Assembly: GCF_900660615.1 (NCBI RefSeq)
Contig: NZ_LR215023.1
Location: 1,178,001 to 1,242,000, forward strand
Length of the DNA: 64,000 bases
Reading direction: 5' to 3'
From: Malacoplasma iowae
GTDB lineage: Bacteria; Bacillota_I; Bacilli_A; Mycoplasmatales; Mycoplasmoidaceae
The notes beneath the pieces are model-generated. The model ran no database searches, was not told where the DNA came from, and worked only from the letters and a program-made list of their open reading frames with translations. This document shows, one piece after another, positions 1 to 64,000 of this stretch (position 1 is its first letter; every line of letters starts with the position of its first letter). The position numbers and the translations under genes were made by a program.

Positions 1-110
1 CTACTATATTCTTTAAAATAAGCTCTTGGATTTAATCTATTTTTTGATTGTATTAAAGGGTTTTCATAAATCTCAAGTTTATATTTATCCATATATTTAT
101 AATGTTCCAT
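1..110 (-). CDS. Beta-galactosidase (GH2), N-terminal fragment
   Basis: Only the first ~36 codons lie in the window; the rest is beyond its left edge. The start has an AAGGAGAA ribosome binding site. The peptide contains ENPLIQSKNRLNPRAYF, which matches the 'ENP..xxNRLPxxAxF' opening of LacZ-type GH2 beta-galactosidases. It lies directly downstream of a GH63-like glycosidase gene, whose stop codon is 9 bases before this start, so the two are probably co-transcribed. With the gal genes upstream, release of galactose from a beta-galactoside is a sensible role. The family call rests on a short stretch, so the exact substrate is open. Confidence 0.6.
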   Translation of the reverse strand, partial: MEHYKYMDKYKLEIYENPLIQSKNRLNPRAYFKEYS

Positions 111-119
111 AAATTCTCC

Positions 120-2240
120 TTATTTAATTTCTTTTATTAAAGATATTAAAAGTGATGAAGTTCAAGAGAAATTTGTTGTTGATAATCCTTTTTTATTTAT
201 AGGATGATAATTTTCTCTCAATGGTTTATTCAAATGTTCTTTTGAACTAAGCGTATTTATAATGCTGTTTTTTATCTTTAAAGCCTTAGTTTTGTCATAG
301 TTATAAATACCCTTTAAAGCAAAGTATAAAAATGAGATTCAAACAGGACCTCTTCAATAATCAACAGGATCAAATCTTTGATTATCAAAAGAAACTGTTG
401 GAAATGGAAACGGCGTTAAAAAATTAGTTTTATTTAATGACTTAATTATCTTTGATGCATTATTGTTAGGAGTGATTTTTATATACAATGGTAAAAATTG
501 TTCTACTGATTTACCATATTCAGTTAGTGGTAAAAGTTTATCAAACTTAATATCATAGTAAAAGTTCTCTTCGTTAGATCACATATATTGATTGATATTA
601 TTTTTTAATTGCAAAGAAAGATTAGCTTTTTTTGTAAAATCATTCAAGTTTAAATATTTTTCAATTTTTAATAATGAAATTAATTCTAAGTAATAAAAAC
701 TATTTAAACATATTGAGTTTTGGTCACAAACATAAGCTATAGGTAAATTTTCTTTATAGTTTGTAAATGTTGTCATTCTATCCCAATCAAATCTTGGTGC
801 ATTATCCATACCAGATTCTCATGATATTGCTTCAATAATAGTTTTTTTATCATTAACAGAATTTCTTTTGTCTAGTGTTGCACCATATGAAAGAAAAAAT
901 GGCTGAGATTGAGATTTTCTATTATGCATTCATCATTGTTGAAAATCTATTAGTTTGGGATAAATTTTTTTCAATCACTCAATATCTTTATCTTTTTCAA
1001 AAACTTTTAAAACAGATCATGATGCAAGCGGGGGTTTTGTGTTTCTTTCGTTTCAATTAAAACCACAACCACCTCTATCAGATGAATAATTGTAAAATAT
1101 ACAATCAGGTATCATTCCATAGTCTCATGGTCTTAATAAATCATTCTTCTTTATTTGATAATCAAACATTGAGTTAATACAAGCTTTTGCAAGCTCAGTG
1201 TTAAAGTAAGATAAACCATAGCTTATTTTAAAAACATCTCAAGCATAAGCTCCAATAAAATCAGTATAAGTTATCGAAGGAACAACAGTGTCATGTTTAA
1301 ATTTTCCATTTGGAGCCAGTCAATTTCCAATTAATGTGTATATAGATTTGTATGCTATTAATTTACTTTTTTCATCTAAATTTTTAAAAGGTTTTTTATA
1401 ATCTTGTCATCTTTTATTTAATAATAAAAAGTTGCTAGTAATTTCATTATCATCAAAATTAATCTTAAACTTTTTTCTATTGAAATAAAAACTATGAAAT
1501 CAATTAATTTTTGTATTTGTTTTATGCTCTAAATTTAATTGTTCAAAACTATAATCAATTGTTTTGATGTTATCTTTTTCTGATTCATTTAATAAAATAA
1601 TTTTATTTGAATGATTTATTTCAAATGTTTCTTTTTCTTGTTTATTTATTAAAGGATCAAATTTTATAACAAGTTTTTTATTTTCTATTTTGTATGAGTC
1701 ATAATAATTAACTCAATCATTTTCATCATTTAAACCATTACTAGATTTGTATTTAACTTTTTTATAAAGTTCTATTTTATTACATACTTTTATTTCTAAT
1801 TTTTCTTTGCTATTTGATTTTAAATCTAATTCAATTAAAGCATCTTCATGATTTATAAAATATATTTTTTTAGTTATATCAATCTTATATTTTTTATTTT
1901 TGATTGAAGCATATATTTGCAAATAGCCATTCTTTTCTTCAACTCTATAATCAGTAAAAGTTTTAATAACTTTATTGTTAATAACAAAATAAATATTAGA
2001 TAATGAATGAGCAATATTTATAGGTATTTCTTGAGAAATAACCATTGGCCCAGTAAAAGACAAATTTCTTTTATTAGATATATAATAACCAAATCATGCA
2101 CCACAATCAGAAAAAGGATTTGATTTGTTTGTTAATTTATAATTGTATTCAATATCAAATGGTACTTGTTGATAATTTATTTCACTATCTGCTGTAGAAA
2201 ATCTATTTATATTACTTTCAAAGTAAAACTTGTCTTGCAT
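120..2240 (-). CDS. GH63-like (alpha/alpha)6-barrel glycoside hydrolase
   Basis: 706 aa when TGA is read as Trp; no signal peptide is visible, so probably cytoplasmic. The N-terminal ~220 residues look like a beta-rich domain (SFTGPMVISQE). The C-terminal half has the signature of the mannosyl-oligosaccharide-glucosidase/trehalase-like clan: WDVFKISYGLSYFN, RGGCGFNWNERNTKPPLASW, WESGMDNAPRFDWDR and FDPVDYWRGPVWI. The Asp in GMDN and the acidic residues near SWESG sit where the family's catalytic residues are expected. It follows the APC permease gene by 35 bases and precedes a GH2 beta-galactosidase, suggesting an oligosaccharide-use operon. The substrate cannot be read from sequence. Confidence 0.75.
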
Positions 2241-2275
2241 TATTTATTGAAATAACTTATTAATTCTTTACTATT

Positions 2276-4810
2276 TTATATATAGAATACAAAAGATTCA
2301 ATTTGAGAATTTTCTACATGGATTAGTTCTATTTTATCTAGATCAATTCATTTTCCATTATTAGTAATAGTAATTGATTGGTCTTTAGATTTTAATAATA
2401 ATTTTATATTTTTTAATTCATATTGTTTTGCAACAAGAGAACCAGATAGTGTTTGAACTAATAAGAATTTATCATCAGAAATAATAATTTTTGATGATAG
2501 TTCTTTTTTTGCATAAAAACCATAATCATAAGCTGCAATAGTTTCAAATTTAACATTTTGGTCCATTTCTTCAAAATATTTTTTTGGACAAACATCATCA
2601 AAATCAATGTCTTTTTTAATTGATGACTCTAAGTCTTCAATCATTATATCCTTATAAGGTTTAACAATACTTATAGTATATAACTCTTTTAATAGTTCAT
2701 TATTTTTACTATTAAACTCATCTTTTTTAATGTTTTTATTTTTGTATTCAATTTTAAGATTATTGATTTGTTCTTTTAATTGTTTTTTCTTTGTAATAAT
2801 TTGTTGGATCAAAACATTATCTTTTTTATTTAGTTCTTCTTGTTTCTTTAATTCATTAATATGTTTTTTAATTTCAACATAATCTTTGTCTCATGCCAAT
2901 TTGTCATTTTTAGCACAACTTAAAATTTCATTGTTAAAGTCACGTGTTGCTTTTCTTAATTCAGATTTTAATTCTTTTTTAATATTAGAAATTTCTTTCT
3001 TAAGTTCTTTTTTAGAAATTTTTAATTCTTTAGATTTAGTTTTGTCTAATTCAACATTTATCATTTCTTGAAGTTTATCTTCTTGCTCATAAATTTTAGT
3101 AATTTTTTCTTTAGCTAAATCTAGTATTTCGTTTTTCTTGTACTCAAATTCTTGATACTTTTCATTATAAATAAATCTATATTTAAGCTTTGAAATGAAG
3201 TTGTATTTATTGATAATTGCATTTTGAGAAATGTTATTTCTGTTTGCAATTTTTGCATCTCTGATTTGATATTCAAATTTAAAATAATATCAAAGATATG
3301 CTGGCACTAAAATCAAGAATATCATTACAACTTTTAATATTGAACCTAAATATCAATCGCTAGGCCAAGTTTCATATGGTTCATTTAATGGCGCTCTATC
3401 AAAGAATGTTAAGAATAATATTCCAATTGTGATTATAGATAAAACAATACCGAGCGATATTCCAAATATCCTATTACCCATTTTAAATGAACGTATTTCA
3501 TATTCTTTTTTCATTCTTAAATTAACATAAGATGCAAATATTACTAACCAAGGTAATAAACCTATTCAACCAGCCGCTCCTTTAATTAATTCTAATGAAG
3601 AAGCTAAATCTCCTTTTGAAAGCATTAAGAATAACATTAATGGAGTTACAATAATGAATTGTATTCATGTTCCAAATGAACATACACCGTGTCTATTTTC
3701 TTTTGATAATCTTTGTCCAAATACTCCTGGTGAAATTTCTGAAAACATAACTTTAACTGGTGCAGATGTTCAAACAATTATTCCACCAATTGCAGAAATA
3801 AAGAATATTGAACCAATTAAAATATATGTAATTTTTGCAATAGTTGCATTATCAACACCCATAGGGTGAAGAATAAAGTAAAATAAATTACTAAATGAAT
3901 CAGCTCAACCAGAAGCTAATCCACCTGTTGGCGGGAACACTGAAACTAATAGTGTACCTAAAACATAAGCAAAACCTATTAGTGAAACTGATATAAGCAT
4001 TGCTCTAATAAATGTTTTTCTTCCACCTCTAACTTCATTAACATAAACACCTAATGATTGTCCACCATCAGCTGCCATTAAAACTCAAATAAATGTAGAG
4101 ATTCAAGCAAACCCTAAACCTCCAGTTGTACCTCAAAGATTAAGGTCAGCATCTGCTGCAATTCCTGGTGCTTCAGTTCCAGGAACAGTTGAACTACCTT
4201 CAGTACCTGAAATACTTGGTCTTAAAGCGCCTGAATTAACAGATCCAACAATTCATCCAATGATTGCAACCACAAAGAAGAATGCAGTTATACCAATCAT
4301 TAGACCACCACCTAAAGATGTAACTTTAGAAAGTTTTTTTGTATTTAATGTAGATATAAAAGTAACCAAGAAAAAGAAGGCTACTGCAACCCAAGGTAAA
4401 ACTTGGTTATATACTGGGTCATTTGTATAGTCACTACCAGTAACAGCAAATGACAAATAATTAATTCTTGATGGTACTGCAGAAAAGAAATATGTTAAAT
4501 TTGCAAACCAAAACATAAATGATGTTAAGAATGCTACCTTTCTACCAACAGAAACCTGAATTCATGAAGTTAATCCAGATTTTGTACCCTTTTGCAACGA
4601 GGCAAATTCAGCAATGATAAATACAAAGGGAAATAAAAACACCACAACAGCAATTAAAAATGCTACCGCGGCGCTTAAACCTAATCCCACATAATTATCA
4701 ACAACATTTTGAAAGTTAAAAATTGCTAAAAGTGCAACAGATACCATTGCGAACAACGATATCTTTTTATCAACACTTGAAGTTTTTTTCAAACTAAATG
4801 TTTTTCTCAT
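2276..4810 (-). CDS. APC-superfamily permease (YjeM-like) with long coiled-coil tail
   Basis: 844 aa. Residues ~1-520 form a multi-spanning transporter of the APC superfamily resembling YjeM / glutamate-GABA antiporter types: an N-terminal helix (FAMVSVALLAIFNFQNV), FIIAEFASLQKGTKSGLTSW, and AADGGQSLGVYVNEVRGGRK before the middle helices. Residues ~540-720 are a charged region rich in Lys/Glu heptads, predicted coiled coil (KELKKEISNIKKELKSELRK), then a ~120-residue globular-looking end. Ordinary family members are ~450-520 aa, so about 300 residues are extra and cytoplasmic. Strong RBS (AAGGAGGAG). The substrate is probably an amino acid, but the sugar-gene context leaves doubt. Confidence 0.75.
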
Positions 4811-4839
4811 ATGAGATATCTCCTCCTTAAGATATTGAA

Positions 4840-4850
4840 ATCGTTACGAT
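4840..4850. promoter_or_regulatory. Palindrome, candidate operator of permease/glycosidase operon
   Basis: ATCGT-T-ACGAT is a perfect 11-bp inverted repeat, GC-rich for this genome. It lies between a TATAAT-like -10 box (minus strand, 4893-4898) and the RBS of the APC permease gene. That position suits a repressor site. No regulator gene is adjacent, and I saw no second copy in front of galE. Inference only. Confidence 0.35.
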
Positions 4851-4892
4851 AAGAATTTTTGATATTGGCAACATTTAAACCAATACATATAA

Positions 4893-4898
4893 ATTATA
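4893..4898 (-). promoter_or_regulatory. Putative -10 box of permease operon
   Basis: TATAAT on the minus strand, ~85 bases upstream of the permease start in an otherwise gene-free stretch. No clear -35 element can be recognised, which is usual in mycoplasmas. Confidence 0.35.
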
Positions 4899-5050
4899 TT
4901 ATATGAACCACAAATTTATATATATAAGTTTAGTTTGCTGTAAATTCTAATTAAAATAGTTTATTTGTTTTTTTATATAAATATTTTGTTTTTATAAACA
5001 AAATAGTAAGTTAGATAAACAGAAATTATATATTTAAATTATTAGATATT

Positions 5051-5078
5051 AAAAAAACATTGGTTGGACCAATGTTTT
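5051..5078 (-). terminator. Rho-independent terminator of gal operon
   Basis: On the minus strand an ACATTGGT/ACCAATGT stem with a 3-base loop is followed by seven T. It starts at the stop codon of the galT-galM gene and separates the gal operon from the permease/glycosidase operon. Confidence 0.85.
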
Positions 5079-7479
5079 AATTAATTTCAATTTCAATTTT
5101 ATTTTTGTATGGTTTTTCCAATTCATATTTTATTTCAGAAGAGTTATTTAAATTAATTGAAATAGGAGTTTTTTGGAATTCAACACAAACACCAAGATTA
5201 TTTTGCTTTTTTGTTGTGCTAATAACTTTTTCATAAGAAGCAAAATTGTGGGTGTAAATAACAAAATCTTTTATTTCAGATTTTAATATTATTTGTGAAT
5301 AATTGTTTTTTAAAATTATTTTATCTTTATTGCTTTTAAAAGGATGGTCAATATAGCCGCCAACTATTTTGTGTTGTTCTTCATTTAATTCATTACTTAT
5401 TGACCAAATAGAATTAAACTCATTTTTTAATTTAATATTTTTGATTAATAATGGGTTCATATTTTTAGATAAATTATAAAAAGAATCATTATGATCAATA
5501 TTTATTAAATAATCATTTATATTTTCATCACTTGGTAATTGAAAATAAAAGTGTTGTGTTGGGTTAGCAAAATAACTTTTTTTATTTGACAAAACGTTGT
5601 ATGTAATAACCATTTTGTTTGTATGGTTTAACAGTTTAAAGTTGATTTTTACTTTATAAAAAGTATCTAGTTCTTTTACATATATATCTTTATAAGCATT
5701 AAACGATAGAAACATTTTATCTTTTTTAATGTTTGAAAAATTAAATACTAAATGTGATAAATTTGATCCATTTGAATGAAGATAGTTATTTTTTTCATCA
5801 AGTGGTAAGTCATAAATTTGATCATTAAAATTCAATGATTTATTTTCTACTCTACCAGCTATTGGTCCTACAAAAGAGTTTAATAAAATAGAATTAGAAT
5901 AATATGAAAAACTATTTTCATATTGTAGTAAATAGTTCTTTTCTTTTAACGATATTTCTTTAAATGAAAAGCCAATTTTATTAATTACAATTTTCAATTT
6001 GTTTTTATTGATTAAAGAAATATCTTGATTCAAAAATAAATTATTTAAAAATAATTCAAATTCCTTTTTAGAAAGTACCTTACAATCTTCAAGTCCGTTT
6101 ACAAAAACATCTGATGCATATTTAAAAATATTTTTTTCATCAATTTTTTTATTTTTACTCAACAAAGAATTTACTCATTCATAATGTTTTGACAAAGATT
6201 TGTGATTTTTAATTTCATCAATATTATTGGTATTTAAAATGTTCACAATTTGTAAAAGTTCAGATTCCAACCTTACCGGCAATATTGCAAGACCTGCTGC
6301 TTCCATTAATCCAATATTTTCTTGTTTAATATTAAATTTGTCTTGATGAAAATGAAAATTACCAAAAGGTCTATTTTGGGAAACAGAATTGTTTCTTAAT
6401 ATTATATAGAAATGAAATTTATCATTAATTTTGTTAACTATTAATGTTGATGAATTATTATCTTTGTTAACTAGCTTTTTGTTTTGAAAATGTTTTCAAT
6501 TGTTTATTATATATTTTGCAATGCATGCTGTTTCTTCTTTATTATTAGACACAATTTTTATTGCATTCAAAGGTCAATTTAATTGATGAATATACGTCTC
6601 ATTTGACACTTTTATTTTTCTAATAGTTTTAGCATTCATTAATGGTAATTTATCTTTTCCGCCCTGATAATGGTCGTGACTTAATAATGACCCACCAACA
6701 ATTGGTAAATCGGCATTTGAACCTAAAAAATATAATGGATTTTTATCTACAAAATCTAGTAAGTTATCAACAGTTTGAAAACTTATTTTCATTGGTTGAT
6801 GATTGATATTATTAATGACAAAGTGATCATTTAAATAAGCATATGGTGAATATTGTAAAAACCACTTTTGATTATTTGGAAAATCTATAAAATAAACTCT
6901 TAAATTCTCTCTTGAATCTTTTGAAGCATTTCCTTTATAACCTATGTTTTCTATACATATAGGACACTTTGGTTCATCTTTATTGTTTATTTGAACAGCT
7001 TCTCTAGCTTTTTTTATTTCATCAATTGTTTTTTCAGGTTTTGCTTTATTAATTGATATTCTCATATTCCCATATTTTGATTTATGGTTCCAAATTAGGT
7101 TTTTATCATTTTTATCTTTTTTGATGTAATAGCTTAAAAGCGAAATTTTTTTTAAATATTCAAAGGGATTGTTATCTGACAAAATTTTATTTAATTTTTT
7201 TTGATCTGTTAAAAACAAAGACATTAAATAGTTTATTTTATTTTCTATTTCTTGATTTGAAAGCTGATTTGTTGATGCTAAATGTTGTCTAATAACATCA
7301 ATATCAAAGAAGTGTTCTTTATAATTTGTTTTTATATTTTTATCAAAAATAAATTTTTGATTTGAATCAATATTAAGTTCTTGTTTTATAAAATTAAAAA
7401 TATCTTTAGCTTTAGCTAAAGAAATTATGTTCTCATTTAAAAAACGATTTGTAATTTTATTTAAAGCAACTAGTACCAT
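5077..7479 (-). CDS. GalT (class II) fused to galactose mutarotase (GalM)
   Basis: One uninterrupted 800-aa frame with TGA as Trp. Residues 1 to ~485 are a class II galactose-1-phosphate uridylyltransferase (UDP-glucose + Gal-1-P to UDP-Gal + Glc-1-P). Visible marks are CPICIENIGYKGNASKDSRE, QYSPYAYLNDHFVI and the catalytic SLLSHDHYQGG near residues 265-273; the module ends at GLEDCKVLSKKEFELFL, a usual C-terminus for the family. Residues ~490-800 resemble aldose 1-epimerase: NSFVGPIAGRV, NYLHSNGSNLSHLV, NPTQHFYFQL and GVCVEFQKTP. The family His/Glu pattern is only partly clear. The start overlaps the end of galK by 23 bases. Both enzymes act in the Leloir pathway. Confidence 0.85.
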
Positions 7480-8626
7480 TTACAACCTCTATTTCATAAA
7501 CTTCACATGGATAACCAAATTCATTTTTGTATTTATCAATAATTGTTTTTTTGAAAATTTCGTTTGATTTTTTATCAATTAAAGCAATTAAGCAACCACC
7601 AAATCCTGCACCTGTCATTCTAATTCCTAATACTCCATCAATGGAATTACCAACTTCATTTACAAAATCTAATTCTTTACAAGAAACTTCATAATCGTTT
7701 TTTAATGCAAGATGAGCATTATTTAAAATTTTTCCACATTCTTGAAAATTATTTGAAATAAGATTATTTATAAATTGTTTAACTCTTTCTTGTTCTTCGA
7801 TTGCGTATTTAGCTCTTTTTCTAAGCGTTTCATCATCAATTAAATTTAAAACATTATTAATTTCAGTTATTGGGATTGAACATAAGTTTTTATAATCATA
7901 TTTTTTATTAATTTGTTCTAGTGCTTTTGTTGTTTCATAAACTCTTTCATTGTACTTTGATTCAATTAAATTTCTTGGTTTTTTAGAATTGATAACTAAA
8001 AAGTTATAGTTTTTTAAATCAAATTCATAATTTTTATAATCAAGTGTTGAGGTATTAAGCAACATGAAATTATTTTTCTTCCCATTAGCAATAACAAATT
8101 GATCCATAATTCCATTTTTTAAATTCATGAAATTATTTTCAACTTCTTTAAATATTTTTGCTAATTCTACTGGTGGCACATCATAACCATAAAGTTTAGT
8201 AATTTCTTTTAAAACCATAATTCCAAATGATGCTGATGATGATAACCCTGATGAAGTTGGGATTTCTGAATCTACAACCAAACAAAAACCAGCAATTTTA
8301 TAATTATGGTTAACCAGTGTTTGATAACAGCCTAAAACATAATTTAAAAATGAATAATCTTTATTAAACTTAAAATTATCTTGAATATCAACTTTTCTAA
8401 TATTATCCTCTTTAAAACTTGTAGAAAAAACTTGAATAGAATCAGATTTACAAAAAGCCGCTTTGATATATAAATTTATGTTTCCTGGAAATACATTACC
8501 ACCAAGATAATCTATGTGTTCTCCAATTATATTAATTCTAGATGGTGATAAAACATATAATTCAGGTTTTTTGTTATAGGTTTGCTCAAATAAATTTTTT
8601 AAATTATTTTTTATTTGATTGTCCAT
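7457..8626 (-). CDS. galK: Galactokinase
   Basis: 389 aa, cytoplasmic; phosphorylates alpha-D-galactose with ATP in the Leloir pathway. GHMP-kinase motifs are clear: SPSRINIIGEHIDYLGGNVFP near the N-terminus (galactokinase signature), PTSSGLSSSASFG (phosphate-binding motif 2) and RMTGAGFGGCLIALI (motif 3). The start chosen is ATG at 8626, with GGAG 8 bases before it; an in-frame ATG further upstream lies inside galE. It overlaps galE by 23 bases and galT-galM by 23 bases, so translation is probably coupled. Confidence 0.93.
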   Translation of the reverse strand: MDNQIKNNLKNLFEQTYNKKPELYVLSPSRINIIGEHIDYLGGNVFPGNINLYIKAAFCKSDSIQVFSTSFKEDNIRKVDIQDNFKFNKDYSFLNYVLGCYQTLVNHNYKIAGFCLVVDSEIPTSSGLSSSASFGIMVLKEITKLYGYDVPPVELAKIFKEVENNFMNLKNGIMDQFVIANGKKNNFMLLNTSTLDYKNYEFDLKNYNFLVINSKKPRNLIESKYNERVYETTKALEQINKKYDYKNLCSIPITEINNVLNLIDDETLRKRAKYAIEEQERVKQFINNLISNNFQECGKILNNAHLALKNDYEVSCKELDFVNEVGNSIDGVLGIRMTGAGFGGCLIALIDKKSNEIFKKTIIDKYKNEFGYPCEVYEIEVVNGTSCFK

Positions 8627-9596
8627 TTCATTTTCTCCTAAATTCATATTCACTTCTAATTATTTCAGACAAAGATATTTTTGTTTCTCAATTCAATACT
8701 TTTTTAACTTTATCAGTTGAAGCTGTTAGTATTGCTGGATCACCATCTCTTCTGCCAACAATTTTTGATTTAATATCTATCTTTAAGGTTTTTTTTGCTT
8801 CTTGCAAAACTTCTAAAACACTAAAACCAGTTGAAGAACCTAAATTAAAAATATCAGATTTATTGTTTTTCATTGATCACTCAAGTCCTATTACATGTGC
8901 TTGGGCTAAATCAACAACATGGATAAAATCCCTGATACAAGATCCATCTTTTGTTTCATAATCATCACCGAAAATATTCATAGTTTTTGATTGATCTAAT
9001 GCAGTATCAATAACTACTGGGACAAGATGTGTTAAAACCTTTCCCTTAATTCCAATATTTCCACTAGGATGAGTTCCTGCAACATTAAAATATCTAAATA
9101 TAACAAAATTACCATTGTATGCATTAGCTCAACCTCTAATTAAAGCTTCAGCTGCTAACTTACTTTCTCCATATGGGTTAATTGGTGCTTTTTCATCACT
9201 TTCTAAAATGGGAACTTTTTTTGGTTCACCATGAACTGCAGCAGTTGAAGAAAAAATAAATGTCTTAACATTATACAAATTCATTACAGATAATAATATT
9301 TCTACAGAATGTAAATTATTATCAAAATACTCTAATGGTTTTAGCACAGATTCTGGTACAACAATTGAACCAGCAAAGTGCATAATTGCTTTAATATCTT
9401 TTTCTTTTTCAAAAACTTTAATTAAGTTTTCTTTATCCCTTAAATCAACTTTATAAAATTTAGCTTTTGGGTGTATGTTTGATTCAAAACCTTTGGAAAG
9501 ATTATCAACCACAACAACATCATATCCTTTATCAATTAATTCATAAACTGTGTGAGAGCCTATATATCCAGCTCCTCCAGTTACCATAATTTTCAT
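8604..9596 (-). CDS. galE: UDP-glucose 4-epimerase
   Basis: 330 aa, the usual GalE length. It interconverts UDP-galactose and UDP-glucose. The N-terminus has the Rossmann GGAGYIGSHTVYEL NAD-binding motif; FSSTAAVHG and NPYGESKLAAE carry the SDR Ser and YxxxK residues. The C-terminal half has FRYFNVAGTHPSG and DYETKDGSCIRDFIHVVDLA. First gene of the gal operon, 155 bases from the IS30 element. The 3' end reads through two in-frame TGA codons into the start of galK. GTGGAG lies upstream of the ATG. Confidence 0.93.
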
Positions 9597-9750
9597 AAAT
9601 ACTCCACAAAAATTAATATCCTAAATATTATTTTAAAATTAATGAATGAATTTTTAACTTAAAAAATATTAATTATTTTTTTCAATACTTAATCAATAAA
9701 TAAAATAAAAATCTTAATTTAAAACTATAGTTTAATAAATAATAAAAAAA

Positions 9751-9771
9751 GATAACCATGTTTAGGTTATC
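9751..9771. repeat. 21-bp target-site duplication, left copy (tuf terminator hairpin)
   Basis: This 21-bp sequence (GATAACC-ATGTTTA-GGTTATC) is identical to 10933-10953 on the other side of the IS. It is itself an inverted repeat. This copy keeps the T-run on the minus strand, so it can still act as a terminator ahead of galE. Confidence 0.9.
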
Positions 9772-9852
9772 CCCTAACTGACATGTGAAGTGCAACACTT
9801 CAATGTTACATTAAACTCTCGACTTTGAAATATAAGTTGAGAGTTTTTTGTT

Positions 9853-10827
9853 TTAAATATTTTCTTGATACATTTGGTAAGCTGTTTTATAACCAAACAT
9901 TTTTCTTGGGATGTTGTTTACTTTTCATTCAAGAGTTTTTATTTTATCTTCACTTACTAAACTGAAGTCAGTTCCTTTTTTATATCATCTTCTAACTATC
10001 CCATTTATGTTCTCGTTGGACCCTCTTTGGAATGAAGAATAAGGTTGGCAATAATAAACTTTAAAGTTGAATTGTTTTGCAGTTATTCCCATCATTTGAA
10101 ACTCTAACCCATTATCAACAGTGATGCTTTTTATTGGGAGTTTTTCATCTCGAATAATGGTATACATTTTAGCCATCATTGATCTAGCGTTTTTACCTTT
10201 TATTTTTCTAATAATTGCCAACCTTGTTTTTCTTTCTACTAATGTTAATAAGTGGTAATAACCACTTTGCCTTTTACTAACTATTAGATCAGCTTCTCAA
10301 TGTCCAAATTCTTTTCTTTTGTTTATCTTTTCTGGTCTTAGACTATAAGGAATGCAGTATTTTCCATCAATTTTAGAAAATATACCTATTTTTCTTCTTT
10401 TTCCTTTAACATATTTTCTTCTTAAACAATCTCTTCTTTGTATCTTTCAAATCTTGCTATTGATTCATCTAAATACTTGCCTAGCACTTGGAACTTTAAC
10501 TAATGGATAGTTTTCTTTTATTCAAAAAATTGTAGCTTCTACACCATGAGATTTAGGATTAAATTTTTGAATAAAAAGATCTGTGAAGTTTTTGTACTTC
10601 AACATAAAAAACATATGACAATTTGATTTTCTTCTAATGTATTTTTTGTGAGCATTTGATGAATAATAAATTCCTGTTGAAGATGTGTTTCTTTTTAATT
10701 CTCTTGATATTGTTGATTTGTTTTTATTTAAGATTTTTGCAATCTTATTCATAGAATATTTTTCTTTATTTCAAAGAAAATAAATTAAGCATCTTTCTTC
10801 TTTTGTTAAATGTTTATAAGTTTTCAT
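9853..10827 (-). CDS. IS30-family transposase, intact
   Basis: 324 aa with TGA as Trp. Residues ~1-50 form a helix-turn-helix (HLTKEERCLIYF, MNKIAKILNKNKSTISRELKR). The C-terminal half is a DDE integrase core: first Asp in FGHWEADLIVSKRQSGYYH, second in KSITVDNGLEFQ, and Glu in RGSNENINGIVRRW. Reads in the same direction as tuf, which lies upstream, but a stem-loop between the IS end and the start may block read-through. All three catalytic residues are present, so this copy could be active. Confidence 0.9.
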
Positions 10828-10879
10828 AAGCACTCCTAATATTCATTATCTTTTTATTAGTGAACACTTACAAACAAAA

Positions 10880-10917
10880 CAAATGAAGTGCACACTCTTT
10901 TTCGAGTGTTGCACTTC
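10880..10917 (-). terminator. Stem-loop just inside the IS transposase end
   Basis: GAAGTGC..ACACTC pairs with GAGTGT.GCACTTC around a GAAAAA loop, followed by a T/G-rich stretch in the direction of transposase transcription. It overlaps the terminal repeat and may shield the transposase from outside transcription. The same structure is in copy 2 at 42263-42295. Confidence 0.55.
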
Positions 10918-10932
10918 ACATGTCAGTCGAGC

Positions 10933-10953
10933 GATAACCATGTTTAGGTTATC
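10933..10953. repeat. 21-bp target-site duplication, right copy (tuf side)
   Basis: Identical to 9751-9771. It lies ~25 bases past the tuf stop codon. On the minus strand the hairpin is now followed by IS sequence (GCTCGACTG) instead of the T-run, so tuf has probably lost an efficient terminator. Confidence 0.9.
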
Positions 10954-10978
10954 TTTATAATTTATAAAGCTAATTAAA

Positions 10979-12163
10979 TTATTTAATAATTTTTGTAACT
11001 GTACCAGCACCAACAGTTCTTCCACCTTCTCTAATAGAGAATTTAGAACCATCTTCAATAGCGATTGGGCTAATTAATTTAACAGTAATAGTTGAGTTGT
11101 CACCAGGCATAATCATTTCTGTACCTTTTGGTAATTCAATAGCACCAGTAACGTCAGTAGTTCTGAAGTAGAATTGTGGTCTATATCCATTAACAAATGG
11201 GGTGTGTCTTCCACCTTCTTCTTTTTTAAGAGCATAGATTTGAGCTTCGAATTCTGAATGAGGTTTAATTGAACCAGGTTTAGCTAATACTTGTCCTCTT
11301 TCAACTTCGTCTCTGTTAATACCTCTTAATAATAAACCAGCGTTGTCACCAGCTCTAACTTCATCTAATTGTTTTCTAAACATTTCCATACCAGTAACTA
11401 CAGCTTTTCTAGTATCTTTAATACCAACGATTTCTACTTCATCGTTTAATTTTAAAGTACCTCTTTCAACTCTACCAGTTACAACAGTACCACGACCTGT
11501 AATTGTCATAACGTCTTCAACAGCTAATAAGAAAGGTTTATCAGTATCTCTTTCAGGAGCTGGGATGTAGCTATCTACAGCGTCCATTAATTCATCTAAT
11601 TTAGCTTCTCATTTAGCATCACCTTCAAGACCTTTTAAAGCTGAACCTTTGATGATTGGAGCATTGTCACCATCAAAACCATAAGATTTTAATAATTCTC
11701 TAATTTCCATTTCAACTAGACCGATCATTTCTTCGTCATCTACCATATCACATTTGTTTAAGAAAACAACGATTTTAGGAACCCCTACTTGTCTAGCTAA
11801 TAAGATGTGTTCTCTTGTTTGAGGCATTGGTCCATCAGTAGCAGCAACTACTAGAATAGCCCCATCCATTTGAGCAGCACCAGTAATCATGTTTTTAACG
11901 TAGTCAGCGTGACCAGGACAATCTACGTGAGCGTAGTGTCTTTTAGCAGTTTCATATTCAACGTGAGCAGTATTAATAGTAATACCTCTTGCTTTTTCTT
12001 CTGGAGCTTTATCAATTTCATCATATTTCATAGCTTTAGCTCCACCTTTTTTAGCAAGGTATGTACATAAAGCTGCAGTTAATGTAGTTTTACCATGGTC
12101 AATGTGTCCAATTGTACCAATGTTAACGTGTTCTTTACTTCTATCAAATTTTGCTTTTGCCAT
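10979..12163 (-). CDS. tuf: Elongation factor Tu
   Basis: 394 aa, the normal length. GTPase that delivers aminoacyl-tRNA to the ribosome. G-motifs: [10 protein letters not shown] (P-loop), [23 protein letters not shown] and SALKGLEGD; domains 2 and 3 follow ([31 protein letters not shown] at the end). One in-frame TGA codes the Trp of [12 protein letters not shown]. Last gene of the str operon, 76 bases after fusA, with its own AGGAG. Its terminator was split by the IS30 insertion. Confidence 0.98.
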
Positions 12164-12239
12164 TTTAATCTCCTTATTAAATTAATTAAAAACATATATA
12201 AAGCATAATTAATTATATATTATTGTTATATTTTTATTT

Positions 12240-14309
12240 TTATTTTTTTGTTCTTGATGAAACAACTTCTTCAGTAATTGATTTTGGCGCTTTAGCATAG
12301 TGACTAAATTGCATTGTATAATTACCACGACCTTGAGTGAAAGATCTTAAATCAGTTGCATATCCAAACATTTCTTTTAATGGAACTTTAGCTTTAATTA
12401 CTTGAACATTATTTCTTTGTTCAGTTCCTTCGATGTTTCCACGTCTAGAAGAAATGTCACCCATAGTGTCCCCAAAATATTGCTCAGGGACAATAACTTC
12501 AACCCCCATAATTGGTTCTAAAAGAACTGCACCTGCTTTTTTAGCAGCTTCTTTTAAAGCCATTGAAGCAGCAATTTTATAAGCCATTTCAGATGAGTCA
12601 ACATCATGATAAGAACCATCATATAATGTAGCTTTAATATCAATCATTGGGTATCCACTTAAAGGACCTGATTTTAAAGCTTCTTCTAAACCAGCTTTAA
12701 TTGGTTTAATATATTCTTTTGGAATCTTACCACCAACTATTTTATCAACAAATTCAAAACCTTTTTCTTCGTTTGGTTCAAATTTAATTAATACGTGTCC
12801 ATATTGACCACGACCACCTGATTGTTTAATATATTTACCTTCAGAATCAGCTTCTTGAGTAAATGTTTCTCTATAAGAAACTTGAGGAGCACCAACAGCA
12901 ACTTCAACCTTGAATTCTCTTCTCAATCTATCAACAATAATGTCTAAGTGTAATTCACCCATACCCGCAATAATTGTTTGATTTGTTTCTTCATCAGTAT
13001 AAGTTCTAAATGTTGGATCTTCTTCAGCTAATTTACTTAAAGCAATACCCATTTTTTCTTGATCAGCTTTTGTTTTAGGTTCAACAGCTAATGAAATAAC
13101 AGGTTCTGCAAAGTTCATTGATTCTAATATTATTGGTGAGTTTTCAACACAAAGTGTATCACCAGTTGTTGTATTTTTTAAACCAACAACAGCACAAATA
13201 TCACCAGCTCTTATTTCATCGATTTCATCTCTATTATTAGAGTGCATTTTTACAAGACGAGAAACTCTTTCTTTTTCGTCTTTAGTAGAATTTAAAACAT
13301 ATGATCCTTTTTGAAGAACACCAGAATATACTCTAATGAAAGTTAACTTACCAACGAATGGATCTGTTGCAACTTTAAATGCTAAAGCTGCAAAAGGTTC
13401 ATCATCTTGATTGTGTCTTTCAACTTCTTCTCCATTAAGAAGACCTTTAATTGGAGGAACATCAATTGGAGATGGAAGATAATCTACAACAGCATCTAAT
13501 AATAATTTAACCCCTTTGTTTTTAAATGCAGTACCACAAACAATTGGATGGAATTCAGCTGTTAAAACACCTTTTCTAATACATGACTTAATTTCATCAA
13601 TAGTTAGCTCTTCGCCATTTAAATATTTTTCCATTACTTTATCATCAAAGTTAACTATTTCTTCAATCATTTTTGTTCTTCATTCTTTTGCTTTATCCAT
13701 TAAGTTAGCTGGAATAACATCTTCTTTAAAGTTTTCTTCAGGTTTACCATCAAAAATAAATGCTTTCATTTGCACTAAGTCAATAATACCTGTAAAGTTA
13801 CTTTCAGCTCCTATTGGATATTGGATTGGAACAGCAATTGCTGATAATCTTTCTTTTAAAGATCTAGCACACATTTCAAAGTCAGCACCAGTTTTGTCCA
13901 TTTTATTAACAAAAACAATTCTTGGAACTTTATATTTACTTGCTTGTCTTCAAACAGTTTCAGTTTGAGGTTCAACACCATTTTGAGCGTCAAGAACAGT
14001 TACAGCACCATCTAAAACTCTTAAAGATCTTTCAACTTCAACTGTAAAGTCAACGTGTCCAGGAGTATCAATTAAGTTAAGTTCAAATCCCTTTCATGTA
14101 ACATAAGTTGCAGCTGATGTAATAGTAATACCACGTTCTTTTTCTTGTTCCATTCAGTCCATAGTGGCACCACCATCATGAACCTCACCAATTTTGTGTG
14201 TTCTACCAGCATGGAATAAAACTCTTTCTGAAGTAGTAGTTTTTCCAGCATCGATGTGAGCCATGATACCGAAATTTCTAAACTTGCTTAATTCAAATTT
14301 TCTTGCCAT
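12240..14309 (-). CDS. fusA: Elongation factor G
   Basis: 689 aa, full length. Translocation GTPase. N-terminal G domain: [36 protein letters not shown] and [11 protein letters not shown]. The later domains are typical: [21 protein letters not shown] and the C-terminal [17 protein letters not shown] and [10 protein letters not shown]. Several Trp are TGA. It begins 12 bases after the rpsG stop, with AAAGGA upstream. Part of the conserved str operon. Confidence 0.98.
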
Positions 14310-14321
14310 GTTGTATCCTTT

Positions 14322-14789
<468 letters not shown>

Positions 14790-14802
14790 AGTAACTTACT
14801 CC

Positions 14803-15234
14803 TTATTTATTACCTTGTCCATTATCTTTAGGTTTCTTAGCACCATAACCAGATCTTTCTTGTCTTCTTTTATCTACACCAGAAGTATCAAGTGTACCTC
14901 TAATAATATGGTATCTAACACCAGGTAAGTCTCTAACTCTTCCCCCTTTGATTAACACAACACTGTGTTCTTGAAGGTTATGTCCTTCACCAGGGATGTA
15001 AGCCAAGACTTCGTAGTTATTTGTTAATCTAACCTTTGCATACTTTCTTAACGCAGAGTTTGGTTTTTTAGGTGTCATTGTACCAACTCTTGTACAAACC
15101 CCTCTTTTGAATGGAGATGGGTTAGCTTTTCTTTGTTTAGTTAAAGAATTGTAAGAATAATTTAATGCAGGAGATTTAGATTTTTTTACTTTGTCTTTTC
15201 TATCATGTCTAATTAACTGTGATATAGTAGGCAT
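14803..15234 (-). CDS. rpsL: Ribosomal protein S12
   Basis: 143 aa. Decoding-site protein of the 30S subunit. The strongly conserved core [19 protein letters not shown] and [17 protein letters not shown] is present, and the C-terminus [19 protein letters not shown] is normal with a short Lys/Gly/Asn-rich extension. First gene of the str operon, with AAGGAG upstream of ATG. Confidence 0.97.
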
Positions 15235-15258
15235 TATTTGTCTCCTTTTCTTTACAAC

Positions 15259-15288
15259 TTATCCAAGTGTATCATATCACTGGGATAA
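15259..15288. other. Inverted repeat in the rpsL leader
   Basis: TTATCC-AAGTG and CAC-TGGGATAA form an ~11-bp stem (one mismatch) around ATATGATA, ~25 bases before the rpsL start. On the minus strand the T-run precedes the stem, so it is not a terminator for rpsL. It could be a leader structure or a translational control site for the str operon. Function unproven. Confidence 0.4.
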
Positions 15289-15307
15289 AAAAAATAACTC
15301 GTTAAAT

Positions 15308-15313
15308 ATTATA
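15308..15313 (-). promoter_or_regulatory. Putative -10 box of the str operon
   Basis: TATAAT on the minus strand (context GTATAATATTT), ~75 bases upstream of rpsL and just ahead of the leader inverted repeat. No strong -35 is visible. Confidence 0.45.
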
Positions 15314-15813
15314 CTATAAGTTTTCAAAAATAAAAATAAAAACTTGACTGTCTTGGTTTGTCTTAGTTTCAAGCGATTCAGTTCATTTAATAAATTTATT
15401 TATTAAGGATTAAATGATGAACCATTGTGAGGCAAAAGCAATAATTTCAAAATAAATAAATGTATACATATAAAATATGTGAACTTAATAAGATTAAATA
15501 ATTTTGTATAAAAATAAATTTTCACATAAAAATCAATGTTAATAATAAATAATATGGATAGAAAATCTATGAAAGCAAATAAGGAGAATGTTTCATAAAC
15601 ATAAAATGAAAAAAGGTAGTTAAAGATAATTAAAAAAAATAATTAACAATTTTAAAATACAGGTTTAAAAAAAGATGCAAGCTAATATAAATTAGCACAC
15701 CTATTAAAAATTAGTGATAAAATCATACGCACTCAACACTCTATTATTGTTGTTATTTTGTGTAATTTTAAAGACTTATACACGTCTAATATAATTAAGC
15801 TTTAGAATATCTA
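15314..15813. other. Gene-free AT-rich region upstream of str operon
   Basis: No reading frame with a credible start, RBS or composition is visible on either strand, even with TGA as Trp. It contains only short AT-rich hairpins (for example GCTAAT-ATAA-ATTAGC near 15680). No tRNA cloverleaf was recognised. Confidence 0.5.
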
Positions 15814-16074
15814 CTACTTGTCATAACCCATGAAATAAATATATATTTTAAAATTTCTTTTTTTTGATAACTCTAATAAATCCATAATATTTTTCATGTT
15901 TATAATATAAAACCATAAAGTTACCACACAAGCTAAAACTGTAACTAATAAAGCAATTCCGGATAATAACTGATAACCCATTGCAAACGGAAAGTAAGTT
16001 GTTGAAATCATACCAAATAGATTTTGAGAGTATGCTAGAAAAACTATTAAATTTAATACCATGAATATTAACAA
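15814..16074 (-). pseudogene. Possible membrane-protein remnant
   Basis: An 86-codon frame encoding two or three hydrophobic segments (VLNLIVFLAYSQNLFG; GYQLLSGIALLVTVLACVV; TLWFYII) and a basic end. It opens only with TTG, or an internal ATG at 16062, and has no clear RBS; the frame upstream is closed by TAA. No family recognised. Its hydrophobic pattern looks like real protein rather than random AT-rich sequence, so it may be the 3' end of a decayed gene. Confidence 0.3.
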
Positions 16075-16250
16075 CTCAAAAGTTGTTTGTATTATTCTGA
16101 TTTATTTAACAAAATGGAAATTCAACATAACATCAATTTAATTGATAATTTCTATATGAATTTGAATATCTTTTAGAAATGATTGAATCTATAATAATTT
16201 CATAATGTGGAATAAATTTGAAATTATATTTAACATCAAGTTAATTTTTG

Positions 16251-16499
16251 TTAACTCATATATCTTTTATGTAATAAAAATTTATTTATTATAAGTACTA
16301 TATTTAACGATAGCGAAAGCGCAAAAATAGTAAAAAGTATATGAACAAATGAAAACAAACTATCACTTTTCAATATTGTATTGCATACTTTTTTTGTAAG
16401 ATTAATAATAAAATAAATAACCCCAATTGCTAAACATATAAAAAGTGAAACACTTCCAACATATTGAATTATTAAACAAAAGGTAAATAAGAAAATCAA
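16251..16499 (-). pseudogene. Possible membrane-protein remnant
   Basis: An 82-codon hydrophobic frame (CLIIQYVGSVSLFICLAIG; FVHILFTIFALSLSLNIVLI), open only from a TTG and closed upstream by TAA, in a different frame from the remnant at 15814. No RBS. The two together could derive from one broken membrane-protein gene. No family recognised. Confidence 0.25.
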
Positions 16500-17020
16500 A
16501 TTTTATCAAACAATTATTCTGGATAAATAATAAATATTATCTTGTATATTTTTATAAAGATTTCTTTTAATGTAAAAAAGTATTTAATCCACTTTTATAA
16601 ATATGTTCATCTCATTTTTTTATAATCTTTGCTTTAAATATAAATAGGTAACATCTTAAAATTAAATTTAAATTTTTTTCATTGATATAGAAATGATCTT
16701 TCTTTTTTTATTATTTTTTATAAATGCTAAAAACTTCTTAAGAATTTTTATGATTTATTTAATATTCAATCATCTCAACAAAATAAGCTTCTAGCATTGA
16801 TTTAATAAAGTGTTTCTTTTAGGTAACTTAATCCAAAAAATATTTTAAACTTTTTTTCTATAAAGATAATTTATCAAAAAATAGGATTATATCTGTATTA
16901 CTAATATCGTACTTAAAAATATAAGTTTATAAATCTAATAAATACCAACATAGTTTTAAATTACAAATAATAGATATTAGTTTTAAATAAGCATAATCTA
17001 ATAAATCATAAAAAATTGAC
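16500..17020. other. Gene-free AT-rich region
   Basis: Very AT-rich, with stop codons in all frames. Nothing beyond short poly-A/T runs could be supported. Confidence 0.5.
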
Positions 17021-17047
17021 AAAAAAAGCATGGTATAAATACCATGC
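17021..17047 (-). terminator. Terminator of ABC exporter operon
   Basis: GCATGGT/ACCATGC stem with an ATAAAT loop followed by seven T on the minus strand, 17 bases after the ATPase stop codon. Confidence 0.85.
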
Positions 17048-17063
17048 ATATTAAATATTATTT

Positions 17064-17858
17064 TTAAATGTAAAGTTCAATCATGTTTTGCAAGCTACCA
17101 AATTTTTCAATCACTTGTTCTTTAGAGGCATCAACAAATATTTCACCATTTTTTAAAAGAACTATTCTATCAGCTAAATACTCAATTTCATCCAAGTTAT
17201 GACTAACTAGAAGAATATTCATTTTGTTTTCTTTTGCATACATTTTAATAAAAGTTTTTATTTTGTTTCTTATTGTTATATCTAGCCCTGTAGAAAGTTC
17301 ATCAAGAATTATAATTGATGGTTTATGTAAGATTGAAAGCAAACAGTTCAATCTTTGGTTTTGACCACCAGAAAGTGATGAAGCATTTTTGTTATAAAAT
17401 TTGTTAATACCAAATATTTCAAGCATTGCATCAAGCTCACTTTTACTAATATTTGTTTCATAAATATCATTAACAAATTTTACAACTCTTTTAACCTTTA
17501 TTCCTCTTGGGAATGATGAATCTTGAAATTGAATTCCTATTTTTTCTAAAAAAGAATTTTTATAATCATATTTATAATCAATTGAACCAGATGTAGGTTT
17601 ATTTAAACCTGCTATCATTTCCATAAGTGTTGTTTTACCAGCACCATTACCACCAAGAACTGCAACATTTTCGCCATCGTAAAAATTTATATTTAATTTA
17701 TTAATAACAGTAAGTTCTTTATATTTTTTAGTTAATTCTTTTGTTTCAATTAAAGATTTTTTATTTGAGCTATTATCTATAATAAATTTATCATTATAGT
17801 TTTTATCTTCGGTTTTTTTAAATTCTGATAAGATGTGACTTAAACTATTGTTTTCCAT
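17064..17858 (-). CDS. ABC exporter ATP-binding protein
   Basis: 264 aa. A ~37-residue charged N-terminal extension precedes the nucleotide-binding domain: Walker A GGNGAGKTT, signature SSLSGGQNQRLN, Walker B IIILDELSTGLD and a switch His in LLVSHNLDEIEYLADR. Related to ATPases of ABC-2 (drug/lipid/peptide) exporters. It starts 6 bases after the permease stop, so the two form one exporter. Transcribed divergently from a PadR gene; repression by that protein is likely. Confidence 0.88.
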   Translation of the reverse strand: MENNSLSHILSEFKKTEDKNYNDKFIIDNSSNKKSLIETKELTKKYKELTVINKLNINFYDGENVAVLGGNGAGKTTLMEMIAGLNKPTSGSIDYKYDYKNSFLEKIGIQFQDSSFPRGIKVKRVVKFVNDIYETNISKSELDAMLEIFGINKFYNKNASSLSGGQNQRLNCLLSILHKPSIIILDELSTGLDITIRNKIKTFIKMYAKENKMNILLVSHNLDEIEYLADRIVLLKNGEIFVDASKEQVIEKFGSLQNMIELYI

Positions 17859-17864
17859 AATATG

Positions 17865-18893
17865 TTACCTACTTGTTCATTTAAAGAATTTTAATGAAAC
17901 AAAACCAAAGATAGCCATTCATACAAATGGTAAGATTAAAGTTATTATTTTTTCAGCCTTACCTAAAATTAAAATGTTTTTACCACTACTATTAAAGTAT
18001 CAATATTCTTTATATATATCAAAAGGGTTACCTTGAGTTGTATGATCAAAGATATTGATGTCTTTTATTGGCATTTGACCAGGCACTTGTTGAAACATTG
18101 ATGCAGCTGGTGGAACAATTTGTTCCATTGATGGTAAATGAACATTTCCATTTCATGATTCTAATATCATATTAGTTGGTGCTTTAAATGGAGATAAAGC
18201 ATAACCCAAATATCAAAGTGGTTCTATTTCTCTTACTGTACCAATTGGTAAAACCATTGCTGTTAAAAATTGAGAAGTAATTAAAACAGTAGTACCAATT
18301 GCTTGAATTGCTGGTGTTGATTTAAAAATTGCTACAAGCATCATACCAAACACCAATCCAACTATAGTTAACATTAATTGACCTCAGATAAAACCAATTC
18401 AATTAACATTTTCTAATGTTTGTCTAAAATTCATTGATATTAAAGCGGGTTTAACATTTTGAATTCCTTCTGCTACAACCTCACCACTTGTTCAATGAGG
18501 GATACCAAACATTAACATTGAGAATACTATACATCAAACTATTGATGCGAATATGATCATTAAATAATATAAAATTGCTACTCACAAAAATGATGATGCT
18601 TTAATAGGTGTACTCCCTATCCTTTTAAGTAATGAAGATTTTTTAAACTCAAACATCAAAGTTGGCATTGATGTAGTAGTAATAGACATTGGTGCTATAG
18701 CCAATGCACCACCTAAAAGTTGAGAATAACCTAACACACTCCCAAGTATAGCAATGAATATTATTGGAAATACAAATGCAAAAAATGGTCCAAATATTCC
18801 TCTTCAGAAAGATTCATTGATTAACCCGAATAATGGTTTTCATCCGATAAATAAATTTTTAAAATTTATTCGATTATCTCTATGTATCTTCAT
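17865..18893 (-). CDS. ABC-2 type exporter permease
   Basis: 342 aa with many TGA-coded Trp. About six hydrophobic segments (FAFVFPIIFIAILGSVLG, LYYLMIIFASIVWCIVFSMLMFG, LMLTIVGLVFGMMLVAIF, AIGTTVLITSQFLTAMVLP and a C-terminal helix). LLKRIGSTPIKASSFLWV resembles the cytoplasmic 'KRL.ATP' element of ABC-2 permeases. A ~100-residue, less hydrophobic region lies before the last helix. Partner of the ATPase downstream; first gene of the operon controlled from the palindrome-bearing region. Substrate unknown; drug or peptide export are both possible. Confidence 0.82.
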
Positions 18894-18910
18894 ATTGCTC
18901 CTTTCACTAT

Positions 18911-18956
18911 GCTAAATATTTAATACTAAATATTAAGTACTAAATATTTAGTACTT
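18911..18956. promoter_or_regulatory. PadR-type operator (palindromes) between divergent genes
   Basis: A perfect 22-bp palindrome at 18935-18956 (half-site AAGTACTAAAT and its complement) directly abuts a second imperfect one at 18911-18934 built from the same TACTAAATATT element. It lies upstream of the exporter operon and ~85 bases before padR. Tandem AT-rich palindromes in such a spacer are typical of PadR binding sites. Confidence 0.65.
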
Positions 18957-19042
18957 ATATTATATAATATTTTTGTAGGAATCAAACTTTTTTGGATAGA
19001 ACAAAAAAGTATATATAATATTAATATTGTTTTGGGGGCAAT

Positions 19043-19606
19043 ATGGTTAGATTTATAATTTTAGGTTTAATTGATATGAAACCTATGTCAGCATATGAAT
19101 TTGATAAATTATTAACTGATTCAATTAAAAATTTTTACAATATAAAACAGTCTCAGGTATATATTGAATTTAAAAAATTAAAGGCTTTGGGTTTTTTAAC
19201 TTCTGAATCAACTATTTTAAATAATAGAGTAAAAGAAATATACAAAGTTACAGATCTTGGTAGAAAAGAATTTTTTAAACTTCAAGAAGAAATAGATGTA
19301 GAGGCTGAAAGATATTTAGATGTTAAATTACTTTTTTTAGTTAGAACTTTTTTTGGATTTTATTTGTCAGATGAAAAAAACATATTGTTTTTAGAAAAAT
19401 TAAAAACAATTGTTACAAACAAAATTAAAACATTAGAAAACCAAGCAAGTGTAATCAAAAATAGTGAATCTAATAATGCTAAAAATAGAGATAAATGATA
19501 TTGACAACAAACTATTAAATATGGATTAAATTCATGAAATTATACTTTGAAATGAATAGATGAATTAATTATTGGAATAAAAAATAAAGAATGAGAGAAC
19601 AACTAA
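19043..19606 (+). CDS. PadR-family transcriptional regulator
   Basis: 187 aa with TGA as Trp. The N-terminal ~85 residues are the winged helix: ILGLIDMKPMSAYEFDKLL, then KQSQVYIEFKKLKALGFL (recognition helix) and VKEIYKVTDLGRKEFFKL (wing). The remaining ~100 residues are the helical dimerisation part (virulence-activator-like C-terminal domain) ending IDELIIGIKNKEWEN. Divergent from an ABC exporter with a palindromic spacer, the standard arrangement for PadR control of exporters; the inducer is unknown. GGGGGCAAT precedes the ATG. Confidence 0.82.
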
Positions 19607-19621
19607 TATTTTAGATTTACT

Positions 19622-19644
19622 AAATGCGATTATCGCATTTTTTT
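19622..19644 (+). terminator. Terminator of padR
   Basis: AAATGCGAT/ATCGCATTT stem with a 2-base loop, then a T-run, 15 bases after the stop codon. Confidence 0.85.
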
Positions 19645-19692
19645 AATGCCTTTAAAAAACGTTTTTTCTTAAATAAAATACATTATTTAAAT

Positions 19693-19726
19693 AAAAAACA
19701 TATAAGCTATAAACTTATATGTTTTA
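19693..19726 (-). terminator. Terminator of ecfA-ecfT-truA operon
   Basis: ACATATAAG/CTTATATGT stem followed by a T-rich tract on the minus strand, immediately after the truA stop. Confidence 0.75.
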
Positions 19727-19731
19727 AAAAA

Positions 19732-20466
19732 TTAATAAACTGTTTTATAAAGATAAAGACCACAACCATCAGCCTTTGCTTGGCTTGAACCTTTTTTTGG
19801 GTTATCAAGATAATAATTAATATCATCAATAGTTGTTTTATTTTCATTATGGTTTAATAATGTCCCAACTATCATTCTTATCATGCTTCTTAAAAAACCA
19901 TTACCAGTAAAATAAAATAACACATAATCATTTTCTTTAACTATTCTAATGTTTTCAATTTTTCTTATACTGTTGATTGATTCTGAAGTACTATAAGATA
20001 AAAAATTCTTTTCGCCAATAAAGTTTTTGCTAGCTTTTTTTAATTTTTTAATATCAATTGGTTTGTTGTATTGCAAAACATAATTTCTTTCAAAAATATT
20101 AAATTTACCAGTATTAACTTTATACAAATAAGTTTTTTTCTTAATTGAAAATCGAGAATGGAAAGAAGAATTAACTTCTTTAATAGATTTAAAGAAAATA
20201 TCTTCTGGTTGTTTGATTAACATTTGCTTAAAAAGAATTTTTTTATCTAATTCATATTTTGTTTTAAAGTGAAAACATTGATCAATAGCATGCACATATT
20301 TATCAGTTCTTCCTGAACCATAAATATTAGTTTTTTCTTTAGTTATTTCAGACAAAACATTTTCAATACAACTTTGAACTGTTCTAATTGAATTATCATT
20401 TTGTTTTGCTCAACCTGAAAACATAGAACCATCATATGCAACTTTTACACAATAAGTTTTTTCCAT
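19732..20466 (-). CDS. truA: tRNA pseudouridine(38-40) synthase TruA
   Basis: 244 aa. Makes pseudouridine in the tRNA anticodon stem-loop. The N-terminus VAYDGSMFSGWAKQ (Trp as TGA) is typical, and the catalytic Asp is in GSGRTDKYVHAID, where the common 'AGV' after the Asp is 'KYV'. The C-terminal GNGFLRSMIRMIVGTLL matches the family. It starts 3 bases after the ecfT stop; ecfA-ecfA-ecfT-truA is a conserved Firmicute/mollicute order. Confidence 0.93.
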
Positions 20467-20469
20467 ATA

Positions 20470-21630
20470 TTAATTTTTACCAAACATAATAATTGCATCT
20501 AAAAGACCTAAAGGTGTAATATAAACAACTTTACCAAGTGCTATCATTGAAATAAAAAATCCTAATAGCATACACATAAAGGCAAAAAATATTCAATCAC
20601 CTAAGTGAATTTTATAATCTCTATATCTTGTTCTAGTTTGATTTGGATCATACCCTCTTGCTTCCATAGCATTTGCAAGTTCATCAGCTTTTTTGAAAGC
20701 GATGGAAAATAAAGGAACTATTAAAGAACTAAGAGATTGTAATTTATCAATATAGTTACCATTAACAAAATCCAAACCTCTTGAAGCTTGAGCTTTAAGA
20801 ATTCTATTAGATTCATCAAGAAGTGAAGGAATAAATCTAATTCCTAAAGCTATTGTTGTAGATCATATTGTAATTGGTAATCTAAATATTCTAAGAGGAT
20901 TTAATATATCTTCCAAAGCATAAGTTAGTTCAACTGATGATGTTGTTGATGTTAATATTGTAACAACAACTATCATTAGCAAAACCTTTATAGAAACATA
21001 AAGCATTAAAGTAATTGCAAATGAACTAAAACCATATCAATTAGTTGTATATAAATACAAATATAAATTATTATTCTCAACACTAGATACAACTTTATAA
21101 TGTTTAGATAATAACGTTACAACATCATTAAATGATTTATTTTCCATTAACATTTCAGGTTTTATAACTGCAAAACCATTGGTGAAAGTTAAAGTTTGAT
21201 CAGTTTTTATAACAGTGTTAATTCCTATATCAGCTGGTAATGATCCAGTTACAAAATGACCACCTCACATATATCCTTGCAAAAAAGTTTTACCATCTAT
21301 TATAGTTGTATTTGCAAACTTAGGTTGGAATAGTAAATGAACATTATCTTCAAAATTAAATATGACACCAGGGCCTTTATAACTAAATCAATTAATAAGT
21401 GTTAACAAAACCATCATGACTAATATAGATTTAAATATGTTAACCAATTTTTTTATTGGTAATTTTGCTATGAAATAGATTGAAATAACAACAATGCTTA
21501 AAACAATTTGAAAAAAGAAACCAAAAGGAATGAATATCATCACTATAAATAGAATACAACAAATAAATTTTAGTGATGGATTCATTCTATGAATTAAAGA
21601 ATTACCAGCTATATAACCATTTGTGTTCAT
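20470..21630 (-). CDS. ecfT: ECF transporter transmembrane component EcfT, with large insertion
   Basis: 386 aa, versus ~265 for ordinary EcfT. The integral-membrane coupling subunit joins the two ATPases to vitamin-binding S components. The C-terminal part carries both Ala-Arg-Gly coupling motifs, KAQASRGLDF and NAMEARGYDP. About 115 residues between the first helices and LMLYVSIKVLLMIVV (roughly residues 81-196) are extra, hydrophilic and apparently extracytoplasmic (MWGGHFVTGSLPADIG). It starts 3 bases after the ecfA2 stop. Confidence 0.88.
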
Positions 21631-21633
21631 ATT

Positions 21634-22809
21634 TTATTTTCCTTTCGTAATTCTTTTTTTATTAGCTATTGAAGTTATAGCATCAGCTAATTCATCACAT
21701 GTTCTTGGTTGTAAGTCGTATAACTGTTTGAACTTACTATTTTTTGATGATAGTTCATTAATAACATTAATAACTTTAGGGATTTCCATTTTTGTTTTTT
21801 CTAATAATATTGGATTAGTAAATACTTCATAAGGTGTCCCATGTAATAATATATTACCATTATCCATAACAATAACATTATCAGCAATTTCTAGTACATG
21901 GTCCATTGTATGTGTTATTACTATTACAGTTTGCCCACTTCTTTTTGCTTCTTGTATTATATCCATCATTTCTTGTTCACCCTGAGGGTCTAGACCTGCT
22001 GTTGGTTCATCAAAAATTAATATTTTTGGTTCAATAGCTAAAATACCTGCTATAGCAACACGTCTTTTTTGACCACCTGAAAGACCAAATGGATTTCTTA
22101 ATAAGTAATCTTCAGTTAAACCTAGTTTAGTAAGATATTTTTTGGCATCTTCATATGATACTTTATCTTCAGAAATATAATCATAGTCATATGTTTTTTT
22201 AAACAATATTTTTTTTGTATCTTTTTTAAAGAACAAAACTTTAACTTTTAATCTTTTTTTCTTTTTAAATTTAAAATCATAAAAATTAAAAAATTGGTCA
22301 CAATAACACTTTATTTCAAATTCTTTACAAAGATTATCAAAATCATTTGTAATAATGTTTTTAATGTTTTCTTTATTAATTAAAAAAGATTTGTGCTTTG
22401 GTATACCTAAAGATTTTGGTCCAAAAGAAATGTCTTTTTCAATTGTGTCTTTAAATAATTGATATTCAGGAAATTGAAAAACCATACTAACAATTCTTCT
22501 AAGTAATTTTGGTTTTTTTATTTTTCTTTGCTTGCCGTGAATTTCAAAACCATCTGCATTTATATAACCTTTTCTACTTTTCAATAAACCATTAAAGTCT
22601 GATACTAATGTTGATTTACCACTACCAGAGTTACCTATTATGAAATGAATTTGATTCTTTTTAAAAACATATGAAAAATTATCTACAGCTTTAATTGTCT
22701 TATTATCACTATTAATAAATTCACATGTTAAATCTTTTACAGCAATTATTTCATCATCTTTAAGATGATAGTGATATAAATCTTTTTTTCCTTTACCTAT
22801 TTTTTGCAT
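21634..22809 (-). CDS. ecfA2: ECF transporter ATPase EcfA2, with lysine-rich insertion
   Basis: 391 aa; usual length ~285. Walker A GNSGSGKST (residues ~59-67), Q-loop FQFPEYQLF (~111-119), signature LSGGQKRRVAIAGIL (~243-257), Walker B ILIFDEPTAGLD and switch VITHTMD. Between Q-loop and signature, roughly residues 138-218, there is an ~80-residue insert rich in Lys and Phe (KFKKKKRLKVKVLFFKK) inside the helical subdomain. Overlaps ecfA1 by 13 bases. Powers import of vitamins with interchangeable S components, none of which is in this window. Confidence 0.9.
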   Translation of the reverse strand: MQKIGKGKKDLYHYHLKDDEIIAVKDLTCEFINSDNKTIKAVDNFSYVFKKNQIHFIIGNSGSGKSTLVSDFNGLLKSRKGYINADGFEIHGKQRKIKKPKLLRRIVSMVFQFPEYQLFKDTIEKDISFGPKSLGIPKHKSFLINKENIKNIITNDFDNLCKEFEIKCYCDQFFNFYDFKFKKKKRLKVKVLFFKKDTKKILFKKTYDYDYISEDKVSYEDAKKYLTKLGLTEDYLLRNPFGLSGGQKRRVAIAGILAIEPKILIFDEPTAGLDPQGEQEMMDIIQEAKRSGQTVIVITHTMDHVLEIADNVIVMDNGNILLHGTPYEVFTNPILLEKTKMEIPKVINVINELSSKNSKFKQLYDLQPRTCDELADAITSIANKKRITKGK

Positions 22810-23654
22810 ACTTCATCCACCAACTCTTTTAAATTAATGGTTATTTTTGATAATACATTTTTATCTTTTAATTGTTTTGACAATTTAATTAAAAAAGGGA
22901 AATCTAAAGACATTCTTTTTAAAGAAACTTCATCCACAAAAATTTCATTGGGTTTACCAATCATTTTTATTTCCCCTTTTTCAAGAACAATAACTTTGTC
23001 AGCATTCAAAACTTCATCCATATCATGAGTAATTGATATGATTGTTTTATTAGCGTCTCTTTTTAAATCTAACATTATTTGCTTTAATTCTTTTTTTCCT
23101 CTAGGGTCAAGCATTGATGTTGATTCATCAAATATCATAATTCTAGGATTCATTGCAAGTACAGATGCAATTGCAACCCTTTGTTTTTGCCCACCTGATA
23201 ATGATACAGAATCCTTATCTAATAAATGGGTGATATCTATTGTTTTTGCGACTTCATTAATTATGTTACGCATTTCTAAAGGATCAATTTTTTTATTTTC
23301 TAATCCAAAAGCTATATCATCTTCTGTTGTTAAACCAATAAATTGACTATCAGGGTTTTGAAATATAATTCCTACATTATCTCTTAAAAATTTATTATTG
23401 TAGTAATTTATAGGGGTTCCAAATATTTTTATTTCACCAGATAGAGGTTTTAAAATATTCGTTAAAACTTTAGATATTGTAGATTTTCCACTTCCATTAT
23501 GGCCTATAATACATACATACTCATTTTCAAAAATTTTAAAATTAATGTTTTTAAGATTTAAAAGATTGGGGTCCAAATTATAACTAAAATTTATGTTATT
23601 AAATTCAACTGCTACTTCTTTTTCGTTTTGTGAGTTATGATTTTTGTTGTCCAT
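22797..23654 (-). CDS. ecfA1: ECF transporter ATPase EcfA1
   Basis: 285 aa, normal length. Walker A GHNGSGKST, Q-loop FQNPDSQF, signature LSGGQKQRVAIASVL, Walker B IMIFDESTSMLD and switch SITHDMDEV. The Walker B Ser in 'DEST' is a common variation. First gene of the ecfA1-ecfA2-ecfT-truA operon. Confidence 0.93.
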   Translation of the reverse strand: MDNKNHNSQNEKEVAVEFNNINFSYNLDPNLLNLKNINFKIFENEYVCIIGHNGSGKSTISKVLTNILKPLSGEIKIFGTPINYYNNKFLRDNVGIIFQNPDSQFIGLTTEDDIAFGLENKKIDPLEMRNIINEVAKTIDITHLLDKDSVSLSGGQKQRVAIASVLAMNPRIMIFDESTSMLDPRGKKELKQIMLDLKRDANKTIISITHDMDEVLNADKVIVLEKGEIKMIGKPNEIFVDEVSLKRMSLDFPFLIKLSKQLKDKNVLSKITINLKELVDEVCKK

Positions 23655-23697
23655 AAATAAATCCCAATTCTTAAAATTATATAAATTATAAAATAAA

Positions 23698-23735
23698 AAA
23701 GAATGAAATTAAGAAATTCCTACTTCCATTCTTTT
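23698..23735 (-). terminator. Probable terminator after rplA-side region / ahead of ecfA1
   Basis: An imperfect stem AAGAATGGAA/TTTCATTCTT followed by six T on the minus strand, 25 bases after the rplA stop. It would end the rplK-rplA transcript before ecfA1. Confidence 0.5.
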
Positions 23736-23760
23736 AACAAAGCATACCACACAAAATAAA

Positions 23761-25140
23761 CTATTTAGTTTTTTTAGCAACTTTACTTGTTGCTGGTTTT
23801 TTTGCAGGTGTTTTAGAAACAGTTTTAGTAGCTGGTTTTGCCACTGGTTTTGCAGCTGGTTTGCTAGCAGTTTTGTTTGTTGGTTTAGCTACTGGTTTAG
23901 TAGTTGCTTTTGCAACTGGTTTTGCTGCCGGTTTGCTAGCTGATTTAACTACTGGTTTAGCAACTGGTTTTGCTACCGGTTTGCTAGTAGCTTTAGTTAC
24001 TGGTTTAGTAGTTGTTTTTGCAACTGGTTTTGCAGCTGGTTTGCTAGCAGTTTTAGCCACTGGTTTAGTAGCTGGTTTAGTTGTTGCTTTATTAACTGTT
24101 TTTGCAACCGGTTTTGCAGCTGGTTTACTAGCAGTTTTTGCAACTGGTTTTGTTACTGGTTTGCTAGCAGTTTTAGTTACAGGTTTAGTAGTTGGTTTTA
24201 CTGTTGGTTTACTAACTACTTTTGCAACTGGCTTTGCAGCAGTTTTACTATCAGTTTTAGCTACTGGTTTAGTAGCTGGTTTTTTAGAAACAACTGGTTT
24301 TGTTTTAACAGCTGTTTGAACAATTTTTGGTGGAGTTGTTGGATTTTTACTTTCCTTAACTTTTCTTTCAACTTTATAAATTGGTTTGTAATAAATTGGT
24401 TTTTCAGTAACTGAAGATTTTTTACCTTCTACTTTTTTATTTGATTTAGTTTTATTTGATTTGTTTTGTTGTGATTTATCAATTAAAATCTTAACCCCTA
24501 GACCCATAGTTGAAGAAATTGAAACATTTTGAATGTAAGTTCCTTTAACTGATGCAGGTTTTTTAGATACTAAGAAATCAAGTAAGAATTTAATGTTTTC
24601 AACAACCTTTGCATCATCAGCATCAACTCTACCAACTTTCATATGGATATTACCATATTGATCTGTTCTATATTCATCAATACCAGCTTTGAATTGAGCA
24701 ATTGTTTTAGGTAAATCTGTTGTAACATTACCTATTTTTGGATTAGGCATTAAACCTCTAGTACCTAGTATTTTCCCTAATTTACTTAAAGCAGGCATCA
24801 TTTTAGGAGTTGTAATTATTAAATCAAATCCTAATCAACCTTTTGAAATCTCTTCAATTTTTTCTTTATCACCAGCAAAGTCAACACCTAATTTTGATGC
24901 ATCTTTATCAGTTAAACCTTCATCTAATACTAATATTTTCTTTTTCTTACCAAAAAAGTTAGGTAAAGAAATAGAACCTCTTAATTGTTGATCTGATTTT
25001 GAAGTTTCTAAATTTAATTTAACTGCTATATCGATTGAGGAAACAAATTTTGTTTTTGAATGTGCTTTTACTAATTTAACAGCTTCTTCCATTGAATAGA
25101 AAGAAGTTTTATCAAAATTAATCTTTTGTTTTTTAGACAT
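23761..25140 (-). CDS. rplA: Ribosomal protein L1 with long Lys/Pro/Ala/Thr/Val repeat tail
   Basis: 459 aa. Residues 1-222 are a complete L1: KINFDKTSFYSMEEAVKLVK at the start, PKMMPALSKLGKILGTRGLMPNP (signature) and KGTYIQNVSISSTMGLGVKI at the end. L1 is normally ~230 aa. The other ~237 residues are a basic, low-complexity tail of short units such as KPVAKTASKPAAKPVAK, with Asp and Glu almost absent. L1 sits on the ribosome's mobile stalk, so the tail could contact RNA or other polyanions. The frame is open throughout and overlaps the rplK stop (TAATG). Confidence 0.95.
23770..24290. repeat. Degenerate short tandem repeats encoding the L1 tail
   Basis: About 520 bp of imperfect units of roughly 12-60 bp, built on GCTACTGGTTT/GCAGCTGGTTT-like blocks (as read on the plus strand). 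Such sequence is prone to slippage, so tail length may vary between strains. Confidence 0.8.
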
Positions 25141-25595
25141 TATGATTTGCTCCCACTATTTTTATATGGACTAACACCTTCAATTTTTATTCCCATTTGT
25201 TTCGCTGTTCCAGCAACTAATCTTAAAGCTGCTTCTTCATCATTTGCATTTAAATCTTTCATTTTGTATTTAGCTATTTCTAAAGCTTTTTCTTTTGAAA
25301 TAGTAGCAACTGTTTCAGTTTTAGCATTCTTTGAACCAGAACTTATCCCTGCTGCTTTTTTTAATAAAACAGCTGTAGGAGTTGTCTTAACTTCAAATTT
25401 AAATGATTTATCTTTATATGCTGTAATAATACAAGGAATAACTTCCCCATTTTGATCTTTTGTTTTGTCATTAAATTGTTTAGTAAATTCTGCCATGTTA
25501 ATTCCAATAGAAGCTAAAGCAGGACCTGGTTTAGCTTGACCACCAATTAACTCGATTTTGGCAATTCTTGTAATCTTTGGATCTTTAAAAGCCAC
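25140..25595 (-). CDS. rplK: Ribosomal protein L11
   Basis: 151 aa. Part of the GTPase-associated centre. The N-terminal [27 protein letters not shown] and the C-terminal [13 protein letters not shown] are typical. I choose GTG at 25595 because AAGGAG lies ~9 bases before it; the TTG at 25601 is too close to that site. The stop overlaps the rplA start. Confidence 0.94.
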
Positions 25596-25827
25596 AAGCA
25601 ACTCTCCTTATAAAATATTTATAATAAAACGTTCTCTACGTGGTTTGGCGGCATACATATAAAATATACCTTCCACATGCTTTGTGCATAAAAATATATG
25701 CTTTTTAATTGTACTATATTTACATCAAAAACAATAGCATAAATTTTATAGTATTCTTGTTGTCCACTAATATGATAAGAATTAAAAAAGTATGTGTATT
25801 ACACACATACTAATCTATTAGCTTAAA

Positions 25828-28800
25828 TTATCTTCAATTTCTTTTTTCAAAATCAAAACTATTTTCTCTAGCATATCCTTGACTTATGATTTGTTTAGCT
25901 AATTCATTTTTCTTTTCAATTTCTTCTCTTTTTTGTTGAAGTTTAGATTTTTCAACTTCAATTTTTTTCAAAAATTCAGAAAGACCACTAATTATAGCTC
26001 TTTGACTTTCGCTATTTGCTTTGATTCTTCCAAGATCAATTCTTGAATGGTCATATTTAAATAAGTTATCAATGTTAGATTTTTTAGTTTCTTTTTTGTT
26101 TTTATTATCAAAATCTTTTTCAAAAGGTTTAGTTTCAAAACTTATTTCATTATCAGATAATTGGAAATCTTCATTTCATTTCAAAGCATCATTTAAATTT
26201 TTATCATTAGAAACAACATCGTCATATATGTTTCTATATAAGTTTTCTTTTTCTAAATCAAACATATTTTCTGGGTTTTCATTATCATCAAACAAAGTCT
26301 CACTTGATTCAAATGCTTCCCCTATTTTTTCAATATTATCTGAAGTAATCTCTTCTGGTTTATCAAAAGCAGATAGATCAACTAATGGTTCTTCTCCAAT
26401 ACTTTCATTAAATTTATCAAATAAATTTTCTGTTTCAAAATTTATTTCATAATCATTTTCTTGTTGTCCAAATTCTAAATCATTAATAGAATCATCAAAT
26501 GAATCCACATTATCTTCGCTTACAACTCTTGGCGGTAAAGAAATTTCTTCATTAAATTCAAATTCATTTTCCATTGGACCTAAATCAATTAATGAATCTT
26601 CTACTGAATTATTCTTGCTTAAATCTTGTTCAAAATTAAATTCATTGTTATTTAAAAAGTCATAATCAAAAGTGTTTCAATTTTCAGATTTTGAATTTGC
26701 ATTATTATATCCACCAAATTTTTCATCTAAAACAGAATCAATATTAGAATTAATTTCATTATTTATTGAACCACTAATTTCATTTTCTTGATTTTGATTA
26801 CTAGAGTAGAATCCAAATTTTTGATCTAATACACTATCAATTACACTATCAGATTCATTTGAAACAAAACCATATGAAGCAACTGGTGTTTCATACCCAC
26901 CAAATTTACTATTTATTACATCATCAAAATTTTCAAAATTAGATTTTGTATCATTTAAATTAGCAACAACCTCTTGATTATATCCACCAAATTTACTATC
27001 AAGAACATCATCAATATTTTTAAATTGATCATCATTTACTTTTGAATCAAAATTTTCTAAATCAAAAGGAACCATATTTTCATAAAAATCTTGAACACTT
27101 ATAAAATGGTTAGTTTCTAAATTTAAATCAGTTGCAACAATTTCATCTAATTTAATTATTTCACCATTATCTATTAATTCATTTTCATCATTATTAGATT
27201 CAATAGTTTCAATATTGATATCTTCATCATTAGTATTTTCTAATTTACTATTAGTTTTGTTATTTTCAATATCAGCTAATAATCCATTAAGTTTATCAAT
27301 TATAAATTTTTGACTTTCTTCAGTATAGATATCTAATGTAACTTCACCATTTTTTAAAGATTCATAAATTGGTTTTAAATCTACTTCAGACTCACAGTTT
27401 AAATTATTAGTATTGTTTTTTTCTCTTAGAGTTTCAATTCTTTTTAAAATTTTATCAACATCGTCTTTAGTTGAATCTGAAACATATTCTAATGAATTGT
27501 TCATATCAAAAAATTCTTTCAAAGCTTTTTCAATATCATCAAATCCTATTTCTTTAAATCCTTCAATATCTTTATCTAATTCTTTTTCCATAATTTTTTC
27601 TTCCTCCAAGTTATAAGATTTGCTTTGTTCATTTATATCAGCTGTTTCAGTATAATACTCTAGTTTATCTTCGCAGCAAGGTTCTTCATATTCATATATA
27701 GAAAAATCATCAACTTGAGATTCAAAATATTCTTTATCTTTGTTTTGATCAAAATTAAAAGCATCAGCAGCTAAATCATCTATTTCGTCATAATTATCAA
27801 AAACATGTGAACAAGAACAAGAACCATAACAATATTGGCAATCTTGTTGATTGCAACCAAATTGAATTTCTTCCTTATTTTTATCTTCTTTATATGATGC
27901 TTGATTTACAAGTTTATCAAATTCATTTTCTTCATTTGCAGAATCAAAATCTTCAAATGTAAATTCTTCTTCATCTAAATCATTATCAACATCAAGCTCA
28001 AAAGAAATTACTTCAGGTTCAAATTTTTCATTTAAACTTATTTCATCAATTTCAATTTTTGACTTACTTTTTTTAGAACTTTCATCATCATTGAAAAACT
28101 TTAAAATATCATTAATTTCAGATTTGTCTTTTTCTTGATTTTCAACGTTTTGAATTTGTTCTTTTAATGCATCCATGAAAACATCATCTAATTCAGATTC
28201 ACTAATATCTTGATTTTCATTAGAGTTTTTATCATATTCTTCTTGTGATGCTATTTCAAATAATTCTTTAATTATTTGTTCTTTTGTTTTTTCATCTTCA
28301 ATAGTTTCTTGATCATTTTCAATTTCTTCATTATTTGAATGGCATCCACAAGAACCACATGGGCAACCTGATTCTTGGTCTTTATTCAAGCCAAAAGAAT
28401 CAAAATCATTTTCTTGTTCTAAATTATTGTTAGATGAGAAATTAAATTGATAATCTATATCATTTTCTTCTTCGTCATCTTCATAATTTTCTAATTCAAC
28501 ATCGTTTTCACAATCATTTTCGATGTCAATCATCTCATCTTCAAGATCAAAGAAATATCCTGTTTGCATTTCAATAACCTTACAAGTTTTTTTGAAATCT
28601 GTTTTTACATCCTCATCAAGATCAATTTTTTTACCTAAAGAATTGAAAAAAGCAAAATTGCCATTATGGAATGATAATATTGGGGTAGAAAATTCTACTG
28701 AAATAGTTGATAACATTGATAGAACATCACTAATACCATTTGCTTCAACTCAAAAACTTCTATCATCGTCAAAATGATAGTTATAAACAGAACTATTTGC

Positions 28801-28917
28801 TGTACCATAGTCTATTAAAGAAAGTTTTTTATATTGAGATATTAAATTACTATTAAAAATTTCATCTAAAACAGAAGGTGTTTTAACTTTTATTCAATAT
28901 ATGCAATTATTTTTCAT
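25828..28917 (-). CDS. Very acidic 1029-aa protein with Cys/His clusters and FGGY repeats
   Basis: Not recognised. The first ~110 residues look globular (KNNCIYWIKVKTPSVLDEIF, SFHNGNFAFFNSLGKK). The rest is dominated by Asp/Glu/Asn. Two Cys clusters stand out in a Cys-poor proteome: CPCGSCGCH near residue 185 and CNQQDCQYCYGSCSCSH near 355-371, plus CC near 414; these could bind metal or form disulfides. Four repeats of VLDSKFGGY/VINSKFGGY/VLDQKFGFY/VLDEKFGGY lie at ~632-746. The C-terminus has a Lys/Glu coiled coil. No signal peptide or membrane segment. Possibly cytoskeletal or a scaffold. Monocistronic, divergent from the TIR-like operon. Confidence 0.85.
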
Positions 28918-29392
28918 AGTTTTCCCCATTTTAATGTATATAGAAAGTTTTATTTATAACATTTAAATTAAACCATAAAATAACTATAATTTGTAATTTA
29001 CATATATTAATATATGATCTAAATCATTCAATTTTAAATTAGTTTTAAAAATGATTATATTAAGTTTCATATTCTTTAAAAATTTATGATTAATTTCGAC
29101 AATTTTGAAAATAAAGCTTTTGTTCTGTTAAATAACAAAATTTAAAATATTTTTTAAAAGATATTATTGCTTTTATTCTATAAAAATAGGTTTATTAATT
29201 AATATGGTTTTAGCATTGAATATCAATTAAGCAATTATCTTTATAACTTGTTAAATAAATCAAATCACAAAACAAAATGATATAGATATTAACTTATTTT
29301 AACTTTTTCACACTTGCCTAATTATTGTTAATTTTGCAAAATTTTATATAAAATAAAAAATAGCAATTTTAAGATTTATTAGAGGTTGTCAA
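28918..29392. other. Divergent promoter region, 475 bp
   Basis: AT-rich spacer between the acidic-protein gene (minus) and the first TIR-like gene (plus). It should hold both promoters; TATATAAAATA at ~29345 fits a -10 for the plus-strand operon. I see no gene or strong palindrome. Confidence 0.4.
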
Positions 29393-29944
29393 ATGAAAAA
29401 AGTATACATAAGTTGCTATGAAAACAATGATCGTTTTTATAAAAATACAATTGTTAATTTTAATAGAAATAGAAATGAAACTTTATTTAAACTTATAGAT
29501 TCAAATGAATCTAGTTTCAATGAAATTCAGAAAGGAAACCCCTATTTTATTGAATTGGTTAAACAACTTATTTTAAAAGATAGTGAAGTAACAATTTTCT
29601 TAATTGGAGAAGAAACAAAAAAAAGAAAAATTGTTGATTGAGAAGCAAGAGCAACTATGCTACAAAATGGATTTTTAAAAAAATCTGGAATAATAATAAT
29701 TTATTTACCAGACATTGTTGAAAAATATGGAACTAAAATTCCAAGAAGTGTTCTTCCAACAATATTACAAAAAAACCTTCAAAAACCAGATGTGTTTGCA
29801 ATAGAAACTACATGAGAAAAAATTAGTAAGGATTTTTTTAACTTGGAAAAATTAATTAGTGTTGCGTATGCATATGCAAAAATATCTGAATATGAATTAG
29901 ATGATGAATATAAAAAAGAAAATAGTCACAATATGAATATATAA
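29393..29944 (+). CDS. TIR-like (ThsB/MTH538-type) protein, copy 1
   Basis: 183 aa with TGA as Trp. The fold pattern is that of the TIR-like family seen in Thoeris ThsB and MTH538: first strand KKVYISCYENND, a helix, then VKQLILKDSEVTIFLIGEET, RKIVDWEARATMLQNGFL (the Trp-Glu motif; this Glu is a candidate catalytic residue) and KSGIIIIYLPDI. It continues PRSVLPTILQKN and a helical end. Family members sense infection and make an NAD-derived messenger in Thoeris. No ThsA is adjacent. It starts an operon with an ABC exporter, 14 bases downstream, and has a paralogue at 33081. Function here is inferred. Confidence 0.75.
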
Positions 29945-29958
29945 AGGAAAGTGCAAGC

Positions 29959-31737
29959 ATGAATAATCAAAAAAATAGGCAAATAAAAAGTTCATTCAAA
30001 TCATTATTTCTTTTTTCTTTTAGATTAATTAGTAAAAAAGCATTTGTGATATGTTCAATCATAGCTTATGCCTTAGTTATATGTCTATATACATCTATAA
30101 TTCCAGTAATGTCAGATAAGGCACCTATAACTTTATTTAGAAGTTCTTATTCTACTTCATTACTAATGTTACTAGTATCAGCTGTTATTTCTGTTATAGC
30201 TGTAGAAATATTTAGAACACCAATAGATGATGGAACCGAATTGCTTATAGTCAGTAAACCAATTAGTAGAAAAGAAATAGTATTTACAAAACTTTTAATA
30301 TTTTTAATATATGTTGTTTCAGTTTCAATAGTTGGAACAATAATTACAGCTTTCACATTTATTAATAGAAGTTCATCAAGACAAGATAGTACAACATTAG
30401 TTTTAGGTGTTTTACTTGGAACAGTTGTTAACGGTTTACTTTTTGGATCAATAACTACTATCTTATCAATTTACTTTAAAAAAATTGTTTCAATGGTAAT
30501 ATCAGTTGGTGTTTCTTTTGCATTATTGATAGTTACTTTTTTGGGATCATTTACAATTAAGTCTCCAGTTCAAATATTACAAGATAGAGGGTATACAATT
30601 ACACCTATCACAGTGCTTGATTCTTCAAAAGATAATAAAACAAACACTGAAAAATTATTAAAAACTAATGCATTATTTTCAACAGGTTTACCACAAGGCG
30701 AAACTCTTCCAAAAGCTTGGAATAGTGCATCAAGTGCTAGCCCTTATAAGACATTTTCATTCTTTGATTTTGGATATCAATTATCAAGTTTATACACACT
30801 GTCATACTCATCTCCAAGTGTAAGTAGTGTAATAGGGGAAATGTCTTTTAGTAGTACTCCAGTTGAACTAATATTTGATGAATCATATAAATTAGCTTCA
30901 AATCCATTATTAACAAAAGTTCATATAACAGCTGAAGATATTAAACCAGGAACTGGTACAACTCCTTCAAAACCATCAACTAAAATTGATTTAATACCAA
31001 TAAATGTTGGATCATATGATTTAATTCCTCAGATTTCTAATTCAACATCAATTCAATTTGATAAAGAATGAAAAAATGTATACAAATATAATGTTCCAGA
31101 TGATTTTATTCAGTCTAAATCAACTGATGAATTAATTAAGATATGAGATGATGCTTGAAATAAATATGGTAAAGCAGATACTTCAAGTGATGCACAATAT
31201 GTTTCAAATTATGAAGTATCAACAGATAAAGAAACTTTAGATTTTTTAAATAATTATTTTAAACAACCAGGTCATTCATTAAATAACTCAGATATTGTTG
31301 CTGTGTTAAGAGAACTTTGTTTAATTCAATTAGGTGGATTATTGAAACTATCACAAGTTAAAAATCTTACAGTAAAAGATACTGAAACTAATAAAGAATA
31401 TACAACTATCCTTCGTTTAGGTGGATCAAAAATAGAAAGAAAAAAACCTGAAGAAGTTAGTAAAATAATTAGACAAAAAAAAGAAACTAATGAACAAATA
31501 AAAATAGAGGATTTTTTATCACTAAGAGGATATACAACTAAATTTAAATGAAATGGTAACACATATAAAATTAGTTTATTAGGTGGCTATGGAAATAGCG
31601 TTTATTATAAAAACTTTGTTAAAACATCTACTAAATCTTTATTAAATAAAAATTACACAATTCCATTATGAATTAGTGTTTCAGTAGTTGTTTTTGCATC
31701 AGCATCTGCGTTATATTTCAAAAGGGACTTTGCTTAA
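29959..31737 (+). CDS. ABC-2 type exporter permease with large extracytoplasmic domain
   Basis: 592 aa. Residues ~20-210 contain about five membrane segments (FVICSIIAYALVICLYT, LLMLLVSAVISVIAVEIF, LLIFLIYVVSVSIVGTIITAF, VLGVLLGTVVNGLLFGSITT, VISVGVSFALLIVTFLG); GTELLIVSKPISRKEIVFTK is the usual ABC-2 cytoplasmic loop. A ~350-residue, Ser/Thr-rich domain of outside type follows, then one C-terminal helix (PLWISVSVVVFASASALYF). Located between a TIR-like gene and its ATPase (20 bases downstream). What it moves is unknown. Confidence 0.83.
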
Positions 31738-31756
31738 ATTTATTTAAGGATTAAAA

Positions 31757-32905
31757 ATGAATACAGATTTACAGAAAAAATTATTAAAAGATTTTGAAAA
31801 AGAACATTTAACAAATAACATCCAAAATAATGTTATTAATCAAAATAAAGATCTAATTGAAGTTAAAAATAAAAATGAAGTTTTTCTAGAAGTAAATAAC
31901 CTTAGAAAACAATACAACAAAAAAGCAAAACCTGCTGTTAATAACATTTCATTTAAAGTATTAGCTGGTGAGTTCCATGCATTTATAGGTGCTAATGGTG
32001 CAGGTAAAACAACAACAATAAAATCTATTGTTGGTGCCTATGCTGAATTTGAAGGTGAAATAAAAATTTCTGGAATAAGCAATAGAGAAAAAAGTTCTAG
32101 ATTAAAACTTGGATATATTCCTGAAAGTGCAAGATTTCCATCAAAAATGTCATCATACTTATATTTAAAAAGTATGGCAGAACTTAATGGTTTAACTCCA
32201 AAAGAAGCTAAAGAATTTACTGAAAGAATACTAAAAGAATTTAATATGTGAAATCTAAGAAATGTTTCACCTAATAAATTTTCAAGTGGTCAGAAAAAGA
32301 AGATTTTATTAGCACAATCTTTATCTAATAATCCAGATTTGTTGATAATGGATGAACCAACAGCAAATCTGGATCCTAAATCAAGAATTGCTTTCTTTGA
32401 AATTCTTAAGGACTTACAAAGTAAGGGAAAATCTATTTTTATTTCTTCTCACATACTTTCTGAATTAGATATTTATGCTAATGCATTAACGATTCTTGAT
32501 GGTGGAAAAATTGTATTCACTGGTAAGAGAAATCAAGATGAAACAAAAAATAAAGAAATATATAAATTAGTTACAGAAAATGAATTATCAAATAAATTAA
32601 ATAGTAGAGCAAAAACATTAAAAGTAGAAATTAAAGATTATCACTCTTCTGAAGCTAATACATATATAGTAAGTTCTGAAACAAAAAAAAGTATGAATGA
32701 ATTCATTAAAGATGTTATGGACTCAAATAGAATTGTTAAATTTGAAAAATATCATTTATCAATAGAAGAATTATATAAAAAATTTGTTATTCTTGGTTCT
32801 GTTCATACAAATAATCAAGCAGACGAGGAAGAAAACCAAGAAATAAAAAACAAACAAGAAGATAAAGAAAAGCCAAAAAAAGAAGAAAAACAAAAAAATA
32901 GTTAA
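31757..32905 (+). CDS. ABC exporter ATP-binding protein
   Basis: 382 aa. A ~45-residue charged N-terminal extension, then the nucleotide-binding domain: Walker A GANGAGKTTT, signature KFSSGQKKKILLAQSL, Walker B LLIMDEPTANLD and switch His in FISSHILSELD. The signature is SSGQ rather than LSGGQ. The last ~130 residues are a regulatory-type domain and end in a Lys/Glu tail (KNKQEDKEKPKKEEKQK). Partner of the upstream permease; closes the operon before a strong terminator. Confidence 0.88.
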
Positions 32906-32932
32906 AACCATAAAAAAAATTAATTATTCTTA

Positions 32933-32966
32933 AACACTAAGATTCTCTAATTCTTAGTGTTTTTTC
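32933..32966 (+). terminator. Terminator of TIR-like/ABC operon
   Basis: AACACTAAGA/TCTTAGTGTT stem, 9-base loop, then a T-run, ~28 bases after the ATPase stop. It separates the second TIR-like gene as its own unit. Confidence 0.9.
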
Positions 32967-33080
32967 TTTTTTTTAAAAAACTATTTATTTAAACATTAAA
33001 AAATAAAATAATCATATTTAATTGCATTATAAATTTATATTTAATACCATTAATTGTGTATTAAATTAAATGGTTAATTT

Positions 33081-33635
33081 ATGAAAAAAGTATACATTAG
33101 TTGTTATTCAAATGAACATCAAAAATATAAAAACACATTATTAGACTATGGAAAAAATAAAAAATTGTTTTTAACTAATTTTTCTAATGAAAAAGATTTT
33201 GATTTTTTAAACACCAATAATACTGATGATGAAATAATCAAAAGTGTTAAATTAAAAATTTTAAAAGATAGCGATGTATCTATATTTTTAATTGGTAAAG
33301 AGACTTCATCAAGAAAAATAATTGATTGGGAATTACGTGCTTCAATGATTAACTATGGTGTATTAAAGAATTGTGGAATTATAGTGGTTTATTTGCCTGA
33401 GATAACAGATGAATTCAAAGAAAAAATTCCTAGATCAGTATTACCTGAAATCCTTTATAAAAATATTTCAAATCCAGATTGTCACATTGTAGAAACTACA
33501 TGAAATAGAATAAACAAAGAAGTTGGTCATTTAGAAAAACTACTTAACTTAGCATTATGCTATAAAGATCTATCAAAATACAAAATTGATAAAAATATTA
33601 AAATAAAAAATTCATCAAAATATAATATGTTCTAA
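33081..33635 (+). CDS. TIR-like (ThsB/MTH538-type) protein, copy 2
   Basis: 184 aa, clearly paralogous to the protein at 29393 along its whole length (shared KKVYISCY, ILKDSxVxIFLIGxET, RKIxDWExRAxM, GIIxxYLPxI, IPRSVLPxIL, ETTW). The Trp-Glu motif is kept; here the Trp of DWEL is TGG. Divergence is highest between the first strand and the ILKDS helix, where a ligand- or partner-specific surface would lie. It stands alone behind a terminator, with a TATAAA box ~45 bases upstream. Role inferred as for copy 1. Confidence 0.75.
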
Positions 33636-33727
33636 TAATTAAAAAAATATTAATTTTCCTTTTTGTTTTTGTTTTCAATGCAACAAAAACAATAAATAGA
33701 AAAATTAATATAATAAAAGTTTTTTGC

Positions 33728-34015
33728 TTATTTATTTTTAATTTTTTCTTCTAGAGGTGTTATACCTCTTTTTTGATAATAAAATTGCGAACTAATAAAA
33801 ACTGGGTCTGAACTTTCTTTTACAAAATTCATTATTGAACTTAATAAATTCATCAATTCATCTATATTTCCATCTATTGTTGTTTCACTTGGTCCAACCA
33901 AATAATTAAGATTAGAATTTTTAATAATATCTATAACGTCATCAACCATTTTAAAAACAATATCTTTATCATGATTAATTCTTAAAATTTTTAATGAAAG
34001 TGTAGCGTTTTTCAT
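33728..34015 (-). CDS. MTH1187/YkoF-type thiamine-binding protein
   Basis: 95 aa, the size of the single-domain thiamine-binding family (PF01910-like). It starts ATLSLKILRI (first strand), then VDDVIDIIKNSNLNYLVGPSETTIDGNIDELMNLLSSI, where the NYxVGPxxTxIxGxxDE pattern is the family mark. Small cytoplasmic ferredoxin-like fold that binds thiamine or a precursor. Last gene of the TPP-riboswitch operon; its start overlaps the permease end by 25 bases and has AAAGGAG upstream. Confidence 0.75.
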   Translation of the reverse strand: MKNATLSLKILRINHDKDIVFKMVDDVIDIIKNSNLNYLVGPSETTIDGNIDELMNLLSSIMNFVKESSDPVFISSQFYYQKRGITPLEEKIKNK

Positions 34016-35724
34016 TTTATACTCCTTTTAATTTTGCTTTTTAAATTTAAAAATTTTTGCTTTCCAATTCTAAAATCATTAATATAGAAAATTCTAAATA
34101 TAGATAAAACAATATTTAATAACATAATTAATATGAATATTAATCATAAAAAAGCTCCCATTTTGTCATATAAAGATCTTTTAAAAAAATAATCTAATTG
34201 AGAACTAATTTCACTTGCGCCACTATATGAACCATAAATAATTAAATTTCTAAATGTGTTTTCAAATTCAAATGTTCCAACCGTCAAAATATCATTTTTT
34301 AATTTGTATAAAATATAATTTTTAAAAATCATCAATCTTGAATGTCCTGTTAGAAACATTATTTGAATATTATATTCATTTAATTTTTCACTTTTTTCAT
34401 TAATTACTTTAAATAATGATGTTGCTAGTGAGACAGATAATGCTATTGTTAATGCACTAGATGTGTCAAAATATATAGAATCAACAATAAACAAAATCGC
34501 TACTGCAGGAACTGCTCTAACAATTGAATTTAATATATGTATAACAAAATATGTTTTTCTAAATAAAAATTTATTTCCTAAAAATAATGTTATAAGCAAA
34601 AACAATAATGAAATAGTAACTGCAACAATTGCTTGACTAAAAAGATTTAAAATTTGATTTCATATTGGGATAGTTAATGAACTTGAATTCAATATATTTC
34701 AATCTGGAGAAAAAATTGCATTTAAAAAAATTCAACCACTATCTGTTTTTAAACTATTAAAATCTGTTGTTGTAAAACAATAAAAAATAAATGATATTAA
34801 AACAACAAATATGACAACAGAAAATATTTTTTTAAATTTTCTAAATTTTAAATATTGGTTTTGGTTTCAATTATTTTTTAAAAAGGGTATTTTTTCTTCA
34901 ATTAGTATTTTTTTAAAAACATAGATAAAAATTTCTAAAAAAATTAAAAACAATGAAATCATAAGTACTGGTATTCCCATAGTACTAAAGTCTTCAGTCC
35001 CTTGTTGGATAAGTTGTCCTATTCCTATAAGTCCCAAAGAACCTAATATTGTGCTTCATCTTACATTAGATTCAAAAGAAAATAGAAATAGACTAATTAT
35101 TCTAGTATTAACTTGGTAAAACACAGTTGTTCAGAAAGAAATAAATTTGTTGTTTCCTTCAACAATTTTTTGAAAATATAGAGAATAATCTATATTTCTA
35201 TAGATTTCTATTAAATATTTATGTGATCACAATCATGTAAATCACAATAAAACAATAAATAATCCTAGTTCTTTAGAAAAAGATAACTGAATATAATATA
35301 TGAAAAATAATATTGGTACAAACCTTAAAACATTCACAATTAAGTTAATAAAATAACTTGTATATTTGTTTGTAAAATTTTTGAAACTTAAATAACTTGA
35401 AATTAAAGCTAATGCAAATCCAGTTATAGTTCCTATTAAAGTTTGTTTTATTGTTAACAATAAATAGTTAAATGAAACATTTCATAGTGATTGATTTGGA
35501 AAATATTTAGAATTATCAGAAAAATTAAATAGTTGTTTAATATTTTCAAAAAAGACATTTGTTCCATTAGGGACTATTTTGAAACCAACATTTACAAAAC
35601 TTAAAATGATTAAAATTAAAATTAATGCACTAATTGTTCACTTTATTCACGGATTTAGTTTTCTATAATTTTTATTTGGTGATATTCAACTATAAAAAAC
35701 ATTAGATTTAATTTTTTTATCCAT
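33991..35724 (-). CDS. Thiamine(-phosphate) ABC permease, two permease domains fused
   Basis: 577 aa with many TGA Trp codons. Two PhnE-like binding-protein-dependent permease domains in one chain: domain 1 ~residues 30-280 with the coupling-loop stretch NVRWSTILGSLGLIGIGQLI, domain 2 ~300-560 with LRFV-like NSIVRAVPAVAILFIVDSIY and FENTFRNLIIYGSYSGASE. Usually such transporters have a ~270-residue permease that dimerises. It sits between the PhnC-like ATPase (8-base overlap) and a thiamine-binding protein, all behind a TPP riboswitch, so thiamine or its phosphate is the likely substrate. Confidence 0.8.
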
Positions 35725-36451
35725 AATAATTAACAAGCTCTTTTCTTGAAATTTTATTAATTGAACCATTGAATACAAGTTTTTTATTTTTAAAAATAAT
35801 AGCATCACCAATATTATTTACTATTTGATCAACATCGTGAATTGTTAATAATATTGTGGAATTATTTTCATCTTTAATCATCTTCAATAAACTCAATACA
35901 TCTGTAGAACTTTTAGTATCTAAGTTAGATAAAGGTTCATCAGCAACTATAATTTTGTATTTGTTTAAAAGTAATTTAGCTATCTCGACCCTCCTTTGTT
36001 GGCCACCACTTAGATATTTAACTTTTTGATAACATTTATCAGCTATATTTAATTTATCTAAAATTGCAACTAAATTTTCTTTATCTTTTTTGTTTAAAAA
36101 ATTAAAAAATCTTAGAAAAGGATTTTTTTGGTTTTTATAATTGATTCTTAGGTTATCATAAACAGTTAAATCATCAATCAATGTATTTTTTTGACTAATT
36201 CATCCAACTGATTTTCTAAAATCTACAAGTTGTTTTCTCTTCAACAAAGATATTTTTTTATTATCAACAATAATTTCACCATCAACTATTTCACAGTTTT
36301 TTACAATAGAATTAAGAAATGTTGTTTTTCCAACACCTGAATTACCAATAATTGCAACAAAGGAATTGTTTGGAATTAATAAATTAATGTTTTCTAAAAC
36401 TGTATTATCTTGGTTAAAATTTTTTATTGTTACATTTTTAAATTCAATCAT
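35717..36451 (-). CDS. Thiamine ABC transporter ATPase (PhnC-like)
   Basis: 244 aa. Walker A GNSGVGKTT, Q-loop WISQKNTLIDDLTVYDNLR, signature YLSGGQQRRVEIAKLL, Walker B IIVADEPLSNLD and switch TIHDVDQIV. By similarity alone it would be called a phosphonate importer ATPase; the riboswitch and the neighbouring thiamine-binding protein argue for thiamine. It begins 8 bases after the binding-protein stop. Confidence 0.87.
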
Positions 36452-36459
36452 TTTTATCC

Positions 36460-37611
36460 TTAACCATTAAATGTCTTGTTATATTTATCTAAAACTTCTG
36501 TTTGGTAATTTTTAATTTCTCTATATCCGTTATAACCAATGCTTGCTCCATATGTATTTAAATTATTAATTTCTAAATATTTAAAAGCATATATGAAATT
36601 ATCTAATAAAGCTCCAGTTATTCTTTTACTAAAGAAACCAATATCATAATATAAAGGGTCTGTCACTGTAAGTATTTTTATTTTTTTTCCATTAGGGGTT
36701 TTATATGATGTTTTGTTAGATGGAGTTCATGCAAAAGATGCTTCATCTGTAAAACTTATAACATTTGAACTAATACCCATTTTAGTATTTCCAAAATCGT
36801 CTTTCAAATATTTATCTGGGTATTTTTCAATATCAGAATTAAGTGTTCAATTTTTATCTTTTTTAAAATGTTTTTTTAACAAAAGTTCTTGTAGTTTATA
36901 ATTGCCATCAGAACTTTGATCACCATATATTATTCCTAAATTTCTAAAACTTTCCCAATCTCTTGTATCTCAAGCATTTTCTGCTTTTTTTATATCCTCA
37001 TCAGTCCCATTTAAGACAATCATTCCTCTATAATGATCTGTAAGTATGTAATTACTTGTTTTTGAATCTTTTGCATAAAAATCATCATGTCTTATATTGT
37101 TTCACCCAAATGATAATCCTCAATTTTCAAATATAGGATTTTTATCAAAAGAAACTTTTTGCATTTCTTCAGCAATTATTCTTAAGGGATCATTTGTTCC
37201 ACCATCAGAATAAAATTTATCATCTTCTTTATCAAAAACAAAAGCATCAGTTAATGTTTGAATTTTTGGTTGAGAATAGTTTACTAATTGATTATCAATA
37301 GATTTTCCCATCGGTATAAAAGCAAAATCTGCTGAACCATTTTTTAATTTAGAAATTTTAACTTGAGGGTCTGTTACCAAATGATAATTAATTTTAATTT
37401 TTGGAAGATTAGTCTTTGCATTTTGTTGATTAACTATTTGCTCTATTCTTTTTGCAAATTGTTTACCATTGTCTATCCCCTCACCATTATCATGAGATGA
37501 AGACAAGTAAAATGTATAAGTATTATTATCATTACTACAACCACTTAAAACAAAAGGAATAAGCATAGTAGAAACAGAGAATAACAATGTTAATTTTTTC
37601 TTATTTTTCAT
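36460..37611 (-). CDS. Thiamine/TPP-binding lipoprotein (p37/Cypl-like)
   Basis: 383 aa. Lipoprotein signal with Cys25 in FVLSGCSND; anchored outside the membrane. The mature part resembles the mycoplasmal p37/Cypl and PhnD-like periplasmic-binding fold: TFYLSSSHDNGEGIDNGKQF, LKNGSADFAFIPMGKS and NPIFENWGLSFGWNNIRHDD. Cypl of M. hyorhinis is known to bind thiamine pyrophosphate. First gene behind the TPP riboswitch. I take ATG 37611; a GTG four codons earlier (37623) is possible, and the RBS is weak in either case. Confidence 0.83.
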
Positions 37612-37626
37612 TTCAAAACCCACAAT

Positions 37627-37652
37627 AAAAAAACCTTCTTGTGTTAAGAAGG
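37627..37652 (-). terminator. Riboswitch expression-platform terminator
   Basis: CCTTCTT/AAGAAGG stem with a 5-base loop followed by seven T on the minus strand, between the TPP aptamer and the lipoprotein start. It fits transcription termination when TPP is bound. Confidence 0.85.
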
Positions 37653-37686
37653 CAAATGAAAATACAAATTAAGTAAAAATATGTAT

Positions 37687-37766
37687 GTCCATGCCTCCGC
37701 TAGTACTAACTAGATCAGGTCATAAGCGTATTTCTCAGCCAATAATTGGCACCGCCTGATAACACA
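37687..37766 (-). promoter_or_regulatory. TPP (thiamine pyrophosphate) riboswitch aptamer
   Basis: On the minus strand the conserved THI-box parts appear in order: GGTGCC, then GGCTGAGAAATACGC, then GACCTGATCTAGTT, a short hairpin, and AGTACTAGCGGAGGCATGG. These match the pyrimidine-sensor (CUGAGA) and pyrophosphate-sensor (ACCUGAUCU..GGxUxxUxCxAGCGxAGG) helices. An intrinsic terminator and the thiamine uptake genes follow. Confidence 0.93.
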
Positions 37767-37874
37767 TTTTCATTATACACAATTTAATTGATCAAACACA
37801 TTATTACAATTTAAAAATGTTAAATATATTTTTTATTATTTACTGATAATAAATAAAATAATTTAAACATCAAT

Positions 37875-37911
37875 TAAAAAAACTCTTTATGTTAATTTAT
37901 AAAGAGTTTTT
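37875..37911 (-). terminator. Terminator of metK
   Basis: AACTCTTTA/TAAAGAGTT stem flanked by A and T runs on both sides, ~18 bases after the metK stop; it could work in both directions. Confidence 0.8.
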
Positions 37912-37928
37912 ATAACTTAAATATATTC

Positions 37929-39065
37929 TTATATTGTATTAATCAGTTCTTTTATTTTTTCTACTTTATCAAGTTTTTCTCATTTTACATTTAATTCTTC
38001 TCTTCCAAAATGTCCATATGTCGCAAGATTTTTGTATATTGGTTTTCTTAATTCAAATAGATCAATTATTTCACTAACTGAATTATTAAATACCTTTTTA
38101 ACAATTTCATAAATTTTTTCTTCACTTATTTTATTTGTATTAAATGTATCGATATAGAAAGCTATTGGTTTTTTTACCCCAATTGCAAAAGCTAATTGAA
38201 TTTCACACTTATCACATAATCCGCTAGCAACAATGTTTTTCGCTATATATCTAGCATAGTATGCACCACTTCTATCAGTTTTAGTTCCATCCTTACCACT
38301 AAAAGCACCACCACCATGTTTAGCAATTCCACCATATGTATCAACAATTATTTTTCTACCAGTTAGACCAGTATCTCCAATTGGACCGCCGATAATAAAT
38401 TTTTTTGATGGATTTATTATTTTTTGAAAATCTAAATTCATATTATATTTTTTAGCAATTGAATCCATTACTAATGAAATTATTGTTTCAAAATCATTAA
38501 CATTATAATCTTCTGAATGTTGCACACTCATTAGCATATTTACAATTTTAGGGTTATTGTTGTCTGTAAAATCAATACTAACTTGAGATTTCATATCACT
38601 TTTTATAAATGTATAACCTTGAGTTTTGCTTACTAAAGCTAATGTTTTAACCAAATCATTAGCCATATTAATTGATAGGGGCATAAAATTTTTTGTTTCA
38701 TTTGTGGCATATCCAAAAACAATACCTTGGTCACCAGCACCTATATCACCATCATTTTTAATAACTGATTGACTAATATCTGGTGATTGACTATTAACAT
38801 TAGATATTATTGTAAAATCTTCTTCACTGTACCCTAAAGGCATTAATACACCTCATGCTGTTTTTGTTAAATCAACATAACAATTTGTTGTGATTTCTCC
38901 TCCAATAACAATTAACCTGTTAGCTGCCATAACTTCACAAGCCACTCTAGCATTTGGATCTTGTTTTAAACATTCATCCAAAATTGCATCAGAAATTTGA
39001 TCACATATTTTATCTGGGTGCCCAGCACCAACTGATTCACTTGTTACTATTTTTTTAAATTCCAT
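37929..39065 (-). CDS. metK: S-adenosylmethionine synthase
   Basis: 378 aa. Makes SAM from ATP and methionine. Motifs: [19 protein letters not shown] at the N-terminus, [12 protein letters not shown] (ATP-binding hexapeptide variant), [14 protein letters not shown], and the [22 protein letters not shown] signature. Trp codons are TGA. AGGAAC precedes the ATG. No SAM riboswitch is visible in the short leader. Confidence 0.95.
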
Positions 39066-39145
39066 AGTTCCTCCAAAATATTAGTTACCGCTATAAAATT
39101 CTATAATGTTTGAAAAGAAAATATTCAGATATGTTCAAACACAAA

Positions 39146-39170
39146 ATAAAAAATAGGTAATACCTATTTC
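39146..39170 (-). terminator. Terminator of small Lys/Thr-rich gene
   Basis: AAATAGGTA/TACCTATTT stem with T-rich flank on the minus strand, just after the stop at 39176. Confidence 0.65.
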
Positions 39171-39175
39171 TTTAA

Positions 39176-39472
39176 TTATTTTTTTGCTGATGTTTTAGCT
39201 TTAGCTGGGGCAGCTTTTTTTGTTGTACTGCTCTTGCTTGTTGAAGAAGTTTTACTAGTTGTTGTTTTTTTGTTTGCACTAGTAGTAGTTTTTTCAGTTT
39301 CTTTTTCTTCAACTGGTTCTTTTACTGACTCATCAACTTTTACAGCTTCTTCTGTTTTAGTTTCAGAAGCTGTATCTGAACTTGTAGATTCAATATCTTG
39401 TTTTTCAACATTAGCAACTTCGTTATTTGCTTTATGTTGTTTTTTGTTTTTGAATCAACTAAATAAGCCCAT
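39176..39472 (-). CDS. Small hypothetical protein with Lys/Ser/Thr/Ala-rich tail
   Basis: 98 aa, not recognised. It opens MGLFSWFKNKKQHK (Trp as TGA), like the membrane-targeting start of some mycoplasmal proteins. An acidic middle (TEEAVKVDESVKEPVEEKET) is followed by a basic Thr/Ser/Lys tail (KKTTTSKTSSTSKSSTTKK) ending AAPAKAKTSAKK. The tail resembles, in composition, the repeat tail on L1 in this genome. AGAGAGG RBS upstream. Likely disordered. Confidence 0.65.
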
Positions 39473-39820
39473 TTTTTTATACCTCTCTTTTATGTTTTAC
39501 AGACTATGGTTTTAAACATAGTCAAAATAAATAATATCACACAATAGAAAACATAAAAAAATTATTAATAAAAAATAAGGTTAATTATTAGTGTTTTAAG
39601 GTTAAAATATGTATTTTGTGATATTTTTGTTTTTGTTTAACAATTAAGTTTTATCTAAGCAATCTAATTTTATTAATAAGTTAAAAATTATTTTTATTAG
39701 ATTTAAAAAATAAAACTAATTTATTTTGGCACAAAATGATATAATTTGAATTTTGACAACCAATTGAGTTTCATTTAATATATTTATATATTATTAATTT
39801 TGTTAATTAGGAAATAAGTC
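39473..39820. other. Divergent intergenic region, ~350 bp
   Basis: AT-rich; must hold promoters for the small minus-strand gene and the plus-strand gene at 39821. ATGATATAATTTG near 39737 contains a TATAAT suited to the plus strand. No gene seen. Confidence 0.45.
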
Positions 39821-40228
39821 ATGAAAGTTAGAAATTGAGTTAGCTTATACAATAAAAAACAAATTGAATTAAACACATCAAGAGATACTATAAAATACTT
39901 TGAAAGATCAAATGATTTAACAATAACAAAAAATATAGAATCAGTGAAAAAGATAGAAGAACTTGAAAGAGAAAGAGATATAAGAATTCAAGAGTTTGAA
40001 AACAAATATAAACTATCTTTTGAGGATGCTAAATTATTAGTGGATAATTCTTATCATGCAAATAGAGATTTCAATTTGGATGAGTTTAATGAAATTTCAC
40101 AATTGAATGACCAAATAGATGGAGAGAAATTTTATATTTACCAAAGAAACAGATTAGTAGATAGAAACAAACAAATTATTTCAAACATAAATGATTATAT
40201 AAAAAGAGCAACAGAATCAAATGATTAA
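39821..40228 (+). CDS. Hypothetical helical protein
   Basis: 135 aa with one TGA Trp near the start (MKVRNWVSLYNKK). The rest is charged and helical with coiled-coil character (KKIEELERERDIRIQEFENK and IYQRNRLVDRNKQI). No signal peptide and no recognised family. TAGGAAAT upstream; single gene with its own terminator. Confidence 0.7.
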
Positions 40229-40255
40229 AAAACATTGGGGGCCCAATGTTTTTTT
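40229..40255 (+). terminator. Terminator between convergent genes
   Basis: AACATTGGG/CCCAATGTT stem with a 2-base loop, then seven T. Flanking A and T runs may let it also end the convergent iron-transport operon. Confidence 0.9.
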
Positions 40256-40286
40256 CATTATATTTAAAATCTTTTTTTAACAAAAA

Positions 40287-41312
40287 CTACTTATATCTTT
40301 TAATTAATAAATAAACAAAATAAATAACACCAATTATAGGAAATCAGTATATTGCTAAATTTGATAATTTAGGAAAGAAAATTGACAATATATTGTTGTT
40401 TAAGAAAAATGCAATAAACATGAATAATATACAAATTAAAGCTGATCCAAAAATTGAATAATTATAATTTCTTTTAAAAATTAGGTATGAGCAAGAAGCT
40501 CCCAAAAGACCAAGCAAAACAATGTTTCCTAACATAAAAAATGCAACACCACTTAAGATCCCAATTATAAAAATAACTTGGAAATTTAAATTGTTTGGTT
40601 TTATTCCTATAGTCTTTGCAATTACATAATCTGTATATAAAATAAATATCTTTTTTTTAATTATAAATATTCAACAAATACTTATAAATAACAGAATATA
40701 ACCAATTAAAAATTGAACATCACTAGGAGTGCTAATTGTTCCATTAAGATATTCTTGAATATAGTCTTTTTTATTTGAAGGAACAAAAGTTATTAAACCA
40801 TAATATAAACCAATCAATAAAAAGTTTAAAACAATACCTATAAACATCATTTTTGATGAAGAAAACTTTTTATTTGAAAATGATAATAAATAAAGACACA
40901 ATACAGTCAAGAAAGAAAATATTGTAAAAATTCAAGAATTTGTTGTTAGAAAATTCTTTGATTGCTCATAGTTTGAAACATTAAAAGAAATAACTAGAAA
41001 TATAGAAACAATTAAATTAATATTACCAATACCAAGAATCGATGTATCAGCAAGTTTGTTATTAGTCATTTCTTGTAATAAATATGTTCCAATTCCCAAA
41101 CAAGAAGCACCACATACAATAGCTAAAATTTGTTTTCAAAATACTAAATTTAATGTTGTAAAACCAAACTCAGCATCAAGAAACAAAATCATTATTGCAA
41201 ATAAGCAAACCAAAACAAATAAAACAATTAATATCAAAGGGTTTTTTAATCTTTTTTTATTTGTAAAAGTTATTTTATTTCTTAGCATATTAAATCTTTC
41301 ATATGACTTCAT
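40287..41312 (-). CDS. FecCD-type iron/siderophore ABC permease
   Basis: 341 aa, about nine membrane segments. The family marks are weak but present: VCGASCLGIGTYLLQEMTNNKLADTSILGIGN corresponds to the 'G..Q...RNPLA.P..LG' region of FecCD permeases, and the C-terminal GNIVLLGLLGASCSYLIF to the coupling region. It begins 2 bases after the stop of a second, disrupted permease, and the binding lipoprotein lies upstream. No ATPase gene is seen here. Confidence 0.72.
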
Positions 41313-42171
41313 AACTAAAACTTCTTTCTCGATACAACATATAAAAAAATTGGAGCTATTATAAACATGCAAAAGAAATTAAGTCCATAACCAAATCTAT
41401 AATTTAGCATGCAACTAACAATTAATAAACTACTAGTTCAAATAGAAGAAAGAAAACTACAAGTGTAAAAGTTATTTTTTCTAAGTATTTTTCTTACTAT
41501 TATTGGGAATACAATTGCTATCCCAACTATTGATCCAATCAATAGTGTTGACCCAATAGAAATTAATATACTTCCAAAAGATGAAATTAAAAATATTCTT
41601 TTTACATTTATGCCTAATGAACTTGCTAAATCATCATTGTTTTGAATAATTGTTATCTTTCTTCCAACAATTAATATCATTAATAAACCAACAATATTAA
41701 AAGCCATGCTTGAATAAATATATATTTCATCAGTTCTAATTTGTAAATTTCCAAGAAATGGAGAATAACTTATTTGGAAATTTGGCAGTAGATAAACTAA
41801 TAAGGAATTAATTGCTCCAATAAGTACTCCAAACATTAAACCCATTAATATTAAAAAGAATTTCTTTTTGCTCTTTTTTGCTATTAGGTAAATTATTCCT
41901 ATAGAAAATATAGCAAGAAAAAGATTTATAAAATATTCAACATAAATATTTAAGACATTAGGAAAAGCTTTATCTATCAAAAGATAAATTACCAAACTTG
42001 TGGTTGTTAATGGTAAAAACCCTAATGTTGTGGGGCCAGCAAGTTCGTTCCTTGTAACACCCTGCATTGATGAACCAGAAAATGGAATTATAAAACCACA
42101 TAAAGCACATGAAATTAATTGTATTAAATAGTTTTTTGTTGGTAAAAGAAAATTATTTGTTTGAAAAAAGA

Positions 42172-42247
42172 AACAAAAAACAAAAATTAGTATTTACAAA
42201 AAAACACTTACTAAATAATTTAAAATTACAAATTTATTGTTTTTGTT
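42172..42247. repeat. 76-bp target-site duplication, left copy
   Basis: Matches 43408-43483 at 75 of 76 positions; the one difference is T at 42195 versus C at 43431. Its two ends form an imperfect inverted repeat (about 17 of 21 bases, AACAAAAA... against AACAAAAAC...). Confidence 0.92.
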
Positions 42248-43407
42248 GCTCGACTGACATGTGAAGTGCAACACTCGAAAAAGAGTGTGCACTTCATTTG
42301 TTTTGTTTGTAAGTGTTCACTAATAAAAAGATAATGAATATTAGGAGTGCTTATGAAAACTTATAAACATTTAACAAAAGAAGAAAGATGCTTAATTTAT
42401 TTTCTTTGAAATAAAGAAAAATATTCTATGAATAAGATTGCAAAAATCTTAAATAAAAACAAATCAACAATATCAAGAGAATTAAAAAGAAACACATCTT
42501 CAACAGGAATTTATTATTCATCAAATGCTCACAAAAAATACATTAGAAGAAAATCAAATTGTCATATGTTTTTTATGTTGAAGTACAAAAACTTACAGAT
42601 CTTTTTATTCAAAAATTTAATCCTAAATCTCATGGTGTAGAAGCTACAATTTTTTGAATAAAAGAAAACTATCCATTAGTTAAAGTTCCAAGTGCTAGGC
42701 AAGTATTTAGATGAATCAATAGCAAGATTTGAAAGATACAAAGAAGAGATTGTTTAAGAAGAAAATATGTTAAAGGAAAAAGAAGAAAAATAGGTATATT
42801 TTCTAAAATTGATGGAAAATACTGCATTCCTTATAGTCTAAGACCAGAAAAGATAAACAAAAGAAAAGAATTTGGACATTGAGAAGCTGATCTAATAGTT
42901 AGTAAAAGGCAAAGTGGTTATTACCACTTATTAACATTAGTAGAAAGAAAAACAAGGTTGGCAATTATTAGAAAAATAAAAGGTAAAAACGCTAGATCAA
43001 TGATGGCTAAAATGTATACCATTATTCGAGATGAAAAACTCCCAATAAAAAGCATCACTGTTGATAATGGGTTAGAGTTTCAAATGATGGGAATAACTGC
43101 AAAACAATTCAACTTTAAAGTTTATTATTGCCAACCTTATTCTTCATTCCAAAGAGGGTCCAACGAGAACATAAATGGGATAGTTAGAAGATGATATAAA
43201 AAAGGAACTGACTTCAGTTTAGTAAGTGAAGATAAAATAAAAACTCTTGAATGAAAAGTAAACAACATCCCAAGAAAAATGTTTGGTTATAAAACAGCTT
43301 ACCAAATGTATCAAGAAAATATTTAAAACAAAAAACTCTCAACTTATATTTCAAAGTCGAGAGTTTAATGTAACATTGAAGTGTTGCACTTCACATGTCA
43401 GTTAGGG
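42248..43407 (+). mobile_element. IS30-family (IS1630-like) insertion sequence, copy 2
   Basis: 1160 bp, same ends as copy 1 at 9772-10932 (GCTCGACTGACATG... to ...CATGTCAGTTAGGG) and almost identical inside. It is one base shorter because of a frameshift deletion in the transposase gene. Inserted in a permease gene with a 76-bp direct duplication. The subterminal stem-loop is at 42263-42295. Confidence 0.92.
42353..43326 (+). pseudogene. IS30-family transposase with 1-base frameshift
   Basis: Same protein as the copy at 9853-10827 except for loss of one C: copy 1 reads AACTTCACAGATC, here AACTTACAGATC (~42590). The frame shifts after MLKYKN and stops at NLMV. The DDE core downstream is intact in the original frame (VDNGLEFQ, RGSNENINGIV). 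This copy should need transposase from elsewhere. Confidence 0.9.
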
Positions 43408-43483
43408 AACAAAAAACAAAAATTAGTATTCACAAAAAAACACTTACTAAATAATTTAAAATTACAAATTTATTGTTTTTGTT
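43408..43483. repeat. 76-bp target-site duplication, right copy
   Basis: Keeps the original coding sequence of the permease (TGA for Trp). See 42172-42247. Confidence 0.92.
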
Positions 43484-43535
43484 TGTTTCTTTAAAATGAA
43501 ATTTTAAAGAAATATTTTTGTTTTTTAAAATCATT

Positions 43536-44945
43536 TTATTTAACTTGTTTTCATTCTTTTAAATTACTCAAATAGTCATTATTATTAACTTTGTCAAATA
43601 AAATATTTTCTTTTTTTTCAACTATTTTTTTGTTTGGTTCAGTACCAAAATTAGTATTAATTCATTCAACAAATTTTGATATACCCAAACTTTGACCTAT
43701 TGGTCCTCATGTACTCATATACATATCACTATATGATGTATAGAATATGTGTTTTTCTTTGTTTGTTTGGTCATTTGACATTGTTGTTTTTAAAAGTTTA
43801 GATAAATCACTTTTAACAACTTCATCTTTTGTGTGTTGGAATTCTCCAGCATCATATGCCATATATACAACATAATCAAATTTTCCTTGAAATTGTTCTA
43901 TAAGCTTTTGACCACCAGAAGCATTTTTAAAAGTATTCATGTCATTGTTATCACCAGCTATTATATCTGGATCATTAAACATTATTCCACTTGTTACCGA
44001 AGTTGCTTCCTTTGGTGCTGGAAAATTCATTTTCAAGCCTTTATCATTTTGTCTTGAATAAAATTGTGGATAAGTATGTGGACTATAAATTTGTATATTT
44101 GTTGCAGCATCATTAGAATTTGAACTTGCTTTTTTACCTAAAATAAATGCAATAGTTTTGTTATTAACATTTGATTTAATAAGATCATTATTGTTTAATT
44201 CTGTTAATCTATTTTTTTGCATTTTTTCTATTTCTTCTGATTTTTTAGAAAAATTATTTTTTCCACCAGATAAATTATCTAATGATTTAGCAAATTTGCT
44301 TAAAGCTGCAAAAGGATTTTGTTGTCACTCAAATAATTTATAATTGAAACCATAGTCTTGAAAATCTTTATTAACACGACTAGAGCCTTCTGTGCCAGCT
44401 TCTACAAAACTATTTCCTTTAACTCAAACCCTTTTTCCACTGTCATCATAAAAATCAATTCCACCTAATTCATCAACTACTTTGGTTTTGTTTTTGCTTG
44501 AAACTACTTTTTCATCACCAACATAAGAATATTCTTTTGAATCTCCTCTCCCAGTGTATGCCACATTATTAACATAGTTTTTTATTACACTTTCTTTACC
44601 ACTATCAGTGATATTTGCTCCTAATAAATCTATCCCAAGTTTAGTTACTTCTCTTGGGTTTAATGATCCTTCACCTTTAGGAAAAATTCTTCAATCTAAT
44701 ATTTTAGTATTAGCTTTTTCAGCCAATTCTCTTATATATTTAGAAGTATATGTTGTTCAATTTCCAGGAGTTGCATAATTAGGTTTTATACCTAAAGCAA
44801 TAGCATCATCCAATACATTGTCATATGTTGTAACAAAATTATTTCTTACATTTTTATATGAACAACTTGAGATTATTAGAGGAGTAACTATCAAACAAGC
44901 CATTCCTAAAAAAGACAATATTTTAATTTTTTTGTTTTTAATCAT
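43536..44945 (-). CDS. Substrate-binding lipoprotein of iron/siderophore-type ABC transporter
   Basis: 469 aa. Lipoprotein signal with Cys28 (LIIISSC-like: PLIISSCSYKN). The middle has features of class III (FecB-like) binding proteins: KPNYATPGNW, EVTKLGIDLLGANIT and, near the end, KIVEKKENILFDKV. One base separates its stop from the start of the broken permease. GAGGAAAT precedes the ATG. The ligand (iron, haem or cobalamin) cannot be told. A transporter with a broken permease may make this protein useless or leave it with another role. Confidence 0.7.
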
Positions 44946-45498
44946 AATTTCCTCTTTATAAAAAATATAAATAAAATATATCACATAAATTTCTTATTTA
45001 TAATTTTTATAAATAATGTTGATAAAAATTTTGAATTGTATTTCTTTTAATACACTTAATAAAAATTACTAAAATTCACAACATCATAAAATAAAACAAA
45101 TCAAATTAAATAGAACAATATTATTTTTTTATTTAACATTAGTATTTGTTTTTTTAAAACAGTTGATAAGTAATTTACTTAATTTATATTTGGTAGTGTT
45201 TATTTTAAAGCATCATATTCAATGCACATATTTAAAAACAAAATAAAAAATTCATTTTTGTTTATGATTAAAATTCTTAATAAAAAAGATGCAATTATAA
45301 AATTGTAATATCTTAATTAATTGGTTTTTATACATATAAAAATTATAGATATAACAAAAATTATTAAACGAATTAAGAAGAAAAAAACCGGTTTAAACTT
45401 TTATAAAAAATAGTTCTATTTATAAATTTTGTCAAAATTTTTAATTATTTGTTCATAATAAAAACAGATATTTAAAACGTTGTTGTTTAACATTAGTT
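44946..45498. other. Gene-free AT-rich region
   Basis: No supported gene on either strand. Poly-A/T-rich; presumably holds the promoter of the lipoprotein operon. Confidence 0.5.
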
Positions 45499-45536
45499 AA
45501 AAAAACACCAAACAAAATAACATTTTGTCTAGTGTT
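45499..45536 (-). terminator. Terminator of osmC operon
   Basis: AACAC.A.ACAAAAT/ATTTTGT..GTGTT imperfect stem followed by a T-run on the minus strand, ~45 bases after the OsmC stop. Confidence 0.75.
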
Positions 45537-45579
45537 AAAATTATATGTTTTTTTGTTAATTTGAAAAAATGTTTTCCAA

Positions 45580-46008
45580 TTATATTTTGTGTATCACAGA
45601 TTTAATTGGAACAGCTCTAGATATAGTTGCATGAAGTGGACAAGCATCATGAACAAATTTTATAAAGTTTTCTAATTCTTGTTCAGTGTTTGTAGAATCA
45701 AAATAATAATTTATTTCCATAGAAGTTAACCCATAATATCCATCAGTTGGGTTTGTTTCACGTTCTGCTTTAACATCTATTTTTACATCTTTTATATCCA
45801 TTTTCTTTATTTTTTGATAACCAGCTATAACTGCTAGTTCGCATCCACAAATAGAACTTATAAAAGCTTCTATTGGTGTCATTCCTTGTACACCTTGTTC
45901 TGGATGGTGAAGTGGGTCCATAGTTATAGAGAACTGGCCATTTGTTGCTATTGAAACATGTGTGTTTGGTTTGTATGAAAGTTTAGTGTTGTATTGTCTT
46001 ATTGACAT
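45580..46008 (-). CDS. OsmC/Ohr-family peroxiredoxin
   Basis: 142 aa. Reduces organic hydroperoxides with a Cys pair. Both Cys are in place: AFISSICGCELAVI (helix Cys) and FVHDACPLHATISR (second Cys). The N-terminal TNGQFSITMDPLHHPEQGVQGMTPIEAF is typical of OsmC proteins. GGAGGT upstream. Last in a set of three minus-strand genes. Confidence 0.88.
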   Translation of the reverse strand: MSIRQYNTKLSYKPNTHVSIATNGQFSITMDPLHHPEQGVQGMTPIEAFISSICGCELAVIAGYQKIKKMDIKDVKIDVKAERETNPTDGYYGLTSMEINYYFDSTNTEQELENFIKFVHDACPLHATISRAVPIKSVIHKI

Positions 46009-46030
46009 ATTTTTTACCTCCTATTAAGAT

Positions 46031-46177
46031 TTATTCAAAATCAAGATCTTTACAAATATTGTAAATTTCTTTATTAAATCTTTTAATTTTTTTAATATAT
46101 ATGTCCTCTAAAAAGATATAATCACATTTTTTGTTAGAGAATGCAATTTTTATTTTTATATTTTTATTTAAATTCAT
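46031..46177 (-). CDS. Small hypothetical protein
   Basis: 48 aa: MNLNKNIKIKIAFSNKKCDY... ending ICKDLDFE. It overlaps the end of the upstream gene by 14 bases and is 22 bases before osmC. GGAG lies ~8 bases ahead of the ATG, inside the upstream gene. No family recognised; support is the RBS and tight packing. Confidence 0.5.
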   Translation of the reverse strand: MNLNKNIKIKIAFSNKKCDYIFLEDIYIKKIKRFNKEIYNICKDLDFE

Positions 46178-46820
46178 TTTTATTTTCTCCATCATCAAAA
46201 AATAAAGGATTCATATAATTTATGTATAGATTATCAATTAAAATATTTTTAAATCTAATTATCCTATCTTTTGTAATATCTTTATTTTCAAATTCTAATT
46301 CTATTAAACTACTTCAATAATTCAATCCTGCATGTGAATATTTTTTATCAAATTTAATGTAGTAACCTAAAAAATTTAATAAGTAAGAAATAAATATAAT
46401 TGCTAACGATTTATTATTTTTGTCAAATTTTTCTTCAAATAATGTCTTATAAAATAAATAACTAATAAATTCAAAAAAAGAAAGATTATTTTCTTTTCCA
46501 TATTTTATTGCATCTTCAATGAAAGAATTAAAAAAAGGTCATAAATCTTGCTTATTTAATTTTTTTTCTATTTTATCTTCATTTAGTATCATAACAGCTT
46601 CAATTATCTGGCTTGTTAATAGTAGTTTAAAATCACTATCATATGTTACTTTTACAAACTCTAATTCAACATTAACTTCTTTTTGGGTAAATGGTGAATG
46701 AAAACTTAACTGATTATTTTTATATGTAAAATAATTTGATTTTAATGAATCATTTATAATTTTTTCTATATCTAATTTATCTTGTTCTAAACCAAAATAT
46801 GTTGCAATAAGTTTATTCAT
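46164..46820 (-). CDS. Hypothetical protein
   Basis: 218 aa with TGA as Trp. No signal peptide. N-terminal region LIATYFGLEQDKLDIEKIIND, C-terminal helical part with FISYLFYKTLFEEKF, IIFISYFLNFLGYYIKF and KYSHAGLNYWSSL. The position of the helices recalls RecO-type proteins of mycoplasmas, but I find no decisive motif and do not assign it. Likely first gene of an operon with the 48-aa protein and osmC. Confidence 0.7.
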
Positions 46821-46958
46821 TTTTAGACTCCTTTACAAAATAATAAAAAATTATTCTTTAATTTTTAAAAAAAATAAAAAAATACCATAGGTTTAAAAAA
46901 TATTAATATGTGCTATTTGTGGTTTAAAATAAAAATAATAAAAATTAGGATTTTAAAG

Positions 46959-48647
46959 ATGAGTACAAATAACACGCAAAATAGTGAACCTATTACTGTA
47001 AGTACTACTATTAAATCTAACACTAGTGTTAATAAAAAACAAATAGGATTTTTGTCAGTCATTATTATGGTTGTAAGTTCAACTATCGGTGCTGGTATCT
47101 TTTTTAAATCTAGTGCTGTACTATCATTATCTGGAGGCAGTATTGTTCTATCAACTATATCTTGAATAATTGCTGCATTTGGTATTGTTGCTATTGCACT
47201 TGCTTTAATTGAAATAACTAGTGCTAGAAAAGATGATTTAAGTATTATAGGTTGATGTAAATCCTTTAATGGTAGAACAATCTATAAGGCATGTAAAAAC
47301 TTTATGTTTTATGTTTATGTTCCATTAACTTATTTCTTTATGCCCTTATATGTAATCAATAGTGTTCAAGATGCTGTAAGTGGTTTTGGTGGATATTTAA
47401 ATTTTGGAACACCAAATGATTGAGCAATATGAATGGTTATATCAATTGCTATTTCTTTATGGTTTATCATACTTTCGGGTTTTTCAGCTAGAGCTGGTAA
47501 AATTCAAAGTTGAATAATAATGTCTGTTAAATTTTTACCATTAGCAGTTGCTGCTTTAATTGGTTTTATAATAGTAGGCTTAGACAACAATGTTGTTAAC
47601 ACTAACGTTCAAATAAAACCAGATGCTGGTACTAATTCTTCTTTCTATGGATTATCGCCATATCTTGGAATGTTTGCAGCTATAAGTTCAATATTCTTTG
47701 CTTTTGATGGTTTCTATACAGCAGCTGGTGTTCAATCAGAAATGAAAGAACCTAAAAAAACACCAACAGCTTTAGTTATAGGTCTTTCTTTAGTAACAAT
47801 GGTTTATTTATTAATCTCTATATCTATGTCTATTGGTACAGAAGGTGGAACTTTTTCTCAATTAAAAGATTGATTTGCAAAACATAATGTTTCTTGGATT
47901 TATGGATTAATAAATTTATTTATTGGTTTTGGTGTTTTAGGTATTATAAATGGTTATGCAATGTGAACTCCATTATTTACTGAAGATTTAATAAAAATGA
48001 ATGAATTACCTTTTAGTTCAAAATATGTAAAATATATTGGCAAAAACAAATTTCCTTTGGTTGGTATAGTTTATTCAATTATCATATCAATTCCTGTAAT
48101 AATAATATTTTGTACAATAGGTGGGCTTGGATACTTGCCAAATGGTTATGCATCTTTTGTAGATGGAAAATGAGTAAGTAGTTATGATGGTCCAGGTTAT
48201 ATATCAACAGCAAAATTAATAACATTTGCTGATCTTATGAGTAATTGAACAACAGTTGGAGTTTTTGGTTTTATTGCTGTTTCTATTCTTGGTGGAATAA
48301 TAAATAGACGTAGAAAAGATAATGATCCAAAAAAAGTTAAAACATTAGAAAATAGATTATTTCCTATATTCTCATGAATTGCTGTAATAATGGTATTTAT
48401 ATCTTTATCTTTAGAAGTTTTAAGACCTATAATAGATTTAATTCTTTTAGTAAATGTTAAAGATGATTTTGACACTGAACTAATAGGTAGAATAATGTTA
48501 TTTATGACTTTGTTAATTTTCTTAGGTGGAACATTTATACCAGAGTTTATCACAGATATAATTAAACGTAAAAAAGGTATAAACGTTAAAAAAGAATATA
48601 TTGAAGAGTGAGAAAAAGACAAACAATTAAATCAATATTCTGAATAA
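46959..48647 (+). CDS. APC-superfamily amino acid permease
   Basis: 562 aa with ~12 membrane segments. The first helix has the family pattern VVSSTIGAGIFFKSSAVL, followed by the loop ALALIEITSARKDDLSIIGW; FFAFDGFYTAAGVQSEMKEPKKTPTALVIGL is the conserved helix 6-7 stretch with the EMKEPKK loop. Basic C-terminus (IKRKKGINVKKEY). TTAGGAT upstream. Different subfamily from the permease at 2276-4810. Substrate unknown. Confidence 0.85.
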
Positions 48648-48676
48648 TAAAATAAACAACTTAATAAATTTATTTG

Positions 48677-48713
48677 AAATACAAAACATCATTGGTGTAT
48701 TTGTATTTTTTTT
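48677..48713 (+). terminator. Terminator of APC permease gene
   Basis: AAATACAAA/TTTGTATTT stem followed by eight T. Confidence 0.75.
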
Positions 48714-48715
48714 AT

Positions 48716-48751
48716 TAAATAAAAATCCCATATCCAAAAGGTATGAGATTT
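48716..48751 (-). terminator. Terminator of kdp operon
   Basis: AAATCTCATACC/GGATATGGGATTT imperfect stem and T-run on the minus strand, ~20 bases after the kdpD stop. Confidence 0.7.
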
Positions 48752-48769
48752 ATGAATATAATCTTAAAT

Positions 48770-50575
48770 TTATAAACTTAATTCTAATATTGGAATTAAC
48801 ATTTTTAATAAAACTAGTTCATGGTAAGAAAGTCTCTTATTTTCACAAGATATTCCTAAAACCAAAGTTTCATTTTTCTTACTTTTGATTGGTTCATATC
48901 TTGCTAATGATGACATCAAAGTTTGTGTACCATTACCTGCATTTTTATTATTTTTTCTAACCCATTCCATAATTACTTGTTCTTTTTCATCTTGGAATAT
49001 ATTATCTTTGTCATTTGTTAATTTAAATATGTTTTTTTTATTTTCTAAACCAAAAAATAAGTATATAGATCTATTAAAATAAGAATTAAAAACATCAACA
49101 ATAACTTTTGATTTTTCATCAATGTTTTTACAACTTAAAAGATTGTTAGTTAATATATTCATAGCAAGCAATGCTTTATTATTTTTATTTGATTTATTTA
49201 TTTGTCTACTATATTTATAAACAAACCAACCATAAAATAGTCCCATTATTAGCATTACAAAAAATATCATTACTTTAACTCATACTAATTCAATATTTTG
49301 TCCTAAAAGTATATATCCCAAAGAACCACTAAATGCTGCAATAAAAATATATATTCAATTATTTGATTTATAACTTACAATAAGTAAACTTACAAAATAA
49401 AATAATACACATAAAACATTGTAATAATCATTACTAAGAAAATAATAAATTGGCATTAATATTCCAACAGCTAAAACAAGTTTTAGTGTTGATAATCAAT
49501 CAAATTTAATATTAAAAATTTTTCTTTTTGTTATTTTCTTTTGATTATATGGAACAATATAAAAATCATTATCAGGAAGCAAAGTCATTAGTTTGGTTTC
49601 AAATGCTCTACTTCTAAATTTAGATCAAGTTGCTCCTAAAACAATAGTTTTTATTTTATGCAGTTTTATATAATTTACTACAATGCTTAAAACATCATCT
49701 CCATACAATATCATTAATTTTCCACCAAGTTTTTCAACTAAATCCATATGATTTTTCATTTGCTCATTTGGTTTGTCTGATATTTCTTTTTCAACATAAA
49801 TGGCTGTAAATGTTGTATGCTTTAATTCTGCCATTCTTGATGCTTCTCTAATATTTTTTTGAGATGATGGTGATGGTGTAATTAAAACCACTACTTCTTC
49901 ATTGCTTTCAATATTTTTGTTCTCAAATTTAAGAATTTTATCTGCACTTTGACGAAGGGACATTTCTCTTAAAATATTAAGATTTTTTATAGTAAAAAAA
50001 TTCTCAAGAGCTGTAGTTATTCTTTCTTTATTATAAATTTTTCCAGATTTAAGTCTTTCTAATAAATCTTTAGGATCTATGTCTACTAATTCAACTTCAT
50101 CTGCATTATCGAAAATGTAATCTGGTACTGTTTCTCTAACATTACTTAATGTTTTATTAGTAACAATATCATTAACACTTTCAAGATGTTGTACATTCAT
50201 TGTTGTATAAACATCAATACCTAAATCTAAAAGTTCTAATATATCTAAATATCTTTTATTGTTTCTTGAACCATTTATGTTTGTGTGTGCTAATTCATCA
50301 ACAAGAATAATAGCTGGCTTTCTAGCTATTGCTTTATCTATATCAAATTCTTCATATAAATTATTTTTGTATTCAATTTTTTTATTTGGAATTATTTCAA
50401 GACCTTTTAAAAGCTTTTCAGTTTCTGGTCTTTGATGTTTTTCATAATAACCAACAACTACATCAACTTGTTGTTTTTTTAGTAATTGAGCTGCTTCTAA
50501 CATTGCATAAGTTTTACCAACACCAGCTGAGTAACCAAAAAATATTTTTAATTTACCTTTATTTTTCTTTTCCAT
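48770..50575 (-). CDS. kdpD: KdpD-like sensor without histidine kinase domain
   Basis: 601 aa; full KdpD is ~890. The N-terminal KdpD domain is intact: FFGYSAGVGKTYAML (Walker A), GYYEKHQRPET, ILVDELAHTN (Walker B) and TTMNVQHLESVND. A Usp-like segment follows (VVVLITPSPSSQKNIREASRMA, KTIVLGATWSKF), then four membrane segments (~330-430) and a GAF-like part ending LLKMLIPILELSL. No HisKA or HATPase motif remains, and no KdpE gene is nearby. It may act on the pump directly or bind c-di-AMP through its Usp part (inference). Start ATG 50575; TTG 50596 is possible. Confidence 0.88.
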
Positions 50576-50579
50576 AAAT

Positions 50580-51239
50580 TTATATTTTCTTATCAATTGC
50601 TAAATTAACTAATAAAACATTTGTGACATTATTCCCAAAAATACCAACAAATTGTTTATCACTATATTTGTTAATATAAGAATAAATTTCTTCTTTTGTT
50701 GGGACAATGGTATCAGGATTTGTTTTTTTCAATTCTGTTCTTGCTGCCACAATTAAATCTGCTTGTCATTTTGCTGCTTCTATAGATATGTTAGGATCAA
50801 CACCACTACCTGAATTAGTTAATAATTCTTGAGGTATAGGAGTTGTTGGTTTTAAATTATATTTAGTAAGCAAATCATCAAAATGTTTTTTTGCTTTCTC
50901 TGCATCTGTTTGTGGTTTACCTTCTTGGCCAAAATCTAATCTACCAAACATATATTGGCCATTATTATTTGTATAAAAATCTTGACCAATCAATTTACTT
51001 CCATAAGTTACAACTGTACCATCTTTTAATTTAATCTTAATTAAAGAGCCATTAGCTTCATAATTAAAAACTGCTTGTCCAACTCCTGTAACAACTATAG
51101 GGTAAACAATTCCAGTAATTACACCAAGACAACAAATTGATATCAATGGTATTTTTATAAAATGTAAAAATTTTTTAAATCTACTTGTACCAACATAATC
51201 ATGTGGATTTATGTTTTGTTCAAATTTTTTATTTTCCAT
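50580..51239 (-). CDS. kdpC: Potassium-transporting ATPase C chain
   Basis: 219 aa. Single N-terminal membrane helix (ISICCLGVITGIVYPIVVTGVGQAVF), then the outside domain with SKLIGQDF, YMFGRLDF (usual YFxxRPS) and SGSGVDPNISIEAAKWQADLIVAAR, the strongest family mark. Stabilises the KdpFABC complex. It starts 7 bases after the kdpB stop. Confidence 0.93.
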
Positions 51240-51246
51240 AATTTAT

Positions 51247-53295
51247 CTACCTCATACCACAAGCAGTTAAAATAAGATCTATTATTTTAATAAACACAAA
51301 TGGAGTTATAACCCCTCCCAAACCATAAACCAATAAATTGTAAGCTAGTATTTTACCAGGTGATTTTTCCCTATATTTAACACCTTTTAAAGAAAGTGGA
51401 ATTAATGCAATTATTACTAATGCATTATAAATAGTTGCAGACATCAAAGCGGTTGCAGGAGAAGTTAAGTGTAGAAAATTTAATGATGCTAATCCTGGTG
51501 CAATACTAAGAAATAAAATAGGAATTATTGCAAAATATTTTGCAAAATCATTGGCTATGGAAAATGTTGTCAAAGCACCTCTTGTCATTAGTAATTGTTT
51601 ACCAACTTTAACTATTTCAATTAATTTTGTAGGACTTGAATCAAGATCAACCATGTTTCCAGCTTCTTTTGCTGCTTGTGTACCAGAATTCATTGCTACA
51701 GCTACATCTGCTTGTGCTAATGCTGGAGCATCATTTGTACCATCTCCTGTCATGGCTACTAAATTACCTTCCTTTTGATAATCCTTAATTATTTGTAATT
51801 TAGTTTCAGGTGTTGCTTCAGCAACAAAATCATCTACTCCTGCTTCTGCTGCAATTGATGATGCAGTTATTGGATTATCTCCAGTAATCATTACTGTTTT
51901 AATACCCATTTTTCTTAATTCAGAAAATTTTTCTACCACACCTTCTTTAACTGTATCTTTTAGGTGAATTACTCCAAGAACTTTGTTGTTTTCACATATT
52001 ACTAATGGTGTTCCACCAGTTGATGCAACTTTGTTGACAATATCTTGACATTCTTTAGGAAATTTACCTTTATTGCTTTCAACATAAAATTTAATTGCAT
52101 CACCAGATCCTTTTCTTATAGATTTAGATTTACCTATATCAATTCCACTCATTCTTGTTTTTGCTGAAAATTCTATATATTCAATTTTTTCTTTAATTGA
52201 TTTAATATCAACTTTGCTTTTATATTCTTTTTCAGCTAGAACCACAATACTTCTACCTTCAGCTGTTTCATCATGTAATGAACTTATATGTGTTGCATAG
52301 ACTAAATCTTCCATTTTTACATTACTAATAGGTATGAATTCACAAGCCTGTCTATTACCATATGTAATTGTTCCAGTTTTATCTAATAAAAGAACATTAA
52401 CATCACCAGCAGCTTCTATTGCTCTACCTGTTTTTGCTAAAACATTAGCTTTATTTAGTCTTGCCATACCAGCAATTCCAATCGATGATAATAGTGCTCC
52501 TACTGTTGTTGGGGCTAAACAAATTGTTAATGCAGTAATTTCTGTGATTCCTAAAGCTTTTTGCAGATAATCTGTGAATGAATAAAGACTTGCAGAAACA
52601 ATTAAAAAAATAATTGTTAATGTTGTTAGAAATATTTGAAGCGCAATTTCATTTGGTGTTTTCTTTCTACTACCACCTTCAACCATTGATATCATTTTGT
52701 CTAAAAAACTTTCTCCTGCAACTGTGGTAACTTTAATAATTAATCAATCTGATAATACAGTTGTACCACCAGTTACAGCACTTCTATCACCACCTGATTC
52801 ACGAATCACTGGTGCACTTTCACCTGTAATAGCACTCTCATCTACTGATGCAGCACCCACAATAACCTCACCATCCATTGGTATTTGTTCACCAGCTTTT
52901 ACCAAAACTATGTCATCTATTTTAAGTTCTTCGCTTTTTACTTCAATAAAATTTGAATCATATTCTGGTTTTTCTAATTTTCTTGCAATTATATTTTGCT
53001 TTGTTTTCTTTAAAGCATCTGCTTGTGCTTTACCTCTACCTTCAGCTAAAGCTTCTGCAAAATTTCCAAAAAGAACAGTAAACCATAAAATTATAGTTAT
53101 TCCCAAAACATATCCTCAATTAGGTTGTCCTATACCTGCAACTGATAAACAAAATAGAATAGTTGTAAATATGGAACATATATAAACAATAAACATTACA
53201 GGGTTTTTAAGTTGTACCAAAGGATTAAGTTTGGTAAATGTTTTAATAAATGCTGATTTAATTATCGCTTTCTTTTCTATATTACCTTTAGCCAT
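51247..53295 (-). CDS. kdpB: Potassium-transporting P-type ATPase B chain
   Basis: 682 aa. Catalytic subunit: [15 protein letters not shown] with the phosphorylated Asp near residue 305, [17 protein letters not shown] (actuator TGES), [10 protein letters not shown] and [22 protein letters not shown] (hinge). Two Trp near residues 60-180 are TGA. It follows kdpA by 12 bases with AAAGGAG. Confidence 0.96.
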
Positions 53296-53307
53296 ATCTA
53301 CTCCTTT

Positions 53308-55017
53308 CTATATTCATAAATTTTGATCTATTTGCCCAGATATTGGACCTATGATCCAACTAGGGAAGAAACTTAATGCTCCAACTACAAGAATGACACC
53401 AACCAATAATGATGCAAAAATTCCATTATTTGTTTTTAGAGAATTATTGCTTGATGCAATTAATTTTTTATACCCTAAATTACCTGCCATTAATATAACT
53501 GCACATATTGGTACAAACCTACAGACAGCCATTATAATTCCTCCAAATAGATTTACATATATGGTATTACTGTTAAATATACTCATTGAACTACCATTAT
53601 TATTTGCCATAGAGGTAAATGCATAAAGAATTGATGTAAATCCATATGGACTATTTGCTGTTTGTCCATATAAAGTTGGAGATAATGTTGTTATTGCAGT
53701 TCCTAAAACTGAAAGTACTGGGGCTGGCAAGACCATTAGACAAACCATTTTCATATCAAAACTATCAATTTTTTTAGATAAGTATTCAGGAGTTTTACCA
53801 ATCATTAATCCTGATATAAATATGGTTAATAAAACAAATGAGATCATACCATATAGTCCACTACCAACACCACCATAAACAATTTCTCCAAGTTGCATTA
53901 AAAAGATTAATACTAAAGTACCAAGTGGGGTTCCATATGACAAATTAGAATTAGTTGACCCATTTGATGTTGCTGTTGTTGAGACAGATCAAAAAGCTGT
54001 ATCTCCTATATTAAATCTAGAATCTTTACCATACAAATTACCAATATATGTGTTTTCGCCAATTGTTGTTTTATAACCAAACTCAGCTGCTGAATAAAGT
54101 ATTAATGAAATAACAAACAAAAATGTCATTGCTTTAAGCATCATACTTCCTTGTTTTTTATCTTTAACTGCGAACCCAAATGTGTAACATAAAGAAATTG
54201 GAATTAATAACATTGAAATAGACTGAATCATATTTGTGAATGCATTAGGATTTTCAAAAGGATGCGCTGCATTTGCTCCAAAAAAACCTCCACCATTACT
54301 TCCAAGTTCTTTAATGATAATTTGTGAAGCTACTGGGCCTAAATAAATTGTTTGATTTGTGTTACCCAACAATGTTGTAATTGTTTGATTTGGACCATAA
54401 GTTTGTGGAACACCTTGTGAAATTAATATGATGGCACCAACAATAGATAAAGGCAATAGTAAGTAAATAATTGTTTTTACTAAATCTAAATAGAAATTAC
54501 CAACCAGTTTATTTTGGACATTGGTAAAACCTCTAATCAACACAAAAAGAACACAAATACCAACACCAGCTGATAAGAAGTTTTGTGTGGTTAAACCAAG
54601 TGTTTGACTAAGATAAGATAAATCTGTTTCTCCTCTATATGATTGTCAATTAGTATTAGTAACAAAACTAAATGCTGCATTTAAGGCTGTGTCCCATCTC
54701 AAATTTTTAACACCATTAGGATTTAAAAATAAATACCCTTGATTTATTAGTAATAAAAATAAAAGTATAAAACCAATAAAACTAAAAGCTAATAAATGAA
54801 ATAAATAGGTTTTTGGTTTCATTGAAACATTAGCATTAGTACCAGATAGTTTCAAAATTGTATTTGTAATTGGATCAATTATTTTACTTAAGAACTTTAT
54901 CTTTTTATCAAGATATATATAGTTATAAATATACTTACCTAAGAAATAACCCAAAAATAAACTTATTGATAAGAAAAAGATAAAAGAACCAAATGTCTGT
55001 ATATAACCATATAACAT
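53308..55017 (-). CDS. kdpA: Potassium-transporting ATPase A chain
   Basis: 569 aa, ten or so membrane segments. K+-selective channel-like subunit. Marks: NAAFSFVTNTNWQSY, LGSNGGGFFGANAAHPFENPNAF (selectivity-filter loop) and SPYGFTSILYAFTSMANNNGSS. It starts 1 base after the kdpF stop. Confidence 0.96.
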
Positions 55018-55018
55018 A

Positions 55019-55105
55019 TTATTTATCCTTTCTTAGCAACATATAAAACAAATATATAAGTAGTATTAAAACTAATACCCCTGCTACAATTGCAATAATT
55101 TCCAT
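55019..55105 (-). CDS. kdpF: KdpF subunit (28 aa)
   Basis: MEIIAIVAGVLVLILLIYLF then YMLLRKDK: a single membrane helix with a basic end, the form of KdpF, which stabilises the Kdp complex. Strong GGAGGAAG RBS. It sits directly ahead of kdpA, as in other kdpFABC operons. Confidence 0.88.
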   Translation of the reverse strand: MEIIAIVAGVLVLILLIYLFYMLLRKDK

Positions 55106-55119
55106 AACTTCCTCCAACA

Positions 55120-55800
55120 TTAGTCATTTCATAAGAAAACAAAATTATTAATTAACAAAATATAAGAATAAATTTTCAATCTTGTTTTCAATTTGCCATA
55201 TCTAGCTAATGTTTTGTAAAACAACATGTTGGTAAAGTATATAATTGCTAATCAAATTAATATAGATATGTTTGTAAATACCAGATTATTTAGTTCTTTA
55301 TCAGTAAAATTAAATACATTATTTAAATTCGAATTAGAAAGTATTAATAGAACAACTATCAATATAAACAACATAACATTCATAATAGTTAAGTTATTTT
55401 TATAAATGTTAAACTTGGTGTTTATTTCATCATTTCTTTTATAGAAATTATATATTTCACTAACTTCCATATTTATTTTGGTTTTGTTTTTAAAATAATA
55501 AATTAATGAGAAAATGTTGAGCAACAACATTTTATCTATAAAAGTATTTATATACATTTTGTTTTTAAAAACTAATGATTTATTAGTCTTAACACAAAAT
55601 GCAAAATAAAAATAAAATACAAAAATTAATAATGAAAATGCTTCTATACTTGAATAGTTTTTTACATTTAAATAAACATAATTTACAACGTTAAAAATTA
55701 TTAGAATAAAACAAATTAATATTCCGCCTAAGTATCAAAATGGATTGAATATAAAACCTCTACTATTAATAGTGGTTTTTTTGCGGGAGTATTGTTCCAT
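55120..55800 (-). CDS. Membrane protein of unknown function, first gene of kdp operon
   Basis: 226 aa with TGA as Trp. Four or five hydrophobic segments: FWYLGGILICFILIIFNVV, FSLLIFVFYFYFAFCV, MLLLNIFSLIYYF, NVMLFILIVVLLILSN and LVFTNISILIWLAIIYF, with basic loops. No family recognised. Only 14 bases separate it from kdpF and there is no terminator between, so it is co-transcribed with the K+ pump. Role unknown; it could be a Kdp accessory or sensor. GAGGAAAT precedes the ATG. Confidence 0.75.
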
Positions 55801-55977
55801 ATATTTCCTCGTTCTATGGTAGTATTCTAACACTTTTTTAAAAAGCGTTTAACTTTTTGAAAAAATATTTTTAAAATTAATTTGTTTTTTTAATATAGAC
55901 ACTTATATAGCCTTTTTTTAATTCTTAAAATTTTGTTATTTCATATGTTCATATAAAAATAAAACAACAATATAAAA

Positions 55978-56010
55978 ATAAAAAACTTACAACTAAAATC
56001 GGTTGTAAGC
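55978..56010 (-). terminator. Terminator of nrdBA operon
   Basis: CTTACAAC/GTTGTAAG stem followed by a T-run on the minus strand, 17 bases after the nrdA stop. Confidence 0.85.
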
Positions 56011-56026
56011 TTTGTTTATTATAGTA

Positions 56027-58357
56027 TTAAGTACAGCTTTCGCATATATCTTCAACAACATCTTTTTCTGTTTTACAGTAATAGTATGTTTTAATTCCTA
56101 GATTAAAACCATAAATATGATAAAGTGTAAAATCTGTTAAAGATGTAACTTTTTTAAAGTATGAGTTTATTGATTGTGCTTGATCAATATAACATTGTCT
56201 AATTGCTGCATGTTGCAATAATCTATATTGATTACACTCAATAGCTGTTTTATAAAATTTACTATTTTTCTTAATGTTTGGAACAAGTGTAGGCAAATTA
56301 ATTTTCCCATCTTCTTTATAGAAAAAATGTTGTATAGGTTCAATACTTTCTGTAGCATTTATAGCCTTACCACTAGTAGCAGTTGGAGCAATTGCCATAA
56401 GTTGTGCATTTCTTAAACCATGAAGTTTAATTTCATCAGCTAATTTTCTTCATTTATTTCAATCTGGTTGATTTTTAGTTAAGGCAATAGCTTTTTTATT
56501 TGCTACAAAAATTGGTAGTTCACCTTTAGCTCATTTTGATTCGGAAAATTTTTCATATCTACCTTTTTCTTTTGCTAATTCTAAAGATGATTTGATTATC
56601 ATGTAACTTCAATTTTCAAAAAGTTTTTGAGCTTCTTCAATTGCTGGTTTTTCATCTATTACTAATTCTTTAAGAGCTAAATAGTTAGCAAAATTTAAAA
56701 CACCTATACCAAGATATCTATATTTTTTATTTGTTATTTTTCCTTCTTGAACAGGGTAATCAGCAATATCTATTGTATTGTCCATACCTCTTACAACAAT
56801 ATCAATGATTTCTTGTTGTGTTTCACTATTTTCAAATCCTCATTTAGCTAAATTAATTGAAGCTAAATTACAAAGCGAAATTTCACCAGCATCATATTTT
56901 TTATAAATTACTTCTTCTCCATCATCAATAATTGTTTTTTCTGAAATTAATTTAGATTCTCTTGATGGCAAAGTAATTTCACAACAAAGATTAGAAGAAT
57001 TTATATATCTATTCAACATACTAGTTTCATTTACATTTTCTTCATGAAATAAATATATATTTCCAGTCTCAGCTCTTTCTTTTAAGATCATTTCCATAAC
57101 CTTTTGAGCTTCTATTGTTTTTCTTTTAATATTTTTATTTTCTTCATATTCAATGTATTGTTTTTCAAATTCTTTTCCATAAAGACCTATTAACTTTGGA
57201 ACATCATTTGGATTAAACAATGAAACTGTTTGGTTTTTTAATACTCTGTCTAATAATAAGTTATTAATTTTTACTGAGTACTTTAGATGTCTTGCTCTGT
57301 TTTCTTCTGTACCACTATTACTCTTTAATACTACAAGTTCTTCAAAGTTCGCATGTCATCATTGAAAATAAACACAACAAACACCTGGTCTTGTTGCACC
57401 TTGGTTGAATGCTTTTATAGTAGATTCAATAATTTTTAAAAATGGAACTGGTCCAGATGAAAAACCATTATTACCCAATATATAACTACCACTTGATCTA
57501 ACTTCACTTATATCAATTGCATTACCACCTTTATATTTTGAATATATGGCAATATCTTTAATTGAATCCATAATACTTGTTGCACTATCACCCATTTTTG
57601 AAAGAACACAACTTGATAACTGTTGTTTTTGTGTTCCAGCATTTAACATTATTGGTGTTGCTAATGTAAAGTAATGTTGTGAAACAAATTCATAAAATCT
57701 TTTTACAAGAGATAATCTAATATCTTTGTTTTCTTTATAAAACAAAGTCATAGCTATTCTCATATAAGCATGTTGCGGAAGTTCAAGTTTTTTTTGTTTA
57801 CTATAATTTAAACAATATTTTGAGTAAAAAGTATACAAAGATTTGTATGTAAATAAGTGGTCATTTTCAATTTTTATAGACTTACCAAGTTCTTCAATTT
57901 CTTCTTGAGAATATGATTCAAAAACTTCTCTTTTATAAACTTTGTGTTCTAATCCTTTTTGGATAACTTCATAATAATTAGGATAACTTGTCTTATCTTT
58001 TATTTTTCAAGAGTCATGATAAATTTTCATTAAATAAAGTTTTGCAGCAATTGTTTCATATTGTGGATAAATTCTTGAAATGTTGTTTACTGCAGTTTTA
58101 ATTAATTCATCATAAACATCACTAATTTTTATTTTGTTATAAAGTTTTATTCTTGTTGAGTTTAGTAATATATCAACAAAAGTTTCTTTGTTATCACAAG
58201 CTCAAAGACAAACCTTTCTCATTTTTTCAGGAGTATAAGGTTCTTCTCTTCCATCTCTTTTAATAACAATTATTTGATTTGGATCATATTCTTTGTCTTT
58301 TACACTTACTGGTAAGTTATTTTCTAGAGTAGACAATTTAACTCTATTGTTTATCAT
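56027..58357 (-). CDS. nrdA: Ribonucleotide reductase large subunit (class Ia type)
   Basis: 776 aa. Reduces ribonucleoside diphosphates. It begins with an ATP-cone-like segment (IVIKRDGREEPYTPEKMRKV), which class Ib NrdE usually lacks or has shortened. Active site: QLSSCVLSKM (redox Cys), NLCCEITLPS (NxCxE radical site), APTATSGKAINATESIEP and a C-terminal CESC pair that takes electrons from thioredoxin. It starts 4 bases after the nrdB stop. Confidence 0.93.
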
Positions 58358-58361
58358 TTGA

Positions 58362-59519
58362 TTATCTCGCTTCTCTAATAAATAATTCTTTTAATAATTT
58401 TTCAAGGTCTTTATCACCATAGTCCATTTCCATAGTACCTATGTTGTAGTTTAAAGCTGTAGCTTCTTGTTGAGCTGTGTTATCTTTATTGATATCTTTA
58501 TATGTATTGAATCAATCAACTATATCAGATTTTTTACAATCTTTATATAATGGTTCAAGACCAATTCTTCTTAATCTATCATTTGCATAATATTCCATGA
58601 AGTTTTTAAATACTTCTTTAGTTAGTGATGGAATAGGTCCAAAACTTAATAAGTAATCCCCTCATTTAAGTTCATCTTGAACAATAAATTCAACAATTTT
58701 GTATGTTTCTTCTTCAAATCATTTTTCTTTAAATAAATGAGTAAATCCTTCTTCTGGAACTTTCTTTAAAATGTTAATTAAACCACCAACAACAGCAACA
58801 TGCATATCTTCATCAAAGTTAATTAATTTAATAATTTTTGTAACCCCAGGAATTGCATCTTGATAAGCATTATTAATCATATAAGTTACCATAAAAGAAA
58901 TGTAAAATTTTAAACCTTCCAGAAAGAAAATGTGAACTAAAAGTATTAAAACTTTTTTCTTAAATTCTTCATCAGTTAATTTAACTTTACCTTCTATATA
59001 AGCTTGAATTAATGAATAAGCTTCAATTTCTTTATCTGTTCTGTTTTTAATTTGTGGTATTTTGTAAATTCTATCAAATATTTCAGTTGCATTTGATGGA
59101 AACATTTCTCTCAAAATATGAGAGTAAGAAAGCGAGTGGATTAATTCAAAATAAGCTTGTGATTTAAATACTGCTTCTCATTCACTTGATGTAACAACAG
59201 CTGACATACAACTATCTAGTCCTCTATTTTGTACACTATCCATAAATGTTTGAAATAATAAATTATTAATAATTACTTCTTTAATATGATCTGGTAATTC
59301 TTTAAAATTTTCTCTATCAGTAATCATACTAATTTCTTCAGGTGTTCAGAAAGCTTGTCTCATTGATCTTTCTATGATTTTTGCAAACGGGTGTTTGTAA
59401 ACATCATATCTTTGGAAACCATTATATTCACCCAAAAATATCTTTATGTCTTTAAGTTGAACTTCTTTATCAAGGTCAACTATTTTTTTAAAATCATCAT
59501 TTTTTTTCACGTCATTCAT
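58362..59519 (-). CDS. nrdB: Ribonucleotide reductase small subunit, all metal ligands present
   Basis: 385 aa. Houses the di-metal/tyrosyl-radical centre. Ligands visible: Asp in FMDSVQNRGLD, Glu and His in AYFELIHSLSYSHIL (with the radical Tyr), Glu in LEGLKFYISF, and Glu and His in FDEDMHVAVV. None is replaced, unlike the metal-free class Ie proteins of some mollicutes. No nrdI or nrdH gene is nearby. GGAGGAAT RBS; a palindrome lies upstream. Confidence 0.93.
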
Positions 59520-59542
59520 AATATTCCTCCTAATTTTAATAT

Positions 59543-59556
59543 CGTGGTAAACCACG
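59543..59556. promoter_or_regulatory. CGTGGT-AA-ACCACG inverted repeat upstream of nrdB
   Basis: A perfect 6+6 inverted repeat, GC-rich for this genome, 24 bases before the nrdB start and ahead of its RBS. It does not match the usual NrdR box. It may be an operator or an mRNA hairpin. Inference. Confidence 0.45.
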
Positions 59557-59713
59557 TTTAATTAATCTAACATAAAAATAAGGTGTAAGAGATTAATTTT
59601 TTTTAAATTTAATAAATTATTTATCATTTGGTTCCAAATCATTAATATTTTTGTTTTCAAGAGATAGTGTTTCATAATGGTATAATATTCATATTCTTAA
59701 ACTAAGGAAAAAT

Positions 59714-60622
59714 ATGGCTGATAGCAAACTAAAAGCAGAAATTGAAAAACTTAAAAATAATGCTAATGTTGATGATGGACTTAAACAAGTTGTTTTAGAA
59801 TTACAAAACGAAGTTGTTCAATTTGAAAATAGAATAAAAAAAATAATAGAAAAAGCAAATAACAAATTGATGATTTCACCACCATCCCAAAAAAGTGAGA
59901 TTCATATTCAAAATGTGGCAGGTAATAATATTAATAATAATTATGATGACATACAAGAAGATGACTTATGAATACCAAAAGAATTACTTAGCGATGAAGT
60001 TAAAATTCCTGAAATGCAGCCACTAAAAGACAGTAGCAATATAGACTTTTTATCTTTAATTAATAAATCAACACCAAGGAAAAAGAATAATTTTGATGTT
60101 GATATTATAGAACCAATGGAAGAAAAGATAACTAAAAGTGATATTAACAATAATGTTCAAGAGTTCAAATCTTTTTCTGATAGTGCAAATTTACCCAAAT
60201 TTGATTCAAGTAGAACTTTAAAAGTTACAACAAGTGATAATAAAAATTTTACGATTTCACAAATTAAACAAAATGAAAACATACAAAAAATTAATTTTGC
60301 TATTGAAAGAAACAATGATTTAAATAAAAAAAATGTAGATCAACCATTACGTACTCAAGTTATAAGAAACATTGAAAAAACAAATGATATTGATAATCAA
60401 TATAAAGGGTTTTTATCAAAACATTCTTTAAATAAAGAATTAAGAGAAATAAATTATATATTAAAAAGAAGAGATCGTGAAGAAGTTAACAAAAAAAGAA
60501 AATCATTAGCAAAAACAAGAATTATTAAGCTTAATTCTAATTCTCCAGATAACACAAATAATGAAAAAAGTTCTTTTTCTAAAACAATTAAAATTTCTTT
60601 TAGAAATAACAAAAACATTTAG
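59714..60622 (+). CDS. Hypothetical protein with N-terminal coiled coil
   Basis: 302 aa with one TGA Trp (EDDLWIPKELL). Residues ~1-55 form a coiled coil (LKAEIEKLKNN, VLELQNEVVQFENRIKKIIEK). The middle is Asn/Asp/Ser-rich and probably disordered, and the C-terminus is basic (LKRRDREEVNKKRKSLAKTR and SKTIKISFRNNKN), fit for nucleic acid or membrane contact. No signal peptide and no known family. Divergent from nrdB, own terminator. Confidence 0.72.
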
Positions 60623-60656
60623 TTTAAATATTTATACTTTACTTTTAAAAACACAA

Positions 60657-60696
60657 AACACCACAAACGTAAACAAATCATGTTGTGGTGTTTTTA
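60657..60696 (+). terminator. Terminator of hypothetical gene
   Basis: AACACCACAA/TTGTGGTGTT stem with a 16-base loop and T-run. Confidence 0.8.
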
Positions 60697-60762
60697 ATTT
60701 TTGAAAAATAAAACTTTTATTTATAAAATATTAAACTTACGCAAAATAAATTTAATACAAAT

Positions 60763-60797
60763 TAAAAAAGCATTTAACTAAAAAAGTTAAATGCTTG
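60763..60797 (-). terminator. Terminator of nucleoside transporter operon
   Basis: AAGCATTTAACT/AGTTAAATGCTT stem and T-run on the minus strand, ~22 bases after the last permease. Confidence 0.85.
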
Positions 60798-60818
60798 ATT
60801 AATATAAATTATTTTTGA

Positions 60819-61757
60819 TTATCTTCTAGATTTATCAAAATGTTGCCCAGCAAATTTTGGTCCTCTAATTTTTTTAGAAAATAACACAAGAGCAACAAGA
60901 GATGCTGCATATGGAATTATTTTAAGGACGTCGCTGTTAACATTTTGTATTCCGATTTTAGAGAATCCAACTAATAAAGAAAATAATATAGAAACAATAG
61001 TAATAAGTGGTATTCTTCATGAACCAGTAATCATGATAGCTAAAGCTAAGAAACCAATACCGTTTACATCACCATTAAAACTAGTACTTGTAAACATAAA
61101 TATTGCACCACCAAGACCTGCCAACATAGAGGCAATTATGATTCCAATTCATTGATATTTAACTACATTAATACCTTGTGAATCAGCAGCATTTGGATTT
61201 TCACCAATAGAAACAAATCTTAAACCAAATTTAGTAAATTTAATAACAACATACAAAGCAACTATTAAAGCTAAAACTACAAAGAATATTAATAATGATG
61301 AACCAAAGAAGAAACCATCTCCTATTTTTCAAAATTCTTTATATGGATTAGTTAGTTGATCATTTCCAGTAAGTGTTTTACCTAATGAATTAGTTAAAAA
61401 CATTCCAATTGCTGCACCAAAGATATTAATAGCAGTACCAGCGATAATATGATCAGCTTTTAATTTTATTGTTGAATAACCAAAAAGCAACCCAACAACA
61501 ATAGTACATAATGATGCTAATATCATTGCAATAAAGAAGGTTCAATTACCAGCATTCCCTCCAAGATTATTTCCCAATGATCCACCATTCATTAATCCAC
61601 CAAATATTGTGTAGAATAATGCTCCAAAAATCATCATTCCATTAATTCCAATATTTACAATTCCAGCTCTTTCACTAAAAAAACCTGATAAAGATCCTAG
61701 TGATAAAACAGCGAAAAATAATAATGCTATGTCAAACAATTGTGCAAAATCAAACAT
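60819..61757 (-). CDS. Nucleoside ABC permease, NupQ/YufQ-like
   Basis: 312 aa, ~8-9 membrane segments. Typical of the second permease of Bmp/Nup nucleoside importers: GSLSGFFSERAGIVNIGINGMMIFGA at the start, KFGLRFVSIGENPNAADSQGINV in the cytoplasmic loop and GDVNGIGFLALAIMITGSWRI. It starts 1 base after the stop of the first permease. Confidence 0.87.
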
Positions 61758-61758
61758 A

Positions 61759-63174
61759 TTATTCTCCTCCTGTTAATTCAACTTTGTTTTCTGGATTTTC
61801 TATTTGAACATTCATTTTGAATGATTTAAACAAGGTTATTTTACTTTGATCAAGTTTTTCTTTTTCTGCAAGATAGTTTTTATTAACTTCTATAGAATTA
61901 ACTTTTCTTTTCTTAATTTTTTCAATTAGTGAAGTATTCTTATCTATTTCTTTGTTTTTTAAGAACAACTCAATATTTCTATTTGATAATAATTTCTCAA
62001 CACTATTTAAATATTCTTTATGGGTGTCTGTATATTTATTCACAAAGAAATTGTTTTTATGTTTTGGATTTTTACCCAATTTCTTTTTAATTCATGCAAT
62101 TGGTTTGTATCTATAAACTAATACAAAGATAGCAACACCATACATAATAATACCTAATAGTAAGTCTCCAAATGAGTTTGGGAATGGAGGTGCAGCAGCA
62201 CTACTTGTTTTGATAATTGATAAGAACACTGATACTGGTATCAATGCTATTGGATTACTAAATGAAATAAGTGAAATTGCAATTCCATCAAATCCATATT
62301 GTGGCAAGTTATCTGATTGTGGGAATGGTATTGCTCTATCACCAGAACCAGCATATACAATTACAGCTAATAACCCAGCAATTGCACCAGATATTGCAAA
62401 TGAACTTAATTGTAATAATTTCGCATTATAACCAGAATAAATACTTGCATCTTTTGATAAACCAACTGATTTAATTTTTTTACCAAAAACTGTGTATTTT
62501 AAAACAAATCATACTAATGCTGTACAAACAAAGAATATTATTATAGCTCCAACAAAACTAGAACTTACTGTTGGATCATAAATACTCATACCTTGTGGAA
62601 TTTCTTTAGAAATTAAACCATCGTTATATAAATCTCCACCTGAACCCATTAAATATTTAGATAAGAAGAATATAATTCAGTTAATCATAATTCCACTAAC
62701 AACTTCGTGGATATTAAATAAAACTTTTAAAGCGCCAGAAATTAATGAAACAAATGCACCTGTTAATATTGCAATAATTAAAGTTAATACAACAGCACCT
62801 TGTCCAACATTTTCTCCAACTTGAACTCCTACACCAACAATTGCTAAACCAGCTCCTAACATTTGACCTGTAACACCAATATTAAATAAACCGGTTTTAT
62901 ATGCAAATAAGAATGCTAAGGATGCCATTCCATATGTTGCTATTTGTACTGCAAAGTCTTTAGAAACAGAGTCGTTAAAAGGGATTGTGAATATGTGCTT
63001 TATCGCTCTAACAAAATCATATTGTAATATAGAAAGAATTATTAAAGAAACAAGGAATGAGATTAAAATAAATAGAATTACAAATAATATTGACTTAAAG
63101 TTTGCCCTATTTTTCTTAGAGTAAATAAAGCTATCTTTATATGTCTTGAAATTAATCATAAAATTACTATTCAT
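61759..63174 (-). CDS. Nucleoside ABC permease, NupP/YufP-like, with hydrophilic tail
   Basis: 471 aa; relatives are ~350. Membrane core at ~30-355: FAYKTGLFNIGVTGQMLGAG, HEVVSGIMINWI, FGKKIKSVGLSKDASIYSGYN and GFDGIAISLISFSNPIALIPV are the family marks. About 110 basic/charged residues follow (KKKLGKNPKHKNNFFVNKY to the end), probably cytoplasmic and helical. It begins 2 bases after the ATPase stop. Confidence 0.87.
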
Positions 63175-63176
63175 AA

Positions 63177-64000
63177 TTAAGACACCACTCCTTCTTTGTT
63201 ATCTTGATCTGTATTTTTTGATCCACCATGTGCCATTAATAGACCAATTTTATTTCTTGTCATTTCTTTTCTAGGACCAATTCCTACAATTTGATTTTTA
63301 CTCATTACAGCTATAGTATCTGCTAGTGCTAATATTTCATCTAATTCATAAGATACAAGTAATATAGCTTTTCCTTCTTCTTTTGCTTGTAAGATTCTTG
63401 AATGAATATATTCAATAGCACCAACATCTAAACCTCTTGTTGGTTGAGTGAATATAATAAATTTTGAGTTTTTGTTAATTTCTCTTCCAATGATTAGTTT
63501 TTGTTGATTACCACCAGATAAACCTCTAACACTATCATCTATAGAACCAACACCTCTTACGTCAAATTCATTAATAACATTTAATGCATGGTTTTTTATT
63601 GAGTTAGTAGCAATAAAACCATAATTGTTATAACTCTTATCATACATTTGGTTAGATACTGAATTAAACATTACAGAATCATCCAAAAATAAACCATGTT
63701 TGTGTCTATCTTCTGGTACAAAAGATAAACCACCAAATTTGTATCTTCATTTAATTGATTTAAAACTTGAATCTTTATTGTTATAGACTATTGTATTTTC
63801 AGGACTCTTTCTTAATCCTGATACATATTCAACTAATTGTGATTGTCCATTACCTTCAACTCCAGCAATAGCCAATATCTCACCAGCTCTAATTTTTAAA
63901 TTTATTGTTGGTAATGTGAAATCTAATTCTTCTGGTTTTTTAAGATACATGAATTTATCAAATTTCATACCAACCAATAATTTGTATCATCATTCTTTTA
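63177..64000 (-). CDS. Nucleoside ABC transporter ATPase, NupO/RbsA-like (partial)
   Basis: C-terminal ~275 residues only; the 5' part lies beyond the window. This is the second nucleotide-binding domain of a double ATPase: AGVEGNGQSQLVEYVSGL (Walker A variant GNGQSQ, usual for this domain), FVPEDRHKHGL, signature VRGLSGGNQQKLIIGRE and FTQPTRGLDVGA (Walker B variant). Energises the two permeases downstream. A BmpA-type binding lipoprotein is expected nearby but is not in view. Confidence 0.9.

What the first reader, a model, noticed from the sequence alone, without database searches (positions are those of the whole stretch)
29393..33635. Two paralogous TIR-like (ThsB-type) proteins bracketing an ABC-2 exporter
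Two full-length TIR-like proteins with the same core (KKVYISCY, FLIGxET, DWE motif) lie on either side of a permease/ATPase pair; the first shares its operon. ThsB-family proteins make an NAD-derived signal in Thoeris defence, normally read by ThsA. Here no ThsA is adjacent and a membrane exporter with a ~350-residue outside domain takes its place. A signal-gated transporter, a membrane effector or a non-defence use are all open. Two diverged copies suggest selection on recognition. I know of no described mollicute system of this form, but I cannot search.
Basis: partly seen in the sequence, partly recalled or inferred. Interest (0 to 1): 0.82.

Follow-up and report, generated by a model that had tools for sequence, protein, structure and literature searches.

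The report
Genus-wide immune-type TIR protein in mycoplasmas
A mycoplasma lineage carries, in nearly every species, a slowly changing relative of a bacterial antiviral signalling enzyme without its usual killer partner; it sits beside a large acidic protein rather than working with the transporter that happens to lie between its two copies here, so it may be an immune enzyme turned to an everyday task.

Summary
In detail: two ~184-aa TIR-like proteins (49% identical) flank an ABC-2 permease/ATPase pair, and both pass the curated Pfam cut-off for ThsB_TIR. The putative catalytic Glu (E84) and the facing aromatic (Y5) are invariant in all 11 genus copies. No ThsA-type SIR2 or SLOG domain was found in the 10 genus genomes. 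The TIR-ABC operon exists in just two sister species. Seven other congeners keep one TIR gene; in one it lies beside an oppositely oriented ABC cluster, in the rest no relative of this transporter was found beside it. The ABC ATPase family occurs in 65 of 95 family genomes, mostly without this TIR. What travels with the TIR gene is a head-to-head gene for a very acidic, cysteine-cluster, coiled-coil-type protein, adjacent in six species. TIR1 is under strong constraint (dN/dS 0.06, like metK), and the family is near-universal in the genus but patchy outside. Best reading: a ThsB-type TIR enzyme vertically kept in the genus, probably for a non-Thoeris, possibly housekeeping role; the exporter is a neighbour, not a proven effector. 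Enzyme activity and the link to the acidic protein are inferred, not shown.

The parts
29393..29944 (+). TIR1: ThsB-type TIR-like protein, 183 aa; putative catalytic E84 (DWE) and Y5
   Evidence: PF08937 4e-10; TIR-like model, best PDB matches EcThsB, BdThsB1, EcThsB2; residues invariant in 11 of 11 genus copies
33081..33635 (+). TIR2: paralogue of TIR1 (49% identical), 184 aa, probably with its own promoter
   Evidence: PF08937 3.1e-10; present only here and in sister species G030
25828..28929 (-). Divergent conserved neighbour: acidic (25.5% D+E) protein with an alpha/beta N-terminal domain, Cys clusters and a C-terminal coiled-coil-like segment; start may be the ATG at 28917
   Evidence: Head-to-head with TIR in G000, G022, G023, G026, G027, G029; N-domain model pLDDT 87.6
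28930..29392 (.). Intergenic region shared by the divergent acidic gene and TIR1
   Evidence: Sequence; lengths 182-475 bp across species
29959..31737 (+). ABC-2-type permease, 592 aa, with a ~360-residue stretch between TM segments
   Evidence: PF12679/PF12730 matches just under cut-off; hydropathy; paralogue 59% identical elsewhere in the genome
31757..32905 (+). ABC ATPase, 382 aa
   Evidence: PF00005 2.9e-26; relatives in 65 of 95 family genomes
32932..32962 (+). Terminator-like hairpin between the ATPase and TIR2
   Evidence: fold -11.9 kcal/mol, z -6.24, U-rich tail

Best explanation
TIR1 is a ThsB-type TIR enzyme that has become a fixed, slowly evolving gene of its mycoplasma genus (probably Malacoplasma). 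SHOWN: family membership, conserved putative catalytic pair (Y5, E84), near-universal presence in the genus, strong purifying selection, no detected SIR2/SLOG ThsA, conserved head-to-head adjacency with an acidic coiled-coil-type protein. INFERRED: it cleaves or cyclises NAD+ (or a related nucleotide) when triggered; its trigger or receptor is not ThsA and is more likely the divergently encoded acidic protein (as scaffold, sensor or target) than the exporter; its role is a core physiological or stress function rather than arms-race phage defence. In the lineage of this genome and G030 a second copy and a common mollicute ABC-2 exporter lie next to it, and TIR1 appears to share an operon with the exporter.
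For: PF08937 above cut-off and TIR/ThsB best fold matches. E84 aligns with the 'RYE' Glu of BcThsB, which corresponds to published catalytic E85 if the crystal chains carry 1-2 extra N-terminal residues (PMC10022894). Y5 lies at the place of the F6 needed in S. aureus ThsB2 (PMC12578639). TIR in 9 of 10 genus genomes but 1 weak hit in the other 85 family genomes and about 4% of a class sample. dN/dS 0.059 for TIR1 against metK 0.064; in G027/G028 0.009 against the pheT-like gene 0.115. In the fetched stretches of G023 and G026 the acidic gene and TIR are the only genes that match this window. The acidic gene was never found in a genome without TIR. SIR2_2 absent in 10 of 10 while the positive control G316 rings.
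Against: Low dN/dS and vertical inheritance do not exclude defence. Residues nearly invariant in outside relatives are changed here: R53, D58, R124 and the SVxxGDI segment, so NAD chemistry might be altered or lost. G024 has TIR without a detectable acidic gene; in G028 the contig ends there and the acidic gene was not found. dS is near saturation for several pairs. Only one of five AlphaFold models was confident (81 against 37-48) and no PDB match reached E<=0.001.
Confidence: 0.5

Rival explanations
1. Thoeris-like defence in which the TIR-made signal gates the ABC-2 exporter or uses it as a membrane effector.
For: TIR1, permease and ATPase form a tight operon bracketed by TIR2 in two sister species at considerable synonymous distance; G022 also has an ABC cluster beside its TIR, in opposite orientation.
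Against: No such adjacency in G023, G024, G026, G027, G028; the ABC family is widespread without TIR; a paralogous permease of this genome has no TIR beside it; gene order around the operon is conserved with G030 too, so operon retention is not special.
Confidence: 0.12
2. A core-conserved phage-defence TIR: still a ThsB signalling enzyme, but with an unrecognised effector encoded elsewhere or with TIR itself as NAD+-depleting effector.
For: An outside relative, G316, lies in a true ThsA-ThsB operon; other relatives lie on plasmids, including small ones with a toxin-antitoxin pair; stand-alone TIR genes without annotated ThsA exist there.
Against: Near-universal, apparently vertically kept and housekeeping-like in constraint within the genus; no match in phage records.
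Confidence: 0.25
3. Catalytically dead TIR scaffold: the domain serves assembly (for example of the acidic coiled-coil-type protein), not NAD+ chemistry.
For: Change of R53, D58, R124 and the SVxxGDI segment; conserved linkage to a possibly structural protein.
Against: Y5, E84, S7, R78, D82 and W83 are invariant in all 11 copies, which is unexpected for a dead enzyme.
Confidence: 0.13

Closest known systems
ThsB of type I Thoeris (BcThsB, PF08937; S. aureus ThsB2)
   Same: TIR-like fold family, putative catalytic Glu and facing aromatic, single-domain ~185-aa size
   Different: No SIR2-SLOG ThsA found in any congener; genus-core distribution; several residues invariant in outside relatives changed; linked to an acidic coiled-coil-type protein
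Stand-alone 'TIR domain-containing protein' genes on enterobacterial plasmids
   Same: Near full-length similarity (96% cover, 29.7% identity, E 6e-14), no ThsA annotated on the two small plasmids inspected
   Different: Plasmid-borne, not core chromosomal; no acidic partner annotated
PDC-M50 (PADLOC candidate defence: TIR-like PDC-M50B + PDC-M50A)
   Same: TIR-like proteins hit the PDC-M50B model
   Different: No PDC-M50A-like small membrane protein beside TIR1/TIR2; a weak candidate pair is elsewhere in the same genome
ABC-2 exporters of Mollicutes
   Same: P0002/P0003 belong to a group found across the family
   Different: Only here and in G030 in an operon with a TIR gene

Membership tests
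PF08937 ThsB_TIR protein family | Profile score above the curated cut-off | tested here: met
   40.4 and 40.8 bits against 21.2
PF08937 ThsB_TIR protein family | TIR-like alpha/beta fold | tested here: met
   Best of five models pLDDT 81; Foldseek top hits EcThsB, BdThsB1, EcThsB2 (prob 0.99, though E>0.001)
NAD+-processing TIR enzymes | Catalytic Glu with facing aromatic residue | tested here: met
   E84 and Y5 invariant in 11 of 11; E84 aligned with the BcThsB Glu. By alignment only.
NAD+-processing TIR enzymes | NAD+ hydrolysis or cyclisation | not testable with these tools
   Needs biochemistry
Thoeris type I | ThsA (SIR2-SLOG) encoded with ThsB | tested here: not met
   SIR2_2 and STALD found in none of 10 genus genomes; control G316 rings for both
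Thoeris with macro-domain ThsA | ThsA_Macro (PF20016) with ThsB | tested here: inconclusive
   0 of 10 but no control rang
Thoeris | Phage protection by abortive infection | not testable with these tools
   Needs a phage challenge
TIR-ABC signal-gated transporter (proposed) | Conserved TIR-ABC gene pairing in relatives | tested here: not met
   Operon in 2 of 9 TIR-bearing congeners; ABC mostly without TIR

The most novel reading that the evidence does not exclude
An immune-type TIR signalling enzyme has been domesticated as a core gene of a wall-less, genome-reduced bacterial genus, using an NAD+-derived signal to control a genus-specific acidic coiled-coil (possibly cytoskeletal) protein instead of triggering cell suicide.
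Probability: 0.2. Interest if true: 0.85.

Novelty: new variant of a known kind. Interest (0 to 1): 0.5.

Why it matters
TIR enzymes in bacteria are known mainly from defence (own knowledge). A ThsB-type TIR that is near-universal and strongly constrained in a whole genus with small genomes, and lacks the known effector, would be a clear case for asking whether such signals have non-immune uses in bacteria. The genus appears to include a human-associated and a poultry species, so the protein is a definable, testable unknown.

Tried and rejected
Single-sequence PDB searches gave only chance hits; the profile gave ThsB at E=0.24. NCBIfam had no good model for the TIRs. Rfam found no RNA element in 25700-37700. 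The promoter scan found fewer sites than shuffles, so no promoter is claimed. The acidic protein has no Pfam match and its N-domain fold search gave only weak ferredoxin-like, dimeric alpha-beta-barrel or PII-like matches, so no function is inferred. Literature searches for mollicute Thoeris or TIR NADases gave no relevant paper, and none was seen to name the acidic protein. Rejected: close phage relatives (no phage record matches).

Full report
WHAT IS THERE. Under the mycoplasma code the window holds four consecutive + strand genes: TIR1 (29393-29944), permease (29959-31737), ATPase (31757-32905), TIR2 (33081-33635). Both TIR-like proteins exceed the Pfam cut-off for ThsB_TIR and match PADLOC ThsB and PDC-M50B models. 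They are 49% identical. A hairpin followed by U residues at 32932-32962 (z=-6.2) separates TIR2 from the ATPase. The genome is 1.28 Mb. One congener, G023, has a contig of 1,358,633 bases, which from my own knowledge is the published size of Mycoplasma (Malacoplasma) penetrans HF-2; with the genome size and code this suggests Malacoplasma, perhaps M. iowae, but no tool named the genome.

FOLD AND ACTIVE SITE. AlphaFold with 11 genus sequences gave one confident model (pLDDT 81; the other four 37-48). Its best PDB matches include EcThsB, BdThsB1, EcThsB2 and a B. cereus TIR (prob 0.99, E 0.007-0.03). A profile of the genus family aligns DWE with the 'RYE' Glu of BcThsB, residue 87 of chain 6lhy_A and 86 of 9b7d_A. 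The catalytic Glu of BcThsB is E85 (PMC10022894), which fits if the constructs carry 1-2 extra residues (inference). In S. aureus ThsB2 E81 and F6 are both required (PMC12578639); here the Glu is kept and the aligned Phe position of relatives is Tyr, both in all 11 copies. But positions nearly invariant in nine outside relatives are changed: R53 and R124 to aliphatic residues, D58, and the SVxxGDI segment. So catalysis is plausible, with altered regulation or substrate handling (inference).

DISTRIBUTION. TIR1-like genes are in 9 of 10 genus genomes (the exception, G025, is in about 260 contigs) and, in the other 85 family genomes, only as one weak hit in G031. In a class sample 11 of 295 other genomes have a relative. 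The genus family is one clade (100/100) on a long stem. TIR2 exists only here and in G030; its place in the midpoint-rooted tree, outside the other genus copies, is only moderately supported. Outside, one relative (G316) sits in a genuine ThsA-ThsB operon with a STALD+SIR2 protein, others beside unrelated or apparently membrane proteins, and others stand on enterobacterial plasmids.

THE TRANSPORTER. The order TIR-permease-ATPase-TIR is shared only with G030. In G022 the TIR is next to a convergent ATPase (61% identical) and three permeases. In G023 the best ABC match is ~850 kb away in record coordinates; in G024 it is ~45 kb away. The ATPase family is found in 65 of 95 genomes. The permease paralogue in this genome (59% identical) stands without TIR. 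So the ABC pair is a common exporter type with its own history; its operon with TIR1 is real but local.

THE CONSERVED NEIGHBOUR. Head-to-head with TIR lies a gene for a 509-1102-aa acidic protein (22-28% D+E, 9-36 Cys) with a conserved ~100-aa N-domain and a conserved C-terminal coiled-coil-like end. It is adjacent in this genome, G022, G023, G026, G027 and G029. In G030 it lies on another contig, close to what reads like transposase remnants (the reading is mine). In G028 the contig ends 73 bp beyond the TIR start. In G024 and G025 it was not found. In the fetched stretches of G023 and G026 no other gene matches this window, so the adjacency outlived the surroundings. The N-domain is confidently modelled but its fold matches only weakly.

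SELECTION. Between this genome and G030 dN/dS is 0.059 for TIR1, 0.088 for TIR2, 0.193 for the permease, 0.088 for the ATPase and 0.064 for metK; between G027 and G028 it is 0.009 for TIR against 0.115 for the pheT-like gene. These are pairwise Nei-Gojobori values with partly saturated dS. They show constraint, not an arms race.

THSA. STALD and SIR2_2 were not found in the ten genus genomes, while G316 rings for both. The macro-domain ThsA search had no positive control.

CONCLUSION. The more interesting point is the genus-core, strongly constrained, ThsA-less ThsB-type TIR with a conserved acidic neighbour. Its chemistry and role are open.

Noticed in passing
G000:C1 ~680062-681233 (L068 8063-9234, outside the window): A separate TIR-like gene (P0005, ThsB model 2e-18) with a small membrane protein gene just upstream (P0006, weak PDC-M50A match), near transposase genes and a DNA methyltransferase-like gene: a better candidate for a real TIR + membrane-protein defence pair in this genome.
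   Followed up: partly
23761-25140 (-): Apparent ribosomal protein L1 with a long Lys/Ala/Pro/Thr-rich repeat tail; a relative of similar length is in G022. Identity read by eye.
   Followed up: no
L045 11094-19639 (G022): Beside the TIR of G022 one ATPase and three permease paralogues of the ABC-2 group lie in a row, with a relative of window gene 33728-34015 behind them, as if the segment were inverted relative to this window.
   Followed up: partly
L096 1-993 (G030 contig C8): What reads like transposase remnants lies upstream of the acidic gene, where the TIR gene would be expected; possible rearrangement point.
   Followed up: no
L117 2951-3565 and similar plasmids: Near full-length relatives of TIR1 are stand-alone genes on small enterobacterial plasmids that also carry a toxin-antitoxin pair, with no ThsA annotated.
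   Followed up: partly
33991-37623 (-): Downstream lies an apparent binding-protein-dependent ABC importer operon (permease, ATPase, lipoprotein), syntenic in G030. Substrate not determined.
   Followed up: no
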